Shown one piece after another: positions 1-64,000 of a stretch of DNA of 64,000 nucleotides. Under the pieces are notes generated by a model. The model ran no database searches, was not told where the DNA came from, and saw only the letters and a program-made list of their open reading frames with translations. Each line of letters starts with the position of its first letter. Position 1 is the first letter of the stretch. Both the position numbers and the translations under genes were made by a program. Origin of the DNA: Vicingus serpentipes (lineage in GTDB: Bacteria; Bacteroidota; Bacteroidia; Flavobacteriales_E; Vicingaceae). The DNA lies in assembly GCF_007993035.1 (NCBI RefSeq), contig NZ_VOOS01000002.1, forward strand, positions 62,001-126,000, given 5' to 3'.

Positions 1-839
1 GATACATCGCTACCCCAAGCAATAGAATATCCATTCATAATTGCATCATTCATAATTTGTTCCATTTCATCCATAGGTACATTATAAATTGTACCAAAAC
101 CCCAGTTGTCAGGAACTTCTAATACAAAAGTTTCATAAAATGGGTGATGTGTAAATGAACCAATAGCAACGTAATCATCCATATTTAATCCTAAACTTTC
201 GGCATAAGATTTAGGGGTATACTTTTTACCATTAAATTCAAATTCTTCAGGAATCTTACCTAAATAAGCGTCTAATATTCCTTCAATGGCAGTTTGCCAT
301 GATGTAGTTAATTTTCTTTGAGGATTCTTTACAATTTGATCAACTGTTGCTTTAAGGATTGCATCCATTTCAGCATGGTTATGTTTGTCTTCACCATAGT
401 TTAATCCTTTATAAATTTCTTCTGGTACAATTCCATATTTTTTAATAATGTGTGGAATATCATGAAATGCTCCACCTGCAGCGAAATTAAAATTACCATG
501 CATTCTTACATAAGTAATTGCTTTTTCTAAGTATGCGTTTCTTGCAATAAACATTTCAGAAAGTGAAACAGGTTTTTTTCCTGTTCTAATTAATTCTGAC
601 TCTAAAAATGATAATGATGAAAATGACCAACAAGTACCAGTTCTACCTTGACTTTGAACATCAAGTGATTCAATATCTTTTAAAACGGTAAAATAATAAT
701 GACCATCTTCTTTATTTTTAATGGTATCGTTTTGAATTTTATCTTCCGGTAAGGTGTGGTTTCCTTTGTCTTTATTTACTTGAGCTTGAAAAGTTCCAAT
801 AAATAAAAATGAAGCAAGTGTGAGTGTAATTATTTTCAT
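1..839 (-). CDS. pepC: C1B papain-like aminopeptidase (bleomycin hydrolase family), 3' end outside window
   Basis: Cysteine peptidase of the bleomycin hydrolase / aminopeptidase C family, cut by the left window edge so that only about 279 N-terminal residues are seen. Residues 1-20 form a signal peptide (MKIITLTLASFLF..., ending near FQAQ), so the enzyme is exported, unlike the cytosolic PepC of Firmicutes. The catalytic Cys is residue 70 in QGRTGTCWSF, the usual papain-fold motif. The visible part continues with the helical stretch LSEMFIARNAYLEKA and a Gly-rich AAGGAFHD segment typical of C1B enzymes. The catalytic His and Asn would lie beyond position 1. The ATG at 837-839 follows the stop of the next gene upstream (853) by only 13 nt, so co-transcription with the acetyltransferase-like gene is likely. 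Confidence 0.88.
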   Translation of the reverse strand, partial: MKIITLTLASFLFIGTFQAQVNKDKGNHTLPEDKIQNDTIKNKEDGHYYFTVLKDIESLDVQSQGRTGTCWSFSSLSFLESELIRTGKKPVSLSEMFIARNAYLEKAITYVRMHGNFNFAAGGAFHDIPHIIKKYGIVPEEIYKGLNYGEDKHNHAEMDAILKATVDQIVKNPQRKLTTSWQTAIEGILDAYLGKIPEEFEFNGKKYTPKSYAESLGLNMDDYVAIGSFTHHPFYETFVLEVPDNWGFGTIYNVPMDEMEQIMNDAIMNGYSIAWGSDV

Positions 840-852
840 ATGAATAAATTAA

Positions 853-1971
853 TTATAGTGATTTCTTCCAGCATCTTTTTCTTTTGTGCTGAATGTTTTC
901 ATAGTTTTTCCAGTTTTGAATTACTTTTTGATTTGTTTCAAAAATACCAGTTGTTTCCATTTCTGTTACACCGTATTTTTCCATTACTTCATGTAACTCA
1001 TAAAATAAAACTGCTGTTACGCCTTTTGCTTGGTATTTAGGTAAAATACCTGTAAGCATTAAGTCTATTACTTTAGGTTTTTTTAATGCTTTATTTAAAT
1101 GATACCATCCAAAAGGGAATAAGCTTCCATTTGCTTTTTGTAAACCTTCAGAAAGGCTAGGTAAACCAATGATAAAAGCGATTAAATTATCCTCTTCATC
1201 AAATACTAATTTAACGAATTCAGGATTAAGTAGCATTAAATATCTTTTTACATAGTAGTCAATCATTTCTTTGTCTAATTGAACAACACTATGTAAATCT
1301 TTGAAAGCTTCGTTTAAAATTTCAAATAATTGAACTGCGTATTCTTGTAATTCAGAATTCTTTGTAAAACTTTTAACAGTAAGATTGCTTCTTTTCTTTA
1401 CAATTTCAGCACCTCTTTTTGCTTTTTCAGGCATCCCTTCTAAAAACAAACGAAATTCTATCCAGTCAATTTCTTTTTCGTAACCTAATCTTACTAAATG
1501 TTCTTGGTAATAGGGTAGGTGATATTCAGAAGCGGCAGAAGGTAAATGATCAAATCCTTCAACTAACATTCCTTGATGATCAAGGTTTGTGAATCCTAAA
1601 GGACCTTGAACTTCGGTCATTCCTTGGTCTTTTAGCCATTTTTCAGCTGTAGTAAATAATTTATCTACGACTTCTTTATCATTAATAAATTCAGCTCTAG
1701 AAAACCGACCAACCTTTGTGTTCGTTTTTTCGTTGTATTTATCATTGATTATCCCTCCAATTCTTCCAACGCATTTACCATCTTTATAGGCATTCCAAAA
1801 TTTTGCGTTACAAAATCTAAAAGCTGGATTATGCTCTGCTTTTAAAGCTTTTATTTCGTCTTTTTTAATAGGAGGTACCCAAAACTTGTTGTTTTTGTAA
1901 ATTGTAAACTGAACATTTACAAAGTCTTTGTAATCTTTTTCAGTTTTAACTTCTCTAACTTCAATCGCCAT
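853..1971 (-). CDS. GNAT-like acetyltransferase family protein (372 aa)
   Basis: Large protein with a GNAT-type fold, common in Bacteroidota and usually annotated only as N-acetyltransferase or hypothetical. The first 100 residues hold the family-typical VPPIKKDE and NPAFRFCNAKFW stretches followed by GRIGGIINDKYN, which resembles the GNAT core strand. Residues about 120-150 read VQGPLGFTNLDHQGMLVEGF. A second GNAT-like half ends in TGIFETNQKVIQNWKNYE with a basic tail RKRCW. No substrate can be named. Its own promoter box (TAAATTTG, minus strand, 1992-1999) lies 20 nt before the ATG, and the pepC-like gene follows 13 nt after the stop. Confidence 0.75.
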   Translation of the reverse strand: MAIEVREVKTEKDYKDFVNVQFTIYKNNKFWVPPIKKDEIKALKAEHNPAFRFCNAKFWNAYKDGKCVGRIGGIINDKYNEKTNTKVGRFSRAEFINDKEVVDKLFTTAEKWLKDQGMTEVQGPLGFTNLDHQGMLVEGFDHLPSAASEYHLPYYQEHLVRLGYEKEIDWIEFRLFLEGMPEKAKRGAEIVKKRSNLTVKSFTKNSELQEYAVQLFEILNEAFKDLHSVVQLDKEMIDYYVKRYLMLLNPEFVKLVFDEEDNLIAFIIGLPSLSEGLQKANGSLFPFGWYHLNKALKKPKVIDLMLTGILPKYQAKGVTAVLFYELHEVMEKYGVTEMETTGIFETNQKVIQNWKNYENIQHKRKRCWKKSL

Positions 1972-1991
1972 TATAATAAAAAATATAGAAT

Positions 1992-1999
1992 CAAATTTA
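1992..1999 (-). promoter_or_regulatory. -7 promoter box (TAAATTTG) for the GNAT-like gene
   Basis: Exact match on the minus strand to the Bacteroidota -7 consensus TAnnTTTG, 20 nt upstream of the ATG at 1971 and just after the stop of the DUF6438 gene. No clear -33 TTG is visible. Confidence 0.5.
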
Positions 2000-2004
2000 G
2001 GGCT

Positions 2005-2472
2005 TTATTTTTCAACTTTAGTTAAAGATGAATTTAAAACCAATTCATGAATTAGCGTTTCTAATTCTTTTAGTTCTTTTGGGCCACCAACTCTATCGAG
2101 TATAGATTTTGTTTTACCATCCATATTCACATCAATAATACATGATGGAAAATCAGTAACATTACTGTCGTATTTATCATCTAATTCAAAAAAGTTAATT
2201 GAATTAATTTTTTCTTTAATGCTATTAATATCTTCTTGGCTAATTGTTCCGTTGTGTTCTCCAATATAATCTACAAAAGATTTTCCATTAAAAACAACAT
2301 TTCCATTATCATAAATATCAACCATGTAAGCTGGACATTTTCCATAGCATGGAGTTCTTTTCATTGATACAAACGGATTATCAATTTTATCTTCGGTAAT
2401 CACTTTTGTTTTTTCAGTTTGTTTGCAAGCAAATAAATTAATTGCTAGGGTAAGAATAAGTAATAGTCTCAT
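2005..2472 (-). CDS. DUF6438 lipoprotein (155 aa)
   Basis: Small predicted lipoprotein: hydrophobic start MRLLLILTLAINLFAC with a lipobox-like LFAC, acylated Cys at residue 16. The mature part has the DUF6438 signature of Bacteroidota: MKRTPCYGKCPAYMVDIYDNG (here split by Cys 42 and Cys 46, roughly), then an open turn VVFNGKSFVDYIG. Function unknown; the paired Cys in PCYGKCP could form a disulfide or bind metal. It lies 5 nt after yidC on the same strand (yidC stop at 2478), so it may be transcribed with pyrG-yidC. Confidence 0.72.
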   Translation of the reverse strand: MRLLLILTLAINLFACKQTEKTKVITEDKIDNPFVSMKRTPCYGKCPAYMVDIYDNGNVVFNGKSFVDYIGEHNGTISQEDINSIKEKINSINFFELDDKYDSNVTDFPSCIIDVNMDGKTKSILDRVGGPKELKELETLIHELVLNSSLTKVEK

Positions 2473-2477
2473 AATCT

Positions 2478-4412
2478 TTATTTTTTCTTTTTTCTTTCTT
2501 GCAATTGTTGTGCCTCTTTCATTTTTGCTTCAAGTTTAGCTGCAAAACCTGATTTCTTTTTAGGTTTTACTTTGTTAGATTGAAGTTTTGCTAATATTTT
2601 ATCTTCATCAACGATCCATTTTCGAATAACCCATTGTTGAAGAATAGTAATAATATTTGCTATTAAGTAATAAAAACTTAAACCTGCGGCATAACTATTA
2701 AAGAAAAATAGCATCATTATTGGCATTAAATAAGTCATCATTTTCATTTGACCTGCCATTGGGCCTTCCATAGCTCCAGCTGTCATCTGACTATTAGCCT
2801 TAGTATAGAATATCATAGATATTGCCATTAATAAAGTAAATAAACTTACATGGTCTCCATACATTGGAATGCTAAAAGGTAATTCATAAATAGAATCATA
2901 TGTAGATAAATCTTCTGCCCATAAAAAGCTTTTTTGACGCATATCAAAAGTAGCAGGGAAAAATCGGAATAATGCAAAAAGAATAGGCATTTGAATTAAC
3001 ATTGGAATACATCCTGCTAATGGATTAACGCCTGTTTGCCTGTATAAACTCATTGTAGCTTGTTGAAGCTTCATTTTGTCTGTTATCTTCTCCTTTAGTG
3101 CGTCAATTTCAGGTTTTAACACCCTCATTTTTGCACTACTTAAATAAGTTTTCCATGTAATAGGAAAAAGAAGAAGTTTAATTGTAAAAGTCAATAAAAG
3201 TATCACCAATCCAATTTGTAATCCAAATGAATTAAAGAACAAGAATACGTTACGTATTATGTATTTATTAACTTGTTTAATTACTGGCCAACCAAAATCT
3301 ATAGAATTTTCAATTCCATAACCAACATCTTCTAAAATCTCATATTTATTTGGTCCAAAATAAAATTGCATGGCAAAACTTTCTTGAGAACCACCATTGA
3401 AAGGAATAGTTAAGTCTGTCCCCATGCCTTGAACATAATTTTCAGATTGACCTTCTTCGATTTCTATTGTTTTAATTTTTGCATCAGTTTTTAAGAACGG
3501 AGTTTCAGTTGCAATTAATGTAGTGTTAAAGTATTGTTGTTTAAACATTATCCAATCTACAGTAGCATCTAAATTTTGCTCTTCATATTTCATTGGATTG
3601 ATGTAATCCATATCACTATTATTATACTGGAAATAAATAGTACTTATGTTTTTTTGATTTGCAATAGTCTTTTCTTGACTTGGTGTAAACATACTCCAAT
3701 TCAAAAATAGATTAGAGTGAGGGGATAATATTTTATCAAATCCAACAGTATTTACATTAAAATCAACAACATAAGAATTACCTTTTAAAGTGTATAAGTA
3801 TTCAATATATTGGTTTTTTGAATTTCCATATAATTTAAATGATATACTTTTTTCATCAGTACCACTAATGTTAAACTCAGTTTCAGCTGTTTCAAAATAA
3901 AGGTCTTCAGTGTTTATTTGGCGAATACTGTTTCCTCCAGTTATTCCTGGGATAGTTAATTCAATATTAAAACGAGACGAATCTTCATTAAACAACATTA
4001 ATGGTAGAGAATCGTAAGTATGAAAATCTTTTAGTTCTACAGAACTAACACGTCCACCTTTATTAGCTATAGTAACTTTTATTTTTTCATTCTCAAATGT
4101 AAAGTTTTTACTTTCTCCCTTTAATGAGTTTGTAAAAGGACCATATTGAGTAAGTAAGGCAATTTCATGTAAGGAGTCTTTTTCTACAAATTGATTATCA
4201 ACAGAAAGAATTTCTTCAGATTGTTCTGCCGGAACTACAGCATTTTCAGTTGTATTTTCTTTTTCAACTTGTTCAGTTTGTTTCTTTTTAGCTAACTCTT
4301 TTGCTTTAAGTTCTTCTTCAGTTGGACTTGTTATATAGCTAAATATTAATAGTATAGCGCTAATTAGAACTAGTCCAATTATCGAATTTTTATCTAATCC
4401 TTTTTTACTCAT
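2478..4412 (-). CDS. yidC: Membrane protein insertase YidC
   Basis: Inner-membrane insertase and chaperone that works alone or with SecYEG. At 644 aa it has the long Gram-negative form: an N-terminal TM at about residues 11-28, a charged linker rich in E/K/Q, a large periplasmic beta domain (about 90-370), and the conserved insertase core from about residue 390. The core shows LLLFPITWKTYLSSAKMRVL, then the amphipathic coiled segment with EIDALKEKITDKMK, GVNPLAGCIPMLIQMPI and a later Met-rich MKMMTYLMPIMMLFF helix. The C-terminus is strongly basic (KKKSGFAAKLEAKMK...), which in this family contacts the ribosome. The ATG directly abuts the pyrG stop (4413), so it is the second gene of a pyrG-yidC operon, an order common in Flavobacteriales. 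Confidence 0.97.
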   Translation of the reverse strand: MSKKGLDKNSIIGLVLISAILLIFSYITSPTEEELKAKELAKKKQTEQVEKENTTENAVVPAEQSEEILSVDNQFVEKDSLHEIALLTQYGPFTNSLKGESKNFTFENEKIKVTIANKGGRVSSVELKDFHTYDSLPLMLFNEDSSRFNIELTIPGITGGNSIRQINTEDLYFETAETEFNISGTDEKSISFKLYGNSKNQYIEYLYTLKGNSYVVDFNVNTVGFDKILSPHSNLFLNWSMFTPSQEKTIANQKNISTIYFQYNNSDMDYINPMKYEEQNLDATVDWIMFKQQYFNTTLIATETPFLKTDAKIKTIEIEEGQSENYVQGMGTDLTIPFNGGSQESFAMQFYFGPNKYEILEDVGYGIENSIDFGWPVIKQVNKYIIRNVFLFFNSFGLQIGLVILLLTFTIKLLLFPITWKTYLSSAKMRVLKPEIDALKEKITDKMKLQQATMSLYRQTGVNPLAGCIPMLIQMPILFALFRFFPATFDMRQKSFLWAEDLSTYDSIYELPFSIPMYGDHVSLFTLLMAISMIFYTKANSQMTAGAMEGPMAGQMKMMTYLMPIMMLFFFNSYAAGLSFYYLIANIITILQQWVIRKWIVDEDKILAKLQSNKVKPKKKSGFAAKLEAKMKEAQQLQERKKKK

Positions 4413-6071
<1,659 letters not shown>

Positions 6072-6092
6072 TTATACTGAAAAATAAAGGTG

Positions 6093-6100
6093 CAAAGGTA
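6093..6100 (-). promoter_or_regulatory. -7 promoter box (TACCTTTG) of the pyrG-yidC operon
   Basis: Minus-strand TACCTTTG followed by CA, an exact TAnnTTTG match, 30 nt before the pyrG ATG. This predicts a leader of about 25 nt. No exact TTG is seen at the -33 position. Confidence 0.6.
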
Positions 6101-6179
6101 TAAATATTAGTAGTTCTGATAAGTATAAAAATGGTTTTTTTTAGAAAGATTTAAACATTGAAATTGTTAATCTTTTTAC

Positions 6180-7067
6180 TTATTTAAATTTATTTACAAA
6201 GTAAATTCCAATAAGGATGATGAAGATGCCAAAAATCTGAATAAAATGAATTGTTTCTCCATCAATAACACCCCAAAATATAGCGAAAATTGGTATTAAA
6301 TAAGTTACCGTTGATGCAAATACAGCTGTAGTATGTTTTACTAGTACGTTAAATAAAACTAGAGATAAGGCTGTTCCGAAAATTGAAAGTATAGATATAT
6401 AAAAAAGAGAATTATAGGCGAGTGGATCATTTACAGTTGTTGAGACAAAATTTGTAGTAAAAAGATAAATTACTAAGGGAGGACCAATAAATAAGAAAGC
6501 AAAAGAGGAAACAATAATTGCACTGACATCTTGTAGGTATTTTTTAATAGTGTTTACACTAATCGCGTAACATATAGTTGCTAAAACAACATAGGCGCCA
6601 TAACCAAACTCATCATTTTTAAAATTTAAGCCATTAGAGCTTAAAAGTGTAATAGCACCAATAAGACCAATAAAAACACCAATAAGTTTTATTTTGTTAG
6701 TAGCAATTTTAAAAACTACAACCCCCAATAAAATAGTAAATAACGGAACTAAGGAGTTTAGCATGCCAGCTAAAGAGCTAGAAATACCTGTTTCTGCTTT
6801 AGTGAATAAAAATGCAGGAATACCATTTCCAAATAAACCAACCAGAAAAAAATATTTTAAATCTTTTTTATTAACCTTTTTAAGGTTCTTAAATATTAAA
6901 GGAAGGAAACAAATAAATGAAATAACTAATCGTAAAGTTGCCACTTCATCATGAGAATATGCAATTAAACCTCGTTTCATTAAGATAAATGAACTACCCC
7001 AAATGAATGCCAAAAAAATTAACACTAGCCATTGTCCAAGAGGTTTGCTTAAATCGAATATTTTCAT
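6180..7067 (-). CDS. EamA/DMT family transporter
   Basis: Inner-membrane transporter of the drug/metabolite (EamA) superfamily with ten predicted TM helices in two repeats. The first repeat starts WLVLIFLAFIWGSSFILMKRG, the family's usual helix 1 with a WGSSF motif; the second includes ATICYAISVNTIKKYL. Substrate unknown. I start it at the ATG at 7067 (MKIFDLSKPLG) rather than an in-frame TTG at 7085, because the promoter box TACATTTG at 7083-7090 overlaps that TTG. It is transcribed divergently from the HMA genes. Confidence 0.85.
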   Translation of the reverse strand: MKIFDLSKPLGQWLVLIFLAFIWGSSFILMKRGLIAYSHDEVATLRLVISFICFLPLIFKNLKKVNKKDLKYFFLVGLFGNGIPAFLFTKAETGISSSLAGMLNSLVPLFTILLGVVVFKIATNKIKLIGVFIGLIGAITLLSSNGLNFKNDEFGYGAYVVLATICYAISVNTIKKYLQDVSAIIVSSFAFLFIGPPLVIYLFTTNFVSTTVNDPLAYNSLFYISILSIFGTALSLVLFNVLVKHTTAVFASTVTYLIPIFAIFWGVIDGETIHFIQIFGIFIILIGIYFVNKFK

Positions 7068-7068
7068 G

Positions 7069-7090
7069 GCGAATAATTCGCGCAAATGTA
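7069..7090 (-). promoter_or_regulatory. Promoter box (TACATTTG) plus 13-nt dyad before the EamA gene
   Basis: The minus-strand -7 box is at 7083-7090. Immediately downstream lies the perfect palindrome GCGAAT-A-ATTCGC (7069-7081), between the expected transcription start and the ATG at 7067. Such a dyad could be an operator or a small RNA hairpin. Confidence 0.45.
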
Positions 7091-7113
7091 ACTTAATTGA
7101 AAGTGATTTTTTG

Positions 7114-7121
7114 TATTTTTG
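7114..7121 (+). promoter_or_regulatory. -7 promoter box (TATTTTTG) for the HMA genes
   Basis: Exact TAnnTTTG match, with a TTG at 7097-7099 as a possible (somewhat close) -33 element. The start codon is at 7135, which gives a leader of only about 8 nt. It is divergent from the EamA promoter 24 nt away. Confidence 0.5.
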
Positions 7122-7134
7122 TATTTTAAAAGAT

Positions 7135-7338
7135 ATGAGAGTTGAATTAAAGATAGAAGGATTGAGTTGTGGGCATTGTGTTAATGCTGTTACTACAATT
7201 TTAAATGAAATGAAAGGTGTTGAAAACGCTATGGTTTCTCTTCCTGATTTAGCATTTGTTGAGTTTGATGAAAATGCGGTTTCTTTAGAAGAATTGAAAA
7301 AAGCAATAAACGATTCAGAAATTTATAAAGTATTATAA
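7135..7338 (+). CDS. Heavy-metal-associated (HMA) domain protein, copper chaperone-like (67 aa)
   Basis: Single HMA domain of the CopZ/Atx1 type. The metal-binding CxxC is at residues 12-15 in EGLSCGHCVNAV, and the ferredoxin-like beta-alpha-beta pattern follows (VENAMVSLPDLAFVEFDE). Proteins of this kind carry Cu(I), or another soft metal, in the cytosol. An upstream in-frame extension to 7003 is rejected because it overlaps the EamA gene and the promoter box; ATG 7135 is the start that fits the family. The next gene, a lipoprotein version of the same domain, begins 1 nt after the stop, so the two form an operon. Confidence 0.85.
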   Translation: MRVELKIEGLSCGHCVNAVTTILNEMKGVENAMVSLPDLAFVEFDENAVSLEELKKAINDSEIYKVL

Positions 7339-7339
7339 A

Positions 7340-7825
7340 ATGAAAAAGGTAATTAAAATAGCGAGTATTTCATTAATATTATCGCTTGCTGCATGCGGAA
7401 CTAGTTCTAATAATGATGAAGTTAGTGCTGAAGCATTAGAAGTATTGCAAGAAAATGTAGTAATTGCAGATTATAAAGTTGATGGAATGGTATGCGCAAT
7501 GGGATGTGCTAAAACTATTGAAGATGAAATTGGAGGGATGAATGGTGTTACGGTTAGTAATGTTGATTTTGAGTCAGGAAAAGCTCATTTTGAATTTGAC
7601 AAAACTCAAACTTCTGAAGCTGATATCAAAGCTAAAATTGCAACTTTAGCTGATGGACAATACATTGTTGGTGAATGGTCTGAAGAAGAGGTTAAAGAAA
7701 CTGAAGAGTCTGAAAATATAGAAGAGTCATCTGATGAAACGTCTGATTTAAGTGATAAAGTAGAAGTTTCTTTTTCAAATTTTGAGATACCTAATTTATT
7801 TACTTTATTAGTTAAAAGTTTATAA
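7340..7825 (+). CDS. HMA-domain lipoprotein with a CxxxC site (161 aa)
   Basis: Predicted lipoprotein (MKKVIKIASISLILSLAAC, acylated Cys at 19) carrying an HMA-like domain at about residues 42-115. The metal site reads GMVCAMGCAKTI: Cys 52 and Cys 56 are separated by three residues rather than the usual two. After the domain comes an acidic tail (EEVKETEESENIEESS) and a short hydrophobic end. It probably binds metal on the periplasmic side, paired with the cytosolic HMA protein encoded 1 nt upstream. A strong terminator follows. Confidence 0.75.
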   Translation: MKKVIKIASISLILSLAACGTSSNNDEVSAEALEVLQENVVIADYKVDGMVCAMGCAKTIEDEIGGMNGVTVSNVDFESGKAHFEFDKTQTSEADIKAKIATLADGQYIVGEWSEEEVKETEESENIEESSDETSDLSDKVEVSFSNFEIPNLFTLLVKSL

Positions 7826-7843
7826 TATGAGTTTAAAATAATT

Positions 7844-7873
7844 AAAAGCCTCGATTTTATCGAGGCTTTTTTT
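7844..7873 (+). terminator. Rho-independent terminator after the HMA operon
   Basis: Stem AAAAGCCTCGA / TCGAGGCTTTT with a 5-nt loop (TTTTA), followed by more T. It separates the HMA pair from ctaA. Confidence 0.88.
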
Positions 7874-7899
7874 GTAGGAAAAAATTAGAATTCAATTGT

Positions 7900-7907
7900 T
7901 AACTTTG
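7900..7907 (+). promoter_or_regulatory. -7 promoter box (TAACTTTG) for ctaA
   Basis: Exact TAnnTTTG match 16 nt before the ctaA ATG and downstream of a terminator, as expected for an independent transcript. Confidence 0.5.
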
Positions 7908-7923
7908 AATTTAAATATTTTAT

Positions 7924-8943
7924 ATGGAAGAGACTAAAAATAAGCCAGTAATAATCTGGTTGCTTTCAGGATGTTTATTAATCTTTTTGATGGTAATTGT
8001 TGGAGGGATTACGAGGCTTACTAACTCAGGTTTGTCAATGGTAGATTGGAAATTGATTATGGGGGTAATTCCGCCAATAGGAGATGAGGCATGGCAAAAA
8101 ACTTTTGAGCAATACCAGAAATTTCCAGAGTATCAAATGGTAAATTACCATTTTACATTATCTGAGTTTAAGTCTATTTTCTTTTGGGAATATTTTCATC
8201 GTTTATTAGGTAGGTTAATTGGCTTAGTATTTATTATTCCATTTTTGTACTTTTTATTAAAGAAGAAATTGTCTAAAAAATTAACATTACAATGCTTGAT
8301 AATTTTAGGAATGGGTGCGTTGCAAGGGGCAATAGGATGGTGGATGGTGAAAAGTGGTTTAGTAAAAGATCCTGATGTTAGTCATTTTAGGTTGGCAACT
8401 CATTTAATTACTGCATTTTTAACTTTTGCATATACATTTTGGGTAGCATTAAATCTTATTTATCCTAAAAACAGCTCTAATTATAAAGGATTAAGAAGGG
8501 TGATTTATTTGCTATTTGGGATTACCATTTTGCAAATTATTTATGGGGCTTTTGTTGCAGGTTTAAATGCAGGTTTCATTCTAAATACTTGGCCTAAAAT
8601 GGGTGGTGAATGGATTAGTGAATCTGTTTTTGCGATTAAACCAATATGGTTAAGCTTAATTGAGGGGCTGGCTGGAGTTCAATTTGTACATCGTTATTTA
8701 GCTTATTTTGTAGTTTCTATTGTTGCTTATCTATGGTTTAAAACCAGAAAAATGGAGGTATCGATTATCCAAAAACAAGGTGTAAATATTTTATTAATTG
8801 CAGTATTATTTCAGTTTGTATTGGGTGTTTTTACCTTGTTGTTTTCTGTTCCTATTTGGTTAGGAGTAACACACCAATTAGGTGCATTTTTATTGTTAAC
8901 AGCAGTAGTATTTGTAATGAATACTTTTAAGAAAAACTCTTAA
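7924..8943 (+). CDS. ctaA: Heme A synthase (COX15/CtaA, type 2)
   Basis: Integral membrane enzyme that oxidises the heme O methyl group to make heme A for cytochrome oxidase. It has eight predicted TM helices in 339 aa. The family signature is clear: VGGITRLTNSGLSMVDWK near the N-terminus, then four heme-ligand or conserved His motifs (FHRLLGRLIG, HFRLATHL, FVHRYLAYF, THQLGAFLLL). The long first periplasmic loop with EYQMVNYHFTLSEFK is typical of the alphaproteobacterial/mitochondrial type found in Bacteroidota. It has its own promoter box and converges on gldD with a 3-nt gap. Confidence 0.95.
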   Translation: MEETKNKPVIIWLLSGCLLIFLMVIVGGITRLTNSGLSMVDWKLIMGVIPPIGDEAWQKTFEQYQKFPEYQMVNYHFTLSEFKSIFFWEYFHRLLGRLIGLVFIIPFLYFLLKKKLSKKLTLQCLIILGMGALQGAIGWWMVKSGLVKDPDVSHFRLATHLITAFLTFAYTFWVALNLIYPKNSSNYKGLRRVIYLLFGITILQIIYGAFVAGLNAGFILNTWPKMGGEWISESVFAIKPIWLSLIEGLAGVQFVHRYLAYFVVSIVAYLWFKTRKMEVSIIQKQGVNILLIAVLFQFVLGVFTLLFSVPIWLGVTHQLGAFLLLTAVVFVMNTFKKNS

Positions 8944-8956
8944 GATTTAGTTTTTC
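8931..8956. terminator. Small stem-loop across the ctaA/gldD convergent stops
   Basis: GAAAAACT (8931-8938) pairs with AGTTTTTC (8949-8956). The loop contains the ctaA stop codon and the end of gldD. The arms are A-rich on one side and T-rich on the other, so it could act as a weak terminator in both directions. The stem is only 8 bp and AT-rich. Confidence 0.35.
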
Positions 8957-9537
8957 CATTCAAAAGTTTCAAATAAATGCTCAATATCTTGTTTAATAAA
9001 ATTTAATACAGGTTGTATTGAATCTTGGTTAGGAGCATTATTGAAATATAGAGATCCTCTTAAAAAATGATTTGTACTATCAGTTAAGTGAAATTGGTAT
9101 TCAGAAGCTGCATCACCTTTTATATCGTAAATTAACCCAAACATGTTTTTGTCAGGATTGTTAATTGTTTTTTGTTGAATATCTATTGCTTTTACAGTAT
9201 GTTTAAAAGCGAGTGTTCGAGAGTCTTCAAGAAAAATATTAAGATCATTATTTACTGGTTTATAACTCAAATAAATACTTGCGTTTAATGAAGTGAAATT
9301 TATATTAAACCAACATTTGTTGTTAGGGTTTCTAGGATCTTGCTCAATATTTGCATAATCTGGAACTTCAAAGATAAAAGGACAATCTTTTTCAATTTTA
9401 TGGTAGTTTTTTTCAGGTAAATCTATCCTAAAGTAGCCTTTTGGTTTTGGTGTATAATTTTCTTCATCACATGAAGTTAATAATAATGATGAAATTAAAA
9501 AAAAGCCTATAGTCTTTAAAGTAAGTTCTCTATTCAT
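8947..9537 (-). CDS. gldD: Gliding motility lipoprotein GldD
   Basis: Lipoprotein needed for gliding motility in Flavobacterium, associated with the type IX secretion machinery. Signal peptide [23 protein letters not shown] with acylated Cys at 23. The mature part has the conserved GldD start PKPKGYFRIDLPEK and the KCWFNINF stretch. The length (196 aa) is normal. The start overlaps the end of gldE by 8 nt, the usual gldE-gldD order of Flavobacteriia. Confidence 0.93.
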   Translation of the reverse strand: MNRELTLKTIGFFLISSLLLTSCDEENYTPKPKGYFRIDLPEKNYHKIEKDCPFIFEVPDYANIEQDPRNPNNKCWFNINFTSLNASIYLSYKPVNNDLNIFLEDSRTLAFKHTVKAIDIQQKTINNPDKNMFGLIYDIKGDAASEYQFHLTDSTNHFLRGSLYFNNAPNQDSIQPVLNFIKQDIEHLFETFEWKN

Positions 9538-10858
9538 TAATTACCATTTTTACACGTTTAATTCTTCTTTTATCCGAAGCCTCAACTATAAAACTAAAAT
9601 TTAAGAAATTAATTTTTTCATTTTTCTGAGGTATTTTACCAGAAACCTCAATAATTAAACCAGCTAAAGTGTCAGCTTCCTTTTTCATTTCAGTAAAAGG
9701 AGTAGTATCCTCTATATCAATAACCTTGCTAACATCATTAATTGATGTGTTAGCATCAAAAATATAGGTTTTATCGTCAATTTTTGAGTAGGCTATATCA
9801 TCCTCGTCAAATTCATCACTAATTTCACCAACAATTTCTTCTATAACATCTTCGAGGGTTATAATTCCAGAAGTTCCTCCATATTCATCAACAACTATTG
9901 CAAGATGTATTTTTCGTTCTTGAAATTCTTTTAATAAGTCATCAAGTTTTTTATTTTCAGGAACAAAAAAGGGAGAACGTACTAAGGATAGCCAATCAAA
10001 ATCATCATTATTATTTATATGAGGAATTAAGTCTTTAATATAAAGTACTCCTAGTATTTTGTCAAAAGAATCATCATAGACTGGGATTCGTGAGTGCCCA
10101 CTACTTAGTATTGTAGAAATAATAGTATTAAAAGGAGTAGATTTTTCAACAGCTATAACATTTACACGAGCTCTCATTACTTCTGAAACATTTGTTTCAC
10201 CAAATTGAACAATACCTTTTAAAATTCGATGTTCTTCATTGTCATTAATAATATCTCCGGTTAAATCTAGAGCATGAGATAATTCTTCTACTGTAATGTC
10301 ATGACTTTTTCGTTTTATTCTTTTGTCAAAAATATTAGTAGAAAAAATTAGGAGTTTGCTTAATGGGCTAAATACTTTCATTAAAATATTTAATGGAGAA
10401 GACATGATTTGAGCTAATGTTAATGCATTTTTAGTAGCATAAACTTTAGGAACAACCTCTCCAAATAATAAAATTATAAATGTGATACCAATCGCTTGAA
10501 TTAAGAAAACTAACCAGTCTGGTAAAGATTTAAAGTCAATTAAACTTTCAATAATGACAGTTGAAAGTAAAATGATAGCAATGTTTATAAAATTATTTGC
10601 TACCAATATTGTAGCGAGTAATTTTTTTGGTGTTGTCAATAATTTTTTAATCCTTAATAAAGGCTTGCTTTCTCCATTATTGATTAAATCTTTTTCAGTT
10701 GGGCTTAAAGAAAATAAAGCCACCTCAGAACCAGAAATAAGTGCAGAGAAAATAATTAAAACAATTAGCGATAAAAGATACGCTAAGGTTTCAATATTAA
10801 AAGATTGATTGAGTTGAGATAAAATAATTAAATTCTGGGAGGGATCGTCCAATTTCAT
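9530..10858 (-). CDS. gldE: Gliding motility-associated protein GldE (CNNM/CBS membrane protein)
   Basis: Membrane protein of the CorC/HlyC-like (CNNM) group. An N-terminal DUF21 TM region (about residues 20-170; starts [21 protein letters not shown]) is followed by two CBS domains (about 200-340; [20 protein letters not shown] and [20 protein letters not shown]) and a C-terminal transporter-associated CorC_HlyC domain. In Flavobacteriia this protein sits next to gldD and is linked genetically to gliding. Similar proteins move divalent cations, but transport by GldE is not established. It overlaps gldD by 8 nt and follows ssb by 15 nt. Confidence 0.9.
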
Positions 10859-10873
10859 TGTTAATTAATTAAA

Positions 10874-11302
10874 CTAAAAGGGCAAGTCATCAGCAATATC
10901 ATTGCTTTTGTCAATAGGAGGTTCATTAGATGTGGGAGAGTTTGTGTTACTAGGAGTAGAATCATCTCTTTTTCCTCCAAGCATTTGCATATTTTCTCCA
11001 ACTACCTCTGTAGTGTATCTATTGCTTCCGTCTTTATCTTGCCACTGGCGAGTTCTTAATTTACCTTCAATATAAACCTGATTGCCTTTTTTAAGGTATT
11101 TTTCAGCAATTTCAGCTAAACCTCTCCATACTACAATATTATGCCATTCGGTAATTGTTTTTTTTTCACCTGAATTTCTGTCTTTATAGGTCTCGGAAGT
11201 AGCAATAGGGAAGTTTGCAACAGCAGTTCCACCCTCTAAGTATCTTACTTCGGGGTCTTTACCTAGGTTACCTACTAATATTACTTTATTTATTCCTGCC
11301 AT
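10874..11302 (-). CDS. ssb: Single-stranded DNA-binding protein
   Basis: Binds ssDNA during replication and repair. OB-fold domain at residues 1-110: [21 protein letters not shown], then [19 protein letters not shown] and [18 protein letters not shown] short Ser/Thr/Pro/Asn linker leads to the acidic tip IADDLPF, the SSB tail that recruits repair proteins. 142 aa. It has its own promoter box just after the mutY stop. Confidence 0.95.
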
Positions 11303-11323
11303 ATTTTACATATTATAGATTAT

Positions 11324-11331
11324 CAAATGTA
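11324..11331 (-). promoter_or_regulatory. -7 promoter box (TACATTTG) for ssb
   Basis: Exact TAnnTTTG on the minus strand, 21 nt before the ssb ATG and wholly in the 36-nt gap after mutY. The -33 region would fall inside the mutY 3' end. Confidence 0.5.
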
Positions 11332-11338
11332 CTCATTT

Positions 11339-12379
11339 TTACTTTTTAAAGATAAAATTTTCTATCAATTTAGGAACGGGGTATTTAACAATCTCTTCCT
11401 TAATTATTTTTAATTCATCATTTTGAACACAACTAATGTCATCTATTTGAATTGACCAAAAAGTTGCATGTATTTTTTGATGAGATAAAATATGTATGTA
11501 TTCAATTGATTTTTGGATAGATTTATCAGTAAGAGTATTAAGTATTTTATACTGCTCTAAATTTAATTTTTCAAATTGATGGATAGGTTTAACTGTTTCA
11601 ATTAAAGGAAAATCAAATAATCCTTGCCATATATCTTTTTCAGTTCTATTTTTTATAAGGGTGTGCTTTTTGTCTGAAAATACAAGATAATTAAAGAACC
11701 TGTTTTTAACTTTTGTCTTTTTCTCTTTTATAGGTAGAATAGATATATTATCGTTTTTTAATGCCAAACATTTTGAATTAAAAATACAGTTTTCACAATT
11801 CGGTTGTTTAGGCTTACATTGTAAAGCACCAAATTCCATTATAGCTTGATTGTATTCAGCAGGATTTTTTTTATCTATTAATTCTTCGGCTAATGCCTTA
11901 AATTCTTTTTTTCCTAAAGTGCTATCAATAGGAGTGTTTATATCAAAAAACCTTGCTAAAACACGATATACATTTCCGTCAACTACAGGATAAGACATGT
12001 TAAACGAAAATGAAGAGATGGCAGCAGCAGTATATTCTCCAACACCTTTAAGAGCTAATATTTCTTTATAATTAACTGGAAACGTTCCATTGTAATTTTT
12101 TTGTATGTATTTTGCAGTAAAGTGTAAGTTTCTAGCTCTTGAATAGTAGCCTAAACCTTGCCATAGTTTTAATACTTTCTCTTCTTTTGAGTTAGCTAAA
12201 TCAATTATTGTAGGGAAATTTTCTATGAATTTCAAGTAATAATTTAAACCCTGATCAACACGTGTTTGTTGGAGGATAATCTCAGATAACCATATTTTAT
12301 ATGGATCAGTAGTGTTTCTCCAGGGTAAATCACGTTTATTTTCTTTATACCATTTAATTAATAAGCTGCTGAAGTCCAT
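11339..12379 (-). CDS. mutY: A/G-specific adenine glycosylase
   Basis: Base-excision repair enzyme that removes adenine mispaired with 8-oxoguanine. HhH-GPD domain: IILQQTRVDQGLNYYLKF, the helix-hairpin-helix LKGVGEYTAAAISSF, and the catalytic Asp in VVDGNVYRVLARFF. The 4Fe-4S loop has the classical C-X6-C-X2-C-X5-C spacing (CKPKQPNCENCIFNSKC). The C-terminal third is a MutT/NUDIX-like 8-oxoG recognition domain. Normal length (346 aa). Gene order mutY-ssb-gldE-gldD is standard for Flavobacteriia. Confidence 0.95.
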   Translation of the reverse strand: MDFSSLLIKWYKENKRDLPWRNTTDPYKIWLSEIILQQTRVDQGLNYYLKFIENFPTIIDLANSKEEKVLKLWQGLGYYSRARNLHFTAKYIQKNYNGTFPVNYKEILALKGVGEYTAAAISSFSFNMSYPVVDGNVYRVLARFFDINTPIDSTLGKKEFKALAEELIDKKNPAEYNQAIMEFGALQCKPKQPNCENCIFNSKCLALKNDNISILPIKEKKTKVKNRFFNYLVFSDKKHTLIKNRTEKDIWQGLFDFPLIETVKPIHQFEKLNLEQYKILNTLTDKSIQKSIEYIHILSHQKIHATFWSIQIDDISCVQNDELKIIKEEIVKYPVPKLIENFIFKK

Positions 12380-12440
12380 TAAAATTGTTAACTAGTCGAT
12401 GTTTATATAAATTTTAGCTAAAATTAGAGAATGTTTTTTC

Positions 12441-12467
12441 TTGAATTGATTTAAACTTGTATATTTG
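12441..12467 (+). promoter_or_regulatory. Promoter of the HU - small basic protein - RNase G region
   Basis: TTG at 12441-12443, a 16-nt spacer, then TATATTTG at 12460-12467: both elements of the Bacteroidota housekeeping promoter (TTG ... TAnnTTTG). The HU ATG is at 12523, so the leader is about 50 nt. Confidence 0.65.
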
Positions 12468-12522
12468 CAGCCCTCAAAAAGATAATTAATTGAAATTTAA
12501 ATAGTTAAAAAGATATTTTAAA

Positions 12523-12810
12523 ATGACAAAGGCAGATATTGTTTCAAAGATTTCGGACAAAACAGGAATAGAAAAGCTAGCAGTACAAAGAACTGTAGAA
12601 GAATTTATGAAGGAAGTAAGAAAATCTTTAGAAAGTGGAGATAACGTATATTTAAGAGGATTTGGAAGTTTTGTAGTGAAGAAAAGAGCACAGAAAACAG
12701 GAAGAAACATTTCTAAAAATACAACAATTATAATACCAGAACATTTCATTCCATCATTTAAGCCTGCTAAATCTTTTGCAGAGAAAGTGAAAAAGAATGT
12801 GAAAGCTTAA
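12523..12810 (+). CDS. HU-family DNA-binding protein (95 aa)
   Basis: Small nucleoid protein that bends and compacts DNA. HU/IHF fold: helical N-terminus MTKADIVSKISDKTGIEKLAVQRT, then GDNVYLRGFGSFVVKKRAQKTGRN with the beta-arm and the conserved GFGSF and GRN motifs. It is one of two HU paralogues in the window (the other at 33809, 90 aa). This one has a longer, less conserved tail with an atypical arm (ISKNTTIIIPEHFIP). It is followed by the 30-residue basic protein and RNase G, an order seen in other Bacteroidota. Confidence 0.93.
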   Translation: MTKADIVSKISDKTGIEKLAVQRTVEEFMKEVRKSLESGDNVYLRGFGSFVVKKRAQKTGRNISKNTTIIIPEHFIPSFKPAKSFAEKVKKNVKA

Positions 12811-12861
12811 TACAAGCTTTATTGAAAAATAATAAGATATTAAAAATATAAAATAAAAATT

Positions 12862-12954
12862 ATGCCAAGCGGAAAAAAAAGAAAGAGACATAAGATGTCA
12901 ACTCACAAGCGTAAAAAAAGATTGAGAAAAAACAGACATAAGAAAAAGAAATAA
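12862..12954 (+). CDS. 30-residue basic protein, AURKAIP1/COX24 (bS22-like)
   Basis: Tiny protein, MPSGKKRKRHKM followed by STHKRKKRLRKNRHKKKK, with more than half of its residues Lys, Arg or His. The KMxxHKRKKRLRKNRHK core is the signature of the AURKAIP1/COX24 family, whose mitochondrial and mycobacterial (bS22) members are small-ribosomal-subunit components. From family knowledge it is probably a ribosomal protein; that is not shown here. Start ATG at 12862, 51 nt after HU, with no Shine-Dalgarno. A stem-loop follows 15 nt after the stop. Confidence 0.85.
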   Translation: MPSGKKRKRHKMSTHKRKKRLRKNRHKKKK

Positions 12955-12969
12955 TTTTTCATAGTATTT

Positions 12970-12996
12970 ATAGCTAGCGCCTTTGGCGTTGGCTAT
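12970..12996 (+). terminator. Stem-loop after the bS22-like gene (terminator or processing site)
   Basis: A 12-bp stem with two G-U pairs and a TTT loop (arms ATAGCTAGCGCC and GGCGTTGGCTAT), followed by the T-rich TTTAATCTTTTT. It lies between the small basic gene and rng. A second hairpin follows at 13021-13045, so this could be partial termination, RNA processing or leader control of rng. Confidence 0.6.
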
Positions 12997-13020
12997 ATTT
13001 AATCTTTTTAATTGCCGGTT

Positions 13021-13045
13021 ACCTTTTAAGATATCCTTAAAAGGT
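13021..13045 (+). promoter_or_regulatory. Second stem-loop in the RNase G leader
   Basis: Perfect 10-bp stem ACCTTTTAAG / CTTAAAAGGT with loop ATATC, then TTTCT. It ends 28 nt before the rng ATG. With the hairpin at 12970 it makes a structured leader. Confidence 0.5.
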
Positions 13046-13073
13046 TTTCTAGTATAAGTGTAAAAATACTTTA

Positions 13074-14636
13074 ATGAGTGTAGAATTAATAATAGATTCT
13101 TCGCCTAAAGAGGTTGTTATTGCTATTCTTCGTGATAATAAGTTGTTAGAACTTCACAAAGAAAAAAACAATAATAGCTTTTCTGTGGGTGATATTTATT
13201 TAGCTAAGGTTAGAAAAATTATGCCTGGGTTAAATGCAACTTTCGTAAACGTTGGTTACGAAAGGGATGCCTTTTTACATTACTTGGATTTAGGACCGAA
13301 GTTTAATTCGTTTACTAAATATACTAGGGGTGTTGCAGGAGGATCATTAAATAGTTCTTCAATTGATTTTGAGTTCGAACCTGAAATAGAAAAGACTGGT
13401 AAGATTGAAAAAGTATTAAAAACTAATGATCAAATACTGGTTCAAATTGCAAAAGAACCAATATCTACAAAAGGCCCACGATTAAGTGCTGAAATATCAT
13501 TAGCAGGCCGTTATTTAGTTTTAGTTCCATTTGCAAATAAAGTTTCTGTTTCCCAGAAATTAAAAGATGTAGATGAACGTGAGAGATTAATCCGTTTAAT
13601 TAAAAGCATTAAACCTAAAGGTTTTGGAGTTATTGTTCGTACAGTAGCAAAAAATAAAAAAGTTGCTGATCTTCATGCAGATATGAATGATTTAGTAAGC
13701 CGATGGGAATTATGCTACAACGAACTGAAAAACGCTCATGCACCTAAAAAAGTTTTAGGAGAATTAGATAGAACATCCGCTTTACTTCGTGACTTATTAA
13801 ATAAGGATTTTAATACTATTCATGTTAACGATAATACGGTTGCAAACGAATTACGTTCATTCTTAAAAACTATTGCTCCTGACAAAGAAAGCATAGTAAA
13901 GGATTATAATGGAAAAATGCCAATACTTGATAATTTTGGTGTTGAAAAACAAATTAAGTCTTTATTTGGTAAAAATGTCACACTAAAATCGGGTGTTTAT
14001 TTAATAATAGAACATACTGAAGCTTTACATGTTATTGATGTAAATAGTGGGCAAAGAGGTAAGAAAAAAGATAGTACACAAGAACAAAATGCTTTAGAAG
14101 TTAATTTAGAAGCTGCAGAAGAAGTTGCCCGTCAATTAAGATTGCGAGATATGGGTGGTATTGTTGTTGTTGATTTTATTGATATGAAAGAAGCTGAAAA
14201 TAGACAACTTTTATTTGACAAAATGAAAGAGTTTATGGAAGGTGATAGGGCAAAACATAATATTTTACCTCCATCAAAGTTTGGATTAGTTCAAATTACT
14301 CGTCAGCGTGTTCGTCCTGAAATGGATATAAAAACAGCTGAGAAATGCCCATGTTGTGGAGGAAACGGAGAAGTACATTCTACTATTTTATTAGTAGATG
14401 ATATTGAGAGTAATTTGAAATACATTACTCAACAACAAAAAATTAAAAAGATTAGAATCAATACTCATCCATATGTTGAAGCTTACATTAATAAGTCTCA
14501 AGGCTTTTTTAAAGGCTCATTAAGAAAACAATGGGAAAAGAAGTTGAGTTGTTTAATAGATGTAGTTCCAACTACTGCTTATAGCCTTTTAGAGTATCGT
14601 TTTATGGATGAAAAAGGAGAAGAAATCCTTTTTTAG
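13074..14636 (+). CDS. rng: Ribonuclease G (RNase E/G family)
   Basis: Single-strand endoribonuclease acting on rRNA precursors and mRNA. 520 aa, the short RNase G form without an RNase E-type scaffold tail. Domain order: N-terminal beta region MSVELIIDSSPKE, S1 RNA-binding domain (about 38-130; GDIYLAKVRKIMPGLNATFVN), 5'-sensor/RNase H-like part, then the DNase I-like catalytic domain with HVIDVNSGQ and VVVDFIDMKEAENR (metal-binding Asp residues), and the zinc-link CPCCGG near residue 425. Start ATG at 13074 with no Shine-Dalgarno. It is preceded by two hairpins, and a methyltransferase gene follows after 9 nt. Confidence 0.95.
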   Translation: MSVELIIDSSPKEVVIAILRDNKLLELHKEKNNNSFSVGDIYLAKVRKIMPGLNATFVNVGYERDAFLHYLDLGPKFNSFTKYTRGVAGGSLNSSSIDFEFEPEIEKTGKIEKVLKTNDQILVQIAKEPISTKGPRLSAEISLAGRYLVLVPFANKVSVSQKLKDVDERERLIRLIKSIKPKGFGVIVRTVAKNKKVADLHADMNDLVSRWELCYNELKNAHAPKKVLGELDRTSALLRDLLNKDFNTIHVNDNTVANELRSFLKTIAPDKESIVKDYNGKMPILDNFGVEKQIKSLFGKNVTLKSGVYLIIEHTEALHVIDVNSGQRGKKKDSTQEQNALEVNLEAAEEVARQLRLRDMGGIVVVDFIDMKEAENRQLLFDKMKEFMEGDRAKHNILPPSKFGLVQITRQRVRPEMDIKTAEKCPCCGGNGEVHSTILLVDDIESNLKYITQQQKIKKIRINTHPYVEAYINKSQGFFKGSLRKQWEKKLSCLIDVVPTTAYSLLEYRFMDEKGEEILF

Positions 14637-14645
14637 TTTTAAAAA

Positions 14646-15356
14646 ATGAATTCCACAGACGCTTTAGGTGAAGCCTTAAAAGATGTTTATTTTAATTCTG
14701 CAGGAGAAGATATAATTGTAATATCGGACATTGCTGAAGATGATATTATACCTACAGACTATTTATTTAGAAATTACAAACAAATGCCTAAACTAGAGCG
14801 AAAAGCTTTAGATTTATGTTTTGGTGATGTTATTGATGTGGGAGCAGCAAGCGGAAGTCATAGTTTGTACTTGCAAGAAAAAGGGATAAAAGTTAAAGCA
14901 ATTGATATTTCAATAGGAGCAATTGATGTGATGAAAGCAAGAAATATAGAAAATGCTGAATTGATTGATTTTTTTGAGTTGAAAGAAGAGAAATTCGACA
15001 CAATATTATTGTTAATGAATGGGATAGGGATTGCTGGAACAATTGAGAAATTACCAGAATTCCTAAATCAATGTAAAAGCTTACTAAATCCTAAAGGTCA
15101 GGTATTATTAGATTCGTCAGACATAGCTTATATGTTTGAAGAGGAAGATGGTTCGAAATGGGTCGATGTAAACAAAAACTATCATGGTGAAGTTGTTTAT
15201 CAAATGCAATATAAAAATACAATCACAGAAAAATTTAATTGGTTGTTTTTAGATTTTAATACCTTAAAAAATGAAGCAAAAAAACTTGGCTTAAAAACTG
15301 AAAAAGTAATAGCTGGTAGTCATTTTGATTTTTTAGCAAGGTTAACGCTTGAGTAA
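14646..15356 (+). CDS. Class I SAM-dependent methyltransferase (236 aa)
   Basis: Rossmann-fold methyltransferase. Motif I is VIDVGAASGSHSLYL (about residues 60-74), followed by the acidic residue in VKAIDISIGAIDVM and motif IV ILLLMNGIGIAG. Substrate unknown; the motif IV region (LMNGIG) resembles small-molecule or protein methyltransferases rather than rRNA N6-adenine enzymes. It begins 9 nt after rng, so it is probably co-transcribed; a link to RNA processing is only inference. mnmE follows with its own promoter box. Confidence 0.8.
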   Translation: MNSTDALGEALKDVYFNSAGEDIIVISDIAEDDIIPTDYLFRNYKQMPKLERKALDLCFGDVIDVGAASGSHSLYLQEKGIKVKAIDISIGAIDVMKARNIENAELIDFFELKEEKFDTILLLMNGIGIAGTIEKLPEFLNQCKSLLNPKGQVLLDSSDIAYMFEEEDGSKWVDVNKNYHGEVVYQMQYKNTITEKFNWLFLDFNTLKNEAKKLGLKTEKVIAGSHFDFLARLTLE

Positions 15357-15363
15357 TATTTCC

Positions 15364-15371
15364 TAATTTCG
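15364..15371 (+). promoter_or_regulatory. -7 box (TAATTTCG) 4 nt before the mnmE start: leaderless mRNA
   Basis: One mismatch to TAnnTTTG. Only four bases (CATC) separate it from the GTG start at 15376, so transcription should begin at or next to the start codon. Confidence 0.45.
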
Positions 15372-15375
15372 CATC

Positions 15376-16767
15376 GTGCAAACTCATAACCAAATATCAG
15401 ACTCAATATGTGCCATAGCTACAGCTCCAGGAATTGGAGCAATAGCTGTTATTCGTTTGTCTGGTGCAGATGCTATAAATATTAGTAATAAAGTGTTTTT
15501 TGGTAAAGATATCACACAAGTTGAATCTCATACTGCACATTTTGGAACAATAAGAGACGGAGAAAAAATAGTTGACGAAGTATTGGTAACTGTTTTTAAA
15601 GGTAAAAAATCATTTACAGGAGAAAATTCGGTTGAAATCTCTACACATGGTTCTCCCTATATTCAACAACAAGTTTTACAACTTTTATTAAAAAACGGAG
15701 CAAAAGCTGCTGGTCCTGGAGAATTTACTTTAAGAGCTTTCTTAAACGGTAAAATGGATTTAAGTCAAGCAGAAGCTGTGGCTGATGTTATTGCTGCAAA
15801 TTCAGAAAGTTCGCATGAATTGGCAATGAGCCAAATGCGAGGAGGTTTTAGTAATGAAATTCAAAAATTAAGAAACGAATTAATTCATTTTGCTTCGTTA
15901 ATAGAATTAGAATTAGATTTTGGAGAAGAAGATGTAGAGTTTGCTGATAGAGATGATTTAAAAGAATTAGTATTAAAACTAAATAAAGCGTTAACACTTT
16001 TAATTAACTCTTTTGATTACGGAAACGTAATTAAAACTGGTGTTCCTGTTGCAATTGTTGGAGAACCTAATGTAGGAAAATCGACCTTGTTGAATGCTTT
16101 ATTAAATGAAGAGCGTGCAATTGTTTCTGACATTGCAGGAACAACTAGAGATACCATTGAAGATGAAATTGTAATTAATGGAATTAGTTACCGATTTATT
16201 GACACTGCTGGAATTAGAGAAACCACTGACGAAATTGAAGGCTTAGGAATTAAAAAATCGTTTGAGAAAATTGATAGTGCTTCTATAATTTTATTGTTGG
16301 TTGATGCTTCTAGTATTTCTAAAGAGCAGCTAAAAAAAGATGTAAACAACATTGAAAATAGAATAGAAGGAAAGAATAAACGATTAATAGTTATTGCCAA
16401 TAAAATTGATAAGAGTGATTTAACAACAATTGAAGCAAAATTTGAGGGAATAGAAAATGTGATTTTCACATCTGCAAAAGAACTGCAAAATATTGATAAC
16501 ATTAAAGAACAATTGTACCATTTTGTAAAGGATGGTGTATTACAAAATACAGATGTAATTGTTACCAATGCTCGTCATTTTGAAGCCTTATCTAAAGCAA
16601 ACGAATCGCTTATAAAAGTATTAGAAGGGTTGGATGTGAACATTACTGGTGATTTCTTAGCAATGGATATTCGCCAAGCTTTACATCAATTGGGTGAAAT
16701 TACTGGTGAGATTACTACCGATGATTTGCTTGATAATATTTTCTCTAAATTTTGTATCGGCAAATAA
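15376..16767 (+). CDS. mnmE: tRNA modification GTPase MnmE
   Basis: With MnmG it makes the (carboxymethyl)aminomethyl group on wobble uridine 34 of tRNAs. N-terminal formyl-THF-binding domain (ICAIATAPGIGAIAVIRLSG), central helical region, and inserted G domain: G1 GEPNVGKSTL, G2/G3 AGTTRDT and DTAGIRET, G4 NKIDKS. The C-terminus ends FCIGK, whose Cys is essential for modification. 463 aa, full length. The start is GTG at 15376 (VQTHNQISDSICAIATAPG), which fits the family; no upstream in-frame ATG is available. The convergent U32 gene ends 1 nt away. Confidence 0.96.
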   Translation: MQTHNQISDSICAIATAPGIGAIAVIRLSGADAINISNKVFFGKDITQVESHTAHFGTIRDGEKIVDEVLVTVFKGKKSFTGENSVEISTHGSPYIQQQVLQLLLKNGAKAAGPGEFTLRAFLNGKMDLSQAEAVADVIAANSESSHELAMSQMRGGFSNEIQKLRNELIHFASLIELELDFGEEDVEFADRDDLKELVLKLNKALTLLINSFDYGNVIKTGVPVAIVGEPNVGKSTLLNALLNEERAIVSDIAGTTRDTIEDEIVINGISYRFIDTAGIRETTDEIEGLGIKKSFEKIDSASIILLLVDASSISKEQLKKDVNNIENRIEGKNKRLIVIANKIDKSDLTTIEAKFEGIENVIFTSAKELQNIDNIKEQLYHFVKDGVLQNTDVIVTNARHFEALSKANESLIKVLEGLDVNITGDFLAMDIRQALHQLGEITGEITTDDLLDNIFSKFCIGK

Positions 16768-16768
16768 C

Positions 16769-18634
16769 CTAAAACTCTTCCTCTTCAAATTCTAATTCAG
16801 CATCTTTTTCCCAAATTTCCATTTCACAAGGCTTGCAGTTAAATTTAAGCTTGTATTCATTTGGTCCATTTTTTAAGGTTAATGGTTCAATCACTTTTTC
16901 GCCCATGGTTTCTCGTTGAAAGCGAGGGCATTTACCCAATTCGTATTTCACACAATATTTGGTAACCATTACACGAGCCTTTCCCGGGTCCCATTGCAAT
17001 TCAAATGCTTTTTCAATTTCGGTAACACCGTGGCGTTTGTAAAATTCTCTCGATAGTTTATTGGCTACATTGTAGGTAAAGTCTAATTCTTTAACAGGGT
17101 AGGGATGGTCTGTTTTTGTAATCTGAAATACTTCTACATGATACTCTTTAACTCTTGTTTCAACTAAATTTTCTAAAACTGTTCTTCTAATGTCGTTAAT
17201 TTTAGAAATTGGTAAAAACCAATTTTCAGAAAACTCAATTTTAATGTCGTCAACAATAAATGGTGTGTTTCCCGTTTTTTTAAGGTTTTTCTCAATATTT
17301 GGTAACGTAGATTGTTCGTTCTTCGCTACTTCTTTTGCTATTTCAAGTGTTGATGTGCTTTTATGACCATCTTCGTCAATGGCAATTAATTCAAATCCAT
17401 TAGCTGCTTCAGTAAACGATAATGTTACGCCAATTTTACGAATTGCACTGTCCTCACGTTCAACCAATTTGGTAAACTCTGCATCAGCATTACGGTAAAT
17501 CATGGTGCCAACTTTTATTGACTTATAGTTATTTGGTATAACCAATCCATTAGCAACCGTATTTATTTGAACACCATCGGCCTCATTATTTTCATTTATA
17601 AAATAAAGACCATCGCCATTGTTTAGCTTGTCAGCATTTTCGATGATGTAACCTTTTTTGGTCAACTCAACTACTTTACCAATTACTTGTCCTTGTGATT
17701 TAGGGCTTTCCCATGAACCAATTTTTTTTGTTCGCTTATTTACAAAATAATCGGAATAACCACGGTTAAAGCTTTTATCCATCTCAGCTTCAAAATTATA
17801 AAAGGTTCTACCCGAAGAAGCTTTTTGAAATTCATCGTTATTTTCAAGAAAAGCATCCAGTTTTTTTCTTAAAAAAGAAACGTTGTTTTTTACATATACT
17901 AAGTCTTTTAAACGACCTTCAATTTTAAAAGAAGTAACACCAGCTTCAATAAGATTAGGTAGTTGATCGCTTAAGTCTAAATCTTTAATGGATAATAAAT
18001 GGCTGTTTGAAATTAATGTTTTTCCAGTTCCATCAGTTAAGCTGTATGGTAAGCGACAGTTTTGTGCACAAGAGCCTCTGTTAGCACTTCGTTCGCCACC
18101 AGCTATACTCATGTAGCAATTCCCACTAAACGAAACGCACAAAGCACCAGAAACAAAAAATTCTAGTTCTACATCGGTAGCTTCATGTATTTCTTTAATC
18201 TGATCTAGGTTTAATTCACGAGCTAAAACCACTCGTTTCATTCCAGCATCAGCTAAAAACTTAACATGCTTTGGATCTCTATTGTTTGCTTGAGTACTTG
18301 CATGAATAACAATAGGAGGTAAGTCCATTTCCATGATTGCCATATCCTGAACAATTAATGCATCTACCTTTATGTTGTAAAGTTCATGAATTAACTTTTT
18401 ACAAGCTTCTAATTCTTTATCGTATAAAATAGTGTTAATCACTACAAAAACTTGAGCTTTAAATAGGTGAGCATATTCAACTAATTCAGCAATATCTTCA
18501 ACCGAATTGGTAGCATTTGTTCTAGCTCCAAATTGAGGAGCTCCAATATAAACTGCATCTGCACCAGCATTAATTGCGGCCATTCCTTGAAATAAGTTTT
18601 TTGCAGGAGCGAGTATTTCAACTTTCTTTTTCAT
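16769..18634 (-). CDS. U32 family peptidase-like RNA hydroxylase (RlhA/TrhP type)
   Basis: Member of peptidase family U32, now known to include RlhA (23S rRNA C2501 hydroxylation) and TrhP (tRNA U34 hydroxylation). N-terminal TIM-barrel-like part: VEILAPAKNLFQGMAAINAGA, AVYIGAPQFGARTNA, then SGALCVSFSGNCYMSI and ANRGSCAQNCRLPY with the conserved cysteines. A long C-terminal half follows, with further Cys motifs (KYELGKCPRF, FNCKPCEME) suited to an Fe-S cluster. At 621 aa it is nearer RlhA than the shorter TrhP. I prefer the ATG at 18634 (MKKKVEILAPA) to 18652, because a promoter-like GACTTTTG overlaps the upstream ATG. Confidence 0.85.
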   Translation of the reverse strand: MKKKVEILAPAKNLFQGMAAINAGADAVYIGAPQFGARTNATNSVEDIAELVEYAHLFKAQVFVVINTILYDKELEACKKLIHELYNIKVDALIVQDMAIMEMDLPPIVIHASTQANNRDPKHVKFLADAGMKRVVLARELNLDQIKEIHEATDVELEFFVSGALCVSFSGNCYMSIAGGERSANRGSCAQNCRLPYSLTDGTGKTLISNSHLLSIKDLDLSDQLPNLIEAGVTSFKIEGRLKDLVYVKNNVSFLRKKLDAFLENNDEFQKASSGRTFYNFEAEMDKSFNRGYSDYFVNKRTKKIGSWESPKSQGQVIGKVVELTKKGYIIENADKLNNGDGLYFINENNEADGVQINTVANGLVIPNNYKSIKVGTMIYRNADAEFTKLVEREDSAIRKIGVTLSFTEAANGFELIAIDEDGHKSTSTLEIAKEVAKNEQSTLPNIEKNLKKTGNTPFIVDDIKIEFSENWFLPISKINDIRRTVLENLVETRVKEYHVEVFQITKTDHPYPVKELDFTYNVANKLSREFYKRHGVTEIEKAFELQWDPGKARVMVTKYCVKYELGKCPRFQRETMGEKVIEPLTLKNGPNEYKLKFNCKPCEMEIWEKDAELEFEEEEF

Positions 18635-18693
18635 ACGTATTGCAAAAGTCATTATTTATTTCATGGAAATAAATAATTTAGTAATATTTCCAC

Positions 18694-18701
18694 TATATTT
18701 T
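18694..18701 (+). promoter_or_regulatory. -7-like box (TATATTTT) 5 nt before a TTG start
   Basis: One mismatch to TAnnTTTG, five bases before the TTG at 18707. In such AT-rich sequence a one-mismatch match is weak evidence on its own. Confidence 0.3.
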
Positions 18702-18706
18702 ATATA

Positions 18707-19393
18707 TTGCAGAAAAATATAGGGATTAAAGCTTCAATTTTATATATAATATTTATAGTCAGCCTTTTGTTTGTAGGGTGCATGCCATCTAGGGTGGTTA
18801 GACCTTTGCAAAAAAATCAAAAAACGGTAGATTTTCATTTAGGAGGGCCTTTAATTGGATTTGCAGGTAAAACAATACCAATGCCTCTTACTTCATTAAA
18901 TTACGCTCAAGGCATTACAGATAAATTAACAGGCTTTGGAAGTATTCATACAACATCTTTATTGTTTGGAGTTTTACAAACAGATATTGGTGCTTGTTAT
19001 GGATTATATTATAGTGATAGCTTAAGAATAGGATTAAGTGTTACTCCTGCTTTAAATATCGCAACAGACTTGAGAGAAAATAACTTTAAAGTTTGGCCTC
19101 AACTTGATGTTAATTTGTATTGGGAATTAAAACCTCAACTTAGTTTTATTTATGTTGGTATAGATAATTGGTTTGAATTTTCAGGAGTTAAAGCCCACGA
19201 AGAAACTCAAGAAAATAGATGGTTATATAGTCCTCAAATTGGGTTTAGATATGTAAGAAAAAAATGGAATTATAATATTGAATCAAAGTATTTGGTTCCT
19301 TATTTAAATAACACTCCTAATGTAGTTGATTACAAAGGAATAAATGGGAAAGGTGCGATAGGGATTTATCTAACGTTAACTCGTAAATTTTAA
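18707..19393 (+). CDS. Predicted outer-membrane lipoprotein, beta-rich (228 aa)
   Basis: Not a family I can name. The first 25 residues form a lipoprotein signal (ILYIIFIVSLLFVGC, acylated Cys 25). The rest shows alternating polar/aromatic strands (LNYAQGITDKLTGFGSIHTT, LDVNLYWELKPQLSFIYVGI, YNIESKYLVPYL) and ends LTLTRKF with a terminal Phe, the usual sign of an outer-membrane barrel. The start must be the TTG at 18707, since no ATG precedes the lipobox. The next gene begins 2 nt after the stop, so it pairs with the hydrolase lipoprotein. Confidence 0.6.
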   Translation: MQKNIGIKASILYIIFIVSLLFVGCMPSRVVRPLQKNQKTVDFHLGGPLIGFAGKTIPMPLTSLNYAQGITDKLTGFGSIHTTSLLFGVLQTDIGACYGLYYSDSLRIGLSVTPALNIATDLRENNFKVWPQLDVNLYWELKPQLSFIYVGIDNWFEFSGVKAHEETQENRWLYSPQIGFRYVRKKWNYNIESKYLVPYLNNTPNVVDYKGINGKGAIGIYLTLTRKF

Positions 19394-19395
19394 CT

Positions 19396-20289
19396 ATGAA
19401 ATATAGGTTATTACTTATTATTATCGGTTTTACATTTTCTAGTTGTTTTAAATTAGATGATAATTTTTTCAATTCAGATAATAGTATTGATGAGTATAAA
19501 TTAGATGCTTATAATGGTGAGCAAGATTTTGTTTTAGATAATAGTTTTAATATTTCTAATAATTATATTAATATTTTCACTTTAAATTCTTTAGCACCTT
19601 CAGAAACATCTCCAACAAATATTTATGCTCTTTATATTGGTGATTTAAATACAATAAATACAGATACTGTAATTATGTATTGCCATGGTAATAAATGGCA
19701 TATGGATTTTTATTGGCAAAGAGCAAAATTATTAGCTCATACTGGTGGAAAAAACAATTATGGAGTTTTAATGATTGATTATAGAGGTTATGGATTAAGT
19801 GATGGTAAATCTTCAGAAGCAAGTTTATATGCAGATATTGATGCTGGCTTACAATGGTTAAAAGGGAAAGGATTAACTAATGATAGATTAATAATGTATG
19901 GTTTTAGTATGGGGACTGGTCCTGCAACTCAATTAACTGCAAACCCTAGGTCATTAACTCCTTCAAAATTAATTTTAGAAGCTCCATACGCATCAATAGA
20001 AGTAATGGTGCAAGATGCAAGTGTCTTGAATCTTCCAGGTTCTTTCGTTACTTCGCTAGAAATTGAAAATGCCGAAGAAATAAAAAAAGTTAATCAACCA
20101 TTAATGTGGGTGCATGGGACAAATGACCTGTTTTTGAATATAGAAACTCATGGTCAGGTTGTTTATAATAATTATAATGGAATCTATAAAGAAGCTCATA
20201 AAATACAAGGAGCTGACCATGGTGAAATTCAAATATATATGGGGTATAGTAACTATTTATCTAAATTAAATAGCTTTATAAAATTGTAA
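19396..20289 (+). CDS. Alpha/beta hydrolase lipoprotein (297 aa)
   Basis: Predicted lipoprotein (MKYRLLLIIIGFTFSSC, Cys 17) with an alpha/beta-hydrolase fold. Oxyanion/HG region YCHGNKWHMD, then GVLMIDYRGYGLSDG, the nucleophile elbow GFSMGTGPA (Ser), the acid in HGTNDLFLN (Asp) and the catalytic His in GADHGEIQ. The arrangement resembles serine aminopeptidase S33 and BAAT-like hydrolases; substrate unknown. It sits in an apparent operon with the upstream beta-rich lipoprotein and converges on the 46-residue basic gene with a 1-nt gap. Confidence 0.8.
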   Translation: MKYRLLLIIIGFTFSSCFKLDDNFFNSDNSIDEYKLDAYNGEQDFVLDNSFNISNNYINIFTLNSLAPSETSPTNIYALYIGDLNTINTDTVIMYCHGNKWHMDFYWQRAKLLAHTGGKNNYGVLMIDYRGYGLSDGKSSEASLYADIDAGLQWLKGKGLTNDRLIMYGFSMGTGPATQLTANPRSLTPSKLILEAPYASIEVMVQDASVLNLPGSFVTSLEIENAEEIKKVNQPLMWVHGTNDLFLNIETHGQVVYNNYNGIYKEAHKIQGADHGEIQIYMGYSNYLSKLNSFIKL

Positions 20290-20290
20290 G

Positions 20291-20431
20291 TTAATTAGAC
20301 TTTGATTTTTCTAAAATTTCTTTTAGACGTTGTTTGGTTGTTTCTTTCTCCAGTTTTTTCTTGTTTTTCTTTCGGTCCATTAATTTGGAGTGTTTAGCCT
20401 TATTCTTTGTGTTTTTTTCTTTTTTAGACAT
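20291..20431 (-). CDS. 46-residue lysine-rich protein next to topB
   Basis: Short ORF starting at the ATG at 20431, 3 nt after the topB stop on the same strand, and ending TAA at 20291. The sequence MSKKEKNTKNKAKHSKL...MDRKKNKKKLEKE is about 40% Lys/Arg and predicted to be one long charged helix. Not a family I recognise. The tight spacing to topB suggests translational coupling, and the basic charge suggests nucleic-acid binding, but both are inference. Because it is short and low-complexity, chance coding cannot be excluded. Confidence 0.6.
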   Translation of the reverse strand: MSKKEKNTKNKAKHSKLMDRKKNKKKLEKETTKQRLKEILEKSKSN

Positions 20432-20434
20432 AGC

Positions 20435-22726
20435 TTAAACTTTACCGCTTAATATATTATAAACTAATTCTTTTGTAAGCTTATGGTTAGCTGCTTTTGT
20501 TCTAACTTCATCAAAAGTAAATCTGAAATTACATCCTGTTTTGTAAGCACTACAACCATAGGCTGTTTTACCTTTTATTATTTCTCCTTTTTTACATTTT
20601 GGACAAACTAATGTGTCTGTTTTGGGTTTGATTGTTTTTGAAGCTTTTTGAGTGAGTTGATATTCAAAATTGTCATTAAAGCTTAATATACCATCAATCT
20701 GTCCAGTTTTAGTTTTAAATCCTTTTATTGTAGTTGTACTCCCTTTTTGTAAAAGCCTAATAATTTGTTTTTCGGTTAATTTTTTATCTTTAAAATTGAA
20801 TGGTAACAATAGATTGCAGCCATTTTTATAATTACTACATCCGTAAGCTTTTTTACCTTTTAAAATTGATCCTTCTTTACATTTAGGACATTTTTCGTTG
20901 GTTATTCTGCCTTTCTTAGATGATTTTGTTTTCTTCTCTGCTACATGGTTTACATGAGAAATTTGAGCACTATCTCTTTCCATTCTTACCTCATAAACTA
21001 ATTCATCAACCATTTGTTTCATGTTTTTGATGAATGTGCCTGCATTGTAATTGCCTTTTTCAATTTCCTGCAATTGCTTTTCCCAAGTACCAGTTAATTC
21101 AGCTGATGTCAATAGTTTATTTTGAATAATATCTATCAGCTGTATTCCTGTTGATGTAGGAACTAACTGTTTTTTATTTCTTACAATGTATTTACGCCTA
21201 AATAAAGTCTCAATAATGTTTGCACGAGTAGAAGGTCTCCCAATACCATTATCTTTCATTAAATCACGTAGTTCCTCATCATCAACCTGCTTACCAGCTG
21301 TTTCCATTGCTCGAAGCAAAGTTGCTTCAGTAAACATGTTAGGTGGTTTGGTTTCTTTTTCTAAAAATGTAGGCTGATGAGGCCCTTTTTCACCTTTGGT
21401 AAAGATAGGTAGTAAATCTGGTTCTTTATCTTCATCGCTATTAGAAGTTTCAAAAACTACTCGCCATCCTTTAGCTGTTATTTCTTTGCCTGTTGTTTTA
21501 AAAGTTACTTCGTCTGCTTTTCCAATTACAGCAGTATTACTTACTGAGCAATCTTCGTAAAAGACTGCTATAAAACGTCTTACAATTGTATCGTAAACCT
21601 TTGCTTCATGTTGATTCATATGGTTTTGAACACCAGTTGGAATAATTGCATGGTGGTCAGTAACCTTTTTATCATTAAAAACTTTAGTTGATTTTCGTAT
21701 TTTTTTACCCAATAATGGTTGAGTAAGTTGTTGGTAATTAGTTAATTTTTCTAAAATTCCATGAACTTTTTGATAAACATCATTTGGTAAAAAGGTAGTA
21801 TCTACTCTTGGGTAAGTAACCACTTTTTGCTCATATAGTTTTTGAACTGTTTTAAGGGTTTCATCAGCGGAATAACCAAATCTAGTATTACAATAAACTT
21901 GAAGACCTGTTAAATCAAATAATTTTGGTGCATATTCGCTTCCTTTCTTTTTTTCTACAGATACAATTTCAAAATCGCTTGCTTTTACTTTGTTTGCTAG
22001 TTTTTCTCCATCTGTTTTGTTGGTAAATCGTCCTTCTTCACAGTTAAACAATGTATCTCTGTAAAGGGTTTGTAATTCCCAGAAGGGAGTAGGTTTAAAG
22101 TTTTCTATTTCCTTAAACCGGTTTACCACCATTGCAAGCGTAGGTGTTTGAACACGGCCAACAGATAAAACTTGCTTATACCCACCATGTTTTAAAGTGT
22201 AAAGTCTGGTGGCATTCATGCCTAACAACCAATCGCCTATTGATCTTGAAAAACCGGCATAATATAAATTATCATATTTCTCTGAGGGTTTTAAATTTTC
22301 AAAGCCTTCTTTTATAGCTTCAGTTGTAAGTGAAGATATCCATAATCGTTGAACCTTACCTTTATATCCAGCTTGGTCTATTACCCAGCGTTGTATTAAT
22401 TCTCCTTCTTGACCAGCATCCCCACAATTGATAACTAATTCTGCTTTATCGAATAAACTTTTTACAATTTTAAACTGTTTTTGAATGCCTGAATTTTTAA
22501 CAACTTTTGTTTTAAACTTATCGGGTAACATGGGTAAGTTGTTCAGGTTCCAACTTTTCCACTCAGGTCTATAATCGTTAGGTTCTAAAAGTGTGCATAA
22601 ATGACCAAAAGTATAAGTTACGGCATATCCATTCCCTTCGTAATAACCATCCCTTTTAGTATTGGCACCTAAAACACTAGCAATTTCTCGTGCAACACTT
22701 GGTTTTTCGGCAATACAAACTTTCAT
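20435..22726 (-). CDS. topB: DNA topoisomerase III (type IA)
   Basis: Type IA topoisomerase that decatenates DNA and resolves recombination intermediates. TOPRIM domain at the N-terminus (MKVCIAEKPSVAREIASVLG and NCGDAGQEGELIQRW, with Gln where DxGREGE enzymes have Arg). The active-site Tyr is in VVTYPRVDTTFLP. The decatenation-domain pattern GIGRPSTRANIIETL follows. The C-terminal 170 residues hold two four-Cys zinc ribbons (CPKCKEGSILKGKKAYGCS and CPKCKKGEIIKGKTAYGCS). 763 aa, full length. No conjugation or integrase genes are nearby, so it reads as a chromosomal copy. Confidence 0.95.
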   Translation of the reverse strand: MKVCIAEKPSVAREIASVLGANTKRDGYYEGNGYAVTYTFGHLCTLLEPNDYRPEWKSWNLNNLPMLPDKFKTKVVKNSGIQKQFKIVKSLFDKAELVINCGDAGQEGELIQRWVIDQAGYKGKVQRLWISSLTTEAIKEGFENLKPSEKYDNLYYAGFSRSIGDWLLGMNATRLYTLKHGGYKQVLSVGRVQTPTLAMVVNRFKEIENFKPTPFWELQTLYRDTLFNCEEGRFTNKTDGEKLANKVKASDFEIVSVEKKKGSEYAPKLFDLTGLQVYCNTRFGYSADETLKTVQKLYEQKVVTYPRVDTTFLPNDVYQKVHGILEKLTNYQQLTQPLLGKKIRKSTKVFNDKKVTDHHAIIPTGVQNHMNQHEAKVYDTIVRRFIAVFYEDCSVSNTAVIGKADEVTFKTTGKEITAKGWRVVFETSNSDEDKEPDLLPIFTKGEKGPHQPTFLEKETKPPNMFTEATLLRAMETAGKQVDDEELRDLMKDNGIGRPSTRANIIETLFRRKYIVRNKKQLVPTSTGIQLIDIIQNKLLTSAELTGTWEKQLQEIEKGNYNAGTFIKNMKQMVDELVYEVRMERDSAQISHVNHVAEKKTKSSKKGRITNEKCPKCKEGSILKGKKAYGCSNYKNGCNLLLPFNFKDKKLTEKQIIRLLQKGSTTTIKGFKTKTGQIDGILSFNDNFEYQLTQKASKTIKPKTDTLVCPKCKKGEIIKGKTAYGCSAYKTGCNFRFTFDEVRTKAANHKLTKELVYNILSGKV

Positions 22727-22837
22727 TTAGCTCTTTTAATTCTTTTTAATGCAAAATACAGATTAACCTCAGTATTTTAAGTACTAAAACAGCTTCATTT
22801 TAAACTAAATTTTAACAAGGTTTGTTAATAACAAAAT

Positions 22838-24001
22838 TTAAATTCCTATGTCCACATAAATGGGATTATGGTCTGACAATCGAGTGTTATTAATTTGAGG
22901 TTTTTCTATGGTTTGAGCGTTAATTGATTTAGCGCCCTTACCAGCCAACCAGTCAATTTTTAATGGAACACAACCATTCCATGGTTTTAATCTTCTTTCT
23001 AACTCTTTAACTAAAAAATTAGGAATAAACTTAGCTGTTTTCTCATTGGTTAGCATATCATTCATATCGAAATACAATGTGCCTTTAGTTCTGTCATTGT
23101 AGGTATTATAATCAAATCCTTTTTCAGTTAAAAGATTAAATAAAGGCTTCTCAAATTTTAGTTCTGGAGTCATGTAATGCTGTATAGCTCCAGCAAAACC
23201 AATAGTTACTAACTTACTAAAAGACTGAGTAATGATTTCCCACTTTCTTCTTAAGTTAAATGTGCCACAATTCCAATCTCCTCCTACAATTTGAATATCA
23301 CTTTTTGGTAATGCGCTTATTATTGCTCCCAACTGCTTTGCTCTGTCTTGTGCAGTTGAACTTAAATCAATATGAATTGCTCCGAAACTTATCGTCTTAT
23401 TGTTTACTTCAATTTGAGCTACTAATCCTTTTTTACAACCTAAGCGTTTTTCAGAACTATGAAACACTTCTTTTACTGGAGGAACTTCAATTCCTTCGGC
23501 AAATTGTATAGGATATTTTGATAAAATAGCTGTTCCGTGAAGAGCTAATGTGTTTTGGTCGGAATGTTCCGTTTCTCCAATGGCACCTTTTCCTAAAACT
23601 AAATAAGAAGGGGAGAAGCAATAATTCATCTGTAAAGCTTCAGCAAGTTCTTTCGCAACATTTCTATTTTTGGTTCGGCCCATACCGTTATCGGTTTCTA
23701 TTACTAAAATCACATCTGCTTTGGTAAGTTCCTTTTCTGTCTTAAAATAATCAATAAGATAATCCAACTGTTTGCCTCGTTCAATGTTCCATGAAACAAT
23801 ACGTAATATTTCCTTATTGGGAAATGTTTTAGAGAGCGTATTATCCCATTCTAAACCATTAATTACCTCATTTAATTCTTGATGATGAGATGAATAAAAA
23901 GGGGAGTTAAGAAATGTTTTTTTCTTAGAGAATGATTTAATTTCGTTGTAATAAACGTTTAGATTATGATTGATATAATGTTTATCGCTTGTGAGTTCCA
24001 T
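22838..24001 (-). CDS. Endonuclease/exonuclease/phosphatase (EEP) family protein (387 aa)
   Basis: EEP-fold protein (DNase I-like hydrolase). Motifs: LRIVSWNIERGKQLDYL (Asn), VILVIETDNGMGRTKN (metal-binding Glu), AILSKYPIQFAEG, GAIHIDLSS, IVGGDWNCGTF (Asp-Trp-Asn) and the final catalytic SDHNPIYVDI. All expected residues are present. It has no signal peptide, so it is probably cytosolic. Substrate (nucleic acid, phosphoinositide-like or phosphosugar) cannot be told. Its ATG is 1 nt from the stop of the LytM/LysM gene, so the two are probably co-transcribed. A short hairpin (TTAACAA/TTGTTAA, 22812-22828) lies just after its stop. Confidence 0.82.
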   Translation of the reverse strand: MELTSDKHYINHNLNVYYNEIKSFSKKKTFLNSPFYSSHHQELNEVINGLEWDNTLSKTFPNKEILRIVSWNIERGKQLDYLIDYFKTEKELTKADVILVIETDNGMGRTKNRNVAKELAEALQMNYCFSPSYLVLGKGAIGETEHSDQNTLALHGTAILSKYPIQFAEGIEVPPVKEVFHSSEKRLGCKKGLVAQIEVNNKTISFGAIHIDLSSTAQDRAKQLGAIISALPKSDIQIVGGDWNCGTFNLRRKWEIITQSFSKLVTIGFAGAIQHYMTPELKFEKPLFNLLTEKGFDYNTYNDRTKGTLYFDMNDMLTNEKTAKFIPNFLVKELERRLKPWNGCVPLKIDWLAGKGAKSINAQTIEKPQINNTRLSDHNPIYVDIGI

Positions 24002-24002
24002 T

Positions 24003-24902
24003 CTATCTAACTCTTATACGTTCACCTATTTGTAATATTTTTGTTCGACGAATACCATTTAATCGGCATAAGGTAGAGATAGAAGTTCCATATTTAGCGG
24101 CAATATGTCCTAAGGTATTACCACTTCTTACTTTGTGGTATTTAATTGCATTAAGCAGTTTTAATTCATCTCGATAAGCAAAACTACATTCAGATATTGC
24201 TAAGGTATCGTTGTGCGTGGTAAAATCTTCAAAAGCAATAATATCTCTTGGGTCTAATGCTTCATCAAAATAGCGAACCTCAAAGTGTAGGTGGCTCCCA
24301 TAACTTCTACCGGTATTTCCTCCTAAACCGATTACTGTTCCAGTAGTAATGTTAGAATCTATATCTACTAATCGTTTTGAAAGATGAGCATAAATAGTTT
24401 CTAAACCATTATTATGGCGAACTACAACCACATTTCCATATGTTTTACTATAGGTTGATATTCTTACTTTCCCACCAAAAGCAGACTGAACTGTATCTCC
24501 AGTATTTAAATCAATGTCAATTCCGTAATGGTATCGCCAACGCCTTTTTCCAAATTCTGAGGTAACATTTCCTTTAACTGGAGGAGTAAAATAATCATTA
24601 CTATCATTTAATAAAACCATTAAAGTATCTTCAACTTTTGAGAAATCAAACTTTCTAAAATGGATATCATTTGTAATCCAATCGTAATGAGAAACCGTAT
24701 CGTTTAGAGTATTGTTTATTGAATCAACAAACCAGTCAAAACGATTCACAAGTTGAATTTCGTTTTTAGTTGTATTTACTTTCTTCTTTGCAGATGTAAT
24801 CTCTTCAGTTGAAGAAGAATCTGAGTCAATAATAAAAGTATTGGTATTTGCTTTTAATAAAACACTAAATAATAAGAAAGCAATAAAAATAATAAATCTC
24901 AT
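24003..24902 (-). CDS. M23 (LytM) metallopeptidase with LysM domain
   Basis: Exported peptidoglycan endopeptidase or regulator. Signal peptide at residues 1-18 (MRFIIFIAFLLFSVLLKA). LytM domain at about 110-215: GKRRWRYHYGIDIDLNTGD (zinc His and Asp), then YAHLSK and SHLHFEVRYF (HxH zinc site), so the catalytic site is intact. LysM domain at the C-terminus (about 253-299; HKVRSGNTLGHIAAKYGTS), which binds peptidoglycan. A one-mismatch -7 box ends 5 nt before the ATG. Confidence 0.9.
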   Translation of the reverse strand: MRFIIFIAFLLFSVLLKANTNTFIIDSDSSSTEEITSAKKKVNTTKNEIQLVNRFDWFVDSINNTLNDTVSHYDWITNDIHFRKFDFSKVEDTLMVLLNDSNDYFTPPVKGNVTSEFGKRRWRYHYGIDIDLNTGDTVQSAFGGKVRISTYSKTYGNVVVVRHNNGLETIYAHLSKRLVDIDSNITTGTVIGLGGNTGRSYGSHLHFEVRYFDEALDPRDIIAFEDFTTHNDTLAISECSFAYRDELKLLNAIKYHKVRSGNTLGHIAAKYGTSISTLCRLNGIRRTKILQIGERIRVR

Positions 24903-24907
24903 TTCGA

Positions 24908-24915
24908 CGAAATTA
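24908..24915 (-). promoter_or_regulatory. -7 box (TAATTTCG) 5 nt before the M23 start: near-leaderless mRNA
   Basis: The same TAATTTCG variant as before mnmE, here on the minus strand. Five bases separate it from the ATG at 24902. Confidence 0.42.
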
Positions 24916-25027
24916 AATAAATAGAGTACTATTCTTTTAACTATATATTTAAAGATAATAACACCTTTTTGTTTATTTTATTAGACTAATTTATTAATTT
25001 TAGTAAACTACTTTAAATTTATAAAAT

Positions 25028-25279
25028 ATGGAGGTTATAGATAAAACAGGAGCATTATTTCAAATAGATGAAATATTTAAATATAAAGACTTAATTGATA
25101 GGGAAGACCGTGAGGTTTTAAAAGCAATTATTAATAAAGAAGACGAAAAGTCTTTAGCTTTTTATAATCGTTTTTTAGAAATGGTTATTGATGAAGCCGA
25201 TCATAAGTTGAACAAGACCGAATTTGCCGGCTTAAGAAATGAGCTTGTTGCAGAAATGAAGTCTCATTTAGGAAATTAA
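25028..25279 (+). CDS. Conserved-looking small protein of unknown function (83 aa)
   Basis: I do not recognise this protein. It is short, acidic and fully helical in appearance (EVLKAIINKEDEKSLAFYNR, VIDEADHKLNKTEFAGLRN), with no signal peptide, TM segment or Cys. It is an ATG-started ORF in its own space, flanked by divergent and convergent genes, with a normal Lys/Glu/Leu composition and a stop 3 nt from the convergent ctlX-like gene. A single-gene transcript is likely. Confidence 0.65.
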   Translation: MEVIDKTGALFQIDEIFKYKDLIDREDREVLKAIINKEDEKSLAFYNRFLEMVIDEADHKLNKTEFAGLRNELVAEMKSHLGN

Positions 25280-25282
25280 TAG

Positions 25283-26206
25283 CTATTTCTTTTCCAAGAA
25301 AATTTCAGCAATTATACAGCGAGCACTACCGCCACCAATAGTTTCAATAGTGGGTATTTTTAAAGGAAGCAACTTCGCATTATTTTCTATTACTTGCTTT
25401 TGAGTAATTGTTAAGCTGTTAAATGCACTTTGCGATAGTGCTACTATTTTATTGTTGTCTTTATTAGTTAATTCTAACATGTTCCCCGCAAAGCTTTTTA
25501 GTTGCTGATAATCAATATCAACTATTGCTAAACCTGATTTTTTTAATGAAGAAATAACTTTTTCTTTTTCAGGAATATCTTTTATGCTTTCCAAACAAAT
25601 AGTTGCAAACTTAGTTCCTATACACATCATTACATTTGTATGGTAGATAGGATTATTATTACTATCAACTGATTTAAAACTTATGGGTTGATAGCCTAAA
25701 ATTTCACACACTTCTTCAAATATTTTTTTGTCGGTTCTTTCCGATAAACAAGCGTAAGCAATTTTAGCTTTATGATTAAAAACTATACTACCGGTTCCTT
25801 CTAGAAATCTATTTTGAGATTCATAATGCCTTAAATCTACAAGCTCTTTAATTTCAAAACAAGTAGCAATTTGATTTATAAAATCTTCATTTACTTCAGT
25901 TCTTCTATTTGGTGCTAACATTGGATAGATAATTACTTTTCCAATTTCATGCAGTGAAATCCAATTATTCGGGAAAATAGCATCAGGATTAATAGGAGTG
26001 GAAGTATCATTAAAAACAATAACGTTTACACCATTTGAAATTAAAGTGTTTTCAAAATCATTAAATTCTGCTAATACCACCTCATTTAAAGATGTGTTAC
26101 TTTCTTTAATGGTATTTTGAAATGCATTTGATTGAACAGTTTCATTATTAAACCCAAAATTAGCTGGTTTAACTAAGAAAATATGTTTTGTTGATTGTTG
26201 GCTCAT
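25283..26206 (-). CDS. CtlX-type arginine deiminase-related hydrolase
   Basis: Member of the guanidino-group-modifying (pentein) superfamily, in the group annotated as arginine deiminase-related or citrulline-utilization hydrolase CtlX. Features: NPDAIFPNNWISLHEIGKV near residue 75, LDLRHYE-like stretch with FLEGTGSIVFNHKAKIAYAC, catalytic His in IYHTNVMMCIG, and nucleophile Cys in GGGSARCIIAEIF at the C-terminus. 307 aa. Reaction in this organism is inferred from the family. It is divergent from the radical SAM gene with a 61-nt shared upstream region. Confidence 0.85.
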   Translation of the reverse strand: MSQQSTKHIFLVKPANFGFNNETVQSNAFQNTIKESNTSLNEVVLAEFNDFENTLISNGVNVIVFNDTSTPINPDAIFPNNWISLHEIGKVIIYPMLAPNRRTEVNEDFINQIATCFEIKELVDLRHYESQNRFLEGTGSIVFNHKAKIAYACLSERTDKKIFEEVCEILGYQPISFKSVDSNNNPIYHTNVMMCIGTKFATICLESIKDIPEKEKVISSLKKSGLAIVDIDYQQLKSFAGNMLELTNKDNNKIVALSQSAFNSLTITQKQVIENNAKLLPLKIPTIETIGGGSARCIIAEIFLEKK

Positions 26207-26255
26207 AAAAAGCTAAAATTAGCGAATTTTAGTTGTGATAAAACAATTTCAATAT

Positions 26256-26263
26256 TACCTTTA
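26256..26263 (+). promoter_or_regulatory. -7 box (TACCTTTA) 4 nt before the radical SAM start: leaderless mRNA
   Basis: One mismatch to TAnnTTTG; GCCC separates it from the ATG at 26268. Confidence 0.42.
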
Positions 26264-26267
26264 GCCC

Positions 26268-28124
26268 ATGTCAATAAAGACCTTATTAATAACTCCTCCG
26301 TTTACTCAGTTAAACACACCATATCCTGCAACAGCTTATTTAAAAGGGTTTTTAGATGCGCAAAATTTAGAGGTTGAGCAGTGTGATTTAAGTATCGAAT
26401 TATTTAATAAGGTTTTTACTAAAGATTTTATTTCAAATGCTTTTAACATAGCTCAACAGCATAATAGCTTTCAGTTTCCTAAAGTTTATGAACAGAAACA
26501 GGAATATATTAATAAGGTAGAGCGAGTAATTAAGTTTTTGCAACATCATCAAGTTACTGAGGCTTATCAAATTTTACAAGAAGGTTTTTTGCCTCAATCG
26601 CATCGTGAATTACCAGAAGATGAGGAGTTAGATTGGGCTTTTGGTGCTTTAGGTATTATTGATAAAGCCAAACATAAAGCAACATTGTTTATTGAAGAAT
26701 TAGGCGATTTTATAAAAGCTAATGTTGACGAGTTTTTTTCATTTACAAAATATGCTGAACATATTGCTACTGCAGCAAGTAGTTTTGATGAAATAGATGA
26801 ATATTTAGGTTATGAAACAACCATTGTTGAAGATCAGTTATTATTGTTGTTGGCCAATAAAATTGCTACTCATAATCCTGATTTGGTTTGTTTTACAATA
26901 CCTTTTCCAGGTAATTTATTTTCAGCATTACGATGTGGTCAATACTTAAAAAAACATCATAAAAATATTAAAGTAGCTTTTGGTGGAGGATATTGTAATA
27001 CAGAGTTGTTATCATTATCGGATCCAAGAATTTTTAAATATATTGACTTTATTACCTTAAATGATGGTGAAGGACCTCTTTTAAAATTAACCGAATTTAT
27101 TGCGGGTAAAATAGAACAACAAGATTTAGAACGTACCTATTTAATAGAAAACGGAAAAGTTGTTTATCAAAACAAATTACCAAATACTATTTATCATCAT
27201 TCAAATTTACCTGCTCCAAGCTACAAAGGATTATTGCATAATCAATATTTATCCTTTCTAGATGTAATGAATCCTATGCACCGTTTATGGAGTGATGGAA
27301 AGTGGAATAAACTAACGGTTTCTCACGGTTGCTACTGGAAACAGTGTAGTTTTTGTGACGTTAATCTCGACTATATTAGTAAGTACCAAAACACAACAGC
27401 CGTTGATTTAGTAAATAAAATTGAAAAAATTATAGCAGAAACAGGAACTTATGGTTTTCATTTTGTGGATGAAGCTGCACCTCCAAAAATGCTTAGAGCT
27501 TTAGCGGAAGAATTAATCAAACGTAAAGTTTATATTTCTTGGTGGACTAACATTCGATTTGAAAAAACTTTTACCCCCGAATTATGCGAATTGCTATCAA
27601 AATCTGGTTGTATAGCGGTAACTGGAGGATTGGAAGTAGCGTCAGATAGATTGTTAGAAAAAATGAAGAAAGGAGTTGATATTGCTCAAGTTGCTCGAGT
27701 AACCAAATCTTTTTCGAATAGCAATATAATGGTGCACGCTTACTTAATGTATGGTTTTCCAACAGAGACTGAACAAGAAACAATAGACGCTTTAGAAATA
27801 GTTCGTCAGCTGTTTGAATCTAATTGCATTCAATCAGCATTTTGGCATCAATTTACTGCAACAGCTCATAGTCCTATTGGTAAAAATCCAGAAGAATTTG
27901 GCATTAAAATTATTGGTCCAAAGTTTAAAGGTTTTGCCGAAAATGATTTGTTTCATGAAGACCCAACTGGAGCTGATCACTTAAAATATTCTGAAGGATT
28001 AAAACTAGCTTTACATAATTATTTAAATGGTTTAGGTTATGATGTGCCTTTATCTGATTGGTTTGATTTTGATGTAAAAGCCACTGAACATCCAGATGGA
28101 TTAATAGCCTTTTTTTTAGAATAA
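26268..28124 (+). CDS. B12-binding-domain radical SAM protein (618 aa)
   Basis: Iron-sulfur radical SAM enzyme with an N-terminal cobalamin-binding-like Rossmann domain (starts KTLLITPPFTQLNTPYPAT; VCFTIPFPGNLFSAL; VAFGGGYCNTEL). The 4Fe-4S motif is HGCYWKQCSFCDVNL: the cysteines have CX4CX2C spacing instead of the textbook CX3CX2C. The barrel continues with FHFVDEAAPPKML, WWTNIRFEKTFTPE, TGGLEVASDRLLEKMKKG and HAYLMYGFPTETEQ. The B12 site lacks an obvious DxHxxG, so cobalamin binding is uncertain. Substrate unknown. Stand-alone transcript; no biosynthetic partner gene is adjacent. Confidence 0.85.
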   Translation: MSIKTLLITPPFTQLNTPYPATAYLKGFLDAQNLEVEQCDLSIELFNKVFTKDFISNAFNIAQQHNSFQFPKVYEQKQEYINKVERVIKFLQHHQVTEAYQILQEGFLPQSHRELPEDEELDWAFGALGIIDKAKHKATLFIEELGDFIKANVDEFFSFTKYAEHIATAASSFDEIDEYLGYETTIVEDQLLLLLANKIATHNPDLVCFTIPFPGNLFSALRCGQYLKKHHKNIKVAFGGGYCNTELLSLSDPRIFKYIDFITLNDGEGPLLKLTEFIAGKIEQQDLERTYLIENGKVVYQNKLPNTIYHHSNLPAPSYKGLLHNQYLSFLDVMNPMHRLWSDGKWNKLTVSHGCYWKQCSFCDVNLDYISKYQNTTAVDLVNKIEKIIAETGTYGFHFVDEAAPPKMLRALAEELIKRKVYISWWTNIRFEKTFTPELCELLSKSGCIAVTGGLEVASDRLLEKMKKGVDIAQVARVTKSFSNSNIMVHAYLMYGFPTETEQETIDALEIVRQLFESNCIQSAFWHQFTATAHSPIGKNPEEFGIKIIGPKFKGFAENDLFHEDPTGADHLKYSEGLKLALHNYLNGLGYDVPLSDWFDFDVKATEHPDGLIAFFLE

Positions 28125-28181
28125 TTAACTTTTCATTTTATTTCAAATCTTGTATTTTTAAGCTCATTTAAATTTAAAATT

Positions 28182-28982
28182 ATGAGTGCACACGATATAG
28201 ATTATAAAATATTAGGAGACGACATGCAGTGCGTTGAAATTGAACTTGATCCACAAGAAGCTGTAATAGCTGAAGCTGGAAGTTTAATGATGAAAGACAC
28301 AGACATAAAAATGCAAACCATTTTTGGTGATGGCTCAGGGCAAGATACAGGTGTTTTTGGTAAAATATTTTCTGCAGGAAAACGCTTATTAACGGGAGAA
28401 AGTTTGTTTTTAACCGCTTATACACATGAAGGGCAGGGTAAAAAACATGCTACGTTTGCGGCACCTTATCCGGGCAAAATTATTCCTTTTGATTTAACAG
28501 AATATCAAGGAAAGATTATTTGCCAAAAAGATGCTTTTTTATGTGCAGCAAAAGGAGTTGCTGTTGGAATTGAGTTTCAGAAAAAATTAGGAGCTGGATT
28601 TTTTGGGGGAGAAGGGTTTATTATGCAAAAATTAGAAGGTGATGGATTTGCATTTATTCATGCTGGGGGAACTATAGTTGAAAAAACTTTAAATCCTGGA
28701 GAAAAACTACAAGTAGATACTGGTTGTTTGGTAGCTTTAACTAAAGATGTTGATTATGACATCGAATTTGTTGGAGGAATAAGAAATACATTTTTTGGTG
28801 GGGAAGGTGTTTTCTTTGCTTCATTAAAAGGACCTGGAAAAGTATGGGTGCAATCTTTACCTTTTAGTAGATTAGCCGATAGAATTATTGCATCTGCTCC
28901 ACGAATGGGAGGAAGTAGGAAAGGAGAAGGAAGTATTTTAGGGGGTTTAGGTGATTTGTTGGATGGTGATAATAGGTTTTAG
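28182..28982 (+). CDS. TIGR00266/AIM24 family protein
   Basis: Protein of the AIM24/TIGR00266 family, a Gly-rich double-stranded beta-helix of unclear function. The family pattern is evident: VEIELDPQEAVIAEAGSLMM, GEGFIMQKLEGDGFAFIHAG, VDTGCLVALTKDVDYDIEFV, and a Gly-rich end (GGSRKGEGSILGGLGDLLDG). 266 aa, no signal peptide. A -7-like box (TATTTTTA, 28153-28160) precedes it. Its stop overlaps the convergent aminotransferase gene by 4 nt inside a perfect palindrome. Confidence 0.85.
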   Translation: MSAHDIDYKILGDDMQCVEIELDPQEAVIAEAGSLMMKDTDIKMQTIFGDGSGQDTGVFGKIFSAGKRLLTGESLFLTAYTHEGQGKKHATFAAPYPGKIIPFDLTEYQGKIICQKDAFLCAAKGVAVGIEFQKKLGAGFFGGEGFIMQKLEGDGFAFIHAGGTIVEKTLNPGEKLQVDTGCLVALTKDVDYDIEFVGGIRNTFFGGEGVFFASLKGPGKVWVQSLPFSRLADRIIASAPRMGGSRKGEGSILGGLGDLLDGDNRF

Positions 28983-29004
28983 ATAGTATTAATACTATCT
29001 AAAA
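28977..29004. terminator. 28-bp perfect palindrome across convergent stop codons
   Basis: TTTTAGATAGTATT followed by its exact reverse complement (AATACTATCTAAAA). It includes the TAG of the AIM24 gene (28980-28982) and the TAA plus last codons of the aminotransferase gene (from 28979). A 12-bp stem with a 4-nt loop can form in either transcript, so it is probably a bidirectional terminator or an end-protecting hairpin. The T-run after the stem is weak. Confidence 0.6.
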
Positions 29005-30169
29005 TTATTTTACCAGCTTGTTCTAATTCTTTAGTTGTTATAGATAGAGGGGGAGATAGGCGAAATGCATTTGGAGTAGATAGAAACCAAAACCCAATTA
29101 ATCCTTTTTTTAAACAATTTTCTACAACTTTTTTGACTGTTTCAAAAGAGTCCATTTCAATAGCAAAAAATAACCCTGCTCTTCTAATTTCTTTTATAGC
29201 AGAAGATTGAATTAATATATCTTCTAAAAACTGACCTTTACTTTCAGTTTCTTTAATCCAGCTTTCTTCTTTCAAAACATTTATACATGCATTTGCTGCA
29301 GCACAAATTACTGGATGACCACCAAATGTTGTAATGTGGCCAAGCATCGGATTATGGGTTAAACAATGCATTATTTCAGTAGATGAAATAAAAGCTCCAA
29401 TAGGCATTCCTCCACCTAAGGCTTTACCTAAAGTTAATACATCTGGAATGATATTATAATGCTCAAAAGCAAAGAACTTTCCAGTTCTTCCCATGCCAAC
29501 TTGCACTTCATCAAAAATTAATAAAGCCCCAGTTTCAGTACATTTTTTTCTTAAAGCAACCAGAAATTCTTGAGTTGGTTTTATTAATCCAGCATCTCCT
29601 TGAATGGTTTCTATTAATACTCCTGCCGTTTTGTTTGTAATTATATCTAAAGAATCAATATTATTAAACTCAATAAATTGGATGTTAGGTAATAGAGGTT
29701 TGTAATTACTTTGTTTAGTTTCATTACCTGTTACACTTAAGCTTCCATGTGTGCTTCCGTGGTAAGAATTTTTACAAGCTACTAATGCTTGTCTTCCAGT
29801 ATATCTTTTGGCTAGTTTAAGCGCAGCTTCATTTGCTTCTGTTCCTGAGTTTACAATGTAAGAGCAATTTAAGTTTGAAGGTAAAATCGAAGCTAAATTC
29901 TCAGCTAAATCTATTTGAGCATCTTGTAAATACTCTCCATAAACCATTACATGTAAATGTTTGTCTAACTGATTTTTTATAGCAGAAATTACTTTTGGAT
30001 GACTATGACCGATGTTGTTAACAGCAACACCTGCAATCATATCCATATATCTTTTACCATTTTTATCCCAAAAATAAATGCCTTGAGCTTTGTCAACATC
30101 TATTAAATAAGGAGAAGGACTAGTTTGTCCTTGAAGGTTTAAAAATGTAGCTATTCTGTTTGAAGACAT
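28979..30169 (-). CDS. Class III aminotransferase, PLP-dependent
   Basis: Fold-type I class III aminotransferase (acetylornithine/ornithine/4-aminobutyrate type), 396 aa. Motifs: GKRYMDMIAGVAVNNIGHSHPKV, phosphate-binding SGTEANEAALKLAKR, LLIFDEVQVGMGRTG (Asp to PLP nitrogen) and the Schiff-base Lys in LTLGKALGGGMPIGAF. Specificity cannot be set from sequence, and no arginine-synthesis genes are adjacent. It lies 2 nt after the ABM gene, third in an apparent operon with the SAM hydrolase-like gene. The last codons lie in the palindrome shared with the AIM24 gene. Confidence 0.9.
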   Translation of the reverse strand: MSSNRIATFLNLQGQTSPSPYLIDVDKAQGIYFWDKNGKRYMDMIAGVAVNNIGHSHPKVISAIKNQLDKHLHVMVYGEYLQDAQIDLAENLASILPSNLNCSYIVNSGTEANEAALKLAKRYTGRQALVACKNSYHGSTHGSLSVTGNETKQSNYKPLLPNIQFIEFNNIDSLDIITNKTAGVLIETIQGDAGLIKPTQEFLVALRKKCTETGALLIFDEVQVGMGRTGKFFAFEHYNIIPDVLTLGKALGGGMPIGAFISSTEIMHCLTHNPMLGHITTFGGHPVICAAANACINVLKEESWIKETESKGQFLEDILIQSSAIKEIRRAGLFFAIEMDSFETVKKVVENCLKKGLIGFWFLSTPNAFRLSPPLSITTKELEQAGKIILDSINTI

Positions 30170-30171
30170 TG

Positions 30172-30465
30172 TTAAAGTAATTTTTCAATTGAGTCAACAC
30201 TCCATGCTTGTGCTTTTTCAGAAAACATAGGTTTTGTAACAGCCCATATTCCTTTAAATAAATCTGAATTTCTATATTTTTCTAAGTGATTTGGAGATTT
30301 CCATTTACTGTAAGTAAAATAAATATTTGGATGGTTTTTATCTTGTAAAAGTTCCAAATGTTCAACACCATCGAAATTTCTGATTTTGGCTTTATCTTCT
30401 TTAAAGTTTGCTAAAAACTCATCAACCATTTCAGGTTTAAAAACCATTTTTACTATTCTAATCAT
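30172..30465 (-). CDS. Antibiotic biosynthesis monooxygenase (ABM) domain protein (97 aa)
   Basis: Small ferredoxin-like dimeric alpha-beta barrel protein of the ABM/YgiN type: MIRIVKMVFKPEMVDEFLAN, GVEHLELLQDKNHPNIYFTY and WKSPNHLEKYRNSDLFKGIW. Members include quinol and heme-degrading monooxygenases, and many are uncharacterised. It overlaps the preceding SAM hydrolase-like gene by 8 nt and is followed 2 nt later by the aminotransferase, so the three are co-translated. Confidence 0.82.
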   Translation of the reverse strand: MIRIVKMVFKPEMVDEFLANFKEDKAKIRNFDGVEHLELLQDKNHPNIYFTYSKWKSPNHLEKYRNSDLFKGIWAVTKPMFSEKAQAWSVDSIEKLL

Positions 30466-31240
30466 AAAATTCTATACGTATAATGTCATTTTCTTTTATA
30501 CCAAATAGTTTGCTTGCGTTACCTTTATTTACTGCAATCTCTATAAATCCAGTAGAGCTGAACATTGCCACTCTTTCACCTTCAATTACAGAGTTGTAAG
30601 AAGATGTTATTTGATTGATTTCGTAATTTGTATTCCTGAAAAAGATTCCAAACTTACGACCTCTACCAAAAGATTTAAATAAGGTTTCGGTAATGTTTGT
30701 TATTATATTTCCATAATGGTCAATATATGAAGCCATTCCTCTAATTGTATTATTTTCAGAAACCGCACTAAAAAGAGTTCGAACTTCAAGTTCAGCTTTA
30801 GGTTTTCCAATTACTTCTAAAGTCCCACCTCTTATAATATGACAAGCAGCCTTAACAAAAACATCTTTCGCTGGGAAAGTTATTCGGTCAGTATCTTGGT
30901 TAATATTTAGTTCAATAATTTTTTCGGGAGGGCTGTCAAAAATTAAAGAAAACATTCCGTTATCAGCTCCAATAAAATAATGACCTCTTTCAAAAACAAC
31001 TATATGTGGAATATCAATACTCGACTCTGCACTAACACCAATTATATGTACAGTTCCTTGAGGGAAATCTTTGTAACAATTTTTTATAATAAATGCAGCC
31101 TTAGAAAAGTTAAATGAAGGCACTTCATGTGTTATGTCAACAATCTTAACATTAGGTGTTTGAGATAAAATAGCTCCCTTTAAAGAGGCTACATAGTAAT
31201 CCTTTAAACCTAAATCAGATGTTAGTGTTATAATTGCCAT
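30458..31240 (-). CDS. SAM hydroxide adenosyltransferase (DUF62 family)
   Basis: Family of the fluorinase/chlorinase fold whose ordinary members hydrolyse S-adenosylmethionine to adenosine and methionine. N-terminal domain: ITLTSDLGLKDYYVASLKGA with the SAM-binding Asp, VDITHEVPSFNFSKAAFIIK, FIGADNGMFSLIF and HIIRGGTLEVIGKP. C-terminal beta-barrel: SYIDHYGNIITNITETLF with the Asp-His-Asn signature. 260 aa. It does not show the extended loop of fluorinase as far as I can judge. First gene of the operon with the ABM and aminotransferase genes. Confidence 0.88.
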   Translation of the reverse strand: MAIITLTSDLGLKDYYVASLKGAILSQTPNVKIVDITHEVPSFNFSKAAFIIKNCYKDFPQGTVHIIGVSAESSIDIPHIVVFERGHYFIGADNGMFSLIFDSPPEKIIELNINQDTDRITFPAKDVFVKAACHIIRGGTLEVIGKPKAELEVRTLFSAVSENNTIRGMASYIDHYGNIITNITETLFKSFGRGRKFGIFFRNTNYEINQITSSYNSVIEGERVAMFSSTGFIEIAVNKGNASKLFGIKENDIIRIEFYD

Positions 31241-31310
31241 TTTAACTTTTAAACAAATTAAAGATGTTTAGTTAATAAATAGTAAGCCACTTTTCGTGGA
31301 TTTTGCATCT

Positions 31311-31318
31311 TAATTTTG
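31311..31318 (+). promoter_or_regulatory. -7 promoter box (TAATTTTG) for the phoH-like gene
   Basis: Exact TAnnTTTG, 55 nt before the TTG start, giving a leader of about 50 nt. Confidence 0.5.
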
Positions 31319-31373
31319 ATATTTAACGTATCAAAATATATAAAACCAAAGTTATAAATTAAAAAATTAACAT

Positions 31374-32324
31374 TTGAGCGAAAAGTTAATAGAAATATCA
31401 AAGATTAATCCATTAGAATTATATGGTGTTAATGAGTCTAAATTAAACTTAATAAAAACCTATTTTCCTAACTTAAAAGTAATCGCTAGAGGAGATATAC
31501 TAAAGGTAATAGGTGGTGATAATGAGATTGATTTGTTTGCTCACAAAATAAGCTTATTAATACAACATTTATTGAAGTATAAGGAGTTAACTTCTAATAA
31601 TATAGAAAGATTAATGGATGAAGAAGATGGGGTAGAGAGTCAAACTTTAAAGCATAATGATGATGTTTTAGTCTATGGAAATGCTGGATTAATAGTAAAA
31701 GCTAAAACTGCCAATCAACGTAAACTAGTTAAAGAGTGTGAACAAAATGATATGGTTTTTGCAATAGGACCCGCTGGTACAGGTAAATCTTATACTGCTG
31801 TAGCAATAGCAGTAAAAGCTTTAAAGAATAAAGAGATTAGACGAATAATCTTAACTCGACCTGCAGTAGAAGCTGGAGAACATTTAGGTTTTTTGCCAGG
31901 TGATCTTAAAGAAAAATTAGATCCTTATTTACAACCATTATATGATGCTTTAAGGGATATGATACCTGTTGAAAAACTTCGTGAAATCATGGAAGATGGA
32001 ACAATTCAGATTGCTCCATTAGCTTTTATGAGAGGACGAACATTGGATAGGGCTTATGTTATTTTAGATGAAGCTCAAAATGCAACTAGAAGTCAATTTA
32101 AAATGTTTTTAACTAGAATGGGTAAGTCTGCTAAATTCATAATAAATGGAGATGCATCTCAAATAGATTTGCCAAAAAATCAACAAAGTGGTTTGTCTCA
32201 CGCTGTAGATGTTTTAGATGGAGTTAAGGGAATAGGAATTGTTCGCTTTGACGAGAAAGATGTGATAAGACACGATTTAGTTAAGAAAATTATAATTGCT
32301 TACAAAAAAGATGAGGATAAGTAG
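31374..32324 (+). CDS. PhoH family P-loop ATPase
   Basis: PhoH-like RNA/phosphate-starvation ATPase of unclear role, 316 aa. N-terminal KH-like part (about 1-110; LIEISKINPLELYGVNESKL), then the ATPase: Walker A AIGPAGTGKSYTAVAIA, TRPAVEAGEHLGFLPGDLKE, and Walker B VILDEAQNATRSQFKMFL, with sensor GDASQIDLP. The start is TTG at 31374; the protein then begins SEKLIEISKINPLE, as in other Bacteroidota members. STAS and RNase Z genes follow downstream. Confidence 0.93.
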   Translation: MSEKLIEISKINPLELYGVNESKLNLIKTYFPNLKVIARGDILKVIGGDNEIDLFAHKISLLIQHLLKYKELTSNNIERLMDEEDGVESQTLKHNDDVLVYGNAGLIVKAKTANQRKLVKECEQNDMVFAIGPAGTGKSYTAVAIAVKALKNKEIRRIILTRPAVEAGEHLGFLPGDLKEKLDPYLQPLYDALRDMIPVEKLREIMEDGTIQIAPLAFMRGRTLDRAYVILDEAQNATRSQFKMFLTRMGKSAKFIINGDASQIDLPKNQQSGLSHAVDVLDGVKGIGIVRFDEKDVIRHDLVKKIIIAYKKDEDK

Positions 32325-32390
32325 ATATTATTTTTCATAAGAATTAAAATATTTTACCTTTACTTAAAATTTATAAAAAACAATATCAGA

Positions 32391-32774
32391 ATGAGTTTTA
32401 GCACTAAAAAATACGATAACTATACTTTAATTGTGTTTAGTACCGATAAATTAGACGCTGTGGTTTCTCCTGATTTAAAAGCAGAACTAGTACTTATTAA
32501 TAAAGGCGGAGAAAAAAACATTTTAATTGATTTAACTTCAGTTAAGTATTGTGATTCATCCGGATTAAGTGCACTTTTAATAGGTAATCGTTTATGTAAA
32601 GAAGCTTCTGGATCTTTTATATTGAGCTGTCTACAAGCATCTGTACAAAAGCTTATTGTAATTTCTCAATTAGATAGTGTTTTAACTATTACACCAACTT
32701 TACCAGAAGCAATAGATCTTTTGTTTATGGAAGAGATCGAGCGTGATTTAGATTTGGGTGATTTAGATGACTAA
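32391..32774 (+). CDS. STAS domain protein (anti-sigma factor antagonist-like)
   Basis: Single STAS domain (127 aa) like SpoIIAA/RsbV: NYTLIVFSTDKLDAVVSPDL, then KNILIDLTSVKYCDSSGLSA with the conserved DSSGL, where the Ser would be phosphorylated by an anti-sigma kinase, and GSFILSCLQASVQKLIVIS. An acidic tail (EEIERDLDLGDLDD) follows. No RsbW-like kinase is in the window; a SpoIIE-type phosphatase lies 5.5 kb downstream. It overlaps the RNase Z start by 8 nt, a pairing usual in Bacteroidota. A -7-like TACCTTTA is at 32355-32362. Confidence 0.85.
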   Translation: MSFSTKKYDNYTLIVFSTDKLDAVVSPDLKAELVLINKGGEKNILIDLTSVKYCDSSGLSALLIGNRLCKEASGSFILSCLQASVQKLIVISQLDSVLTITPTLPEAIDLLFMEEIERDLDLGDLDD

Positions 32775-33696
32775 ATTTAGTGTCTTAATATTAGGAAGTG
32801 CTTCAGCTTCTCCAACACTAAACAGAAACCCAACATCACAACTTTTAAATATTAATGAACAGTATTATTTAATCGATTGCGGAGAAGGAACGCAATCAAA
32901 ATTGCGTGAGCATAAGGTTAAATTTCAAAGATTACATCACATTTTTATAAGTCATTTGCATGGAGATCATTATCTAGGCTTGATTGGTTTATTGCAAACC
33001 ATGCACTTGTTAGGTAGAACAATAGATTTACATCTTTACGGACCGCCTCAATTAAAAGAAATAATAGATCTTCATTTAAAATACTCTTATAGTGCTTTAA
33101 GGTATCCTTTAATATTTCATCCAACACAAGCAGTTCAATCTGAAATTATATTTGAGAATAATCAAATTGAGGTTTCAACTATAATTTTAAAACATAGAAT
33201 TCCTTGTACAGGTTTTCTTTTTAAAGAAAAGTCAAAACCAAGAGTTATTAATCCTGATGCAATAAAACTGCATTGTGTCCCCAAACACGCCATCAATAAG
33301 TTGAAAAATGGAGAAGATTATATTGTGTTTGACACTAAAAAAGTGATAAAAAATGAAGTGCTAACATTAAAACCTGCAAAATCTCGCAGCTATGCTTTTT
33401 GCTCAGATACTAAATATTGCGAGTCAATTATACCTCAAATTACAAATGTAGACCTACTATATCATGAAGCAACCTTTATGCAGAGTGAAGAAAAAAGAGC
33501 TAAAGAAACCTATCACAGTACGGCTGAACAAGCCGCACAAGTTGCTTTAAAAGCTAAGGCTAAGTCGTTGATTATCGGTCACTTCTCTAATCGATATTTA
33601 AAATTAGACAACTTATTAAATGAAGCTAGATTTGTTTTTAAAAATACTGAACTAGCTTTGGAAAATTCCGTTTTTGAAATTAAGGAAACTCAATGA
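32767..33696 (+). CDS. rnz: Ribonuclease Z
   Basis: Metallo-beta-lactamase-fold endonuclease that matures tRNA 3' ends. Zinc site SHLHGDHYLGLIGLL (HxHxDH), preceded by YLIDCGEGTQSKLREHK; further metal ligands in FCSDTKY (Asp), LYHEATFM and IIGHFSNRY (His). 309 aa, normal for the short form. The start lies within the STAS gene, giving translational coupling. Confidence 0.95.
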   Translation: MTKFSVLILGSASASPTLNRNPTSQLLNINEQYYLIDCGEGTQSKLREHKVKFQRLHHIFISHLHGDHYLGLIGLLQTMHLLGRTIDLHLYGPPQLKEIIDLHLKYSYSALRYPLIFHPTQAVQSEIIFENNQIEVSTIILKHRIPCTGFLFKEKSKPRVINPDAIKLHCVPKHAINKLKNGEDYIVFDTKKVIKNEVLTLKPAKSRSYAFCSDTKYCESIIPQITNVDLLYHEATFMQSEEKRAKETYHSTAEQAAQVALKAKAKSLIIGHFSNRYLKLDNLLNEARFVFKNTELALENSVFEIKETQ

Positions 33697-33760
33697 TAGC
33701 AATGTTAATAGCTTGTTAATAACTATCTTTCATTCATTTTAAATCATTTACTAAAACTCC

Positions 33761-33768
33761 TATATTTG
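33761..33768 (+). promoter_or_regulatory. -7 promoter box (TATATTTG) for the second HU gene
   Basis: Exact TAnnTTTG 40 nt before the HU ATG, within an otherwise empty 112-nt gap. No exact TTG at -33. Confidence 0.6.
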
Positions 33769-33808
33769 GATTGATAACAATATTTATTAACTTAATAATT
33801 TAAAAATT

Positions 33809-34081
33809 ATGAACAAAGGTGAATTAGTAGACGCAATTGCTAAAGAAGCAGGTTTAACTAAAGCTGACGCAGGAAATGCATTAAATGCTTTTATCGGAGC
33901 AGTATCAGGATCATTAAAAAAAGGTGATAGTGTACAATTAATTGGTTTTGGAACTTTCTCTATCTCTTCAAGAGCTGCTAGAACAGGAAGAAATCCTCAA
34001 ACTGGTAAAGAAATTAAAATTGCTGCTAAAAAAGTTGCTAAATTTAAAGCAGGTAAAGCATTAGCTGATACAGTTAAATAG
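33809..34081 (+). CDS. HU-family DNA-binding protein (90 aa)
   Basis: Canonical [22 protein letters not shown], helix with [20 protein letters not shown], core [20 protein letters not shown] and the arm [20 protein letters not shown]. Exactly 90 aa, the textbook length, and closer to the consensus than the 95-aa paralogue at 12523. Ala/Lys codons are uniform (GCT/GCA, AAA), consistent with high expression. It has its own promoter box and a strong terminator, so it is monocistronic. Confidence 0.96.
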
Positions 34082-34102
34082 TCTTATCCTATTTAAAGAA
34101 AT

Positions 34103-34131
34103 AAAAGCTCTCCAAATGGGGAGCTTTTTTT
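34103..34131 (+). terminator. Rho-independent terminator after the second HU gene
   Basis: Stem AAAAGCTCTCC / GGGGAGCTTTT (one T-G pair) with loop AAAT, followed by a T-run. Confidence 0.88.
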
Positions 34132-34176
34132 GTTTACATGCCATTCTAAACGGTTATTATTATTATTTTAGCATTT

Positions 34177-35598
34177 ATGAATAAAGATGTTGGATATAAC
34201 TTTTTAAAATCAGCTATAACGCTATCCAATCCATACATGAGTCTAGATGATTTTATGAAGTGGTTGGAAGAGAAAAAGGCTTCAACACACCATAATATTC
34301 AAGAAATTCCTTTTGCAGAGTTAGAAAATTGGGAGTTTGAAAGAGAAACAGGAAATCTTGTTCATAGCTCTGGTAAATTTTTTTCTATTGAAGGAATTCA
34401 GATAAAAACAAATTGGGGAAATGTAAAGGAATGGACACAGCCTATAATAAATCAACCTGAAATTGGATTTTTGGGTATTATCACTAAAAAAATAGATGGT
34501 GTTCTATATTTTTTAATGCAAGCCAAAATTGAACCTGGTAACATTAATACTGTTCAAATTTCACCAACATTACAAGCGACAAAAAGTAATTACACACAAG
34601 TACATAAGGGGAATCCACCATTGTATTTGGAATATTTTATCGAAAAAAGAGAAGATGTTAATATTCTTCTTGATCAACTACAATCTGAACAAGGTGCTCG
34701 TTTTTTAAGAAAAAGAAACAGAAATATTATTATAGAAGTGACTAGTGATATTCAGGTTAATGAAGATTTTTGTTGGCTAACTTTAGGACAAATTAAAGAA
34801 TTATTGAAGTTAGATAATGTTATTAATATGGATACAAGAACAGTTATTTCAGGTATTTCATATGGAGATTTATCTACATTAAAACAATTTGCATTAACTA
34901 ATTCATCAACAGTTGAATATGACTTTTTGATTTCTGAATTGGATACCAAAAATGCAATGAATACAGTTGAAGATATTATTTCTTGGATAACCCGTCTTAA
35001 GGCTTTTGCTGAATTAGAAGTTGATAAAATTCCATTGAAGGATTTAAATGAATGGACAAAAGATGAATTCAGTATTCATCACCTTCAACAAAAATATTTT
35101 TCTGTAATTGGTGTACGAGCCGAAATTGGAAATAGAGAAGTTGCATCATGGACTCAACCTTTAGTTAAATCAGCTCAGGAAGGAATTATTGCCTTTATCA
35201 TTAAAAAAATTAATGGTGTGTATCATTTTTTAGTTCAGGCAAAAATGGAATCGGGTAATTTTGATATTATTGAGTTAGCTCCATCTGTTCAATGCTTAAC
35301 AGGTAATTACAGAAAAGGATTAAATGAGTATGAAGTTGAATTTATTGATTATGTGTTAGAACCAGAAAAAAACAAAGCCAAAGTTCTTTATTCATCATTT
35401 CAGTCTGAAGAAGGTGGTCGTTTTTTTGAAGAACAAAATAAGAATATGATTATTGAAGTTGGTGATGATTTTAGTGTTGATTTACCCGAAAAGTATAATT
35501 GGATGACTTTGAATCAAATTAAAACATTTATAAAGTTTAATAATTACTTAAATATTCAATCAAGAAGTTTGCTTTCTGTAGTAAGGTTTATAAATTAA
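34177..35598 (+). CDS. NDP-hexose 2,3-dehydratase family protein
   Basis: Homologue of EvaA/TylX3-type enzymes, which remove the 2-hydroxyl from NDP-4-keto-6-deoxyglucose, the committed step to 2,6-dideoxysugars. 473 aa, normal for the family, and built of two repeats: residues about 60-225 (FFSIEGIQIKTN, EWTQPIINQPEIGFLGIIT, LMQAKIEPGN) and about 305-470 (YFSVIGVRAEIGN, SWTQPLVKSAQEGIIAFII, LVQAKMESGN). Both repeats retain the EQGARF/EEGGRF-type segment. It heads a run of four genes with the Gfo/Idh reductase 7 nt downstream. Confidence 0.9.
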   Translation: MNKDVGYNFLKSAITLSNPYMSLDDFMKWLEEKKASTHHNIQEIPFAELENWEFERETGNLVHSSGKFFSIEGIQIKTNWGNVKEWTQPIINQPEIGFLGIITKKIDGVLYFLMQAKIEPGNINTVQISPTLQATKSNYTQVHKGNPPLYLEYFIEKREDVNILLDQLQSEQGARFLRKRNRNIIIEVTSDIQVNEDFCWLTLGQIKELLKLDNVINMDTRTVISGISYGDLSTLKQFALTNSSTVEYDFLISELDTKNAMNTVEDIISWITRLKAFAELEVDKIPLKDLNEWTKDEFSIHHLQQKYFSVIGVRAEIGNREVASWTQPLVKSAQEGIIAFIIKKINGVYHFLVQAKMESGNFDIIELAPSVQCLTGNYRKGLNEYEVEFIDYVLEPEKNKAKVLYSSFQSEEGGRFFEEQNKNMIIEVGDDFSVDLPEKYNWMTLNQIKTFIKFNNYLNIQSRSLLSVVRFIN

Positions 35599-35605
35599 AA
35601 TCAAA

Positions 35606-36559
35606 ATGAAATTAAGATTAGGAGTATTAGGTTGTGCGAATATTGCAAAAAGGAGTGTTATTCCTGCAATTTTATCAATTCCTGATTATGAATTAATTGC
35701 TGTAGCGAGTAGAACAAAAGAAAAAGCTAATGAATACGCAAGTCTTTTTAACTGTGAGTACATCATTGGTTATCAAGAATTATTAGATAGAAAAGACATA
35801 GATGTAATATATATGCCTTTACCAACAGGTCTTCATGAAGAATGGGTTTTAAAAGCTTTAGATGCAGGTAAACACATTTTAATTGAAAAGTCTTTAGCTA
35901 TGAATTATGAATCTTCCATAAAAATGGTTGAAAAAGCTAAGGAAAAAGATTTGTTGATTATGGAAAATTTTATGTTTTTATATCATGGTCAACATCAATT
36001 TGTAAAAAACTTAATAAATAAAAATAAAATAGGTGAAATTCGTTGTTTTAGAAGTTCATTTGGATTTCCTCCTTTAGAAGAAGATAATTTTAGATATAAT
36101 AATGCTTTAGGAGGTGGTTCTCTTCTAGATGCTGCTGCCTATACTGTTAGGGCTAGTCAGTTGTTTTTAGGAAATGATTTATGTGTAAAAGCAGCTAACT
36201 TAAATTTTGAAGGTAAAGAAGTTGATATTTATGGTGGAGCATATTTAAGTTCTAAATCTGGTTTTTTTGCTGAAGTTGCTTTTGGATTTGATAATTTTTA
36301 TCAGTGTAATTATGAAATATGGGGAAGTAAAGGTAAGATAATAGCTCAAAGAGCTTTTACTCCTGGTGAAAATTATAAGCCAACAATAACTTTAGAACAG
36401 CAAGGAGAAGTATTTAATTATGAGGTAGATGCTGAAAATCATTTTGTAAGTTTACTGAACGAATTTAAACGTTGTGTAAACGAAAATGACAAAGAAAATA
36501 AATATGAAGAAATACTTAATCAGAGTAGATTACTAAGTGAGCTAAAAGCCTTAAGTTAA
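35606..36559 (+). CDS. Gfo/Idh/MocA oxidoreductase (candidate 3-ketoreductase)
   Basis: NAD(P)-dependent sugar oxidoreductase, 317 aa. Rossmann start LRLGVLGCANIAKRSVIPAI, then DVIYMPLPTGLHEEWVLKAL and the signature GKHILIEKSLAMN, where the EKxxA Lys is the usual catalytic residue. In dideoxysugar pathways a protein of this family reduces the 3-keto product of the 2,3-dehydratase; its position 7 nt after that gene supports the role here. The product stereochemistry is unknown. Confidence 0.88.
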   Translation: MKLRLGVLGCANIAKRSVIPAILSIPDYELIAVASRTKEKANEYASLFNCEYIIGYQELLDRKDIDVIYMPLPTGLHEEWVLKALDAGKHILIEKSLAMNYESSIKMVEKAKEKDLLIMENFMFLYHGQHQFVKNLINKNKIGEIRCFRSSFGFPPLEEDNFRYNNALGGGSLLDAAAYTVRASQLFLGNDLCVKAANLNFEGKEVDIYGGAYLSSKSGFFAEVAFGFDNFYQCNYEIWGSKGKIIAQRAFTPGENYKPTITLEQQGEVFNYEVDAENHFVSLLNEFKRCVNENDKENKYEEILNQSRLLSELKALS

Positions 36560-36569
36560 GATAAATACT

Positions 36570-37268
36570 ATGAAGAGAGAGTTTGATAATTTTGATGAAT
36601 TTGCAAAAGATTACAGAGCTACACATGATAAATCTGTAGAAATAAGTGGTGCTGACAGTGATTATTTCAGTGAGTATAAAATATTAGAAGTTTTAAAATA
36701 TGAACAAGCTAATGATTCAATAAGAATTTTAGATTTTGGATGTGGTGACGGGAATAGTTCGAAGTATTTTAGAAAATATTTTAATAATTCACAGATAGTA
36801 GGAATAGATGTTTCTGAGCAAAGTATAAAAGAAGCTAATCAGAAAAAAATTGAAAATGCCATATTTCAATCCTTTAATGGTTCTACAATACCATTTGACG
36901 ATAACCAGTTCGATTTAATATTTACATCAATGGTTTTTCATCATATTGAACATAAATTGCATGAAAACATTTTAAATGAAATAAGAAGAGTTTTAAAACC
37001 AGGAGGTAGATTTTATAATTTTGAACATAATCCTAATAATCCTTTAACAAGAAAGGTTGTTAACGAGTGTCCTTTTGATGAAGATGCAGTTCTTTTAAAG
37101 CCTAGCTACCATAAGATGATAACCATTAAAAGTGGCTTAAATTTAAAAAATCTTAACTTCACTTTGTTCTTACCAAGACATAAGTTTTTTAAACCATTAT
37201 TAGGATTAGAAAAAATTTTAACTTGGTGTCCAATAGGAGCACAGTATTATATTAGGTCAATTAAATGA
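36570..37268 (+). CDS. Class I SAM-dependent methyltransferase (232 aa)
   Basis: Methyltransferase with motif I IRILDFGCGDGNSSKYF, acidic VVGIDVSEQSIKEA-like strand, and post-motif FDLIFTSMVFHHIEH with LNEIRRVLKPGGRFYNFEH, as in small-molecule or sugar methyltransferases. It lies 10 nt after the Gfo/Idh gene and overlaps the GT2 start by 4 nt (ATGA). O- or C-methylation of the dideoxysugar, or of a polyprenyl-linked product, is inferred from the cluster only. Confidence 0.85.
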   Translation: MKREFDNFDEFAKDYRATHDKSVEISGADSDYFSEYKILEVLKYEQANDSIRILDFGCGDGNSSKYFRKYFNNSQIVGIDVSEQSIKEANQKKIENAIFQSFNGSTIPFDDNQFDLIFTSMVFHHIEHKLHENILNEIRRVLKPGGRFYNFEHNPNNPLTRKVVNECPFDEDAVLLKPSYHKMITIKSGLNLKNLNFTLFLPRHKFFKPLLGLEKILTWCPIGAQYYIRSIK

Positions 37269-38194
37269 GTGAACAAGTTAAAATATCAGTTGTTAGCCCG
37301 GTATACAGAGCTGAAAATATTGTAGATAAATTGGTTGAACGCATTGTTAATGCAATATCCAAAATAACTGACAGTTATGAAATAATATTAGTTGAAGACT
37401 GTGGTCCTGATAATTCTTGGAATAAAATTTTAGAGAATTGCTCAAAAAACTCAAAAGTAAAAGGAATTAAACTTAGTCATAATTGCGGACAACAGCATGC
37501 TATACAAGCCGGTTTGGATGCTAGTAAAGGAGATTTTATAATTACGATGGATTGTGATTTGCAAGATCAACCAGAAGAAATTATAAAACTTTATACCAAA
37601 GCATTAGACGGATATGAAATAGTTGTTGCCAGTAGAAAAAATAGGCAGGATGATGCGTTTAAAAGAATGCTCTCCCGAATTTTTTATAGCACTTTGGGTT
37701 ATTTAACCGAAACTAAGCAAGATAGAACTGTCGCAAATTTTGCATGTTATCACCGTATTGCTGTTGATGCTATGGCTCAAGTTAAAGATCACAACAGATA
37801 TTATCCAATGTTACAACAACTAGTTGGTTTTAATTACACTAAAGTAGATATTGAACATGCGGAGCGTGAGGATGGAAAATCTTCATATTCTTTTGGAAAA
37901 AGATTGAGGTTGGCTATGGATACAATTTTAACATTTTCAGACAAACCTCTTAGACTAGCTGTTAAGTTTGGTGTGTTACTCTCATTTCTATCCATTATAG
38001 CTGCAATAGTTATGGTTGTTCTTTACATTTATAGCGATATAATAGTAGAAGGTTGGTCAAGTATTTTATTGTTGCTTACTTTTTTATCGGGTACAATTAT
38101 TTCGGTTTTAGGTATGGTTGGTTTATATGTTGGTAAAACATTTGAGAGCGTAAAGCAACGACCAACATACATAGTTCATAAAACAAAAAATTAA
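37265..38194 (+). CDS. Glycosyltransferase family 2, polyprenyl-phosphate type
   Basis: GT2 enzyme of the DPM1/GtrB class, which moves a sugar from a nucleotide onto undecaprenyl phosphate. SVVSPVYRAENIVDKLVERI, YEIILVEDCGPDNSW, LSHNCGQQHAIQAGLDASKG and the metal-binding ITMDCDLQDQPEEI (DxD-like). Two TM helices near the C-terminus (about 232-255 and 264-290) fit the GtrB layout. 309 aa. It starts inside the methyltransferase stop. A GT-C-like membrane protein downstream could use its product. Confidence 0.9.
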   Translation: MSEQVKISVVSPVYRAENIVDKLVERIVNAISKITDSYEIILVEDCGPDNSWNKILENCSKNSKVKGIKLSHNCGQQHAIQAGLDASKGDFIITMDCDLQDQPEEIIKLYTKALDGYEIVVASRKNRQDDAFKRMLSRIFYSTLGYLTETKQDRTVANFACYHRIAVDAMAQVKDHNRYYPMLQQLVGFNYTKVDIEHAEREDGKSSYSFGKRLRLAMDTILTFSDKPLRLAVKFGVLLSFLSIIAAIVMVVLYIYSDIIVEGWSSILLLLTFLSGTIISVLGMVGLYVGKTFESVKQRPTYIVHKTKN

Positions 38195-38271
38195 AATTTC
38201 AAGCTATTTTTTCAGGAAGATAATTGCACATTTTGTTTATTAAGATTATCTTAAACAAGATTTTATTTTTT

Positions 38272-40530
38272 ATGTGTAAAAAACACTTTTTAGTATTTCT
38301 AACGTTCATTGTATTTTTATTACAAAATATTGGTGCACAAACATTTGCTGATAAAAGTTTTTATTTAATAGATTCTCTAGATTTAAAAACACTTACAGAA
38401 AAAGATAAAGTTTTAATTGATACTTTATTACAAGAATATCATGAATCGAAAGAAGACACTTCAAAACTAAATTGTTTAAATGTTTTAATTTCTGAATGTG
38501 ATAATGAAATATGGGTTCAATACAATAATTTATTAATTACTAAATCAAAGCAATTAATAAATAAAGAATCAAAAAACATTTATAAAAAACATTTAGCATC
38601 AGGCTATAATAATTATGGATTTTATTATTACAATAACGATAATATAACTAAAGCGATAAGCAATTTTGAAAAAGCTATACAACTAAGTGTTGAAATAGAT
38701 GATTTAGCTGTAATTCCAACAGCATTAAATAATCTTGGATATATATTTAAACAGCAGGGAGATGTTTTAAAAGCTTTAGAGTATTACCATCGTTCGTTAA
38801 AGATTAATAGAGAATTAAATGAACAAGAGGAGGTTGCTTTATCATTAAATAATATAGGAAGCATATATTATTATCAAAAAGAATATGAAAAGGCTATAAA
38901 CTACTATCGTGATGCTTTAATGATAGAGAAAGAACATGGCTCTAAAAAAGGAGTTGCAAGATTATATAGCAATATAGGATCAATTTACAAAGAGCAAAAT
39001 AAAAATACCTTAGCAATTGATTACTTTAATCAAAGTATTAAAATTTATACAGAGATTGGTTATTCAAAAGGTATTGCTACATCTCTAAGTAAAAAAGCTT
39101 CTATAGAATTAAGTGAACTCAATGGTGAAAATGATGTAAAGACTTTAAATCAAATTTTAACAAAACATAAACAAGCTTATGAAATATTTAATGAGTTAGA
39201 TGATAATGAAGGCAGGGCTTATTCTATGTGTAATATAAGTTTAACATTAGAAGCATTAAAAGACTTTACTGGGGCAAAAAAATATGCTGAAAAAAGTTTC
39301 AGAATTGCAAAAGAAATAGGCTATCCTGAATCTATAAAAAGTGCTGCCAATATTCTAAAAAATATAGCTGTAATTAAAAAAGATTTTGAAGAAGCATATT
39401 TAATGCAAGAATTGTTTTATCAAATGCAAGATAGTATAAGTAGTGAGTCTGTTAAAGAAGTTACTATACAGAAACAATATCAATATGAATATCAAAAGAA
39501 ATTTATAAAAGATAGTCTAGCCACAGCAGAAGCTGAAAAAATTAAAGATTTAAAGTATAATCAAGAAATAAAACAACAACAAACCTATGTTTTGGTAGGT
39601 TTTATAGGATTATTACTTATGGGAATTGTTGCATTAGTTATTTATAGGGGATACCGCTTAAAAAAGAAAAGTAACTATCAGTTAGAAGAAAAAAATAAAT
39701 TAATTGAAGAGAAAAATAAAGAAATTACAGATTCTATTACTTATGCTAAAAGGATTCAAGAAGCTATTTTACCTGCAAATAGCTTATTGAATAAACATTT
39801 AATAGATGGTTTTGTTTTGTATAAGCCAAAAGATATTGTTGCTGGAGATTTTTATTGGATGCACCCATTAGAAAATGACACTGTACTTATAGCGGTTGCA
39901 GATTGTACTGGCCATGGAGTTCCGGGTGCAATGGTAAGTGTTGTTTGCCATCATGCCTTAAATAGATCTGTAAGAGAATATAATTTAACAGAACCTGGAT
40001 TAATATTAGATAAAACACGTGAATTTGTAATTGATACTTTTGCTCAAAACAATGAGTTTAATGTTAGAGATGGAATGGATATTGCAATTTGTGCAATTAA
40101 TTATAAAAATCAAACAGTTCAATTCTCAGGGGCAAATAACCCCTTGTATATATTGAGTACAAATAATAATACTATTTCTAGCTTGCCTATTAGTTGCAAA
40201 ATAGAAGAAGGATACAATACCGTTTTATATGAAATTAAAGGAGATAAACAACCAATAGGGAGTTATACAAATGAATTATCTCCATTCAAAACTCACACAA
40301 TATCTATCCATAAAAATGATATGATTTATTTATTTACAGATGGATACGCTGATCAGTTTGGTGGTGAAAAAGGAAAAAAGTTAAAGTATAAAACATTCAA
40401 AAAATTATTAATGCTAAACTGTACGCAAAAAATGGACGATCAAAAAAACTTATTAAATAAATTTTTTAATGAGTGGAAAGGAGATATGGAGCAAGTAGAT
40501 GATGTGTGTGTGTTAGGTATTAAGATTTAA
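38272..40530 (+). CDS. TPR - transmembrane - SpoIIE-type phosphatase (752 aa)
   Basis: Membrane-anchored PP2C-like Ser/Thr phosphatase with a periplasmic TPR sensor. Signal peptide from the ATG at 38272 (MCKKHFLVFLTFIVFLLQN). TPR units between about residues 85 and 370 (NNLGYIFKQQGDVLKALEYY, NNIGSIYYYQKEYEKAINYY, SNIGSIYKEQNKNTLAIDYF). One TM at about 438-458, then a coiled coil (EEKNKLIEEKNKEI), then SpoIIE: KPKDIVAGDFYWM, VADCTGHGVPGAMVS, GMDIAI, GANNPLY, LFTDGYADQFGG and a final DDVCVLGIKI with the metal Asp residues. A TTG at 38224 is upstream, but the ATG gives the better signal peptide. It may dephosphorylate the STAS protein at 32391. Confidence 0.9.
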   Translation: MCKKHFLVFLTFIVFLLQNIGAQTFADKSFYLIDSLDLKTLTEKDKVLIDTLLQEYHESKEDTSKLNCLNVLISECDNEIWVQYNNLLITKSKQLINKESKNIYKKHLASGYNNYGFYYYNNDNITKAISNFEKAIQLSVEIDDLAVIPTALNNLGYIFKQQGDVLKALEYYHRSLKINRELNEQEEVALSLNNIGSIYYYQKEYEKAINYYRDALMIEKEHGSKKGVARLYSNIGSIYKEQNKNTLAIDYFNQSIKIYTEIGYSKGIATSLSKKASIELSELNGENDVKTLNQILTKHKQAYEIFNELDDNEGRAYSMCNISLTLEALKDFTGAKKYAEKSFRIAKEIGYPESIKSAANILKNIAVIKKDFEEAYLMQELFYQMQDSISSESVKEVTIQKQYQYEYQKKFIKDSLATAEAEKIKDLKYNQEIKQQQTYVLVGFIGLLLMGIVALVIYRGYRLKKKSNYQLEEKNKLIEEKNKEITDSITYAKRIQEAILPANSLLNKHLIDGFVLYKPKDIVAGDFYWMHPLENDTVLIAVADCTGHGVPGAMVSVVCHHALNRSVREYNLTEPGLILDKTREFVIDTFAQNNEFNVRDGMDIAICAINYKNQTVQFSGANNPLYILSTNNNTISSLPISCKIEEGYNTVLYEIKGDKQPIGSYTNELSPFKTHTISIHKNDMIYLFTDGYADQFGGEKGKKLKYKTFKKLLMLNCTQKMDDQKNLLNKFFNEWKGDMEQVDDVCVLGIKI

Positions 40531-40569
40531 TTATTAAATTATTAAATTGGTTTTTTTTAGATAAGATAT

Positions 40570-40577
40570 TACTTTTA
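40570..40577 (+). promoter_or_regulatory. -7 box (TACTTTTA) 4 nt before the epimerase start: leaderless mRNA
   Basis: One mismatch to TAnnTTTG; CCTT separates it from the ATG at 40582. Confidence 0.42.
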
Positions 40578-40581
40578 CCTT

Positions 40582-41478
40582 ATGCAAAAATCAATTGTTT
40601 TTGGTGCAAACGGTTATTTAGGTCGGCATTTAGTTCATTATTTACAAAAAGATGGACATAATGTTTTAGCTTCTGGAGTTAGAGATAAATCTATCGATTC
40701 AATAGTTAATTACTTTAAAGCTGACATTTCATATGAAGAAGAAGTTGAACAAATAGATTTTAATGTTGATTACATATTTGTTTTTGCAGGATTAACAGGA
40801 ACTAATGTCGCTTTTGATAATCCAAATAAATTTATTGATGTTAACGAGAAAGGCTTATTAAATATCCTTAATCATCATCGCCAAACAAATTCTAAAGCTA
40901 GAATTATTTACCCTTCAACTCGTTTGGTTTATAAAGGAGTGAAAAATAAATTTTTAAAAGAAGAAGATGAGAAAGAAGCTTTAACAATATACGCACAGAA
41001 TAAGTTGTCTTGTGAAAGTTATTTAAAAATGTATGCTACTAATTTTGACATAGATTACTCCATTTTTCGTGTTTGTGTTCCGTATGGCAATGTTTTTAGT
41101 GATGACTATTCTTACGGAACAATAGGATTCTTTCTAAATAAAGCAAAAAACAATCAAAATATTACACTTTTTGGTAAAGGTGAGGTAAAACGAACATTTA
41201 CTCATGTGGAAGACATTTGTTTATCAATAATTGAAACATTAAAAATACAATCAGATAAAAATTCAACATTTAACATAGGTAGCAAGGATAATTTTAGTCT
41301 CTATGAAGTTGCAGCTTTTTTTGCAAAAAAATACAATATTGAAATTGAATTAATTGATTGGCCTAAAATGGCTTTAAAAATAGAATCAGGCGATACCATA
41401 TTTGATGATCAAAAATTACTGAGTTTAACAGCATATCAGTACAAAAATGATTTGAAAACTTGGTTAGAAAAAAATTAA
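40582..41478 (+). CDS. NAD-dependent epimerase/dehydratase (extended SDR)
   Basis: Extended short-chain dehydrogenase acting on nucleotide sugars, 298 aa. Nucleotide-binding KSIVFGANGYLGRHLVHYL (GxxGxxG), VFAGLTG, YPSTRLVYKG (Ser/Thr of the triad) and the catalytic AQNKLSCESYL stretch, where the usual YxxxK reads YAQNK. Later RTFTHVEDICLSIIETLK is the typical C-terminal motif. Activity (epimerase, reductase or dehydratase) is not assignable. It is followed 4 nt later by the GT-C-like membrane protein, and lies in the sugar region downstream of the GT2 gene. Confidence 0.87.
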   Translation: MQKSIVFGANGYLGRHLVHYLQKDGHNVLASGVRDKSIDSIVNYFKADISYEEEVEQIDFNVDYIFVFAGLTGTNVAFDNPNKFIDVNEKGLLNILNHHRQTNSKARIIYPSTRLVYKGVKNKFLKEEDEKEALTIYAQNKLSCESYLKMYATNFDIDYSIFRVCVPYGNVFSDDYSYGTIGFFLNKAKNNQNITLFGKGEVKRTFTHVEDICLSIIETLKIQSDKNSTFNIGSKDNFSLYEVAAFFAKKYNIEIELIDWPKMALKIESGDTIFDDQKLLSLTAYQYKNDLKTWLEKN

Positions 41479-41482
41479 ATTG

Positions 41483-43102
41483 ATGGCAACAAAAGAAAAT
41501 CAAAAAACAAATATCAATATTCAAATAGATAATTACTTGTCAAATACGACTTTGTTAATATTAACATTTGTATTATCACTTGTCTACTTTGGATTTTCTC
41601 GTTTTTCTGATGGGTTTTATATGCATGATGAAATTGCAAACTTTAATGGAATGCAAAACTTTTGGGGAAATCCAATGTCAATCCTAGGGGCAAATTCAAA
41701 AACAGGATATAAATTATTTTTTGTTTTACCAGCTTTAGGAGGTTATTCTGTACTTCAACTTTTTAATAGTTTTTTAGCTGGCTTCACTGTTTTTTTCTCC
41801 TATAAAATTTTACAACAGCTTAAAAGTAAATATTCTTTAATAATCTTTTTCCTACTAGGGATTCAGCCTTTATGGTTTATGCTTTCTTTTAGGAGCTATG
41901 CAGAAATATTAGTTGCTTTTTTATTAGTATTAGCTACTTTTCAACATTTTAATAAAAAATATGTATTTGCAGCTCTTATTCTTTCATATGTCGCATTTAC
42001 CCGACAAGAGTTACATGTATTATCAGGATTATATTTTATATACTTGGTAGCTAAAAAGCAATGGTTACCAGCAGTTTTAACAGGAACTTTTACAGTAATT
42101 AATTTTATAATAGGATTTGTACAAACTGGAGATTTTCTTCATGTTGTTAATGAAATTAAGACTTATTCGGAGCAATTAAAAGATGCATATCCTAGGCAAG
42201 GTTTTGATCATTATTTCTTGATGTCAAGTGTTATTTTTGGTTCATTAAATGTTGTTTTATTTTTTAATTATTTGGGTAGTTTAATTTTACAAAAAATTAA
42301 ACCAGTATGGATATTGTTAATTCCCGTTTTAGTTGTCTTTCTTTTAAATTGTGCTTTTAATGCTCAGTTTATGGAGTTTAGTATTGGCAATGGAGGTAAT
42401 TTAAGGTATCTTTTAACAATATCACCTTTTCTTGCAATTATTGGAGTTCTTTCTTTTGATAATTTAGCTTTATTAAAACCTAGATGGAAAATTGGTTTGT
42501 TTCTAATTCCATTAATTATACTAATTGCAGTTTATCAAACATATGATCATAATTTTATTAAACTAAATGAAGAAATTAGAAATTGGTCATCGCTAATCTT
42601 TGCATTATTAACTTTTGGTCTTATCTTAATACCTATTCCAATTAAACGATTGGTATTAATTATTTCTCTTTTAGCAATAGCAGTTGGCTTTTCTATAATA
42701 GATACTAGAAAAATTGAACCCGAAGAAAAAACTGTAAAAAAAGCAGCCAAATGGTTTAATGACCAAGTTAAAATATCAAAAAATCCTCAGCCTGGACAAC
42801 AAGTTTTAATTACTGAAAATTCAAGGTTAGCAGTTTCTCATACTTTATTTTATTTTTATGCAGGTAAGAATGAGGCCGAATTTAAAAATAGACCAGTTTC
42901 TCTTGTTAAGGAGGCTACAGACACTTTAAAAGTTGGAGATTTAGTTGTTTGGGATTCACATTATGGAAATCGTCCAAAATTAAGACCAGGAAGCCAGCCA
43001 TATGAATTTTATGAAAATGATCCTAAATTTCAAAAAATTCAGTATTATCAATCTAGTGATAGAAGGTTTACAATTGTATTCTTTTTAAAAGTTAAAGATT
43101 AA
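41483..43102 (+). CDS. Polytopic membrane protein, GT-C glycosyltransferase-like (539 aa)
   Basis: About eleven hydrophobic segments between residues 20 and 410, then a soluble C-terminal domain of about 120 residues. The first extracytoplasmic loop carries MHDEIANFNGMQNFWGNP; an acidic pair in this loop is the catalytic mark of GT-C (PMT/ArnT-like) enzymes, which use polyprenyl-phosphate sugars. Its place after the GT2 and epimerase genes fits that role, but I cannot assign a family. Start: ATG at 41483 (MATKENQ), 4 nt after the epimerase stop. Confidence 0.72.
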   Translation: MATKENQKTNINIQIDNYLSNTTLLILTFVLSLVYFGFSRFSDGFYMHDEIANFNGMQNFWGNPMSILGANSKTGYKLFFVLPALGGYSVLQLFNSFLAGFTVFFSYKILQQLKSKYSLIIFFLLGIQPLWFMLSFRSYAEILVAFLLVLATFQHFNKKYVFAALILSYVAFTRQELHVLSGLYFIYLVAKKQWLPAVLTGTFTVINFIIGFVQTGDFLHVVNEIKTYSEQLKDAYPRQGFDHYFLMSSVIFGSLNVVLFFNYLGSLILQKIKPVWILLIPVLVVFLLNCAFNAQFMEFSIGNGGNLRYLLTISPFLAIIGVLSFDNLALLKPRWKIGLFLIPLIILIAVYQTYDHNFIKLNEEIRNWSSLIFALLTFGLILIPIPIKRLVLIISLLAIAVGFSIIDTRKIEPEEKTVKKAAKWFNDQVKISKNPQPGQQVLITENSRLAVSHTLFYFYAGKNEAEFKNRPVSLVKEATDTLKVGDLVVWDSHYGNRPKLRPGSQPYEFYENDPKFQKIQYYQSSDRRFTIVFFLKVKD

Positions 43103-43142
43103 TTATTAGCATATTTTAACGTTTTCAAAGTTGATAAAATAC

Positions 43143-43150
43143 TATATTTG
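43143..43150 (+). promoter_or_regulatory. -7 box (TATATTTG) 4 nt before the bamD start: leaderless mRNA
   Basis: Exact TAnnTTTG; CCGA separates it from the ATG at 43155. It settles the start: the in-frame TTG at 43131 lies upstream of the box. Confidence 0.6.
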
Positions 43151-43154
43151 CCGA

Positions 43155-43967
43155 ATGTTTAAAAAATGGCAACTTTTTTTAGTTTTAATTGTGTTACTAT
43201 TCATTACAGGGTGTAGTAAGTATCAGAAAATTTTAAAAGGGAAGGACTTTGATTTAAAATATGAAACAGCTGTTTCTTTGTTTGAAAATGAAAAGTATGA
43301 GCGTGCATTACCTCTATTCGAAGAGTTAGTACCTTTGTTTAGAGGTACAGACAGAGCTGAAAAGGTTTACTATTACTATTGTTACTCAAATTATTATCTT
43401 GATTTTTTATACGAAGCATCGTATCATTTTAAGAAATTTTCAACTACTTACCCTTCAAGTAAACATGCCGAAGAGACATTGTTTATGAATGCTTATTGTC
43501 ATTATTTACTTTCTCCAATACCTTCATTAGACCCAACAAATACATTTAACGCAATTAATGAACTCCAATTTTTTGCAAATACATACCCCCAACATGAATT
43601 AATAGATTCGACTAATACTTTGATGGATAAATTAAGAGTTAAATTGGAAGAGAAGTCTTTCGATAATTCTAAACAGTATTATAAAATATATGATTACAAA
43701 GCGGCAATAATTGCTTTAAATAATACTTTAAATGATTTTCCTGATACAAAACATCGAGAAGAAATCTCTCTTTTAATACTAAAATCCAATTATTATTTAG
43801 CAATTAACAGTATTAAAGAAAAAAAACTGGAAAGATTTAACAATACTATCGAAGCTTATTATACCTTTGTAGATTCTTTTAAAGAAAGTAAGTATTTAAA
43901 AGAAGCTGAAAATTATTATACAAAAACGACTGAGGAGTTAAATAAATTTAAACAAGAAAATTTATAA
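43155..43967 (+). CDS. bamD: Outer membrane assembly factor BamD
   Basis: Lipoprotein of the BAM complex that inserts outer-membrane proteins. Lipobox ITGC with acylated Cys 20 (MFKKWQLFLVLIVLLFITGC). TPR-like helices throughout: YETAVSLFENEKYERALPLF, VYYYYCYSNYYLDFLYEASY, YPSSKHAEETLFMNAYCHY, and the Bacteroidota BamD feature SPIPSLDPTNTFNAINELQF. 270 aa. First gene of the block bamD-rpoZ-coaBC-DUF4835-recN. Confidence 0.93.
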   Translation: MFKKWQLFLVLIVLLFITGCSKYQKILKGKDFDLKYETAVSLFENEKYERALPLFEELVPLFRGTDRAEKVYYYYCYSNYYLDFLYEASYHFKKFSTTYPSSKHAEETLFMNAYCHYLLSPIPSLDPTNTFNAINELQFFANTYPQHELIDSTNTLMDKLRVKLEEKSFDNSKQYYKIYDYKAAIIALNNTLNDFPDTKHREEISLLILKSNYYLAINSIKEKKLERFNNTIEAYYTFVDSFKESKYLKEAENYYTKTTEELNKFKQENL

Positions 43968-43969
43968 TT

Positions 43970-44302
43970 ATGAATTTCAAAACTACAAACGCAGAAAATT
44001 CTACTATTACAAGAAATATGGATGAGATTGAAAACGTTACAGGTAACGTTTACGAGTCATGTGTAGTTGTTGCTAAAAGAGCAAATCAAATTTCTGTTGA
44101 CTTAAAAGAAGAGTTGACTAGTAAATTAGCTGAATTTGCATCTACTACTGATAATTTAGAAGAAATTTTTGAAAATAGAGAGCAAATTGAAATTTCTAGA
44201 TTCTACGAAAAACTTCCAAAGCCAAACGCTATGGCGTTAAAAGAATTTATCGACGGTAAAGTTTATTTTAGAAAACAAGAACAACAAACAGAAGAAAAAT
44301 AA
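43970..44302 (+). CDS. rpoZ: RNA polymerase omega subunit (Bacteroidota type)
   Basis: 110-aa protein matching the divergent omega subunit of Bacteroidota: NMDEIENVTGNVYESCVVVA, KRANQISVDLKEELTSKLAE and FYEKLPKPNAMALKEFIDGK. It helps assemble RNA polymerase around beta-prime. Identity rests on the family pattern together with its fixed place between bamD (2 nt upstream) and coaBC (8 nt downstream). Confidence 0.88.
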   Translation: MNFKTTNAENSTITRNMDEIENVTGNVYESCVVVAKRANQISVDLKEELTSKLAEFASTTDNLEEIFENREQIEISRFYEKLPKPNAMALKEFIDGKVYFRKQEQQTEEK

Positions 44303-44310
44303 GCGACAAT

Positions 44311-45510
44311 ATGCTTGCTGGCAAAAATATACTCCTAGGAATAACTGGGGGTATAGCTGCTTATAAAACAGCCTCATTAGTTAGGCTGTTTAAAAAAAAT
44401 GGAGCAAATGTTAAAGTAATTTTAACACCTGCTGCTAAAGAATTTGTAACTCCTTTAACATTAGCAACTCTTTCTGAAAACCCAGTTAATTCAAGTTTTT
44501 TTAATGAAATCACTGGAGAGTGGACTAATCATGTTGATTTAGGCTTGTGGGCTGATTTATTTGTTATAGCTCCAGCTACAGCAAATACTATAGCTAAAAT
44601 GGCTAATGGTATTTCTGATAATCTATTACTTGCTACTTATTTATCATGTAAAAGCAAAGTGTATATTGCTCCAGCAATGGATTTAGATATGTACATACAT
44701 CCTTCTACTACAAAAAATTTAATGACCCTCAAGAGTTATGGTAATGTTATAATTGATGCGAAAGAAGGAGAGTTGGCTAGTGGTTTAGTAGGAAAGGGTA
44801 GAATGGAAGAACCAGAACAAATAGTTGAAGATATTAAAAAAAATTTCAGAAAAGATAAATCATTGTTTGGTAAGAGAGTTTTAATAACAGCTGGACCAAC
44901 TTTTGAAAAAATTGATCCTGTTCGATTTATTGGAAATAATTCATCAGGAAAAATGGGATTATTTTTAGCTGAGGAGGCATTAGAACTTGGAGCCGAAGTT
45001 ACTTTAGTAATTGGACCAAACAATCTTGATATAAATCCTTTAATTAATTCTATTAAAATTGAATCGGCACAGCAAATGTATCATGCAGTTCATAATAATA
45101 TTGACGATGCTAATATTATTATAATGTCAGCCGCTGTTGCTGATTATAGTCCGAAAAATGTTAGCGATATAAAGATTAAAAAGAAAACAGATTCACTAAC
45201 TATAGAGCTTGCACCAACAAAAGATATTTTAAAATCTGTTGGGGAAATTAAAAAGCAAAATCAATTATTAGTTGGATTTGCCTTAGAAACTAATGATGAG
45301 AAAGAGAATGCTATTAAAAAGTTAAATTCTAAAAACTTGGATATGATTATCTTAAACTCACTTAATGACATAGGTGCAGGCTTTGGACATAACACAAACA
45401 AAGTTACAATTATCGATAAAAACAATAATGTAGAAGATTTTGAGTTAAAATCTAAAGCATTAGTTGCGTCTGATATTTTTAATAAAATCATATCTTTACT
45501 TAAACAGTAA
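44311..45510 (+). CDS. coaBC: Bifunctional phosphopantothenoylcysteine decarboxylase/synthase
   Basis: Two steps of coenzyme A synthesis in one cytosolic protein (399 aa). The CoaC half (about 1-185) is an FMN-binding flavoprotein: ILLGITGGIAAYKTASLVRL, the catalytic His in TNHVDLGLWADL, PATANTIAKMANGISDNLLL and PAMDLDMY. The CoaB half follows: VLITAGPTFEKIDPVRFIGN, NSSGKMG, AAVADYSPKN and the Lys-rich KIKKKTDSLTIELAPTKD. Order within the recN block is standard. Confidence 0.96.
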   Translation: MLAGKNILLGITGGIAAYKTASLVRLFKKNGANVKVILTPAAKEFVTPLTLATLSENPVNSSFFNEITGEWTNHVDLGLWADLFVIAPATANTIAKMANGISDNLLLATYLSCKSKVYIAPAMDLDMYIHPSTTKNLMTLKSYGNVIIDAKEGELASGLVGKGRMEEPEQIVEDIKKNFRKDKSLFGKRVLITAGPTFEKIDPVRFIGNNSSGKMGLFLAEEALELGAEVTLVIGPNNLDINPLINSIKIESAQQMYHAVHNNIDDANIIIMSAAVADYSPKNVSDIKIKKKTDSLTIELAPTKDILKSVGEIKKQNQLLVGFALETNDEKENAIKKLNSKNLDMIILNSLNDIGAGFGHNTNKVTIIDKNNNVEDFELKSKALVASDIFNKIISLLKQ

Positions 45511-45524
45511 TAAATACATTTTTA

Positions 45525-46433
45525 ATGAATCATTTACTAAGAATAATATTAATTTTTGTATTCTCTCTTTATTTCAATTCACTAGTAAATGCTCAAGAGT
45601 TAAACTGTAATGTTCAAGTAAATTCTTCTCAGGTTACAGGTTCTGATAAAAGTATTTTTGATGTAATGCAAAAGGCTATTTATGAGTTTATGAATAACCG
45701 TAAATGGACTAATCATGTATATAGTAATCAAGAACGAATAGAGTGTACTATACTTATTAATATTACAGAACAGGTATCAGTTGGTTCATTTAAAGCTACA
45801 ATTCAAGTTCAATCAAGAAGACCAGTGTTTAACTCTTCTTACAACTCAACTTTGCTAAACCATATTGATAGAGATTTTGAATTTACCTTTAATGAATTTG
45901 ATCAATTAGACTATTCAGAAACTACTTTTATTTCTAATTTAACGTCAACGCTCTCATTTTATGCATACATGATTTTAGCATTAGATTATGATTCATTTGA
46001 GTTGAACGGAGGTACTCAAAACTTAATTAAAGCACAAACTATTGTTACAAATGCACAAAGTGCACCAAATACAGGATGGAAGGCTTTTGAAGATACTAAA
46101 AATAGATACTGGATGGCTGAAAATTATTTAAAGCCAAACTATGCTGAACTTAGAAAAACCTTTTATAATTACCATAGATTAGGTTTTGATATAATGACTA
46201 AAGATGCAAGTGAAGGAAGAAAAGTAGTATTTAATTCATTAAAAAATTTGGAAAGCGTATTTAACTACGACATGAATTCTTTTCAATTACAACTTTTTTT
46301 TAATGCTAAAAAAGATGAGTTGATTGATTTATTTAAAGAAGCTCAACCTTCTGAAAAAGCAGAAGTAGTTCTATTGCTCAAAAGAATTAACCCTGCAAAT
46401 GGAAATGATTACGAAAAAATCTTAAAAAAATAA
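45525..46433 (+). CDS. DUF4835 family exported protein
   Basis: Secreted protein of unknown function, found in Bacteroidota between coaBC and recN. Signal peptide at residues 1-24 (ending LVNAQ). Typical mature start ELNCNVQVNSSQVTGSDKSI, then FMNNRKWTNHVYSNQERIEC and RPVFNSSYNSTLLNHIDRDF. 302 aa. The constant neighbourhood with bamD suggests an envelope role, which is inference. Its stop overlaps the recN ATG by 1 nt (TAATG). Confidence 0.88.
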   Translation: MNHLLRIILIFVFSLYFNSLVNAQELNCNVQVNSSQVTGSDKSIFDVMQKAIYEFMNNRKWTNHVYSNQERIECTILINITEQVSVGSFKATIQVQSRRPVFNSSYNSTLLNHIDRDFEFTFNEFDQLDYSETTFISNLTSTLSFYAYMILALDYDSFELNGGTQNLIKAQTIVTNAQSAPNTGWKAFEDTKNRYWMAENYLKPNYAELRKTFYNYHRLGFDIMTKDASEGRKVVFNSLKNLESVFNYDMNSFQLQLFFNAKKDELIDLFKEAQPSEKAEVVLLLKRINPANGNDYEKILKK

Positions 46434-48088
46434 TGTTAAGTTATTTATATATAGCAAACTACGCTATTATTGAAGAACTTAAAGTGGACTTTAATGATGG
46501 TTTTACTGTAATTACAGGAGAAACAGGAGCAGGGAAGTCTATCCTCCTGGGTGCTTTGTCGTTAATTTTAGGGAAAAGAGTTGATACATCTGTTTTAAAC
46601 GATAAATCAAAAAAATGTGTGATAGAAGGAGTTTTTAAGATAATTGAGGAGAAACATGCTTCTTTTTTCAGTTTAAACGACTTAGATATTGATAATGAAA
46701 CGACTGTTCGAAGAGAAATATCTCCTACGGGTAAATCTAGAGCTTTTATAAACGACACCCCAGTAAATTTAACTGTACTTAAAGAGTTTTCTGAATTATT
46801 GATTGATATTCATTCTCAACACCAAACGCTTCAAGTGAAAGATGTTGATTTTCAACTTAATGTTGTTGATTCTTATGCTGAATTATCTAATAAAGTAATC
46901 CTTTATAAAAAAGAATTCAAAAAATATATTGCTTTAAAAAGAGCTTATGAGAATTTAGTTAACCAAGAAAAAACAGCAAAATCGGATGTTGATTATTTAA
47001 CTTTTCAATTAAATGAATTATTAGCACTTTCATTAAAAGAAAACGAGCAAGAAGAACTAGAGGCACAGTTAGAAATAATTAATAATTCAGAAGAAATTAA
47101 AGAAGTTTTACAGTTTTCTGTTGAAGCATTTAATAATTCTGACAATAATATAGTAAGCACAATAAAATCTATACAACAATCATTTAGCAAACTAAGTCAT
47201 TGCTCAGAAGATTATAAAAATATTTCGGAGAGATTAAACTCTACATTTATTGAAGTTGCCGATATAGCTAGAGAAATAGAATTGTTAAATGACAATTCTG
47301 ATTTTGATACAGATAATGCAGAATATATAAACCTTCGGCTAAATTCGATCTATAGCTTAGAACAAAAACATCATTTATCTAATTCAAATGAATTGATTCA
47401 TCTTCAAGAAACGTTAAAAGATAAATTGGCTAAAATCAATTCTTTTGATGAAGAAATTGAAAATCATTTAAAAGAATTAGAATTAAAAGAAAAAGAACTA
47501 AGAGATATAGCAAAACAACTTTCAGCTAAACGAGTAAAATCTTTTGCTAAACTATCAAAAGAAATATTAACCAACTTATCGGAATTAGGAATGGCAGAAG
47601 CTTCATTTGAAGTTAGGCAAACATTGAGTGATAAATTAAATGAACATGGCTTAGATGAAATTACATTCTTATTTTCAGCCAACAAAGGTTTTTCACCAAT
47701 AGAGTTGCATAAAGCGGCATCAGGTGGAGAGCTTTCCCGATTAATGTTAACCATTAAATCAATTTTAAGTAAAACAACAGATATTTCTACTATTTTATTT
47801 GATGAAATTGATACAGGAGTATCTGGTGATGTTGCTGATAAAATGGGGAGCATAATGAAACAGATGAGTAGTTCGATGCAAGTTATAGCAATTACTCATT
47901 TACCCCAAGTTGCAGCAAAAGGTAATCATCATTATAAAATTTCAAAGAAAATTACTAATGATAAAACAATAACTACATTATCAGTTTTATCTAAGGAGGA
48001 TCGTATAAATGAATTAGCTAAAATGTTAAGTGGTAAAGAATTAACTAAAGCAGCTAGAGAAAATGCTAAAAATCTTATTTCAAATTAA
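46433..48088 (+). CDS. recN: DNA repair protein RecN
   Basis: SMC-like ATPase for double-strand break repair. N-terminal ATPase half with NYAIIEELKVDFNDGFTVIT and Walker A GETGAGKSILLGAL; two coiled-coil arms (about 150-370); C-terminal half with the ABC signature AASGGELSRLMLTI, Walker B TILFDEIDTGVSG and the H-loop ITHLPQVAAKG. 551 aa, full length. Last gene of the bamD block apart from a small lipoprotein. Confidence 0.96.
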   Translation: MLSYLYIANYAIIEELKVDFNDGFTVITGETGAGKSILLGALSLILGKRVDTSVLNDKSKKCVIEGVFKIIEEKHASFFSLNDLDIDNETTVRREISPTGKSRAFINDTPVNLTVLKEFSELLIDIHSQHQTLQVKDVDFQLNVVDSYAELSNKVILYKKEFKKYIALKRAYENLVNQEKTAKSDVDYLTFQLNELLALSLKENEQEELEAQLEIINNSEEIKEVLQFSVEAFNNSDNNIVSTIKSIQQSFSKLSHCSEDYKNISERLNSTFIEVADIAREIELLNDNSDFDTDNAEYINLRLNSIYSLEQKHHLSNSNELIHLQETLKDKLAKINSFDEEIENHLKELELKEKELRDIAKQLSAKRVKSFAKLSKEILTNLSELGMAEASFEVRQTLSDKLNEHGLDEITFLFSANKGFSPIELHKAASGGELSRLMLTIKSILSKTTDISTILFDEIDTGVSGDVADKMGSIMKQMSSSMQVIAITHLPQVAAKGNHHYKISKKITNDKTITTLSVLSKEDRINELAKMLSGKELTKAARENAKNLISN

Positions 48089-48104
48089 TATATTTGCAAT
48101 TATT

Positions 48105-48287
48105 ATGAAAAATAAAAAATATATAGTACTCTCTTTTGTCCTGGTATTTTTAGTTTCAATTTCATTACCATCATGTAATCCTCACAGAAGAGGAAGTACT
48201 GCTGGGCAAATAGGTGCAGGAGGAGGAAAGAAGTATCATAGAACACCAGCTTCTGCCAAAAGAAGAAGAACAAGCAAGTATAATTAA
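48105..48287 (+). CDS. Small basic lipoprotein (60 aa)
   Basis: Signal peptide MKNKKYIVLSFVLVFLVSIS and lipobox LPSC (acylated Cys 24). The 36-residue mature part is strongly basic and Gly-rich (NPHRRGSTAGQ, GAGGGKKYHRTPASAKRRRTS). I do not know its function; it could bind peptidoglycan, LPS or another anionic surface. ATG at 48105 is preferred to an earlier in-frame ATG (48063), which lies inside recN and adds a poor N-terminus. It sits 16 nt after recN and 12 nt before fabI. Confidence 0.72.
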   Translation: MKNKKYIVLSFVLVFLVSISLPSCNPHRRGSTAGQIGAGGGKKYHRTPASAKRRRTSKYN

Positions 48288-48299
48288 GAAAATATAAAA

Positions 48300-49112
48300 A
48301 TGGCAAACGATTTATTAAAAGGTAAAAAAGGAATTATCTTCGGAGCATTAAATGAAAATTCAATAGCATGGCAAGTTGCAGAAAGAGCACACGAAGAAGG
48401 TGCTGAATTTATTTTAACAAATGCTCCAATAGCATTAAGAATGGGAGAGTTAAATGAACTTGCTCAAAAAACTAATTCTGACATAGTACCAGCAGATGTA
48501 ACTTCAATTGAAGATTTAGAAAACCTTTTTAATAAGGCTGAAGAAAAGTTTGGTAAAATTGATTTTATATTGCATTCTATTGGAATGTCGATTAACGTTA
48601 GAAAAAAAATACATTACACTGAAGCTAACTATGAATACTACCATAAAGCAATGGATATTTCTGCCATTTCTTTTCATAAAGTAATGAAAGTAGCTAAGCA
48701 AAAAGATATAATGAATGAATGGGGTTCTATTTTAGCACTTTCATTTATTGCGGCTCAATTATCTATACCTGGTTATAATGACATGTCTGATGCGAAATCA
48801 TTATTAGAATCTATAGCTAGAACTTTTGGCTATTATTATGGAGTAGATAAAAAAGTTAGAATAAATACCATTTCTCAATCGCCAACTAAAACAACAGCTG
48901 GTGGTGGAATTAAAGGTTTCAACTCTTTATATGATTATGCTGATTTAAATTCACCTTTAGGAAATGCACCGGCATTAGACTGTGCGAACTATTGTATTGC
49001 AATGTTCTCCGATTTAACTAAATATGTAACTATGCAAAACCTTTTCCATGATGGAGGTTTTTCTAGAACTGGAGTTACAGATAAGATGATGCATAAATTA
49101 GGATTTGAATAA
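48300..49112 (+). CDS. fabI: Enoyl-[ACP] reductase FabI
   Basis: Last reduction of the fatty-acid elongation cycle, NADH-dependent, and the usual triclosan target. SDR fold with the atypical cofactor loop of FabI: GKKGIIFGALNENSIAWQVA, then DFILHSIGM. The catalytic YxxxxxK pair is in IPGYNDMSDAKSLLESIART (Tyr, Lys), preceded by LSFIAAQ. Later INTISQSPTKTTAGGGIKGF. 270 aa. It follows the small lipoprotein by 12 nt and ends before a bidirectional terminator. Confidence 0.95.
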   Translation: MANDLLKGKKGIIFGALNENSIAWQVAERAHEEGAEFILTNAPIALRMGELNELAQKTNSDIVPADVTSIEDLENLFNKAEEKFGKIDFILHSIGMSINVRKKIHYTEANYEYYHKAMDISAISFHKVMKVAKQKDIMNEWGSILALSFIAAQLSIPGYNDMSDAKSLLESIARTFGYYYGVDKKVRINTISQSPTKTTAGGGIKGFNSLYDYADLNSPLGNAPALDCANYCIAMFSDLTKYVTMQNLFHDGGFSRTGVTDKMMHKLGFE

Positions 49113-49139
49113 TTCAAATTTAATTATTTAAGATATAAA

Positions 49140-49167
49140 AAAAAGGCTACCAAATGGTAGCCTTTTT
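49140..49167. terminator. Bidirectional terminator between fabI and clpC
   Basis: Stem AAAAAGGCTACC / GGTAGCCTTTTT with a 4-nt loop, flanked by A-run and T-run, between convergent genes. Confidence 0.88.
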
Positions 49168-49190
49168 CTTTTAAAGTTGCTTTTTTAATA

Positions 49191-51752
49191 TTATTTATCT
49201 TCTTCCTTAGAGTTGTCTTTTTTCTTTTTTCCTTTTACTACAGAGAATATTAACTCTTTTGTTACATCATCTAATTCAACTTTAATTGTATCCCCTGCAT
49301 GAATAGTAGATTGAATAATTTCTTCAGCTAATGGATCTTCTAAATATTTTTGAATAGCCCTCTTTAATGGTCTAGCACCATAAGCTTCATCATATCCTTT
49401 ATCTGCAATATAATCTTTCGCTTTTTCAGTTAAATCAATGGTGTAACCTAAGTCAGCAACTCTCTTATATAAATTATCTAATTCTATATCAATAATCTTG
49501 TGAATATCTTCAAGTTTTAATGAGTTAAACATTACAACATCATCAATCCTATTTAAGAATTCAGGAGCAAAGGCTTTTTTAAGTGCGTTTTGGATAACTG
49601 ATGAATTATGCTCTTGTGCACTTTCTTTTTTAGCAGAAGTTGCAAAGCCTACACCTTGACCAAAGTCTTTTAGTTGACGAGCTCCAATATTAGATGTCAT
49701 AATAATGATCGTATTCTTAAAGTTTATTTTCCTTCCTAAGCTATCAGTTAAAATACCATCATCAAGTGCTTGTAGCAATAAGTTAAAAACATCTGGGTGA
49801 GCTTTTTCTACTTCATCTAATAAAATAATAGAGTAGGGCTTTCTTCTAACTTTTTCAGTTAATTGGCCACCTTCTTCATAACCAACGTATCCCGGAGGCG
49901 CTCCAACCAATCTTGAAACAGCAAATTTTTCCATATACTCACTCATGTCAATTCTAATTAAAGCATCATCAGAATCGAATAAGTAGCGAGCTAAAACTTT
50001 TGCAAGCTGAGTTTTACCAACGCCTGTTGGACCTAAGAATATAAATGAGCCAATTGGTTTGTTAGGATCTTTTAATCCTGCTCTATTACGTTGAATTGCT
50101 TTTACAACTTTTTTAATTGCTTCATCTTGTCCAATTACCTTATCATGTATTTCGTCATACATTTTAACTAAACGATCTCCTTCAGCTTGAGCAATTCTTC
50201 TTGTAGGAATTCCAGTCATCATTCCCACAACTTCAGCAACATTGTCTTCAGTTACGGTTTCTCTGTTGTTTTTTGTTTCTTCTTCCCAAGCATTTTTAGC
50301 AACATCTAAATCTTTTAGTAAGTTACGTTCAGTATCTCTTAATTGAGCTGCTTCTTCGTATTTTTGGCTACGAACAACATGGTTCTTTTTCTCTTTTATT
50401 TCCTCGATTTTTTTCTCGATTTCAATAATGTTTTTAGGAACCTTTATGTTTGTAATATGCACTCTAGAACCAGCCTCATCCAAAGCATCAATTGCTTTAT
50501 CAGGAAGGTGTCTATCAGTCATGTATCTATCAGTTAACTTCACACAAGCTTCAATTGCTTCGTCAGTATAGTTAACATTATGATGAGATTCATACTTATC
50601 TTTAATGTTGTTTAATATAGTAATGGTTTCATCAACAGAAGTAGGTTCAACAATTACTTTTTGAAAACGTCTTTCTAAAGCTCCATCTTTTTCTATGTAT
50701 TGTCTGTACTCATCAAGAGTAGTTGCTCCAATACATTGTATTTCACCCCTTGCTAGTGCAGGTTTAAACATGTTAGAAGCATCTAAAGAACCTGAAGCAC
50801 CTCCAGCACCTATAATAGTGTGGATTTCGTCAATAAACAAAATAATATCTGGAGATTTCTCTAATTCATTCATTACAGCTTTCATACGCTCTTCAAACTG
50901 ACCTCTATATTTTGTTCCAGCAACTAAAGAAGCTAAATCAAGCGTAACAATTCGTTTTCCAAACAAAACTCTAGAAACTTTCTTTTGAGTAATTCTTAAC
51001 GCTAAACCTTCTGCAATAGCAGATTTACCAACTCCAGGTTCTCCCAAAAGAATAGGGTTGTTCTTTTTACGTCTTGATAAAATTTGAGAAACTCTTTCAA
51101 TTTCTTTTTCACGACCTACAATAGGATCTAATTTTCCTTCTTCAGCATATTTAGTTAAATCTCTACCAAAGTTATCTAAAACAGGAGTTTTTGATTTTAC
51201 ATCGCCACCCTTTTGAGCGCCAGCTCCACCGGAACCACCCATAAAACCTTTTCCATCATCATCTTCTTCATTATCTGAATTCGGGAATTCAGCTCTTGGC
51301 TGATTATCTTCTTCTATTAGATTCATCATCATTATTTCTTCTTTAATATCGGTATAAGATACATTAAATTTTGATAGCGTTTGTGCTGCTATGTTGTTTT
51401 CTTCCTTTAAAATAGAAAGTAATAAATGCTCAGTACCAATTATGTTGTTTTTAAAAACCTTAGCTTCTAAATAAGTGATTTTAAGCACTTTCTCAGCTTG
51501 CTTTACTAAAGGTATATTAGTTAAATGACTAGCAGTTCCATCACCAATTTTGGTTGACTGTTCAATTTGTTTTCTTAAAACCTTTAAATCAACCCCCAAA
51601 GAGTTTAATATTTTAACAGCTAGGCCATCACCTTCTCTTATAATTCCTAATAATAAATGTTCTACACCTATATAGTCATGTCCAAGTCTTAAAGCCTCTT
51701 CTTTACTGTAGGTGATTACATCCTTAACCTTAGTCGAAAAATTTGCATCCAT
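49191..51752 (-). CDS. clpC: ATP-dependent Clp protease ATPase ClpC
   Basis: Class I Clp/Hsp100 unfoldase, 853 aa. Two N-terminal Clp repeats ([40 protein letters not shown]), AAA1 with [15 protein letters not shown] and [15 protein letters not shown], the UVR/middle segment ([18 protein letters not shown]) that marks ClpC, and AAA2 with [15 protein letters not shown] and the GYVGYEEGG pore loop. C-terminal basic tail. It partners ClpP; adaptor recognition is unknown here. Divergent from gyrA with a 219-nt gap. A -7 box is at 51804-51811. Confidence 0.96.
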
Positions 51753-51803
51753 AATCTGAAATTTATTTAAATCTTATTAAAGTTAAGACTTAATGGTATA
51801 TCT

Positions 51804-51811
51804 CAAAAATA
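51804..51811 (-). promoter_or_regulatory. -7 promoter box (TATTTTTG) for clpC
   Basis: Exact TAnnTTTG on the minus strand, 51 nt before the clpC ATG. The gyrA promoter candidate (TACTTTCG, near 51918) is on the other strand. Confidence 0.45.
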
Positions 51812-51840
51812 ATTATAACGTCATTATTAAAGTCTTAAAT

Positions 51841-51890
51841 AAACACCCCTTTTTTCAACAAAAATTTGTTAGTAAGTAAGGTGTTTTTTT
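51841..51890 (+). other. Stem-loop in the gyrA-clpC divergent region
   Basis: Outer arms AAACACC (51841-51847) and GGTGTTT (51880-51886), a central palindrome ACAAAAATTTGT, and a T-run ending at 51890. It lies upstream of the likely gyrA promoter, so it is not an ordinary terminator for either gene; role unknown. Confidence 0.4.
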
Positions 51891-51971
51891 GCGGTCTAAA
51901 ACTAGCAATTTTGTGTACTTTCGAGAGATTGAAAAAAAAAGCAAAACGCACAAAATAATTAAGTAAAAAAT

Positions 51972-54527
51972 ATGGCAGACGGAGAAAAAATTATTCAGAT
52001 AAACATTGAGGATGAGATGAAGTCAGCTTACATTGATTATTCAATGTCAGTTATTGTTTCTAGAGCACTTCCAGACGTAAGAGATGGTTTAAAACCAGTT
52101 CATCGTAGAATATTATATGGAATGTTAGATTTAGGAGTACGTTCAAATAGTGCACACAAGAAATCTGCTAGAATTGTAGGAGAGGTTTTAGGTAAATATC
52201 ACCCACATGGAGATACTGCTGTTTATGATTCTATGGTACGTATGGCTCAAGAATGGTCATTACGTTATATGCTCGTTGATGGACAAGGTAACTTTGGTTC
52301 TGTTGATGGAGATAGTCCTGCTGCGATGAGATATACTGAAGCAAGGTTGCGAAAAATTGCTGAAGAAATGTTATCTGATATAGATAAAGATACCGTTGAT
52401 TTTAGGTTGAATTTTGATGATTCTTTACAAGAGCCCACCGTTTTACCAACAAGGGTACCTGCTTTATTAGTTAATGGAGCTTCTGGTATTGCTGTAGGTA
52501 TGGCAACGAATATGGCCCCTCATAACTTAACCGAAGTTATAGATGGAACAATTGCATTCATTGAAAATAGAGACATAGATATCGAAGGTTTAATGAAATA
52601 CATTAAAGCTCCTGATTTTCCAACTGGAGGTATAATATATGGTTACAATGGTGTTAAAGACGCTTTTGAAACAGGAAGAGGTAAAATTGTAATGCGTGCA
52701 AAAACTGAACTAGAAGAAACTAATTCAGGAAGAATGCAGATTATTATTACTGAAATTCCATATCAAGTTAATAAAGCAGAAATGATTAAGAAAACTGCTG
52801 ACTTAATTAATGATAAAAAAATTGAAGGAATTTCTGATATTAGAGATGAGTCGGATAGAAATGGAATGCGTATTGTTTATGAACTAAAACGTGATGCAAT
52901 TGCTAACGTTGTTTTAAACAACTTATTTAAATATACTGCTTTACAAACTTCATTTAGTATAAACAATATTGCTTTAGTTAAAGGCAGGCCAGAGATGTTA
53001 AATCTTAAAGATTTAATTCGTGAGTTTGTTGAATTTAGACATGAAGTAGTTGTAAGAAGAACTAAATATGAATTAAAGAAAGCTGAAGAAAGAGCTCATA
53101 TTTTAGAAGGTTTAATTATTGCTTCTGATAATATTGATGAAGTAATTAAAATTATTAGAGCTTCTTCAAGCCCAGACGAAGCTAGAGAAAACTTAATCGA
53201 AAGATTTAATTTATCTGATATTCAGTCTAGAGCTATCGTTGAAATGAGATTAAGACAATTAACAGGTCTTGAACAAGATAAGCTTAGAAGTGAATATGAA
53301 GAAATCATGAAATTCATCGAAGATTTAAAAGATATTCTTGCAAACGAAGGTAGAAGAATGCAAATAATAGCTGATGAATTACTTGAGATAAAAAATAAGT
53401 ACGGTGACGAAAGAAGAAGTGTGATTGAGTACGCTGGTGGAGACTTTAGTATTGAAGACATGATTCCAGACGAAGAAGTTGTTGTTACAATTTCTCACTT
53501 AGGCTATATGAAACGTACATCATTAGACGAATATAAACTACAAAATAGAGGAGGAGTAGGTTCTAAAGGGACAGCTACAAGAGATGCTGATTTCTTAGAA
53601 AACTTATTTGTTGCTACTACACATAACTACCTATTGGTATTTACCGCTAAAGGAAAATGTTTCTGGATGCGTGTATTTGAAATACCAGAAGGAAGTAAAC
53701 AATCGAAAGGAAGAGCAATACAAAACTTAATTAACATCGAACCTGATGATAAGGTATTAGCTTACATCAATGTTAAAAACCTGAAAGATGAAGAATACAT
53801 TAATAATAATTACATTATTATGTGTACTCAAAAAGGTATTATTAAGAAAACAACTTTAGAAGCTTATTCTAGACCACGTGTTAATGGTATTAATGCCATT
53901 ACAATTCGTGAAGAAGATCAATTATTAGAAGCGAAATTAACATCTGGAGAAGATGAAATCATGATGGCACTTCGTTCAGGTAGAGCTATTCGTTTTAACG
54001 AATCGAAAGTTAGACCTATGGGTAGAAATGCTTCAGGTGTAAGAGGAGTAACTTTAGCAAACGATAAAGATGAAGTTGTTGGAATGATAACTGTTCCTGA
54101 TTCAAGTAATGAAGTACTTGTAGTTTCAGAAAATGGTTATGGTAAACGTTCTGAAATAGAAGACTATAGAGTTACAAATAGAGGTGGGAAAGGAGTTAAA
54201 ACAATTAATGTAACGGAGAAAACAGGAGATCTTATTTCTATTAAAAACGTAACAGATGATGATGATTTAATGATTATTAATAAATCTGGAATTGTAATAC
54301 GTTTAGCTGTAAAAAGCTTAAGAGTAATGGGAAGAGCAACTCAAGGTGTTCGTTTAATTAGTTTAAGAAATAATGATAGCATAGCTGCAGTTGCAAAAGT
54401 TGAGCATTCAGAAGATGAAGAGGTTGTTGAATTAAATGAAGACGGGACTATAAAAGAAAACCCAACTAACGAAGACACAGATAACAACGAAAATGGCAAG
54501 GAACTTGATACTGATGATCAAGAATAA
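51972..54527 (+). CDS. gyrA: DNA gyrase subunit A
   Basis: Type II topoisomerase subunit that cuts and rejoins DNA. Start [20 protein letters not shown], [21 protein letters not shown] segment [20 protein letters not shown], quinolone-region [20 protein letters not shown], and the catalytic Tyr at residue 121 in [10 protein letters not shown]. Six-bladed C-terminal pinwheel from about residue 490, with a GyrA-box-like [10 protein letters not shown]. An acidic tail ([18 protein letters not shown]) follows. 851 aa, normal. The ATG has no Shine-Dalgarno. Confidence 0.97.
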
Positions 54528-54546
54528 AAACAATAAAAAAGAAAAG

Positions 54547-55812
54547 ATGAAAAAAACTATTTTAACAATCACAACTGTTGCTATAGCATCATTAAGTTAT
54601 GCTCAAAAGGCAAAAGTAGTTAGTGCTTATAATTATAATAAGGCTTTTGAACGTTCTCAAAAATGTTCAGAGTTAAAAGAAGGATTGGATGCTATTAATA
54701 TGGCTATTGATCATGAGCAAACTAAAGAATGGGCTAAAACATGGTATTATAGAGGTAATTTATACTTTAATATTTTGGCAAGTAAAGATGCTTGTAAAGA
54801 TATAGATGCAGAAGCATTGGATAAAGCAACCGATTCTTACATGAAAGCCTTGGTGCTTAATTTTGAGGATCCTGAATTGAAAAAATTAGATTTAGAAAAA
54901 GAGGATGGATCTGATATTATGAAGTTTTATGGTGCTTTACAAAACAAAAGTAAAGTTGATGATGAAATGTACACTATGGATATTATGGGTAGAAAATTAC
55001 CTGGTTTAGCTGGTGAACATGGAAATGCAGGAATTGATAAATTCCAAAACAAAGATTATGCTGGTGCAAAGGAGAGCTTTGGAAAATCATTGATGTTAAA
55101 TCAGTTAGGAGGTAAGTTAGATACAATGATGATGTATAATACTGCTTTAGCTGCTGAATATTCTGATGATACAGAAACAGCAAAGCAGATTTATGATGGT
55201 TTAATCATGATGAAATACAACATTGATGGTAATGGACCAAACTTATATCGTTCTCAAGCTAACTTATATAAAAAAGAGGGTAACGAAGAAAAAGCTGCTG
55301 AATATATTAAAAAAGGAAGAGCAGCTTACCCAAGTGATTATAATTTAATTGTAGCTGAATTAGATGGCTACTTAAAAGAACAAAAATACGAGGAAGCGTT
55401 ACAAAACTTAAATTTAGCTATTGAAAACAACTCATCTAACGAAGTGTTATATTTTGCTAGAGGGACTGTTTATGAAGCTTTAAAAAATGAAGATAATGCT
55501 GTTGCCGATTATAAAAAAGCAATTGAATTAAAGCCAAATTATTTTGATGCGGTATTTAATTTAGGTGCATATTACTTTAATAAAGGAGCTGACAAAGTAA
55601 ATGAAGCAAATGCATTACCTTACAATGAAACTAAGAAGTTTGATGCAGTAAAAGCAGAAGCTAAAGTTGCTTTCGAAGCATCTATTCCTCACATCGAAAA
55701 GGCTAACGAAATTAAACCTGAAGATGTTGATACAGCTAATATGTTGATTAAAGTTTATACTCAAACTGAACAATACGACAAAGCAAAAGCAATTAAAGCT
55801 AAATATCAATAA
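54547..55812 (+). CDS. Exported tetratricopeptide repeat protein (421 aa)
   Basis: Signal peptide MKKTILTITTVAIASLSYAQ, so the start is ATG 54547 (20 nt after gyrA) rather than an upstream in-frame ATG inside gyrA. TPR-like helices run through the mature protein, clearest near the C-terminus: EALQNLNLAIENNSSNEVLY, FARGTVYEALKNEDNAVADY, YKKAIELKPNYFDAVFNLGA and ANMLIKVYTQTEQYDKAKAI. Likely a periplasmic scaffold; function unknown. Possibly co-transcribed with gyrA. A very long terminator hairpin follows. Confidence 0.85.
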   Translation: MKKTILTITTVAIASLSYAQKAKVVSAYNYNKAFERSQKCSELKEGLDAINMAIDHEQTKEWAKTWYYRGNLYFNILASKDACKDIDAEALDKATDSYMKALVLNFEDPELKKLDLEKEDGSDIMKFYGALQNKSKVDDEMYTMDIMGRKLPGLAGEHGNAGIDKFQNKDYAGAKESFGKSLMLNQLGGKLDTMMMYNTALAAEYSDDTETAKQIYDGLIMMKYNIDGNGPNLYRSQANLYKKEGNEEKAAEYIKKGRAAYPSDYNLIVAELDGYLKEQKYEEALQNLNLAIENNSSNEVLYFARGTVYEALKNEDNAVADYKKAIELKPNYFDAVFNLGAYYFNKGADKVNEANALPYNETKKFDAVKAEAKVAFEASIPHIEKANEIKPEDVDTANMLIKVYTQTEQYDKAKAIKAKYQ

Positions 55813-55826
55813 TTGATATTACTGTT

Positions 55827-55875
55827 TATAGAAAACAAAAAAGAGAGCGATTAGCTCTCTTTTTTGTTTTCTATA
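55827..55875. terminator. 22-bp perfect-stem bidirectional terminator
   Basis: Left arm 55827-55848 begins TATAGAAAACAAAA and ends GAGAGC; right arm 55854-55875 is its exact reverse complement; loop GATTA. It contains A/T runs on both sides and includes the truC stop codon (55871-55873). It serves the convergent TPR and truC genes. Confidence 0.92.
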
Positions 55876-56563
55876 ATTTCCATTTAAAGGTTTGTAAAAC
55901 TATATTCCAATTTTCAGGAGTGCTTGCATTTACCTCAATTTCTTGGTTAGTAAAAGGATGGATAAATTTTAATTGTTTTGCATGGAGTAACAGCTTATCA
56001 AAGGAAAATTCATTGGTAAATGTTTTATTGTAGTTTCTGTCGCCATATTTATGATCTCCAATTATCGGATGATTAATTTTATTCAAATGCTTTCTAAGCT
56101 GATGCATACGGCCAGTTTTTGGAGTTAATTCAATCAAGCTATATCTTGATTTATCGTATGGAGTAACGGGCATATCCCATTCGTAGGTGGAAAGTGTTTT
56201 GTATAGGGTTAAAGCTTCTTTATAAACGCCAGTATCATTATTTTTAATTGGGGTGTCAATTACACCTTCATCACTACAAAAACCTCTAACAATTGCGATG
56301 TAAAGTTTTTCTATTTGCTGATTAGAAAACAATTTTTCAAAAGCTTTTGCTGCTTCTGATGATTTACCAAAAATTACAACACCTGAAGTTTTTCGGTCTA
56401 AACGATGGAGTGGAGAAACTTTAAATAGTAGCTGTTCATTTAATAATTCAACTAGTGTAGGGTCTGTTATGTTCCTTGCGTAATAAGAGGGATACATTAA
56501 AACATCATTTGGCTTGTTCACCACAACAATATAATCATCCTCGTGTAAAATTTCAATAGCCAT
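55871..56563 (-). CDS. truC: RluA-family pseudouridine synthase, TruC-like
   Basis: Makes pseudouridine in RNA; the closest family is TruC (tRNA U65). 230 aa with no S4 domain, as in TruC. VVVNKPNDVLMYPS, the catalytic Asp 56 in SPLHRLDRKTSGVVI, EKLYIAIVRG, then TPKTGRMHQLRKHLNKINHP and IIGDHKYGD. It converges with the TPR gene, and its stop lies inside the shared terminator stem. Confidence 0.88.
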   Translation of the reverse strand: MAIEILHEDDYIVVVNKPNDVLMYPSYYARNITDPTLVELLNEQLLFKVSPLHRLDRKTSGVVIFGKSSEAAKAFEKLFSNQQIEKLYIAIVRGFCSDEGVIDTPIKNNDTGVYKEALTLYKTLSTYEWDMPVTPYDKSRYSLIELTPKTGRMHQLRKHLNKINHPIIGDHKYGDRNYNKTFTNEFSFDKLLLHAKQLKFIHPFTNQEIEVNASTPENWNIVLQTFKWKL

Positions 56564-56661
56564 AAAAAAAGTTAAAAAATGAGAAGAAAAGGAGTGTTTT
56601 TAAGTTCAGTATATTAATTATCAATATTTTTACTTTATTAAATGTATATACAATTAAATTC

Positions 56662-57855
56662 ATGACTTTTTCAATTCCTGAACTAAATGATAAAAATAAA
56701 TTAAAACTTATTTTTTATGATTCAGCAAACTTAATTAATGAAAAGCATTGGGAAGCAATAAATAATAACCAAAATATTTATTTATCATTAAACTATTTAA
56801 AAGCCTTAGAAAGTGCTTTGAAACATGATATTCCTTTTAGATACATTCAATTTTACAACGATAAAGACGAGCCTGTAGCCATAGCAATTGCTCAAATGGT
56901 AAGATTTGTAGACAAGGGTTCGAAATATAGTGAGCAATTATGTATATTAAGTAGTCATCTAAAAACTAAGATTTTAAACTCTTTAGATATAAAAGTTTTG
57001 GTTTGCGGAAACGTTTTTGCTTGTGGAGAGAACGGTTTTATGTATAATGATAAAATAAGCCACGAAGAAGCTTACGACAACTTAAACATAGCTTTATATC
57101 GGTTAAGAAAATCAGAAAAAATAAATGGGCAAACATCAATGGTGTTACTTAAAGAGTTCTGGCCATCAAACTTTCAATACAGCGATCATATTAAACAAAA
57201 CAAGTATAGAGAGTTTATGATTGATGTAAATATGATTTTAAAGATTCATCCAAGTTGGAAAACTATTGATGATTATCTGAATAGCATGACAGCCAAATTT
57301 AGAACAAAGGCTAAAGGAGTATTTAAAAAATCAGCCCAAATTACTATCAAAGAGTTTGACTTGATAGATGTGTTAAAATATAAAGATAGGATAGAGGAGT
57401 TGTATTTATTGGTTTTAGAAAAATCAGATTTTAGTGTTGGGGCATTAAATGGTGAAGCTTTTTATAATTTAAAAAAGAACTTAACAGATAAGTTTATCAT
57501 AAAAGGGTATTTCTTTAAAGATGAATTAGTTGGTTTTAGTTCAGCCTTTATATCTAATGGAAATATTGATGCAAACTATATAGGTATAGATTATAACTAT
57601 AATTATGATTATGCTGTTTATCAAAAAATGTTGTACGATTTTGTAGCCCTGGCTATTAATAAAAATGTAACTGAATTAAGATTAGGTAGAACTGCAGAAG
57701 AAATAAAAAGTTGTTTGGGTGCAGAGCCAACTAATATGAAACTTTATATTAAGTTAAGAAATACTGTTTCTAATAAATTAATAAAACCAATAATTGAATC
57801 TATCTCACCAAGTGAATTTGAATTAAGAAAACCTTTTAAAGCTGATTTTAGTTAA
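56662..57855 (+). CDS. FemAB/BioF2-like GNAT-domain protein (397 aa)
   Basis: Predicted acyl/aminoacyl transferase of the large GNAT superfamily, in the FemAB/BioF2 (so-called peptidogalycan biosynthesis) group. First half: NIYLSLNYLKALESALKHD and FRYIQFYNDKDEPVAIAIAQ. Second half: FRTKAKGVFKKSAQITIKEF, then GYFFKDELVGFSSAFISNGN and IGIDYNYNYDYAVYQKMLYD, the acyl-CoA/tRNA-binding-like core. Cytosolic; substrate unknown. The next gene starts within its stop codon (1-nt overlap, TAATG). Confidence 0.75.
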   Translation: MTFSIPELNDKNKLKLIFYDSANLINEKHWEAINNNQNIYLSLNYLKALESALKHDIPFRYIQFYNDKDEPVAIAIAQMVRFVDKGSKYSEQLCILSSHLKTKILNSLDIKVLVCGNVFACGENGFMYNDKISHEEAYDNLNIALYRLRKSEKINGQTSMVLLKEFWPSNFQYSDHIKQNKYREFMIDVNMILKIHPSWKTIDDYLNSMTAKFRTKAKGVFKKSAQITIKEFDLIDVLKYKDRIEELYLLVLEKSDFSVGALNGEAFYNLKKNLTDKFIIKGYFFKDELVGFSSAFISNGNIDANYIGIDYNYNYDYAVYQKMLYDFVALAINKNVTELRLGRTAEEIKSCLGAEPTNMKLYIKLRNTVSNKLIKPIIESISPSEFELRKPFKADFS

Positions 57856-58865
57856 TGGATTCATTGACTCAAATAGTATTAGGTGCAGCTGTAGGGGAGG
57901 TGGCTGTAGGAAAAAAGGTAGGTAATTGGGCTATTTTATGGGGTGGAGTTGCTGGTACTATTCCAGATTTAGATGTGTTTGCCAAATATTTTACAGACAA
58001 TGTAACTGCATTAGAAATTCATCGAGGTTTTTCACATTCCATTTTGTTTAGTTTAATTTTTGCACCCATTTTTGGTTGGATTTTAACTAAAATTCATAAG
58101 AAGCTAGACGCAACATGGAAAGATTGGACGCTATTGATGTTTTTAGGCTTATTCACACATCCTTTGTTGGATGCTCATACAACATGGGGTACTCAACTTT
58201 TTTGGCCATTTGAGTATAGAATAGCTTATAAAAATATTTTTGTTGCAGATCCGCTATATACGTTGCCCTTTTTAGCCTGTGTAATTGCTCTTATGTTTTA
58301 CAAAAAAGAGAGTTTCAAGCGTAAAAGAATAAATCAATTTGGATTAATAATTAGTAGTTTTTATATGTTACTAACTGTTGGTTTTAAGTGGTTAGCTTAT
58401 CCTAAATTTATAAATACACTCAATAAAGAAAAAATCGAATATTTAGAAGTGAAAACTAGACCAACACCACTTAATTCTATATTATGGAGTGCTAATGTGA
58501 AATTAAAAGATGGTTTTATTACAGGCTACTATTCATTACTTGATAAACAAGAAGATGTAATTTACTCTAAATTTATTCCTCAAAACTTACATTTGCTTGG
58601 AAACATGATTAATGAAAAGAAGGTAAAGCAATTAATAAAGATTTCTGAGGGGTGGTATACTCTAGAAGAGAGGGAAGGGAAATTATTACTCAATGATTTA
58701 AGATTTGGACAAAATGGTATTGACGCAGAAAATTCTAAGTTTATTTTTAGTTTTGAATTGAAATATAACGATAAAGGAGAGTTTGAAGTGATAGAGCAAC
58801 CTAGAACTTTTAAGCAGGGTGGAGCATTAATTGGTTCTTTATTTGAACGAATAAAAGGAATATAA
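57855..58865 (+). CDS. YdjM/DUF457 membrane-bound metal-dependent hydrolase
   Basis: Membrane protein of the LexA-regulated YdjM family (336 aa). Typical start DSLTQIVLGAAVGEVAVGKK and the metal-site motifs TIPDLDVFAKYF, LEIHRGFSHSILFSLIFA and LFTHPLLDAHTTWGTQLFWP with conserved His and Asp. Four or five TM helices, then a soluble C-terminal domain of about 150 residues. Reaction unknown. Translationally coupled to the FemAB-like gene. Confidence 0.85.
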   Translation: MDSLTQIVLGAAVGEVAVGKKVGNWAILWGGVAGTIPDLDVFAKYFTDNVTALEIHRGFSHSILFSLIFAPIFGWILTKIHKKLDATWKDWTLLMFLGLFTHPLLDAHTTWGTQLFWPFEYRIAYKNIFVADPLYTLPFLACVIALMFYKKESFKRKRINQFGLIISSFYMLLTVGFKWLAYPKFINTLNKEKIEYLEVKTRPTPLNSILWSANVKLKDGFITGYYSLLDKQEDVIYSKFIPQNLHLLGNMINEKKVKQLIKISEGWYTLEEREGKLLLNDLRFGQNGIDAENSKFIFSFELKYNDKGEFEVIEQPRTFKQGGALIGSLFERIKGI

Positions 58866-58866
58866 A

Positions 58867-58894
58867 AAAAGCCGTTTCAATCGAGACGGCTTTT
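58867..58894. terminator. Bidirectional terminator between YdjM-like and DUF1761 genes
   Basis: Stem AAAAGCCGTTTC / GAGACGGCTTTT (one T-G pair), loop AATC, with flanking A and T runs. Confidence 0.88.
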
Positions 58895-58918
58895 AATTTT
58901 TTATTGAGGTTATGTTTT

Positions 58919-59404
58919 TTACATAAATTGACAAATTATACCGCCCATTAAACCTAATGTTACTATCCAGTAACCAGCATTCACAGCAATGTATTTAAAT
59001 CCTTTTCTTTCGAATAAGGCATTTATACCCAAAATAGGTAAGGCGATTGTGAATCCAGCAATAACGCCATGCAGTAGTCCATGTTTAAAGGTTCTAAACT
59101 CATTTCCATATTCAGCCATAAATGCTGCAGCACTTCCTGTTTTTAATAATTCAGCATTACCACCAACTAAAGAAAACACACCCATTTGATGAATAACAAA
59201 ACCCATTAATGCTGAAGCTATAAGAATGCTAAAAATATAACTTACGCCAAAAATCACCCCCATTTTACCACTGTTAATTTTTTCTTCGGTCATATCAGCG
59301 GCTTTCATCCAAGTATTTCCAAAAGTCTTTGGGTTGTACCATATAAAGCCAATAAGCATAGGAATTAAAGCAGCTACAAATAAAATTAAATAATTCATTT
59401 CCAT
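58919..59404 (-). CDS. DUF1761 membrane protein
   Basis: Small integral membrane protein with four TM helices, 161 aa. Family pattern: IPMLIGFIWYNPKTFGNTWM, then ILIASALMGFVIHQMG, RTFKHGLLHGVIAGFTIALP and GYWIVTLGLMGGIICQFM. Function unknown. An exact -7 box (59429-59436) lies 24 nt upstream. A second ATG at 59398 (MNYLILF) is also possible. Confidence 0.85.
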   Translation of the reverse strand: MEMNYLILFVAALIPMLIGFIWYNPKTFGNTWMKAADMTEEKINSGKMGVIFGVSYIFSILIASALMGFVIHQMGVFSLVGGNAELLKTGSAAAFMAEYGNEFRTFKHGLLHGVIAGFTIALPILGINALFERKGFKYIAVNAGYWIVTLGLMGGIICQFM

Positions 59405-59428
59405 AATATTATATATTTAAAGTTTAAC

Positions 59429-59436
59429 CAAATATA
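59429..59436 (-). promoter_or_regulatory. -7 promoter box (TATATTTG) for the DUF1761 gene
   Basis: Exact TAnnTTTG on the minus strand, 24 nt before the ATG. Confidence 0.5.
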
Positions 59437-59454
59437 TAACAAAAAATATTATTG

Positions 59455-60075
59455 CTAACGGAAAATATAAAAGACAATACGGATGCCAAATATGATTAAA
59501 GCGATTCCAAAGAATTGATATAAGCGTATTAAGAAAATAGGAGTAAGAAATCTTTTAATTTTTTGAGCAAAATAAACCTTAGTAATATCAGTAGAAAAAA
59601 TACCGATTAAGGATGCCCCTAAAAAAACAAACATAGAAGTTGTAAATCCGTATTCGGTTTCGGCATAACCAATAATTCCAATCCAAACTACAAAAACAAA
59701 AGGATTTACAAAATTGATTAAAAAACCTTGAGAAAAGTAAGCTAAATAGTTGGCTTTTGACATTTTAGTAGAAATCTCCTCATCCTTTGCTTTTTTAGCT
59801 TCTGGTCTGAATAAAAATTTTAATCCCATACCGATTAATAAGATACTTCCGACAACACCTAGCCAAAATTGATTTTCTGTATTTTTAAAAAAAGGAATAG
59901 CGCCTAAAGAGCAAATCAGGATGCAAATTAAATCTCCAATAACAATACCTAATGCAACAGAAAGACCAGCCCAGAAACCTTTTTCTAAGCTACTTTTTAG
60001 CAGATAGAAAAATACAGGCCCTAAGAAAATAACAAAGGAAAGTCCTATTAAAAAACCATGTAAAAAGGCTGTCAT
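59455..60075 (-). CDS. LysE-family amino acid exporter
   Basis: Inner-membrane exporter (206 aa, six TM helices). GFLIGLSFVIFLGPVFFYLL with the family's Gly-Pro near the start, GFWAGLSVALGIVIGDLICI with the conserved Gly-Asp, and FSQGFLINFVNPFVFVVWIG (Asn-Pro) in the second half. Substrate likely an amino acid or similar small metabolite. An exact -7 box ends 4 nt before the ATG. Confidence 0.87.
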   Translation of the reverse strand: MTAFLHGFLIGLSFVIFLGPVFFYLLKSSLEKGFWAGLSVALGIVIGDLICILICSLGAIPFFKNTENQFWLGVVGSILLIGMGLKFLFRPEAKKAKDEEISTKMSKANYLAYFSQGFLINFVNPFVFVVWIGIIGYAETEYGFTTSMFVFLGASLIGIFSTDITKVYFAQKIKRFLTPIFLIRLYQFFGIALIIFGIRIVFYIFR

Positions 60076-60079
60076 ATAA

Positions 60080-60087
60080 CAAAAGTA
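60080..60087 (-). promoter_or_regulatory. -7 box (TACTTTTG) 4 nt before the lysE-like start: leaderless mRNA
   Basis: Exact TAnnTTTG on the minus strand; TTAT separates it from the ATG at 60075. Confidence 0.6.
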
Positions 60088-60210
60088 TAAAATTTAGGAT
60101 TAACTAATGTTATTAAGTTATGATAAGCAAAAAATTAAATAAATAAACCCTGATGTAACTTTTTTTAATTTGGCAACACTTAACATTAAACAAACAATTA
60201 AGAATAAAAT

Positions 60211-60741
60211 TTGAGTAAGTCGAAACAAGATAATTTTTTAGCACTATACGAGCCTATTCATAATAGGTTCGAAAGGTTTTGTAGAGCAAGAGCTTATGGT
60301 GATATGGATTATAAAGACTTAATGAATGAAACCCTTTTGGTTGCTTATCAAAAAATGGACAGTTTAAAATCGGAGCATTCTTTTTTATCGTTTTTATTTG
60401 GAATAAGTGTTCGTTTATTAGCTAATAATAATCGTAAGCTAAAAGAGTCTTCTTATGAAGATAACCAGCAAGTTTATGGTTTTTTAGATGTGAAAAATCA
60501 AACTGAAACTGATGCTGAAGTTTATTTATTACACCAAACTTTAGCGCAGTTACCTAACGAACAACGAGAAGCAATTATATTGTTTGAAATATCAGGCTTT
60601 TCTATTAAAGAAATTGCCAAGATAGAGGAAGCAAGCGAATCGGCTATTAAACAACGATTAAAAAGGGGGAGAGAAAAACTAACCGAACTTTTAACTTTTA
60701 AAAATAACTACATTAATACCAAGGAGGTGAAAAATGGATGA
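60211..60741 (+). CDS. ECF-type RNA polymerase sigma factor
   Basis: Sigma-70 family protein with only regions 2 and 4 (176 aa). Region 2: FERFCRARAYGDMDYKDLMN and ETLLVAYQKMDSLKSEHSFL, then FLFGISVRLLANNNRKLKE. Region 4: LAQLPNEQREAIILFEISGF and IKEIAKIEEASESAIKQRLK, the -35-binding helix-turn-helix. The start is TTG at 60211. Its last codons (Lys-Glu-Val) also encode the Shine-Dalgarno of the next gene, which overlaps by 8 nt. The downstream membrane protein is the likely anti-sigma partner. Confidence 0.9.
   Translation: MSKSKQDNFLALYEPIHNRFERFCRARAYGDMDYKDLMNETLLVAYQKMDSLKSEHSFLSFLFGISVRLLANNNRKLKESSYEDNQQVYGFLDVKNQTETDAEVYLLHQTLAQLPNEQREAIILFEISGFSIKEIAKIEEASESAIKQRLKRGREKLTELLTFKNNYINTKEVKNG
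60721..60730 (+). promoter_or_regulatory. Full Shine-Dalgarno sequence (AAGGAGGTGA) for the SUMF1 gene
   Basis: Ten-base match to the complement of the canonical 16S rRNA 3' end, with 6 nt between AAGGAGG and the ATG at 60734. It is the only site of this strength I noticed before a start in the window; nearly all other starts are A/T-rich without purine runs of this kind. Confidence 0.8.
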
Positions 60742-62872
60742 TTCACAACGATTAAACGAGCTTTTTAATCAAGCACGAGTTCAGGAACCTAAAACTAGTT
60801 TTAATGAAGCTAAAGCACGATTTAATGCTTCATTAAAAGGAGCAGGTAAGTCTTCATTTATTCAAAAAACTATTCTTAAAGTAAAAACATTTAAAACTCT
60901 ATTAATTATGATGTTAAGTATTACAACAATAAGTATTAGTTTAATTTATTTATTCAATCCTACAGTCGAAAAAAATGCTACTTTAATTCTTGAAAACGAA
61001 TTAAATAAAACAAAAAAAGAGGTTGAAACCATTGAAAAAATAGCACCTAAAATAGCAACGGTTGAAGCTGAAAATAATACTGATAAACCACTTATCGACT
61101 TAAAGAAAAATGAAGTTGTACTTACCCAAAAAACTGTTGTATTGAAAGAAGAAAATCCAATAGCAGCTCAACAATTAAAGAAAAGCAATGAAACTGAAAA
61201 TTATATTTTCCCGAATTTAACAAAGCAACAAATAGACGACAATCATAAGCAAAAGAAAAAAATGTTGAAAGAGTTATCAAAGTTTGATAAAAAGAAATAT
61301 GCTTTTATTCCATCAGGAACATCAACAATAAAAGGTGAGCAATTATCAATACAAGCCTTTTACATGCAAACTACAGAAGTTTCTGTAGTTGAATACCGTA
61401 CCTTTTTGTTTGATTTATTAATTCAGGATAGAAAAGATGAATTTTTAATTGCTAAACCAGACCAAACGAAATGGATGGAATATGGAGATGCTTTACAACC
61501 AATGGAAAAAAATTACTTTTCGAGCGAAGCTTATAATGATTATCCAATGAATAATGTTAGCAAAGAAGGAGTGGGACTATATTGTAAATGGCTAAATCAG
61601 GAACAAACAAAAGCATATGGAAAAATAATAAATGATGTTAGATTGCCATCTAAAGAGGAATGGATGTATGCAGCTATTGGAAAAAATGAAAAATCACCTT
61701 ACCCATGGGGAGGGCCATATTTAAGAAATAGTAAAGGTTGTTTTTTAGCTAATTTTAAACCAGGAGCTACTAAAAATAATAATTGCGAAAGTACCTTAAG
61801 CAAATTAGAAGGAACAGCTAATAAAGATAGTCTGTCTAATTATTATAAAACTGCTGACAATATTATTGTTCCTAAAGAAAGTAAAGATTTATACAGTGCT
61901 GATGGTGGTTATTTCACGGTAAAAGTAAGTAGCTATAATCCAAACGATTTTGGGTTGTATTGCATGAGTGGAAATGTAGCTGAAATGACAATTAATAATG
62001 ATAAGAAAATAGTTGCTAAAGGTGGAGGATGGAATAGTGTAGGACAACAATTACAAATTGAAGCTGATAATGATTTTGAAAATGCTGGAGAACCAAGTGC
62101 TGAAATTGGATTTAGAGTTGTTATTACTTATTTAGATGATAGAAAGCCTTTAGTTGGTGTGCTAGGGAAAACAACTACTGATAAACCTCCAGGAACAGTG
62201 CAAATAAATAATGAGTTGTATTTTGATGCAACCGAAATAAGTAATATTAGTTGGAAAGAATATGTGTTTTGGCAAGCAAATACTTATGGTGAAAATTCGA
62301 AAGAACACAAAGATGCTTTACCAGATACAACTGTTTGGGATGGATTAAATAAGGCTTATACAACTCATTATTATAATCATCCTGCATACAATAACTACCC
62401 AGTAGTTGGAATTACATACAATCAGGCTGTAGCCTTTTGTAAATGGAGAACAGAACGAGTAAAAGAGCTTTATAAAATAAATAATGAAATAGGTAATGAT
62501 TTTGAATATAGGCTTCCTACGCAAGCTGAATGGGAAAATATTGCAAAAGCTGGTTATAGTAGTATTAACATTAAAAAAGATGGTGAGAAACAAAAGTTTA
62601 ATCTGAAAAAAAATAAAGAATACTTTATGGGGGTTGCCAGTAAACTTCCTGAAAACGCAGATGTTACTGCTCCAATAGATTCATATTGGCCAAATGATTA
62701 TGGTGTTTACAATATTATTGGCAATGTAGCTGAAATGACGCAAGAAGAAGGAGTTGCAAAAGGAGGTTCTTGGATTCATACAGAAGAAGAAGCTAATTTA
62801 GAATTAGAAATTTCATATACTAAACCTGAAAGTTGGTTAGGTTTTAGATGTGTTTTTGAAGTAATTAAATAA
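60734..62872 (+). CDS. Membrane protein with two SUMF1/FGE-type domains, putative anti-sigma factor
   Basis: 712 aa. N-terminal soluble part of about 52 residues (MDDSQRLNELFNQARVQEPK), one TM (about 54-75; LLIMMLSITTISISLIYLF), a Lys/Glu-rich linker, then two formylglycine-generating-enzyme-like (SUMF1) domains on the periplasmic side. Domain 1 about 186-461: YPMNNVSKEGVGLYCKWLN, VRLPSKEEWMYAAIGKNEKS, YPWGGPYLRNSKG, YCMSGNVAEMTIN, GGGWNS. Domain 2 about 486-712: YPVVGITYNQAVAFCKWRT, YRLPTQAEWENIAKAG, GNVAEMTQ, GGSWIH, GFRCVFE. GldJ/GldK share this fold but are lipoproteins. The sigma-gene overlap and the short cytoplasmic N-terminus suggest an anti-sigma role (inference). SUMF1 catalytic cysteines are not obvious. 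Confidence 0.8.
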   Translation: MDDSQRLNELFNQARVQEPKTSFNEAKARFNASLKGAGKSSFIQKTILKVKTFKTLLIMMLSITTISISLIYLFNPTVEKNATLILENELNKTKKEVETIEKIAPKIATVEAENNTDKPLIDLKKNEVVLTQKTVVLKEENPIAAQQLKKSNETENYIFPNLTKQQIDDNHKQKKKMLKELSKFDKKKYAFIPSGTSTIKGEQLSIQAFYMQTTEVSVVEYRTFLFDLLIQDRKDEFLIAKPDQTKWMEYGDALQPMEKNYFSSEAYNDYPMNNVSKEGVGLYCKWLNQEQTKAYGKIINDVRLPSKEEWMYAAIGKNEKSPYPWGGPYLRNSKGCFLANFKPGATKNNNCESTLSKLEGTANKDSLSNYYKTADNIIVPKESKDLYSADGGYFTVKVSSYNPNDFGLYCMSGNVAEMTINNDKKIVAKGGGWNSVGQQLQIEADNDFENAGEPSAEIGFRVVITYLDDRKPLVGVLGKTTTDKPPGTVQINNELYFDATEISNISWKEYVFWQANTYGENSKEHKDALPDTTVWDGLNKAYTTHYYNHPAYNNYPVVGITYNQAVAFCKWRTERVKELYKINNEIGNDFEYRLPTQAEWENIAKAGYSSINIKKDGEKQKFNLKKNKEYFMGVASKLPENADVTAPIDSYWPNDYGVYNIIGNVAEMTQEEGVAKGGSWIHTEEEANLELEISYTKPESWLGFRCVFEVIK

Positions 62873-62880
62873 AATTGTTT

Positions 62881-63249
62881 CTATGTTTTAAAATCATCTA
62901 AATCTCTACGGTCTTTTTTGGTAGGGCGTCCTTTAATTCCTAATAGCTTATTTTGTCGATTTTCGAGCTGAATTAGTTCTAGTTGTTTTAAATCAAATTC
63001 TGATGTAGTTTCTATAGCATATTCGTGAACTAATTTAGCACCAAGTCTTGATTTAGGAATATCCAACACTTTAAACGTACGCCAAATGGGAATTACTTTT
63101 ATTGCAATTTCATCGTTTATATTTACTGCTTTAGATCCTTTTATAATAAATACACCGTTTAATTTTACTTTTTCGTCAGCACAAGATTTAGAAGAAAGTG
63201 TACGGGTTTTAAATAGCCGAATTGCCCAAATGTATTTATCAATACGCAT
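62881..63249 (-). CDS. S4-domain RNA-binding protein, Hsp15-like
   Basis: 122-aa protein with an S4 RNA-binding domain at the N-terminus (MRIDKYIWAIRLFKTRTLSS, KSCADEKVKLNGVFIIKGSK), like the heat-shock protein Hsp15, which binds stalled 50S subunits carrying nascent chains. The C-terminus is charged (IKGRPTKKDRRDLDDFKT). An exact -7 box ends 4 nt before the ATG. It converges with the SUMF1 gene at a gap of 8 nt. Confidence 0.88.
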   Translation of the reverse strand: MRIDKYIWAIRLFKTRTLSSKSCADEKVKLNGVFIIKGSKAVNINDEIAIKVIPIWRTFKVLDIPKSRLGAKLVHEYAIETTSEFDLKQLELIQLENRQNKLLGIKGRPTKKDRRDLDDFKT

Positions 63250-63253
63250 AAAT

Positions 63254-63261
63254 CAAATGTA
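63254..63261 (-). promoter_or_regulatory. -7 box (TACATTTG) 4 nt before the S4 gene start: leaderless mRNA
   Basis: Exact TAnnTTTG on the minus strand; ATTT separates it from the ATG at 63249. Confidence 0.6.
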
Positions 63262-63307
63262 ATTAAACCTTAAGAATAGGAACTTATATTATTGTTTAAT
63301 TATTTCT

Positions 63308-63426
63308 ATTTAACATAATATAAATTATAAGACAAAAGGAGATGATACAGTTTGTAGCTGTATTGTAGTATTATCATACCTTACAGCTTAAACTGGTTGT
63401 CTTATAATTAGCCATTATGTGTAAAT
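63308..63426. repeat. 119-nt structured inverted repeat, attC-like
   Basis: Three stacked stems around a 19-nt loop. Outer: ATTTAACATAAT (63308-63319) with ATTATGTGTAAAT (63414-63426), one bulge. Middle: AATTATAAGACAA (63323-63335) with its exact complement (63397-63409). Inner: CAGTTTGTAGCTGTA (63348-63362) with TACAGCTTAAACTG (63382-63395), one bulge. A 12-nt asymmetric bulge separates middle and inner stems. The left end ATTTAAC fits the integron R-box pattern RYYYAAC, but the right box is imperfect, and no integrase is in view. A MITE or other palindromic repeat is the alternative. Confidence 0.55.
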
Positions 63427-63452
63427 CCGGTTAATTAAGTTACTTTCACTGT

Positions 63453-63809
63453 ATGAAAAAATCAACTAATGATAAAGCTTTTATATGGTCTATTATATGT
63501 TTTGCGGTTATTAGCATCTTATGGATATATTTATTTAATATATCTGGATCAGGTAACTCGACTGAATCTATGCAACAAGAATCAATAACCGCTATAGTTT
63601 TTATTTTACCACTTTCTTTAATCTTGGGAATTGCTGGGGTTATTCTTCTAATTAGAAGTTTGATATCGGGTAAGAATACCAAGGCCATTAAAAGTAATCA
63701 GAATAAAGTTGCCCCTATAAAAAAAACTGAGGATGCTTCAAGTGGTTTCAAAACATTTATTATCATATTTTTTTTATTTTTTATATGTATGAGTTTATTA
63801 TATTGCTAA
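63453..63809 (+). CDS. Small membrane protein of unknown function (118 aa)
   Basis: I do not recognise this protein. Three hydrophobic segments: AFIWSIICFAVISILWIYLF (about 10-29), ITAIVFILPLSLILGIAGVI (about 45-70) and FKTFIIIFFLFFICMSLLYC at the very C-terminus. The polar linker GKNTKAIKSNQNKVAPIKK lies between the last two. The antisense ORF at 63446-63688 is a shadow. The gene lies between the structured repeat (63308-63426) and its partial copy (63846-63880), as an accessory gene in a cassette would. Confidence 0.65.
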   Translation: MKKSTNDKAFIWSIICFAVISILWIYLFNISGSGNSTESMQQESITAIVFILPLSLILGIAGVILLIRSLISGKNTKAIKSNQNKVAPIKKTEDASSGFKTFIIIFFLFFICMSLLYC

Positions 63810-63845
63810 TTCTTAATCAGATACACATCCCCTCCTACAAAACTT

Positions 63846-63880
63846 ATTTAACATAACGCTGAGAGCATTATAAGACAAAA
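63846..63880 (+). repeat. Partial second copy of the structured repeat
   Basis: Shares two blocks with the left arm of the 63308 element: ATTTAACATAA (63846-63856) and ATTATAAGACAAAA (63867-63880). The spacer is 10 nt (CGCTGAGAGC) instead of 5. A degenerate right arm (TTTTTGCTATTATAG) may follow at about 63886-63900. Confidence 0.55.
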
Positions 63881-63923
63881 CGATATTTTTGCTATTATAG
63901 GGTATTTAAAGGGAAAACTATAA

Positions 63924-64000
63924 TTATTCTTTTTTACTTGAAGAACTATCTGAAATAATTTTAATTAACTCTTTCAACTCTTCTTTTTCTTTTTCTATGA
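63924..64000 (-). CDS. C-terminal end of a gene running off the right edge
   Basis: Minus-strand open frame ending TAA at 63924-63926 and open to the window end (25 codons). The tail reads IEKEKEELKELIKIISDS then SSSKKE, a charged helix as in many protein ends. Too little for a family. Its only support is the open frame, the composition and the position next to the accessory gene. Confidence 0.4.
   Translation of the reverse strand, partial: IEKEKEELKELIKIISDSSSSKKE

Follow-up and report, generated by a model that had tools for sequence, protein, structure and literature searches.

The island described here lies between 33.7 and 43.1 kb of the window, that is, of the whole stretch of 64,000 nt from Vicingus serpentipes (NZ_VOOS01000002.1) that was analysed. 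Seven open reading frames were confirmed on its + strand, separated by successive gaps of 7, 10, -4, 29, 51 and 1 bp. Since homologues of all seven are present in the loci of relatives and six have a Pfam match, chance reading frames were ruled out; phage cargo was also ruled out, as the dehydratase had no match in the phage collection searched. A terminator-like hairpin (34103..34128, + strand), recognized by consensus match only and formed by 11 pairs and a T-rich tail, is found 48 bp upstream of the dehydratase gene; it probably marks the end of the RNase Z transcript or serves for attenuation of the cassette.

The first gene (34177..35598, + strand) encodes a 473 aa protein of the EvaA/TylX3 family, which contains two tandem PF03559 (Nudix-like) modules (508 bits, E 1.2e-153); EvaA (E 7e-112) is its sole relative in PDB with E <= 0.001. 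Residues E119 and E171 align with E139 and E190 of pocket A of EvaA; according to the accessible text of PMC8987622, mutation of either glutamate abolishes EvaA activity. The window protein and 18/18 aligned family relatives retain both, in an alignment that left out 3 of the 22 dehydratase-positive genomes, while alignment A4 has Glu at the two positions in 20/20 and 19/20 rows, the exception being a distant sequence (L080) with Asp. Judged from its sequence, the protein is a true NDP-hexose 2,3-dehydratase. Its nearest plasmid relatives display about 44% identity, and of the 85 plasmid records in which the dehydratase has a relative, 83 belong to actinomycetes by genus name, mostly Streptomyces.

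The second gene (35606..36559, + strand) encodes a Gfo/Idh/MocA protein of 317 aa that also matches Pfam and has as its best PDB match 3rbv, named 'Sugar 3-ketoreductase' (E 7e-71), the next differently named molecule being at 9e-31; it is closer to 3rbv, presumably KijD10 from an antibiotic pathway, than to the other Gfo/Idh enzymes with solved structures. Its K95 and Y179 match a Lys and a Tyr in 3rbv and do not vary across 15/15 aligned sequences; we take these positions to be the catalytic Lys and Tyr. On a Streptomyces plasmid the dehydratase and Gfo/Idh genes occur in the same order as in the window, with an overlap of 4 bp, at less than 5 kb from an annotated glucose-1-phosphate thymidylyltransferase and rfbB. 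Specific homology, together with the conservation of catalytic residues, supports the predicted C2 and C3 steps, and the sequence-only reading, which had placed a 2,3-dehydratase and a Gfo/Idh 3-ketoreductase here, is borne out for both.

This pair is followed, as had also been proposed, by a methyltransferase and a polyprenyl-phosphate-type GT2. The former (36570..37268, + strand, 232 aa) is a class I SAM-dependent methyltransferase by Pfam and fold search. The fold is a generic class I one, with Z from 21.4 to 18.7 among the best 50 matches and no named sugar methyltransferase among these 50, and the protein is about equally similar to many unrelated methyltransferases; it may act in sugar O-methylation. 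Of the claim that the sugar is methylated, the linkage of the methyltransferase stands; the target of methylation is presumptive, and one relative (G024) with a cassette devoid of this gene makes the claim weaker than proposed. The GT2 (37265..38194, + strand) has Sll0501 (E 5.5e-52), ArnC (8e-49) and PgfS as nearest relatives, carries DCD and LQD motifs and two C-terminal hydrophobic stretches, and is presumably GtrB-like. By sequence family only, it is a putative membrane-bound GT-A polyprenyl-phosphate glycosyltransferase, a family assignment that supports the predicted loading of polyprenyl phosphate.

A phosphatase gene, an SDR and a membrane protein complete the island, in agreement with the earlier description. 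The phosphatase (38224..40530, + strand), with TPR and SpoIIE-type domains by Pfam, is probably regulatory and does not clearly belong to the pathway. The extended SDR (40582..41478, + strand), identified by Pfam and alignment and characterized by GxxGxxG, Ser112 and YxxxK, is proposed as the 4-ketoreductase of the dideoxysugar; co-occurrence only places it in the pathway, where it may carry out the C4 reduction. As a local rmlB it was ruled out, since it scores 71.5 bits against the RmlB profile, far below the cut-off of 365. The last gene (41480..43102, + strand) starts with TTG, an ATG being present one codon on, at 41483, where the sequence-only reading had set the start. Its product has been proposed as a GT-C glycosyltransferase; it contains many hydrophobic stretches, its C-terminal part is soluble, and the HDE of residues 49-51 is invariant. 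The multi-membrane nature stands, whereas 'GT-C-like' is not established because the protein has no sequence match in Pfam or PDB; in a fold search from a poor model (mean pLDDT 52.7) the best match, ArnT 5f15, was not significant (E 0.029), and a scan of two wider paralogs gave no Pfam family.

The locus had been described as lacking rmlA and rmlB, with the precursor supplied by genes elsewhere; indeed, RmlB (473 bits, cut-off 365), within a polysaccharide cluster, and RmlA (468 bits, cut-off 361) were both located in other parts of the genome. RmlB is the 4,6-dehydratase whose absence had been named as refuting the proposal. A second RmlB candidate adjoining RmlA (G000:C6) was rejected, its 163 bits being below the cut-off. 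RmlB above cut-off was not found in 3 cassette genomes (G029, G034 and G043, the last with only two pieces), and it is equally common without the cassette (23/24 dehydratase-negative genomes). No flippase of the GtrA, Wzx or MATE type was found by Pfam among the seven island proteins; the sole GtrA found in the genome is 99 kb beyond the island, and a shared GtrA-type flippase is known from the accessible part of PMC8035078.

The dehydratase is present in 22 of 46 genomes of one bacterial family, and in only 3 of 395 sampled across the phylum, the own genome included. Within the family the run dehydratase-ketoreductase-methyltransferase-GT2 is conserved and recurs with differing flanks: the first two genes are adjacent and co-directional in 18/18 fetched loci of relatives, and wherever the locus is readable (18/18: the window and 17 relatives) the GT2 is inside the run, even in the relative without methyltransferase. 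Orthologs of the methyltransferase were found in 20/22 dehydratase-positive vs 0/24 negative genomes, the next best hit being at 73 bits. The SDR gives 18/22 vs 0/24, with a score gap from 416 to 133 bits and weaker paralogs in 20/24 dehydratase-negative genomes; it is near the cassette in 10/19 loci (18 relatives and the window) and on a different contig from the dehydratase in 6 of 18 genomes (G002, G025, G032, G006, G019 and G029). Close orthologs of the membrane protein occur in 14/22 vs 0/24, with weaker homologues in 13/24 dehydratase-negative genomes; none was found in 8/22 cassette genomes, and at least five readable assemblies (G006, G019, G029, G024 and G039) have the cassette with the place empty of this gene. 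Co-occurrence, which had been suggested as a check, was thus observed for the adjacent pair and for the close orthologs of the other three proteins. In two genomes of the same genus (G001 and G003) the dehydratase is missing along with any close ortholog of the methyltransferase, the SDR or the membrane protein; the tree places this absence as a joint loss, and a cassette-less relative displays an empty site. On the tree, the history of the cassette amounts to roughly a single gain and a single joint loss, and because these are some two events the co-occurrence counts overstate independence.

These data support the earlier interpretation overall and make it fairly probable, from the genes and their predicted functions, that the island makes a 2,6-dideoxyhexose, loads it on polyprenyl phosphate and moves it to an envelope glycan. 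RmlA and RmlB, from outside the island, would generate dTDP-4-keto-6-deoxyglucose; the 34177 enzyme would remove the hydroxyl at C2, leading to a 3,4-diketo-2,6-dideoxy sugar, which would be reduced on C3 by the 35606 enzyme and on C4 by the SDR, while the methyltransferase would probably O-methylate the sugar. At the inner membrane, the GT2 would transfer the sugar from the nucleotide to polyprenyl phosphate; the lipid-linked sugar would be flipped by an unlinked flippase, and the final transfer may be catalyzed by the 41480 protein, in relatives having it, or by another enzyme, onto a surface polysaccharide, lipopolysaccharide or protein O-glycan. The stereochemistry, methylation target, flippase, final transfer and acceptor of this pathway are presumptive.

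It is chiefly from antibiotics that 2,6-dideoxysugars are known, and the sugar could be destined for a secreted small molecule, an antibiotic-like glycoside as in actinomycetes; the nearest solved relatives of both committed enzymes come from antibiotic pathways, the second one presumably, and the actinomycete origin of almost all the plasmid records would fit. This appears quite improbable, however, as the glycosyltransferase is of the membrane polyprenyl-phosphate type, the four-gene run recurs among differing flanks and no aglycone synthase was found by Pfam among the seven island genes and the next gene; the dideoxysugar is probably made for the cell's own surface rather than for a drug. 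Slightly less improbable, but still unlikely, is that the SDR acts on the lipid-linked sugar, the GT2 loading a 4-keto-2,6-dideoxy sugar that is finished on the lipid in the manner of DprE1/DprE2, the substrate of which is decaprenyl-phospho-ribose. A nucleotide-level 4-ketoreductase would be simpler and is the usual solution, the SDR is near the cassette in about half of the loci, and G006, G019 and G029 have it without the membrane protein nearby; conversely, in G002, G025 and G032 it is paired with the membrane protein beside yfiO, not with nucleotide-sugar genes, and the accessible part of PMC11127046 provides two precedents: in a three-component system an SDR epimerase determines which sugar is added, and DprE1/DprE2 work on a lipid-linked sugar.

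Just as unlikely is a scenario in which the sugar handled by the GT2 and the membrane protein is an unrelated one, these two genes only sharing the operon, and ordinary glycosyltransferases put the dideoxysugar into an O-antigen repeat. The position of RmlB in a polysaccharide cluster and the several cassette genomes without the membrane protein would agree with this; however, the GT2 remains in the run in every readable case, even without the methyltransferase, and close membrane-protein orthologs were found in none of the 24 dehydratase-negative genomes.

The preferred reading, a dideoxysugar carried by polyprenyl phosphate to the envelope, appears to be a new combination of known parts, antibiotic-type dideoxysugar enzymes and a membrane-lipid sugar carrier. 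With the actinomycete antibiotic pathways the island shares the EvaA-type dehydratase and Gfo/Idh pair, in the order seen on the Streptomyces plasmid, and the catalytic residues; it differs in the identity of about 44%, in the lack of rmlA/rmlB and of an aglycone gene and in the polyprenyl-phosphate GT2 after the pair. Three-component transmembrane glycosylation systems include GtrABC. Others are CsbB-GtcA-YfhO and the pentofuranose GT136 systems, and the sugars added by the multi-component systems described in the accessible parts of PMC8035078 and PMC11127046 are glucose, galactose, GlcNAc and pentofuranoses. The island resembles these systems in its membrane-bound GT-A for polyprenyl phosphate and multi-membrane candidate transferase (PMC8035078, PMC11127046, as far as accessible), and its SDR has a counterpart in one pentofuranose system (PMC11127046, same part); conversely, it contains no flippase, the GT-C fold of the candidate is unconfirmed and the sugar would be made by dedicated 2,6-dideoxysugar enzymes. 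It is conceivable, at a level of confidence that stays tentative, that this is a three-component envelope system with a polyprenyl-phosphate-linked (methylated) 2,6-dideoxyhexose donor, in which a single recruitment, in the ancestor of a Flavobacteriales clade, brought in an antibiotic-type pathway and the 41480 protein represents a new family of extracytoplasmic glycosyltransferases.

Tannerella belongs to another order of the phylum. The S-layer O-glycan of Tannerella forsythia contains digitoxose, likewise a surface-glycan 2,6-dideoxyhexose, and no gene for its synthesis is named in the accessible parts of PMC4030854, PMC6120980 and PMC8550257. A stable clade-specific cassette that couples the making of 2,6-dideoxysugars to a lipid carrier would account for the way in which some Bacteroidota incorporate them into surface glycans, would indicate concrete genes to seek behind Tannerella digitoxose and offers candidate enzymes for the production of polyprenyl-linked deoxysugars. 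A literature search on 2,3-dehydratases in lipopolysaccharide found none, a weak negative because the comma in '2,3' makes the term not searchable; the accessible part of an O-antigen paper (PMC6124807) has only a GDP-sugar 3-dehydratase.

The G+C content is 28.0% in the island vs 30.4% in the remainder of the window, and composition is a weak mark of recent transfer. Between 31 and 46 kb of the window no RNA family reached its gathering score, and the promoter scan gave 60 sites vs 59.1 in shuffles, i.e. no excess, while 5 terminator-like sites were found vs a mean of 2.5 in shuffles. One TAnnTTTG, which we take to be the Bacteroidetes-type promoter motif, is present at 33761, and the + strand of the window carries 43 such motifs.

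The seven genes at 34177-43102 are plus-strand ORFs with gaps of 7, 10, -4, 29, 51 and 1 bp, and their G+C content (28.0%) is slightly lower than that of the surroundings (30.4%). A yfiO-like gene (PF13525) lies 28 bp past this island and is followed by two further genes, rpoZ-like and coaBC-like by their sequences. The first gene (34177) encodes a two-module NDP-hexose 2,3-dehydratase (PF03559, 508 bits), whose sole PDB relative is EvaA (E 7e-112). According to passages of a review, EvaA activity is abolished by mutation of E139 or E190 (PMC8987622); these residues correspond in the alignment to E119 and E171 of the 34177 protein. In an alignment of 19 proteins from the family plus a single distant one, the E119 position is Glu in 20/20 rows and the E171 position in 19/20, with Asp in the distant row. 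The second pocket of EvaA is described in the same passages as an inactive remnant (PMC8987622), and, judged from sequence, both pockets of the 34177 dehydratase might be active. In its second module (residues 265-469), E358 is placed by phmmer opposite Asp353 of EvaA and is Glu in 20/20 rows, and the Glu pair of QSEEGGRF is almost always retained.

The product of the second gene (35606) has as best PDB entries those titled sugar 3-ketoreductase (3rbv, KijD10, and its sister entries), with E 7e-71, the next named molecule following at a wide distance with 9e-31; its active-site Lys and Tyr, K95 and Y179, are invariant in 15/15 sequences. A class I methyltransferase (third gene, 36570, plus strand) precedes a GT2 glycosyltransferase (37265) with two hydrophobic stretches at the C-terminus, which is related in the PDB to Sll0501 (E 5.5e-52) and ArnC (8e-49) and also matches the PgfS and ArnC models, both under the cut-off. 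The sixth gene (40582) encodes an extended SDR with GxxGxxG and YxxxK intact in 12/12 aligned sequences, and for the membrane protein encoded by the seventh (41480) no known family was found.

The sequence-only reading had placed the supply of the 4-keto-6-deoxy precursor elsewhere in the genome. This was borne out: the 2.92 Mb assembly (34 contigs, 99.9% complete) contains a single RmlB above the cut-off (C1:289665), within a polysaccharide gene cluster, and RmlA, searched for in this genome only, is also above the cut-off (C6:92267). RmlB is found above the cut-off in 42/46 genomes of the family, 19/22 with the dehydratase and 23/24 without it; being as common without the cassette as with it, it is a shared pool, not one specific to the cassette. 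RmlB above the cut-off was not found in G029 and G034, and G043 has just two pieces of it; these cases count mildly against the model, or else the assemblies are incomplete.

Orthologs of the SDR are present in 18/22 dehydratase-positive genomes (416-529 bits) and in 0/24 negatives (best 133 bits), weaker paralogs being found in 20/24 of the latter. The methyltransferase occurs in 20/22 positives (two in pieces) and 0/24 negatives (best 73 bits), and the membrane protein, at 176 bits or more, in 14/22 and 0/24 (best 86 bits), with weaker homologues in 13/24 negatives. Fisher's test gives 3e-9 for the SDR, 4e-11 for the methyltransferase and 1e-6 for the membrane protein, for genomes that are not independent, since the tree needs just two events. 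The four positives lacking the SDR (G034, G035, G041 and G044) are all fragmented assemblies: the contig ends shortly past yfiO in G034 and G041, and just past the membrane protein, at the expected place of the SDR, in G044; in G035 yfiO too was not found. In G041 an extra 22-residue tail of the membrane protein lies at a contig end. The SDR and the dehydratase are on different contigs in six genomes; in G002, G025 and G032 the SDR adjoins the membrane protein and yfiO, and in G006, G019 and G029 it has no other cassette genes close by. The informative point is the contrast between G001 and G003, which lack the dehydratase and close orthologs of the SDR, methyltransferase and membrane protein, and their tree neighbour G002, where these genes form two modules, each on its own contig; if G001 and G003 descend from an ancestor with the G002 arrangement, joint loss took out unlinked genes. 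The co-occurrence on which the sequence-only reading depended holds, with about two tree events behind it.

Gene order was compared in 18 relatives, with one locus from each (L055-L072). All 18 loci have the dehydratase gene next to the Gfo/Idh gene and in the same orientation; in the 17 loci whose contig reaches further, the run includes the GT2 in 17/17 and the methyltransferase in 16/17 (in two pieces in G025, none in the G024 run). The flanks vary: genus g13 includes several genomes with a 469-475-codon gene, a phosphoglucomutase/phosphomannomutase in both that were scanned (G015, G043), immediately or slightly further upstream. In the cassette-free G008, STAS and RNase Z genes are followed directly by yfiO, with 69 bp between; the island therefore occupies a site that is empty there. 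The position ahead of yfiO resembles a variable glycan locus. In G015 (L048/L057) the interval between cassette and yfiO holds a second GT2, a GNAT acetyltransferase and a DegT aminotransferase, as well as a membrane protein extended at its C-terminus by TPRs. In four relatives (L051, L059, L064 and L150) the SDR is separated from the membrane protein or yfiO by a second, divergent methyltransferase on the opposite strand.

PF03559 was detected in 22/46 genomes of the family, the same 22 among 100 relatives, and in 3/395 drawn across the phylum, own genome included. A yfiO-like protein tree covering 31/46 genomes (midpoint root, for drawing only) has all 20 dehydratase-positive rows inside one supported group of 22. 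The dehydratase label requires two changes; in the simplest account it was gained at the group's base and lost by the ancestor of G001 and G003. The run is thus old and mostly vertically inherited. The other two phylum genomes differ in neighbours: G205 (L080, G205:C8) has a very divergent homologue (26% identity), from another family of the class and in another setting, and G473 (L079, G473:C7) a dehydratase-Gfo/Idh pair that stands on a contig of 4.75 kb and is not accompanied by this methyltransferase or GT2. In G473, a distant phylum member, the pair is followed by a 412-residue ORF, and another dehydratase is truncated by the end of a second contig. The seven named relatives from the genome scan are all metagenome-assembled, one "Vicingaceae bacterium" and six Flavobacteriales.

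In the proposed pathway, dTDP-4-keto-6-deoxyglucose would undergo 2,3-dehydration and 3-reduction, as strong homology indicates, and 4-reduction by the SDR, as its tie to the pathway suggests; the sugar would then probably be O-methylated, given the position of the methyltransferase, and loaded by the GT2, by its family, onto polyprenyl phosphate. Flipping would require an unlinked flippase; the genome's single GtrA is a candidate because a flippase of the GtrA type can be shared by several systems, according to passages of PMC8035078. Transfer outside might be performed by the 41480 protein or by another GT-C. Candidate acceptors are lipopolysaccharide, capsule or the Bacteroidota protein O-glycan, which in Tannerella forsythia carries the 2,6-dideoxyhexose digitoxose (passages of PMC4030854, PMC6120980 and PMC8550257); whether methyl and other groups already sit on the activated sugars is left open in the passages of a review (PMC12871550).

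This scheme agrees with the layout of three-component glycosylation systems; one such system has an SDR epimerase that decides the sugar added (passages of PMC11127046). The pair of committed enzymes is that of actinomycete antibiotic pathways, and a Streptomyces plasmid carries dehydratase and Gfo/Idh in the same order, with annotated glucose-1-phosphate thymidylyltransferase and rfbB genes near and a glycosyltransferase at the opposite flank. Judged by genus name, 83 of the 85 plasmid records with a dehydratase relative come from actinomycetes; the remaining two are from Serratia and Hoeflea. No description of the pair joined to a polyprenyl-phosphate glycosyltransferase was found in the open-access literature searched, mostly at the level of listings and passages. 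The cassette is a sound, somewhat unusual variant rather than a novel kind of system.

The fifth gene (38224-40530, plus strand) encodes a TPR/SpoIIE-type phosphatase, perhaps a regulator of the cassette. Homologues lie directly up- or downstream of the cassette in 14/18 relatives' loci, with as many as three in tandem in genus g4, and such genes occur away from the cassette too, as in L159.
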